Source: Candidatus Nitrosopumilus sp. | Lineage (GTDB): Archaea > Thermoproteota > Nitrososphaeria > Nitrososphaerales > Nitrosopumilaceae | Assembly: GCA_011055585.1 (NCBI GenBank) | Contig: DRGT01000001.1 | Coordinates: forward strand, 1-5,280 | Direction: 5' to 3' | Length of the DNA: 5,280 nt | Part shown: positions 1-5,280 of the stretch, piece by piece | How the letters are laid out: the number at the start of each line of letters is the position of its first letter | Numbering within the stretch: the stretch's first letter is position 1 | Program-made: the position numbers and the translations under genes | The notes under the pieces: generated by a model | Database searches by the model: none | Told to the model about the DNA's origin: nothing | The model's input: only the letters and a program-made list of their open reading frames with translations

Positions 1-936
1 GCGAAATATTGCAAATAAATCTGGAAATTGTTTCATGATGCTGAACTCGCCCTTCATTTTTGTTTTAATAAACTTGAATACCTTGCTGTAGATCTTAAAG
101 TAATCCAATACTTCTTTTCTGTACTTTTCATTGTTTCCTATATTTTTTAAGAAAATATCTGCACATATCATACTTGGAATGATTCCTTCTCCCAAAAGTG
201 GAAAAACTGTTCCAATTGATTCTCCAACTCCAACAACTTTGCCATGATAGAATGGCTCACATCTATCTGGTGTTGCAAGACGGATTGGCCTGCCAACAGT
301 TTTTGTTACCTTACCTCCGTATTTTTCAAAAAATTTGTTAGTTTCTGTAACATGGTTTTTCTTGTAATCTCCTGCACCAATATGTGCTAATTTCTTACCT
401 AGCGGAAAATACCATAAATATCCAGTCATTCCTGGAAATGGTTTTACGTAAAAATCATCTAGCGGAACCTCGTCTTCGTATTCAATTTTGTATTGATATG
501 TAGGTAAGTAGAAGTCTTTTTTTGGTCTTGGAAGGTAGGTTCTATAAAATCCGGTTGCGTCAATTATTAAATCAAAGTCTCGCTCTAAATCTTCAAGTTT
601 TGGCGATACTCCATAATGGACCTCGCAGTCTTTTGCCATGTCACGAATGAGTCGGATTTTGTCATATGTGCATAATCCCTTTAGTTTAATGTCAAATCTT
701 TGTTGGTTGTTCATATCGATGTAGAGATTTTTTCCATCGTGAATGATGTAATTTTCAAAATTTATGTCGGCCTTTTTGCAAAGCTCTATCATTTTATTTT
801 TTGATGCGCCCCATGCACAAATGGAATCGTGCTCTTCTTCTTTCATTCTCTCAAAGCCGACTACCTCGTGGTCTTTTTTTAGTCTAGCAAGAAGGTAACC
901 TCCAGCGACACCAACTCCACAAACGGCAATCTTCAT
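1..936 (-). CDS. Geranylgeranyl reductase family FAD-dependent oxidoreductase (3' end cut by window)
   Basis: An open frame runs from ATG at 936 to the window edge (312 codons, no stop), so the C-terminus is missing. The N-terminus has the dinucleotide-binding motif GVGVAG (residues 7-12) after a short hydrophobic strand, with an acidic residue (E29) at the end of the second strand, as in FAD-binding Rossmann folds. Further family marks are a CAWGA segment (40-44), DATG (126-129), GYLWYFP (172-178), which resembles the YxWxFP substrate-pocket motif of archaeal geranylgeranyl reductases, and a second flavin motif, GVGES...FPLLGEGI (236-252). Known members reduce the double bonds of geranylgeranyl chains in archaeal ether lipids or related isoprenoids at the membrane. 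The exact substrate here is inferred only; many archaea carry several paralogues. In the flavin motif the usual GD is GE (E239). A TATA-like box lies about 28 bases upstream, suggesting a leaderless transcript separate from the gene at 1002-1307. Confidence 0.85.
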   Translation of the reverse strand, partial: MKIAVCGVGVAGGYLLARLKKDHEVVGFERMKEEEHDSICAWGASKNKMIELCKKADINFENYIIHDGKNLYIDMNNQQRFDIKLKGLCTYDKIRLIRDMAKDCEVHYGVSPKLEDLERDFDLIIDATGFYRTYLPRPKKDFYLPTYQYKIEYEDEVPLDDFYVKPFPGMTGYLWYFPLGKKLAHIGAGDYKKNHVTETNKFFEKYGGKVTKTVGRPIRLATPDRCEPFYHGKVVGVGESIGTVFPLLGEGIIPSMICADIFLKNIGNNEKYRKEVLDYFKIYSKVFKFIKTKMKGEFSIMKQFPDLFAIFR

Positions 937-960
937 TTCAGCTTGAAAATCAATTCTGGC

Positions 961-970
961 CTTATAAAAA
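961..970 (-). promoter_or_regulatory. TATA box of the geranylgeranyl reductase family gene
   Basis: On the minus strand the bases read TTTTTATAAG, centred about 29 bases before the ATG at 936. Archaeal TATA boxes sit about 25-27 bases before the transcription start, so the transcript should start at or within a few bases of the ATG. No Shine-Dalgarno motif is seen, which agrees with leaderless translation. Confidence 0.6.
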
Positions 971-1001
971 CACTTTTTGAGATCTAGTTTAGTGCCAGAC
1001 A

Positions 1002-1307
1002 CTAATTCTTAGAAAATGTACGATACTCTCCAATCATTGAATTGCATTTAGTGCATAGATATTGGCCTTTTTCTTCTAGAATCATGCCTTCAGCCACTTT
1101 CTCGTTAGGATTCTCAAACTCTATTTTTGGAGCAGATGCAAAGTCCATATCACATTTTTTGCAATAATAATTTGAAATCTTGTTTTCATCAATTCGTCCC
1201 ACTGGTGCCAAAAATAATTCTCCTACTCCCAAATCTGCCTTTTTGCTTTGTTCATCAGTAATTTCAGCTATGATGTGTCCACCAGAGCCCTTTAGTTTAG
1301 TTGGCAT
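1002..1307 (-). CDS. Small protein with two CxxC pairs, putative zinc-ribbon
   Basis: A 101-aa protein, ATG at 1307 and TAG at 1002-1004. I do not recognise a named family. It has two CxxC pairs, C49-KK-C52 and C85-TK-C88, each preceded by aromatic residues (NYYC and QYLC). About 32 residues separate the pairs, a spacing compatible with one four-cysteine zinc site. The first 45 residues contain no cysteine and form a mixed hydrophobic segment (HIIAEI, LGVGELFLAPVG) that may be a separate small domain. No signal peptide or membrane segment is visible, so it is probably cytosolic. It lies 65 bases upstream of the reductase-like gene on the same strand, but that gene has its own TATA box. A zinc-dependent nucleic-acid or protein-binding role is only a guess from the cysteine pattern. 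Confidence 0.75.
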   Translation of the reverse strand: MPTKLKGSGGHIIAEITDEQSKKADLGVGELFLAPVGRIDENKISNYYCKKCDMDFASAPKIEFENPNEKVAEGMILEEKGQYLCTKCNSMIGEYRTFSKN

Positions 1308-1325
1308 AGTATCATCTAAGCTCTA

Positions 1326-1335
1326 GTATACAAAA
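1326..1335 (-). promoter_or_regulatory. Possible TATA box of the two-CxxC protein gene
   Basis: The minus strand reads TTTTGTATAC, centred about 23 bases before the ATG at 1307. The position suits a leaderless archaeal transcript, but the match to a TATA box is only fair. Confidence 0.35.
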
Positions 1336-1373
1336 CTGTTTTGTCTGGAATTATTTTGCAGCAATGACACTTG

Positions 1374-1655
1374 CTATCGAGTATTGAATAACGCACTAGT
1401 ACGAGGTTCCAAAAATCCATCTAGACTATTCATTAAACCAACATAATTTTCTGCGGATTTTACACGAGACTCTAGTTCCCTCAAACCTGATAATAATTGG
1501 GGCTCTCCTCTAAAGACAATCGCTAATCTGTCTATTCCAAAGCTTAATCCTTGCAGCTCAGTTGAAGACATGGCAAATAGTTGTGAATCTGGGATTGGAA
1601 TCTCTAATAACTTTAGGATCACATCCTTTTCTGGCATTTGGCAAACAGATGTCAT
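1374..1655 (-). CDS. Hypothetical 93-aa protein, unrecognised
   Basis: ATG at 1655 and TAG at 1374-1376; a second in-frame ATG (residue 7) could be the true start. I recognise no family. The protein looks soluble and mostly helical. Residues 11-20 are hydrophobic (DVILKLLEIP), followed by a Pro-rich turn (IPIPDS). Residues 36-50 are hydrophobic with a central IDRLAIVF. Residues 55-75 have an amphipathic heptad-like pattern (LLSGLRELESRVKSAENYV) that could form a short coiled coil. There is one cysteine and no metal motif. The gene shares orientation with the one at 1002-1307 and ends 66 bases before its start, so they could be co-transcribed. Upstream is a divergent spacer shared with the gene at 1791. 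Coding status rests on length, composition and position only. Confidence 0.55.
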   Translation of the reverse strand: MTSVCQMPEKDVILKLLEIPIPDSQLFAMSSTELQGLSFGIDRLAIVFRGEPQLLSGLRELESRVKSAENYVGLMNSLDGFLEPRTSALFNTR

Positions 1656-1717
1656 ATTCTACAAGATATGTTATGTGAAAGTAGATGATATAGAATATGA
1701 AGCTAAAATTGCGAAAA

Positions 1718-1755
1718 GTAAGCTAGCATTCTAAATGTATAGAGGCTTAGCTTAC
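1718..1755. repeat. Inverted repeat in the divergent intergenic spacer
   Basis: GTAAGCTA (1718-1725) and TAGCTTAC (1748-1755) are perfect 8-base arms. The stem can be extended by GC/GC (1726-1727 with 1745-1746) if T1747 is bulged, around a loop of about 17 AT-rich bases. It lies between the genes diverging at 1655 (minus) and 1791 (plus), ending 35 bases before the latter. It has no following T tract, so it does not look like a terminator; an operator for a dimeric regulator is possible but unproven. Confidence 0.45.
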
Positions 1756-1790
1756 CAGGTAATATCTGCCACAATTACTATTCTATAGTA

Positions 1791-2066
1791 ATGGTTGGAA
1801 TTGATATTGCCGACACCATAGTGGTGAGAAGAACGGTGGAAAAAGGAACTAGAGTCGTTGAGGAGCGAGTTAAGAAACTAACTTTTGCCGGAACGGAATT
1901 CAAAAAATATCAAAAGGAAAGGCTAAAGCTTGCTGGGGATGTGGGTTTGGCTAGCTCCAAAGGAACTGGAATAATTCACCTATCCAAAATGTATGAAACA
2001 CAAATTCCTTCACTAAAAGGACTCCATATCATTACTGGACGAGGAACAGGAATTAGGATAGGTTAG
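1791..2066 (+). CDS. Hypothetical basic 91-aa protein, unrecognised
   Basis: ATG at 1791 and TAG at 2064-2066. No family recognised. The protein is rich in Lys and Arg: residues 13-46 carry R13, R14, K18, R21, R26, K28, K29, K38, K39, K42, R44 and K46. It has a Gly-rich C-terminal half with KGTGIIHL (57-64) and a terminal GRGTGIRIG (83-91). There are no cysteines, no membrane segment and no signal peptide. The charge pattern would suit RNA, DNA or ribosome binding, but that is inference only. It stands alone on the plus strand between a divergent spacer and a strong hairpin/T-tract terminator, so it is probably a single-gene unit. A TATA-like stretch (TAATAT near 1760-1765) lies about 28 bases before the ATG with no Shine-Dalgarno site, consistent with leaderless expression. 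Confidence 0.65.
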   Translation: MVGIDIADTIVVRRTVEKGTRVVEERVKKLTFAGTEFKKYQKERLKLAGDVGLASSKGTGIIHLSKMYETQIPSLKGLHIITGRGTGIRIG

Positions 2067-2100
2067 GGAAATACAAAAAATATTTCCCCTCTTCTTTTTT
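2066..2100 (+). terminator. Hairpin plus T-tract terminator after the 91-aa gene
   Basis: GGGAAATA (2066-2073) pairs perfectly with TATTTCCC (2081-2088) around a 7-base A-rich loop, followed by CTCTTCTTTTTT to 2100. The stem begins at the last base of the TAG stop codon. The T-rich stretch suits archaeal termination; the hairpin itself is more typical of bacterial intrinsic terminators. Confidence 0.65.
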
Positions 2101-2143
2101 CAAATATCAGAATAATTTAACAAGAAATCTTTAGTTTTTCCTG

Positions 2144-2151
2144 TATAAAAT
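2144..2151 (+). promoter_or_regulatory. TATA-like box in the 2101-2377 spacer
   Basis: TATAAAAT at 2144-2151, centred about 25 bases before an ATG at 2172 on the same strand, which is the right spacing for a leaderless archaeal transcript. Read on the other strand the same area is T-rich and could instead be a terminator for the minus-strand mini-ORF ending at 2167. Confidence 0.35.
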
Positions 2152-2166
2152 AACAAAAATTTAGGC

Positions 2167-2250
2167 CTAGGATGAAAATATTACAAGTGGAACTAACGCC
2201 CCAAGAATCAAAATGGTTGAAACCGTTAGTAATATGCTTGTAACTCTCAT
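2167..2250 (-). CDS. Candidate 27-aa single-helix membrane mini-protein
   Basis: ATG at 2250 and TAG at 2167-2169; an in-frame TTG at 2262 would add four residues (MGIG), and an in-frame stop lies just beyond. The product starts MRVTS and continues as an unbroken hydrophobic stretch of about 20 residues (I6 to F25, with G17 and P21) ending in SS, the pattern of one transmembrane helix with a positive N-terminus. Past the stop the minus strand is T-rich (about 2163 down to 2144), which could terminate transcription. There is no cysteine or known motif. Such a short ORF can arise by chance, and a competing antisense mini-ORF overlaps almost all of it, so coding status is uncertain. Confidence 0.35.
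   Translation of the reverse strand: MRVTSILLTVSTILILGALVPLVIFSS
2172..2243 (+). CDS. Candidate 23-aa mini-ORF antisense to the membrane mini-ORF
   Basis: ATG at 2172 and TAA at 2241-2243. The product begins MKILQVELTPQESKWLKP and ends in a short hydrophobic tail (LVICL). Its only real support is the TATA-like box centred about 25 bases upstream. No terminator follows it. It overlaps the minus-strand candidate almost completely, so at most one is likely to be a conserved gene; alternatively the plus-strand transcript is noncoding. Confidence 0.2.
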   Translation: MKILQVELTPQESKWLKPLVICL

Positions 2251-2377
2251 CCCAATGCCCAATAATTATTCTAAAATCTAATACTAAAAGCTAGTTGCGA
2301 ATGTATGAAGAAATTACGAGAAGAAACTGAAATAAACTACCCTATTTTTTTGGATTCAATTTTTCATTTTTATTTGA

Positions 2378-2566
2378 TTACTTGCACTTTTTCTTATGTT
2401 TTCTTAAGGCTTCTGGATAATTAAATTCGGCTCCACAAAACCTACATTTTTCTTTATTTTTTTTATGTGCTTTATCTCGATGTTTAATTAGCCTTTCAGA
2501 ATTAGAAAATTCTATTCCACATTCTTTACACTTTGTTTTATCCGCGCCAAAGCTAAAAAAACCCAT
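2378..2566 (-). CDS. Small protein with two C2H2-type zinc fingers
   Basis: A 62-aa protein, ATG at 2566 and TAA at 2378-2380. Finger 1 is C13-x2-C16-x12-H29-x4-H34, with the hydrophobic core residues F20 and L26 of classical C2H2 fingers. Finger 2 is C41-x2-C44-x12-H57-x3-C61, with F48 and L54; the last ligand is Cys, so it is a C2HC finger. The fingers are separated by a Lys-rich linker (KKNKEK), and the protein ends CK right after the last ligand. The N-terminus (MGFFSFGADKTK) is short and aromatic. High Lys/Arg content suggests nucleic-acid binding; small C2H2 proteins are common in Thaumarchaeota and mostly uncharacterised. The gene stands alone: its neighbours on both sides are on the other strand or uncertain. 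I see no convincing TATA box, though a TTCTAGAA palindrome lies at 2586-2593. Confidence 0.85.
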   Translation of the reverse strand: MGFFSFGADKTKCKECGIEFSNSERLIKHRDKAHKKNKEKCRFCGAEFNYPEALRKHKKKCK

Positions 2567-2632
2567 GTATCTATTTACTACATTCTTCTAGAAAAACAGT
2601 TCCAAAATCTCAAAGTAATTTAGATGCAATCA

Positions 2633-2650
2633 TATTATATCAATAAATAC
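2633..2650 (+). promoter_or_regulatory. Probable TATA region of the 42-aa/82-aa gene pair
   Basis: TATTATAT (2633-2640) runs directly into CAATAAATAC (2641-2650). The second part is centred about 26 bases before the ATG at 2672, the distance expected for a leaderless archaeal promoter. Which of the two is used cannot be told from sequence. Confidence 0.4.
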
Positions 2651-2671
2651 TGGAAGTAATCAGGTTATTGC

Positions 2672-2800
2672 ATGTCAAGTATGAAATGTGTATCATGTGG
2701 AATTGGATTCTTTTCTCCTACTGGTTCAGACAAATGTTCCAAGTGTGCAGAAAAAGGGGAACCTGAATCAAGTCATGATTCTTGTGGTTGCGGACATTAG
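2672..2800 (+). CDS. Cys-pair 42-aa mini-protein, putative zinc-binding
   Basis: ATG at 2672 and TAG at 2798-2800; a second ATG at residue 4 is also possible. The product has C6-VS-C9, C22-SK-C25 and a terminal CGCGH (C38, C40, H42). The two CxxC pairs, 12 residues apart and each embedded in a knuckle-like context (MKCVSCG and DKCSKCA), are typical of a small zinc ribbon, and the terminal Cys/His cluster could hold a second metal or redox site. AT-rich, TATA-like sequence (2633-2650) lies about 22-39 bases upstream, so the transcript is probably leaderless or nearly so. The stop is 20 bases before the next gene on the same strand, which has no visible promoter of its own, so the two probably form an operon. 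The exact partner or role is unknown. Confidence 0.7.
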   Translation: MSSMKCVSCGIGFFSPTGSDKCSKCAEKGEPESSHDSCGCGH

Positions 2801-2820
2801 CATTAATTTCTGTTTAAATC

Positions 2821-3069
2821 ATGGATAGTTGTGACACTAGTACTCGTGCTTATAAGAATGGAAAAACATTTGATCAATGCAGAGATATTGCAGAAAAGAC
2901 TACTCTTGAGCTGAAAAAGCAATTTGAGCAAAAAGAAAGAATTCTGTGGAGTGAACTTTTAGATTTAGTGGACCATGATGAACTAGTTTACAAGCTTTCA
3001 CTAAAGTTTCTAAGACGAGACGGTTTTGATATTGGAAATAGCAAAAGACCTGAGATAAGAAAGTTTTGA
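2821..3069 (+). CDS. Hypothetical 82-aa protein, probably co-transcribed with the Cys-pair gene
   Basis: ATG at 2821 and TGA at 3067-3069. No family recognised. The protein looks soluble and mostly helical: residues 16-41 form a charged helix (TFDQCRDIAEKTTLELKK onward), residues 42-65 a second helix-like stretch with WSELLDLVDHDELVYKLSL, then a basic tail (FLRRDGFDIGNSKRPEIRKF). There are two isolated cysteines (C4, C20) but no metal motif. The start lies 20 bases after the stop of the 42-aa Cys-pair gene; no Shine-Dalgarno or separate TATA box is visible, so joint transcription is likely. It ends 15 bases before the convergent tRNA-like gene. The DNA-binding look of the basic C-terminus is only an impression. 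Confidence 0.65.
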   Translation: MDSCDTSTRAYKNGKTFDQCRDIAEKTTLELKKQFEQKERILWSELLDLVDHDELVYKLSLKFLRRDGFDIGNSKRPEIRKF

Positions 3070-3084
3070 AATAAAAAAAGGAAA
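3066..3084 (-). terminator. T-rich terminator downstream of the tRNA-like gene
   Basis: Immediately after the discriminator base the minus strand reads TTTCCTTTTTTTATTTC, with seven consecutive Ts. This is the usual archaeal oligo-T terminator without a hairpin, and it overlaps the stop codon of the convergent 82-aa gene. Confidence 0.5.
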
Positions 3085-3159
3085 CGGACTAGGAGGGCTT
3101 CGATCCCTTGAACTGGCTGTCCGAAGCCTCCAGCACTATTCAGACTATGCAACGAGTCC
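3085..3159 (-). tRNA. tRNA-Arg(TCG)-like gene, divergent or decayed
   Basis: On the minus strand 75 bases fit a tRNA frame. The acceptor arms are GGACTCG and CTAGTCC with a G discriminator and no encoded CCA. T8 and A14 are present, the D stem is GCAT/GTGC, and the anticodon loop is CTTCGGA with T33, anticodon TCG and G37. The variable region is five bases ending in C48, and the T arm is AAGGG-ATCGAAG-CCCTC. Several positions are abnormal: acceptor pair 6:67 is C/U, anticodon-stem pairs 29:41 and 30:40 are A/G and G/A, pair 49:65 is A/C, G19 is A and T54 is A. Flanks look like those of a working gene, with a TATA-like box about 27 bases upstream and a T-rich stretch downstream. It is therefore either an unusual tRNA-Arg or a decaying copy. 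The short variable arm rules out tRNA-Leu, so it is not the substrate of the adjacent synthetase. Confidence 0.55.
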
Positions 3160-3195
3160 AGACAGTTTTAGATATTCTGGACTAAATATCTGTCT
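3160..3195. repeat. Imperfect palindrome between LeuRS and the tRNA-like gene
   Basis: AGACAG (3160-3165) is mirrored by CTGTCT (3190-3195), and TTTAG (3167-3171) by CTAAA (3182-3186). A partly overlapping 7-base inverted repeat pairs GTCCAGA (3156-3162, reaching into the tRNA acceptor stem) with TCTGGAC (3176-3182). It may be a regulatory site, part of the tRNA promoter or a leader hairpin. Confidence 0.35.
3182..3189 (-). promoter_or_regulatory. TATA-like box of the tRNA-like gene
   Basis: The minus strand reads ATATTTAG, centred about 27 bases before the first base of the tRNA-like gene (3159). It lies between the LeuRS stop and the tRNA, so the tRNA need not depend on LeuRS read-through. 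Confidence 0.4.
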
Positions 3196-3202
3196 TGGAA
3201 AA

Positions 3203-5197
3203 TTACTCAATCAAAATTGCCGGCTTGAAGGGCCTTGCATGTCTAGCTTTTCCTTTAGGATCATAAATTCCTGAATCAGATTCAGAAAAAACTTGAACAT
3301 CAGCTCCAAAATCAGCTTTAGTTATACTGCTTAGCTCAGATGCAATCAAAGCTTTTTCATCAAACTCGGCAGTCTCTAGTTTAGTCTTTCTAATCTCAAC
3401 TGGTTCAGACAAAATATCCTTGATAGTCCTTTGAACAAAGTCTGGATTCTTTTTTATATCAGCAGTTTCTGGATTTGCAATTAATTCTTTCATAATTGCA
3501 CCCATGTTTGTCTGTCCTGCCATCACCTTTTCTAAAATAAAGTGATATGCTTTAGATTTGAAGGCGTTAGCTGTGTAAATCATAATTTTTTTTGGAGTCA
3601 TCTTTGTTACCTTGATGATATTTGCAACATCATCCATGATTGATTTTAGAAGCTCTTCGGACTGAATAGCTTGAGCATCAATGACGTCATCTGAAACAGC
3701 TGGCCAGCTACTCTGAGATACCAAACCTGAATTTCCAAGCTTTTCCCACATTTCTTCAGCTATATGTGGAGCAAACGGAGAAAGCATACAAACTCGTTTA
3801 GTGTTAATTTCGTGCAAAACTCCTGAATAATCATCTCTTCCCTTTGCTTTTGCACGTTTAAGATACCATTGCAAATCACCTTCAAATGAGAATAAATTAC
3901 CATGAAGACCCTCTCGCAGCCTCATTTTCTCTATACTGGAACTGACTCCAGAAATCAGAGACTGTAATTTGCTTAAAATCCACTTGTCTTCTGCTTGCAA
4001 ATTATCTAATTTACCAGGTTTTAGCTTGGAGCATTCATCCAGTAATGAAATCAGCTTGTTCTTTATTCCACTAACAGATTCTAAATTAAAATCAGCATCC
4101 TGTAACAGCTCAGCTGAAATTATTATTGCCAATCTAATTGGATCTGCACCGTAATCACGAATAGCTTGTCGTAGAGGAATTATATTTCCCATGGATTTAG
4201 ACATTTTTTTGCCATCCATTAGTACAGAACCATTTACAACAATCTGGAGTGGCCAATTATTCTCAGGAAAAATTGCAACATGGTTCAAAACAAAAAACGT
4301 CAGATGATTTGGAACCAAGTCACGTCCTGAATGTCTTGAATCTACTGGATAAAAGTAAGAAAACTCTTGTCTTATCTCATAAATAGTCTTGATTGAAACA
4401 TTACAATTTTTTGCAACAGCTTCAGCTTCGCCTTTTTCAAAAAAGACATATTCAAAAAATTTGTCTGTTAGGTTATCAGCTTTTAAGCTTCCATTATTCA
4501 CAAATTTAGCTAAAATATAATATGCCATGTATATTACAGAGTCAGATAAGCTTTCAACAATCCAGTCCTTATCCCATGGTAATTTAGTACCAAGTCCATG
4601 TTGTCTTGCACAAGCTCGCTCATGCAACCAACCAACAACATACTTGAACTCACCACGAATCTCTTGCGGCAAAATGCTCATGGAATCAAGACATTTTGTA
4701 GCTTGCTCCTTCCAAGCTGCATCGCCATAGTTTAGAAACCATTGATTTGTGAGAATTTTGACAACACATTCGGTTCCACAACGACACTTTACTGGAGAGT
4801 TTGTAAGCTCTAAGAGAATATCCGAATATTTTTTCTCAGCTAACCACTTTTTTATGGGATCCTTAGCTTCAGAAACCTTTTTTCCTGCAAACTGTTCGGT
4901 GTTTTGTTTTAGGACTCCGCCGTAGAACTCTTTTCCGTATATTTCGTCTGTTGCTTTTTCAAGCTTTGAGTCATTTTGGTCCTTTATCCCAAGCTTCTCA
5001 ACTGCCTCTTTAGCTGGAATCTCTCCATATCCCTCAGTTTGGATGATAGAAATAGGCTTGATTAGCTGCAATTCAGAGCCTTGAGGCTGATTTTTCTTAA
5101 AATCTACTAGAGCCTGATAGTCAAATGGTGCATGAGCAGGAACAGACATTACCAATCCAGTTCCAGTTTGAGATTCTACAAAACTAGCTTCCAGCAT
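3203..5197 (-). CDS. leuS: Leucyl-tRNA synthetase, archaeal type, N-terminal third missing
   Basis: LeuRS charges tRNA-Leu with leucine in the cytoplasm and hydrolyses wrongly charged tRNA. The frame gives 664 residues from the ATG at 5197 to TAA at 3203-3205, against about 950 for archaeal LeuRS; the missing part includes the HIGH-motif region and the first half of the editing domain. The ATG is not a true start: coding sense continues to about 5206 (Ser-Ile-Pro) and then hits TAG at 5207-5209. In order: editing-site stretch [20 protein letters not shown] (11-30) with the conserved Asp26; Cys cluster C138/C140/C144; WFLNYGD (153-159); [20 protein letters not shown] (190-209); [16 protein letters not shown] (287-302); signature KMSKS (331-335); anticodon-binding helical domain (about 380-530) with [12 protein letters not shown]; and an archaeal C-terminal domain to 664. 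All downstream motifs are intact with no frameshift, so the defect is only at the junction near 5200. Confidence 0.95.
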
Positions 5198-5280
5198 TGG
5201 AATTGACTAATACCCCCGTAAAATGTCGTTGTGGTACAGAATGTGTTGTAAAGATTCTAACTAATCAATGGTTTCTAAAC
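5197..5280 (+). CDS. leuS: Fragment of a second, inverted leucyl-tRNA synthetase gene (continues past window)
   Basis: From TTG at 5197 the plus strand encodes Leu followed by 27 residues that match residues 130-156 of the minus-strand LeuRS at 26 of 27 positions; only Ser133 is Thr here. It includes the Cys cluster (CRCGTEC) and the TNQWFLN segment. The matching DNA of the other copy is 4730-4810. By my hand count 15 of 81 bases differ, spread over 13 codons and synonymous except at the Ser/Thr codon. The frame is blocked upstream by TAG at 5185-5187 and similarity ends at Leu5197, so this copy also lacks its N-terminal part. The reading frame is open to the window edge. It is either part of another strain's gene joined in assembly or a diverged inverted duplicate. 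Confidence 0.8.

Follow-up and report, generated by a model that had tools for sequence, protein, structure and literature searches.

An inverted leuS pair at a thaumarchaeal contig end, almost certainly an artefact and probably a foldback read joined to a second lineage

The window analysed here, that is the whole stretch of 5,280 nucleotides, ends in two pieces of the leucyl-tRNA synthetase (LeuRS) gene, leuS, which stand head to head. This pair almost certainly arose as an artefact of sequencing or assembly, and not as a biological feature. Two thaumarchaeal lineages, called A and B below, are represented in the contig, and most probably a foldback read of lineage B (5043-5280) has been joined to a contig end of lineage A. 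Such an origin explains at once the 11-base overlap found at the joint, the B-like bases on both of its sides and the 81% likeness of the two arms.

The inverted repeat at the contig end

The last 84 bases of the window (right arm, 5197-5280, plus strand) encode part of LeuRS, as does the left arm on the minus strand (4730-4813). Compared with the reverse complement of the left arm, the right arm matches at 68 of 84 bases (81% complementary over 84 nt) and at 27 of 28 residues, the sole exception being an S/T exchange. The 16 differing bases comprise 14 at codon position 3 and two at position 1. After permutation of the right arm (200 permutations), at most 43 bases matched, as compared with the 68 observed, and the likeness of the arms is not a matter of chance. 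The head-to-head inverted pair announced in a preliminary description of this DNA is thus present; the figures given there (26 of 27 residues in agreement and 15 of 81 bases different) were correct to within one codon, and the minus-strand leuS frame does run into the TAG reported at 5207-5209.

The leuS fragment of lineage A and its neighbours

The minus-strand frame at 3203-5197 scores above the cut-off of the archaeal LeuRS family (TIGR00395, leuS_arch; NF008957), with 659 bits for a curated value of 648.5, and covers two thirds of an archaeal LeuRS, on the C-terminal side. The window encodes 667 residues of this protein. They differ at only three places from P0003, a full-length LeuRS of 956 amino acids encoded on another public contig, and at four from P0004, likewise a full-length relative encoded on another public contig. 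Both were obtained by a protein search, and their contigs measure 4,028 and 17,355 bases, respectively. All three differences from P0003 fall in residues 1-42, residues 43-667 being identical; the part at 3203-5042 (minus strand) thus looks like the C-terminal part of an ordinary archaeal enzyme, and is assigned to lineage A. The existence of these nearly identical proteins on other public contigs indicates that lineage A has an intact LeuRS elsewhere, and that the gene is cut short in this contig alone.

At the DNA level, the nearest relative of the window leuS in the 80 loci compared is also thaumarchaeal, with 81% identity (L001). The stretch 3203-5042 is about 80-81% like its counterparts in archaeon MnTg01 and in genome G005. 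When this stretch was searched against 250 genomes of the family, 50 of them matched at E values up to 1e-200, the best match reaching 81% over the full length and 82% in one partial match; the DNA of lineage A itself was thus not found among these 250 genomes.

The seven proteins encoded to the left of leuS were also compared with the loci. The minus-strand frame at 1-936, cut by the left end of the window, encodes a geranylgeranyl-reductase-like protein (TIGR02032, 56 of 158.8 bits, below the curated cut-off). Relatives of it occur in 59 loci, and in two of them they lie 3' of leuS on the same strand (L104, 81% identical; L054, 79%). A 62-residue protein with C2H2-type zinc fingers is encoded at 2378-2566 (minus strand; PF00096 above the gathering score). 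Its relative was found in a single locus, that of G005 (L098, 3316-3501; 74% identical), in a different place, upstream of leuS and on the opposite strand. Five small frames (1002-1307 and 1374-1655 on the minus strand; 1791-2066, 2672-2800 and 2821-3069 on the plus strand) gave no Pfam or NCBIfam match above the curated cut-offs and no tblastn match in the loci compared. Between leuS and the next frame, the stretch 3090-3170 shows, by eye, tRNA-like ends (GGACT...AGTCC). A tRNA-like or other RNA element at this place was rejected, ARAGORN and Rfam giving no match, even at E values up to 1.

The right arm and lineage B

The right arm has much closer relatives. It matches archaeon MnTg01 (L005) and G005 (L085) at 82 of 84 bases each, the next of the 80 loci being at 88%. 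The same picture emerged from the 250 family genomes, of which 161 matched the right arm at E values up to 0.001: G005 and the MnTg01 genome (G001) both reach 98%, and the next genome 88%. Since the right arm is 98% identical to the MnTg01/G005 clade, referred to as lineage B, and the stretch 3203-5042 about 80-81%, the two arms come from two organisms rather than from anciently duplicated copies of a single genome. The left arm is the lineage-A counterpart of the lineage-B right arm. By our estimate, the source organisms stand at roughly the distance of different genera. The involvement of two related organisms had already been proposed in the preliminary description; this proposal is upheld, and a misjoin is by far the likeliest cause of the pair.

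It had been considered as well that leuS was duplicated long ago, in inverted orientation, in a single genome, and that the copies then diverged synonymously. The near-identity of the two arms as proteins and the concentration of their differences at third codon positions would suit such an event. The copies should then be closer to each other than to the genes of other species, and the arms are not: the right arm shares 82 of 84 bases with the leuS of the other lineage versus 68 of 84 with the window's own copy, a difference on which the duplication was rejected. A second match to the right arm was found in none of 70 loci, each covering at most 14 kb of DNA. Among the 161 matching genomes of the 250, just three (G036, G225 and G241) match twice or more, always on separate contigs, and these may be mixed bins. 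The intact LeuRS of 956 residues found elsewhere and the single orientation of leuS in the loci, described below, likewise lend the duplication no support, and we regard it as extremely improbable. Of note, three different leuS genes are found on three contigs of Nitrosotenuis sp. CoA_2_bin.53 (L002, L004 and L023), and this bin may thus mix several thaumarchaeal lineages.

The 11-base joint

The two pieces overlap at 5196-5206 in an 11-base word, ATTGGAATTGA, which agrees with leuS whether read on the minus or on the plus strand. This overlap was absent from the preliminary description, as was the switch at 5041-5083 discussed below. The window extends just 74 bases beyond it. The word includes a TCA codon identical to that of MnTg01, at a position where P0003 has Met. 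In MnTg01, ATTGGAATTGA and its reverse complement are both found exactly in one leuS gene, 392 bases apart, and this pair is one of three 11-base inverted pairs within 1000 bases in the MnTg01 contig. In G005, the antisense copy of the word carries one mismatch. In both genomes the two pieces that meet at the joint lie in one leuS, on the same strand, with 392 bases between the 11-base words. Of 200,000 inverted joints placed at random in the MnTg01 gene, a single one had an overlap of 11 bases or more.

The loci show the same arrangement of the two pieces. All 70 loci that match both pieces (of 80 loci; ten did not match both) carry them on the same strand of leuS. The second segment is thus inverted with respect to its genomic orientation, in G005 and MnTg01 as in the 70 loci, and the joint carries a short complementarity, two features by which foldback chimeras are recognised. 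A query of 110 bases centred on the joint (5147-5256) matched 37 of the 250 family genomes at E values up to 1e-8. None of the 49 matches spans the joint, all of them ending at or before query base 60 or starting at or after base 50. In G005 and MnTg01, query bases 1-60 are matched on one strand and bases 50-110 on the opposite one, and what the two matches share is precisely the 11-base word. In the 80 loci, a junction query gave 55 matches, none of which extends by 12 bases beyond the overlap in both directions. The exact junction sequence was not found in the viral contigs searched.

These results bear on a real rearrangement, in which a cell of lineage A would carry, inside or beside its own leuS, a short inverted lineage-B leuS piece acquired by transfer. 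This piece might have been joined through microhomology, beside a segment of the cell's leuS altered by gene conversion, and an intact second leuS would lie elsewhere. Microhomology-mediated inversions do occur in cells, and the sequence taken by itself is compatible with such a history. Against it stand the essential nature of the gene, which would be broken at this copy, and the nearly identical intact LeuRS encoded on another public contig, together with the lack of any joint-spanning match in the 250 genomes and 80 loci and of any exact junction match in the viral contigs. We therefore consider a real rearrangement very improbable.

A probable hidden switch between the lineages

The bases just left of the joint probably do not follow the rest of the leuS fragment. 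The stretch 5043-5206 (164 bases, minus strand) is 95.7% identical to G005, the 1057 other 164-base windows reaching at most 89.8%, and 93.3% identical to MnTg01, with at most 87.2% in the 1676 other windows. The lower number of windows for G005 results from the requirement of at least 140 comparable bases per window. In steps of 41 bases from 5206 along the minus strand, identity to G005 is 0.93, 0.98, 0.93 and 1.00, then 0.78, 0.80 and 0.78; it falls from 1.00 to 0.78 at 5043/5042. The stretch is nearest lineage B, like the bases to the right of the joint (97.6% to G005), and it thus probably belongs to this lineage.

The protein points in the same direction. Where the window departs from P0003, at residues 1, 13 and 42 of 667, it has the lineage-B state in all three cases. 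P0003 and MnTg01 differ at 103 residues, for which the order in the window is B A B B followed by 99 sites in the A state; for the 76 residues that distinguish P0003 from G005, the order is B A A B B followed by 71 A sites. The last B site is residue 42 (codon 5083-5081), and the uninterrupted run of 99 A sites opens with residue 56 (codon from 5041). From this and from the likeness to lineage B, an in-frame switch between the lineages, that is a hidden chimeric joint, is probable between 5083 and 5041 (minus strand), leaving 5084-5206 (minus strand) as a leuS piece of lineage-B type. Residue 4 speaks against the switch, and in the comparison with G005 also residue 3, both being in the A state. 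Residue 1 falls within the overlap of 11 bases and hence gives no independent evidence; residues 3 and 4 are in the overlap or at its edge. P0010 and P0058, which are out of register and of different lengths, were left out of the position-by-position counts, and P0058 was then compared by alignment. For the same lack of register, L004 was left out of the ungapped 48-base table beyond the first two blocks, and L008 in the last three.

The switch is what separates the foldback from a direct misjoin, also an artefact, in which the minus-strand leuS of lineage A would be joined at 5196-5206 to the plus-strand leuS of lineage B without any second switch. This account, one of the versions put forward in the preliminary description, is the simplest one that can be given with two pieces, the right arm being clearly of lineage B and 3203-5042 clearly not. 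It also draws on the above-average conservation of 5043-5206 among members of the family: the window is 88.8% identical to L003 there, with at most 88.4% in its other windows, and MnTg01 is 88.2% identical to L003, with at most 87.8%. The likeness to G005 nevertheless exceeds that of all other windows, residues 13 and 42 match lineage B and not P0003, and the TCA codon of the overlap is that of MnTg01 where P0003 has Met. The direct misjoin is thus rather unlikely, while remaining the most serious of the competing accounts. As to the foldback, the preliminary description had held that diverged arms exclude an origin from one molecule. This is not supported, since the 164 bases left of the joint are nearest lineage B: the foldback can have taken place entirely within a single molecule of lineage B, and lineage A would then begin only some 160 bases to the left. 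The arms would differ because the left arm, the copy of A, lies beyond the switch, and the right arm is that of B.

Possible origin of the chimera

The foldback could have arisen during amplification or library preparation, when a 3' end copied from the lineage-B leuS, antisense strand, and terminating in ATTGGAATTGA, would have annealed to the complementary 11 bases situated 392 bases away in the same gene, on a same-sense strand. Extension from the annealed end would give a chimera that is folded back and inverted. Its reads (5043-5280, about 240 bases) may then have been linked to the co-occurring leuS of lineage A, either by the assembler or by PCR recombination, at 5041-5083, where the two lineages may have up to about 40 bases in common. 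Chimeric contigs arise in metagenome assemblies of related organisms. The in-frame switch between homologous leuS genes in a conserved stretch resembles them; in contrast, such contigs alone give no inversion.

The inverted joint has parallels among the chimeras of multiple displacement amplification, as described by Lasken and Stockwell (2007, PMC1855051). Of 475 such chimeras, 85% were inverted; more than 70% showed 2-21 complementary bases, and the inversions mostly fell within 10 kb. Here also the second segment is inverted and the intervening stretch lost, and both the complementarity (11 bases) and the spacing (392 bases) lie within these ranges. Simple self-priming hairpins were judged a minor route in the account given there. 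Unlike the chimeras it describes, the present contig probably passes into another lineage some 160 bases away from the joint, for which an extra joining step would be needed. Inverted-repeat chimeric reads have also been reported from sonicated libraries and attributed to a PDSM model (PMC10908179). They share with the present joint a natural short inverted repeat and a part read from the opposite strand; as presented in that report, they are soft-clipped reads of human capture libraries, whereas the joint considered here is a contig end.

Were the arrangement real, it would amount to an unusual transfer into an essential archaeal gene. The pair is of value mainly as a caution: when inverted arms at the end of a contig have diverged, this does not prove that two templates met at the inversion, since a foldback with a homologous switch hidden next to it looks the same.
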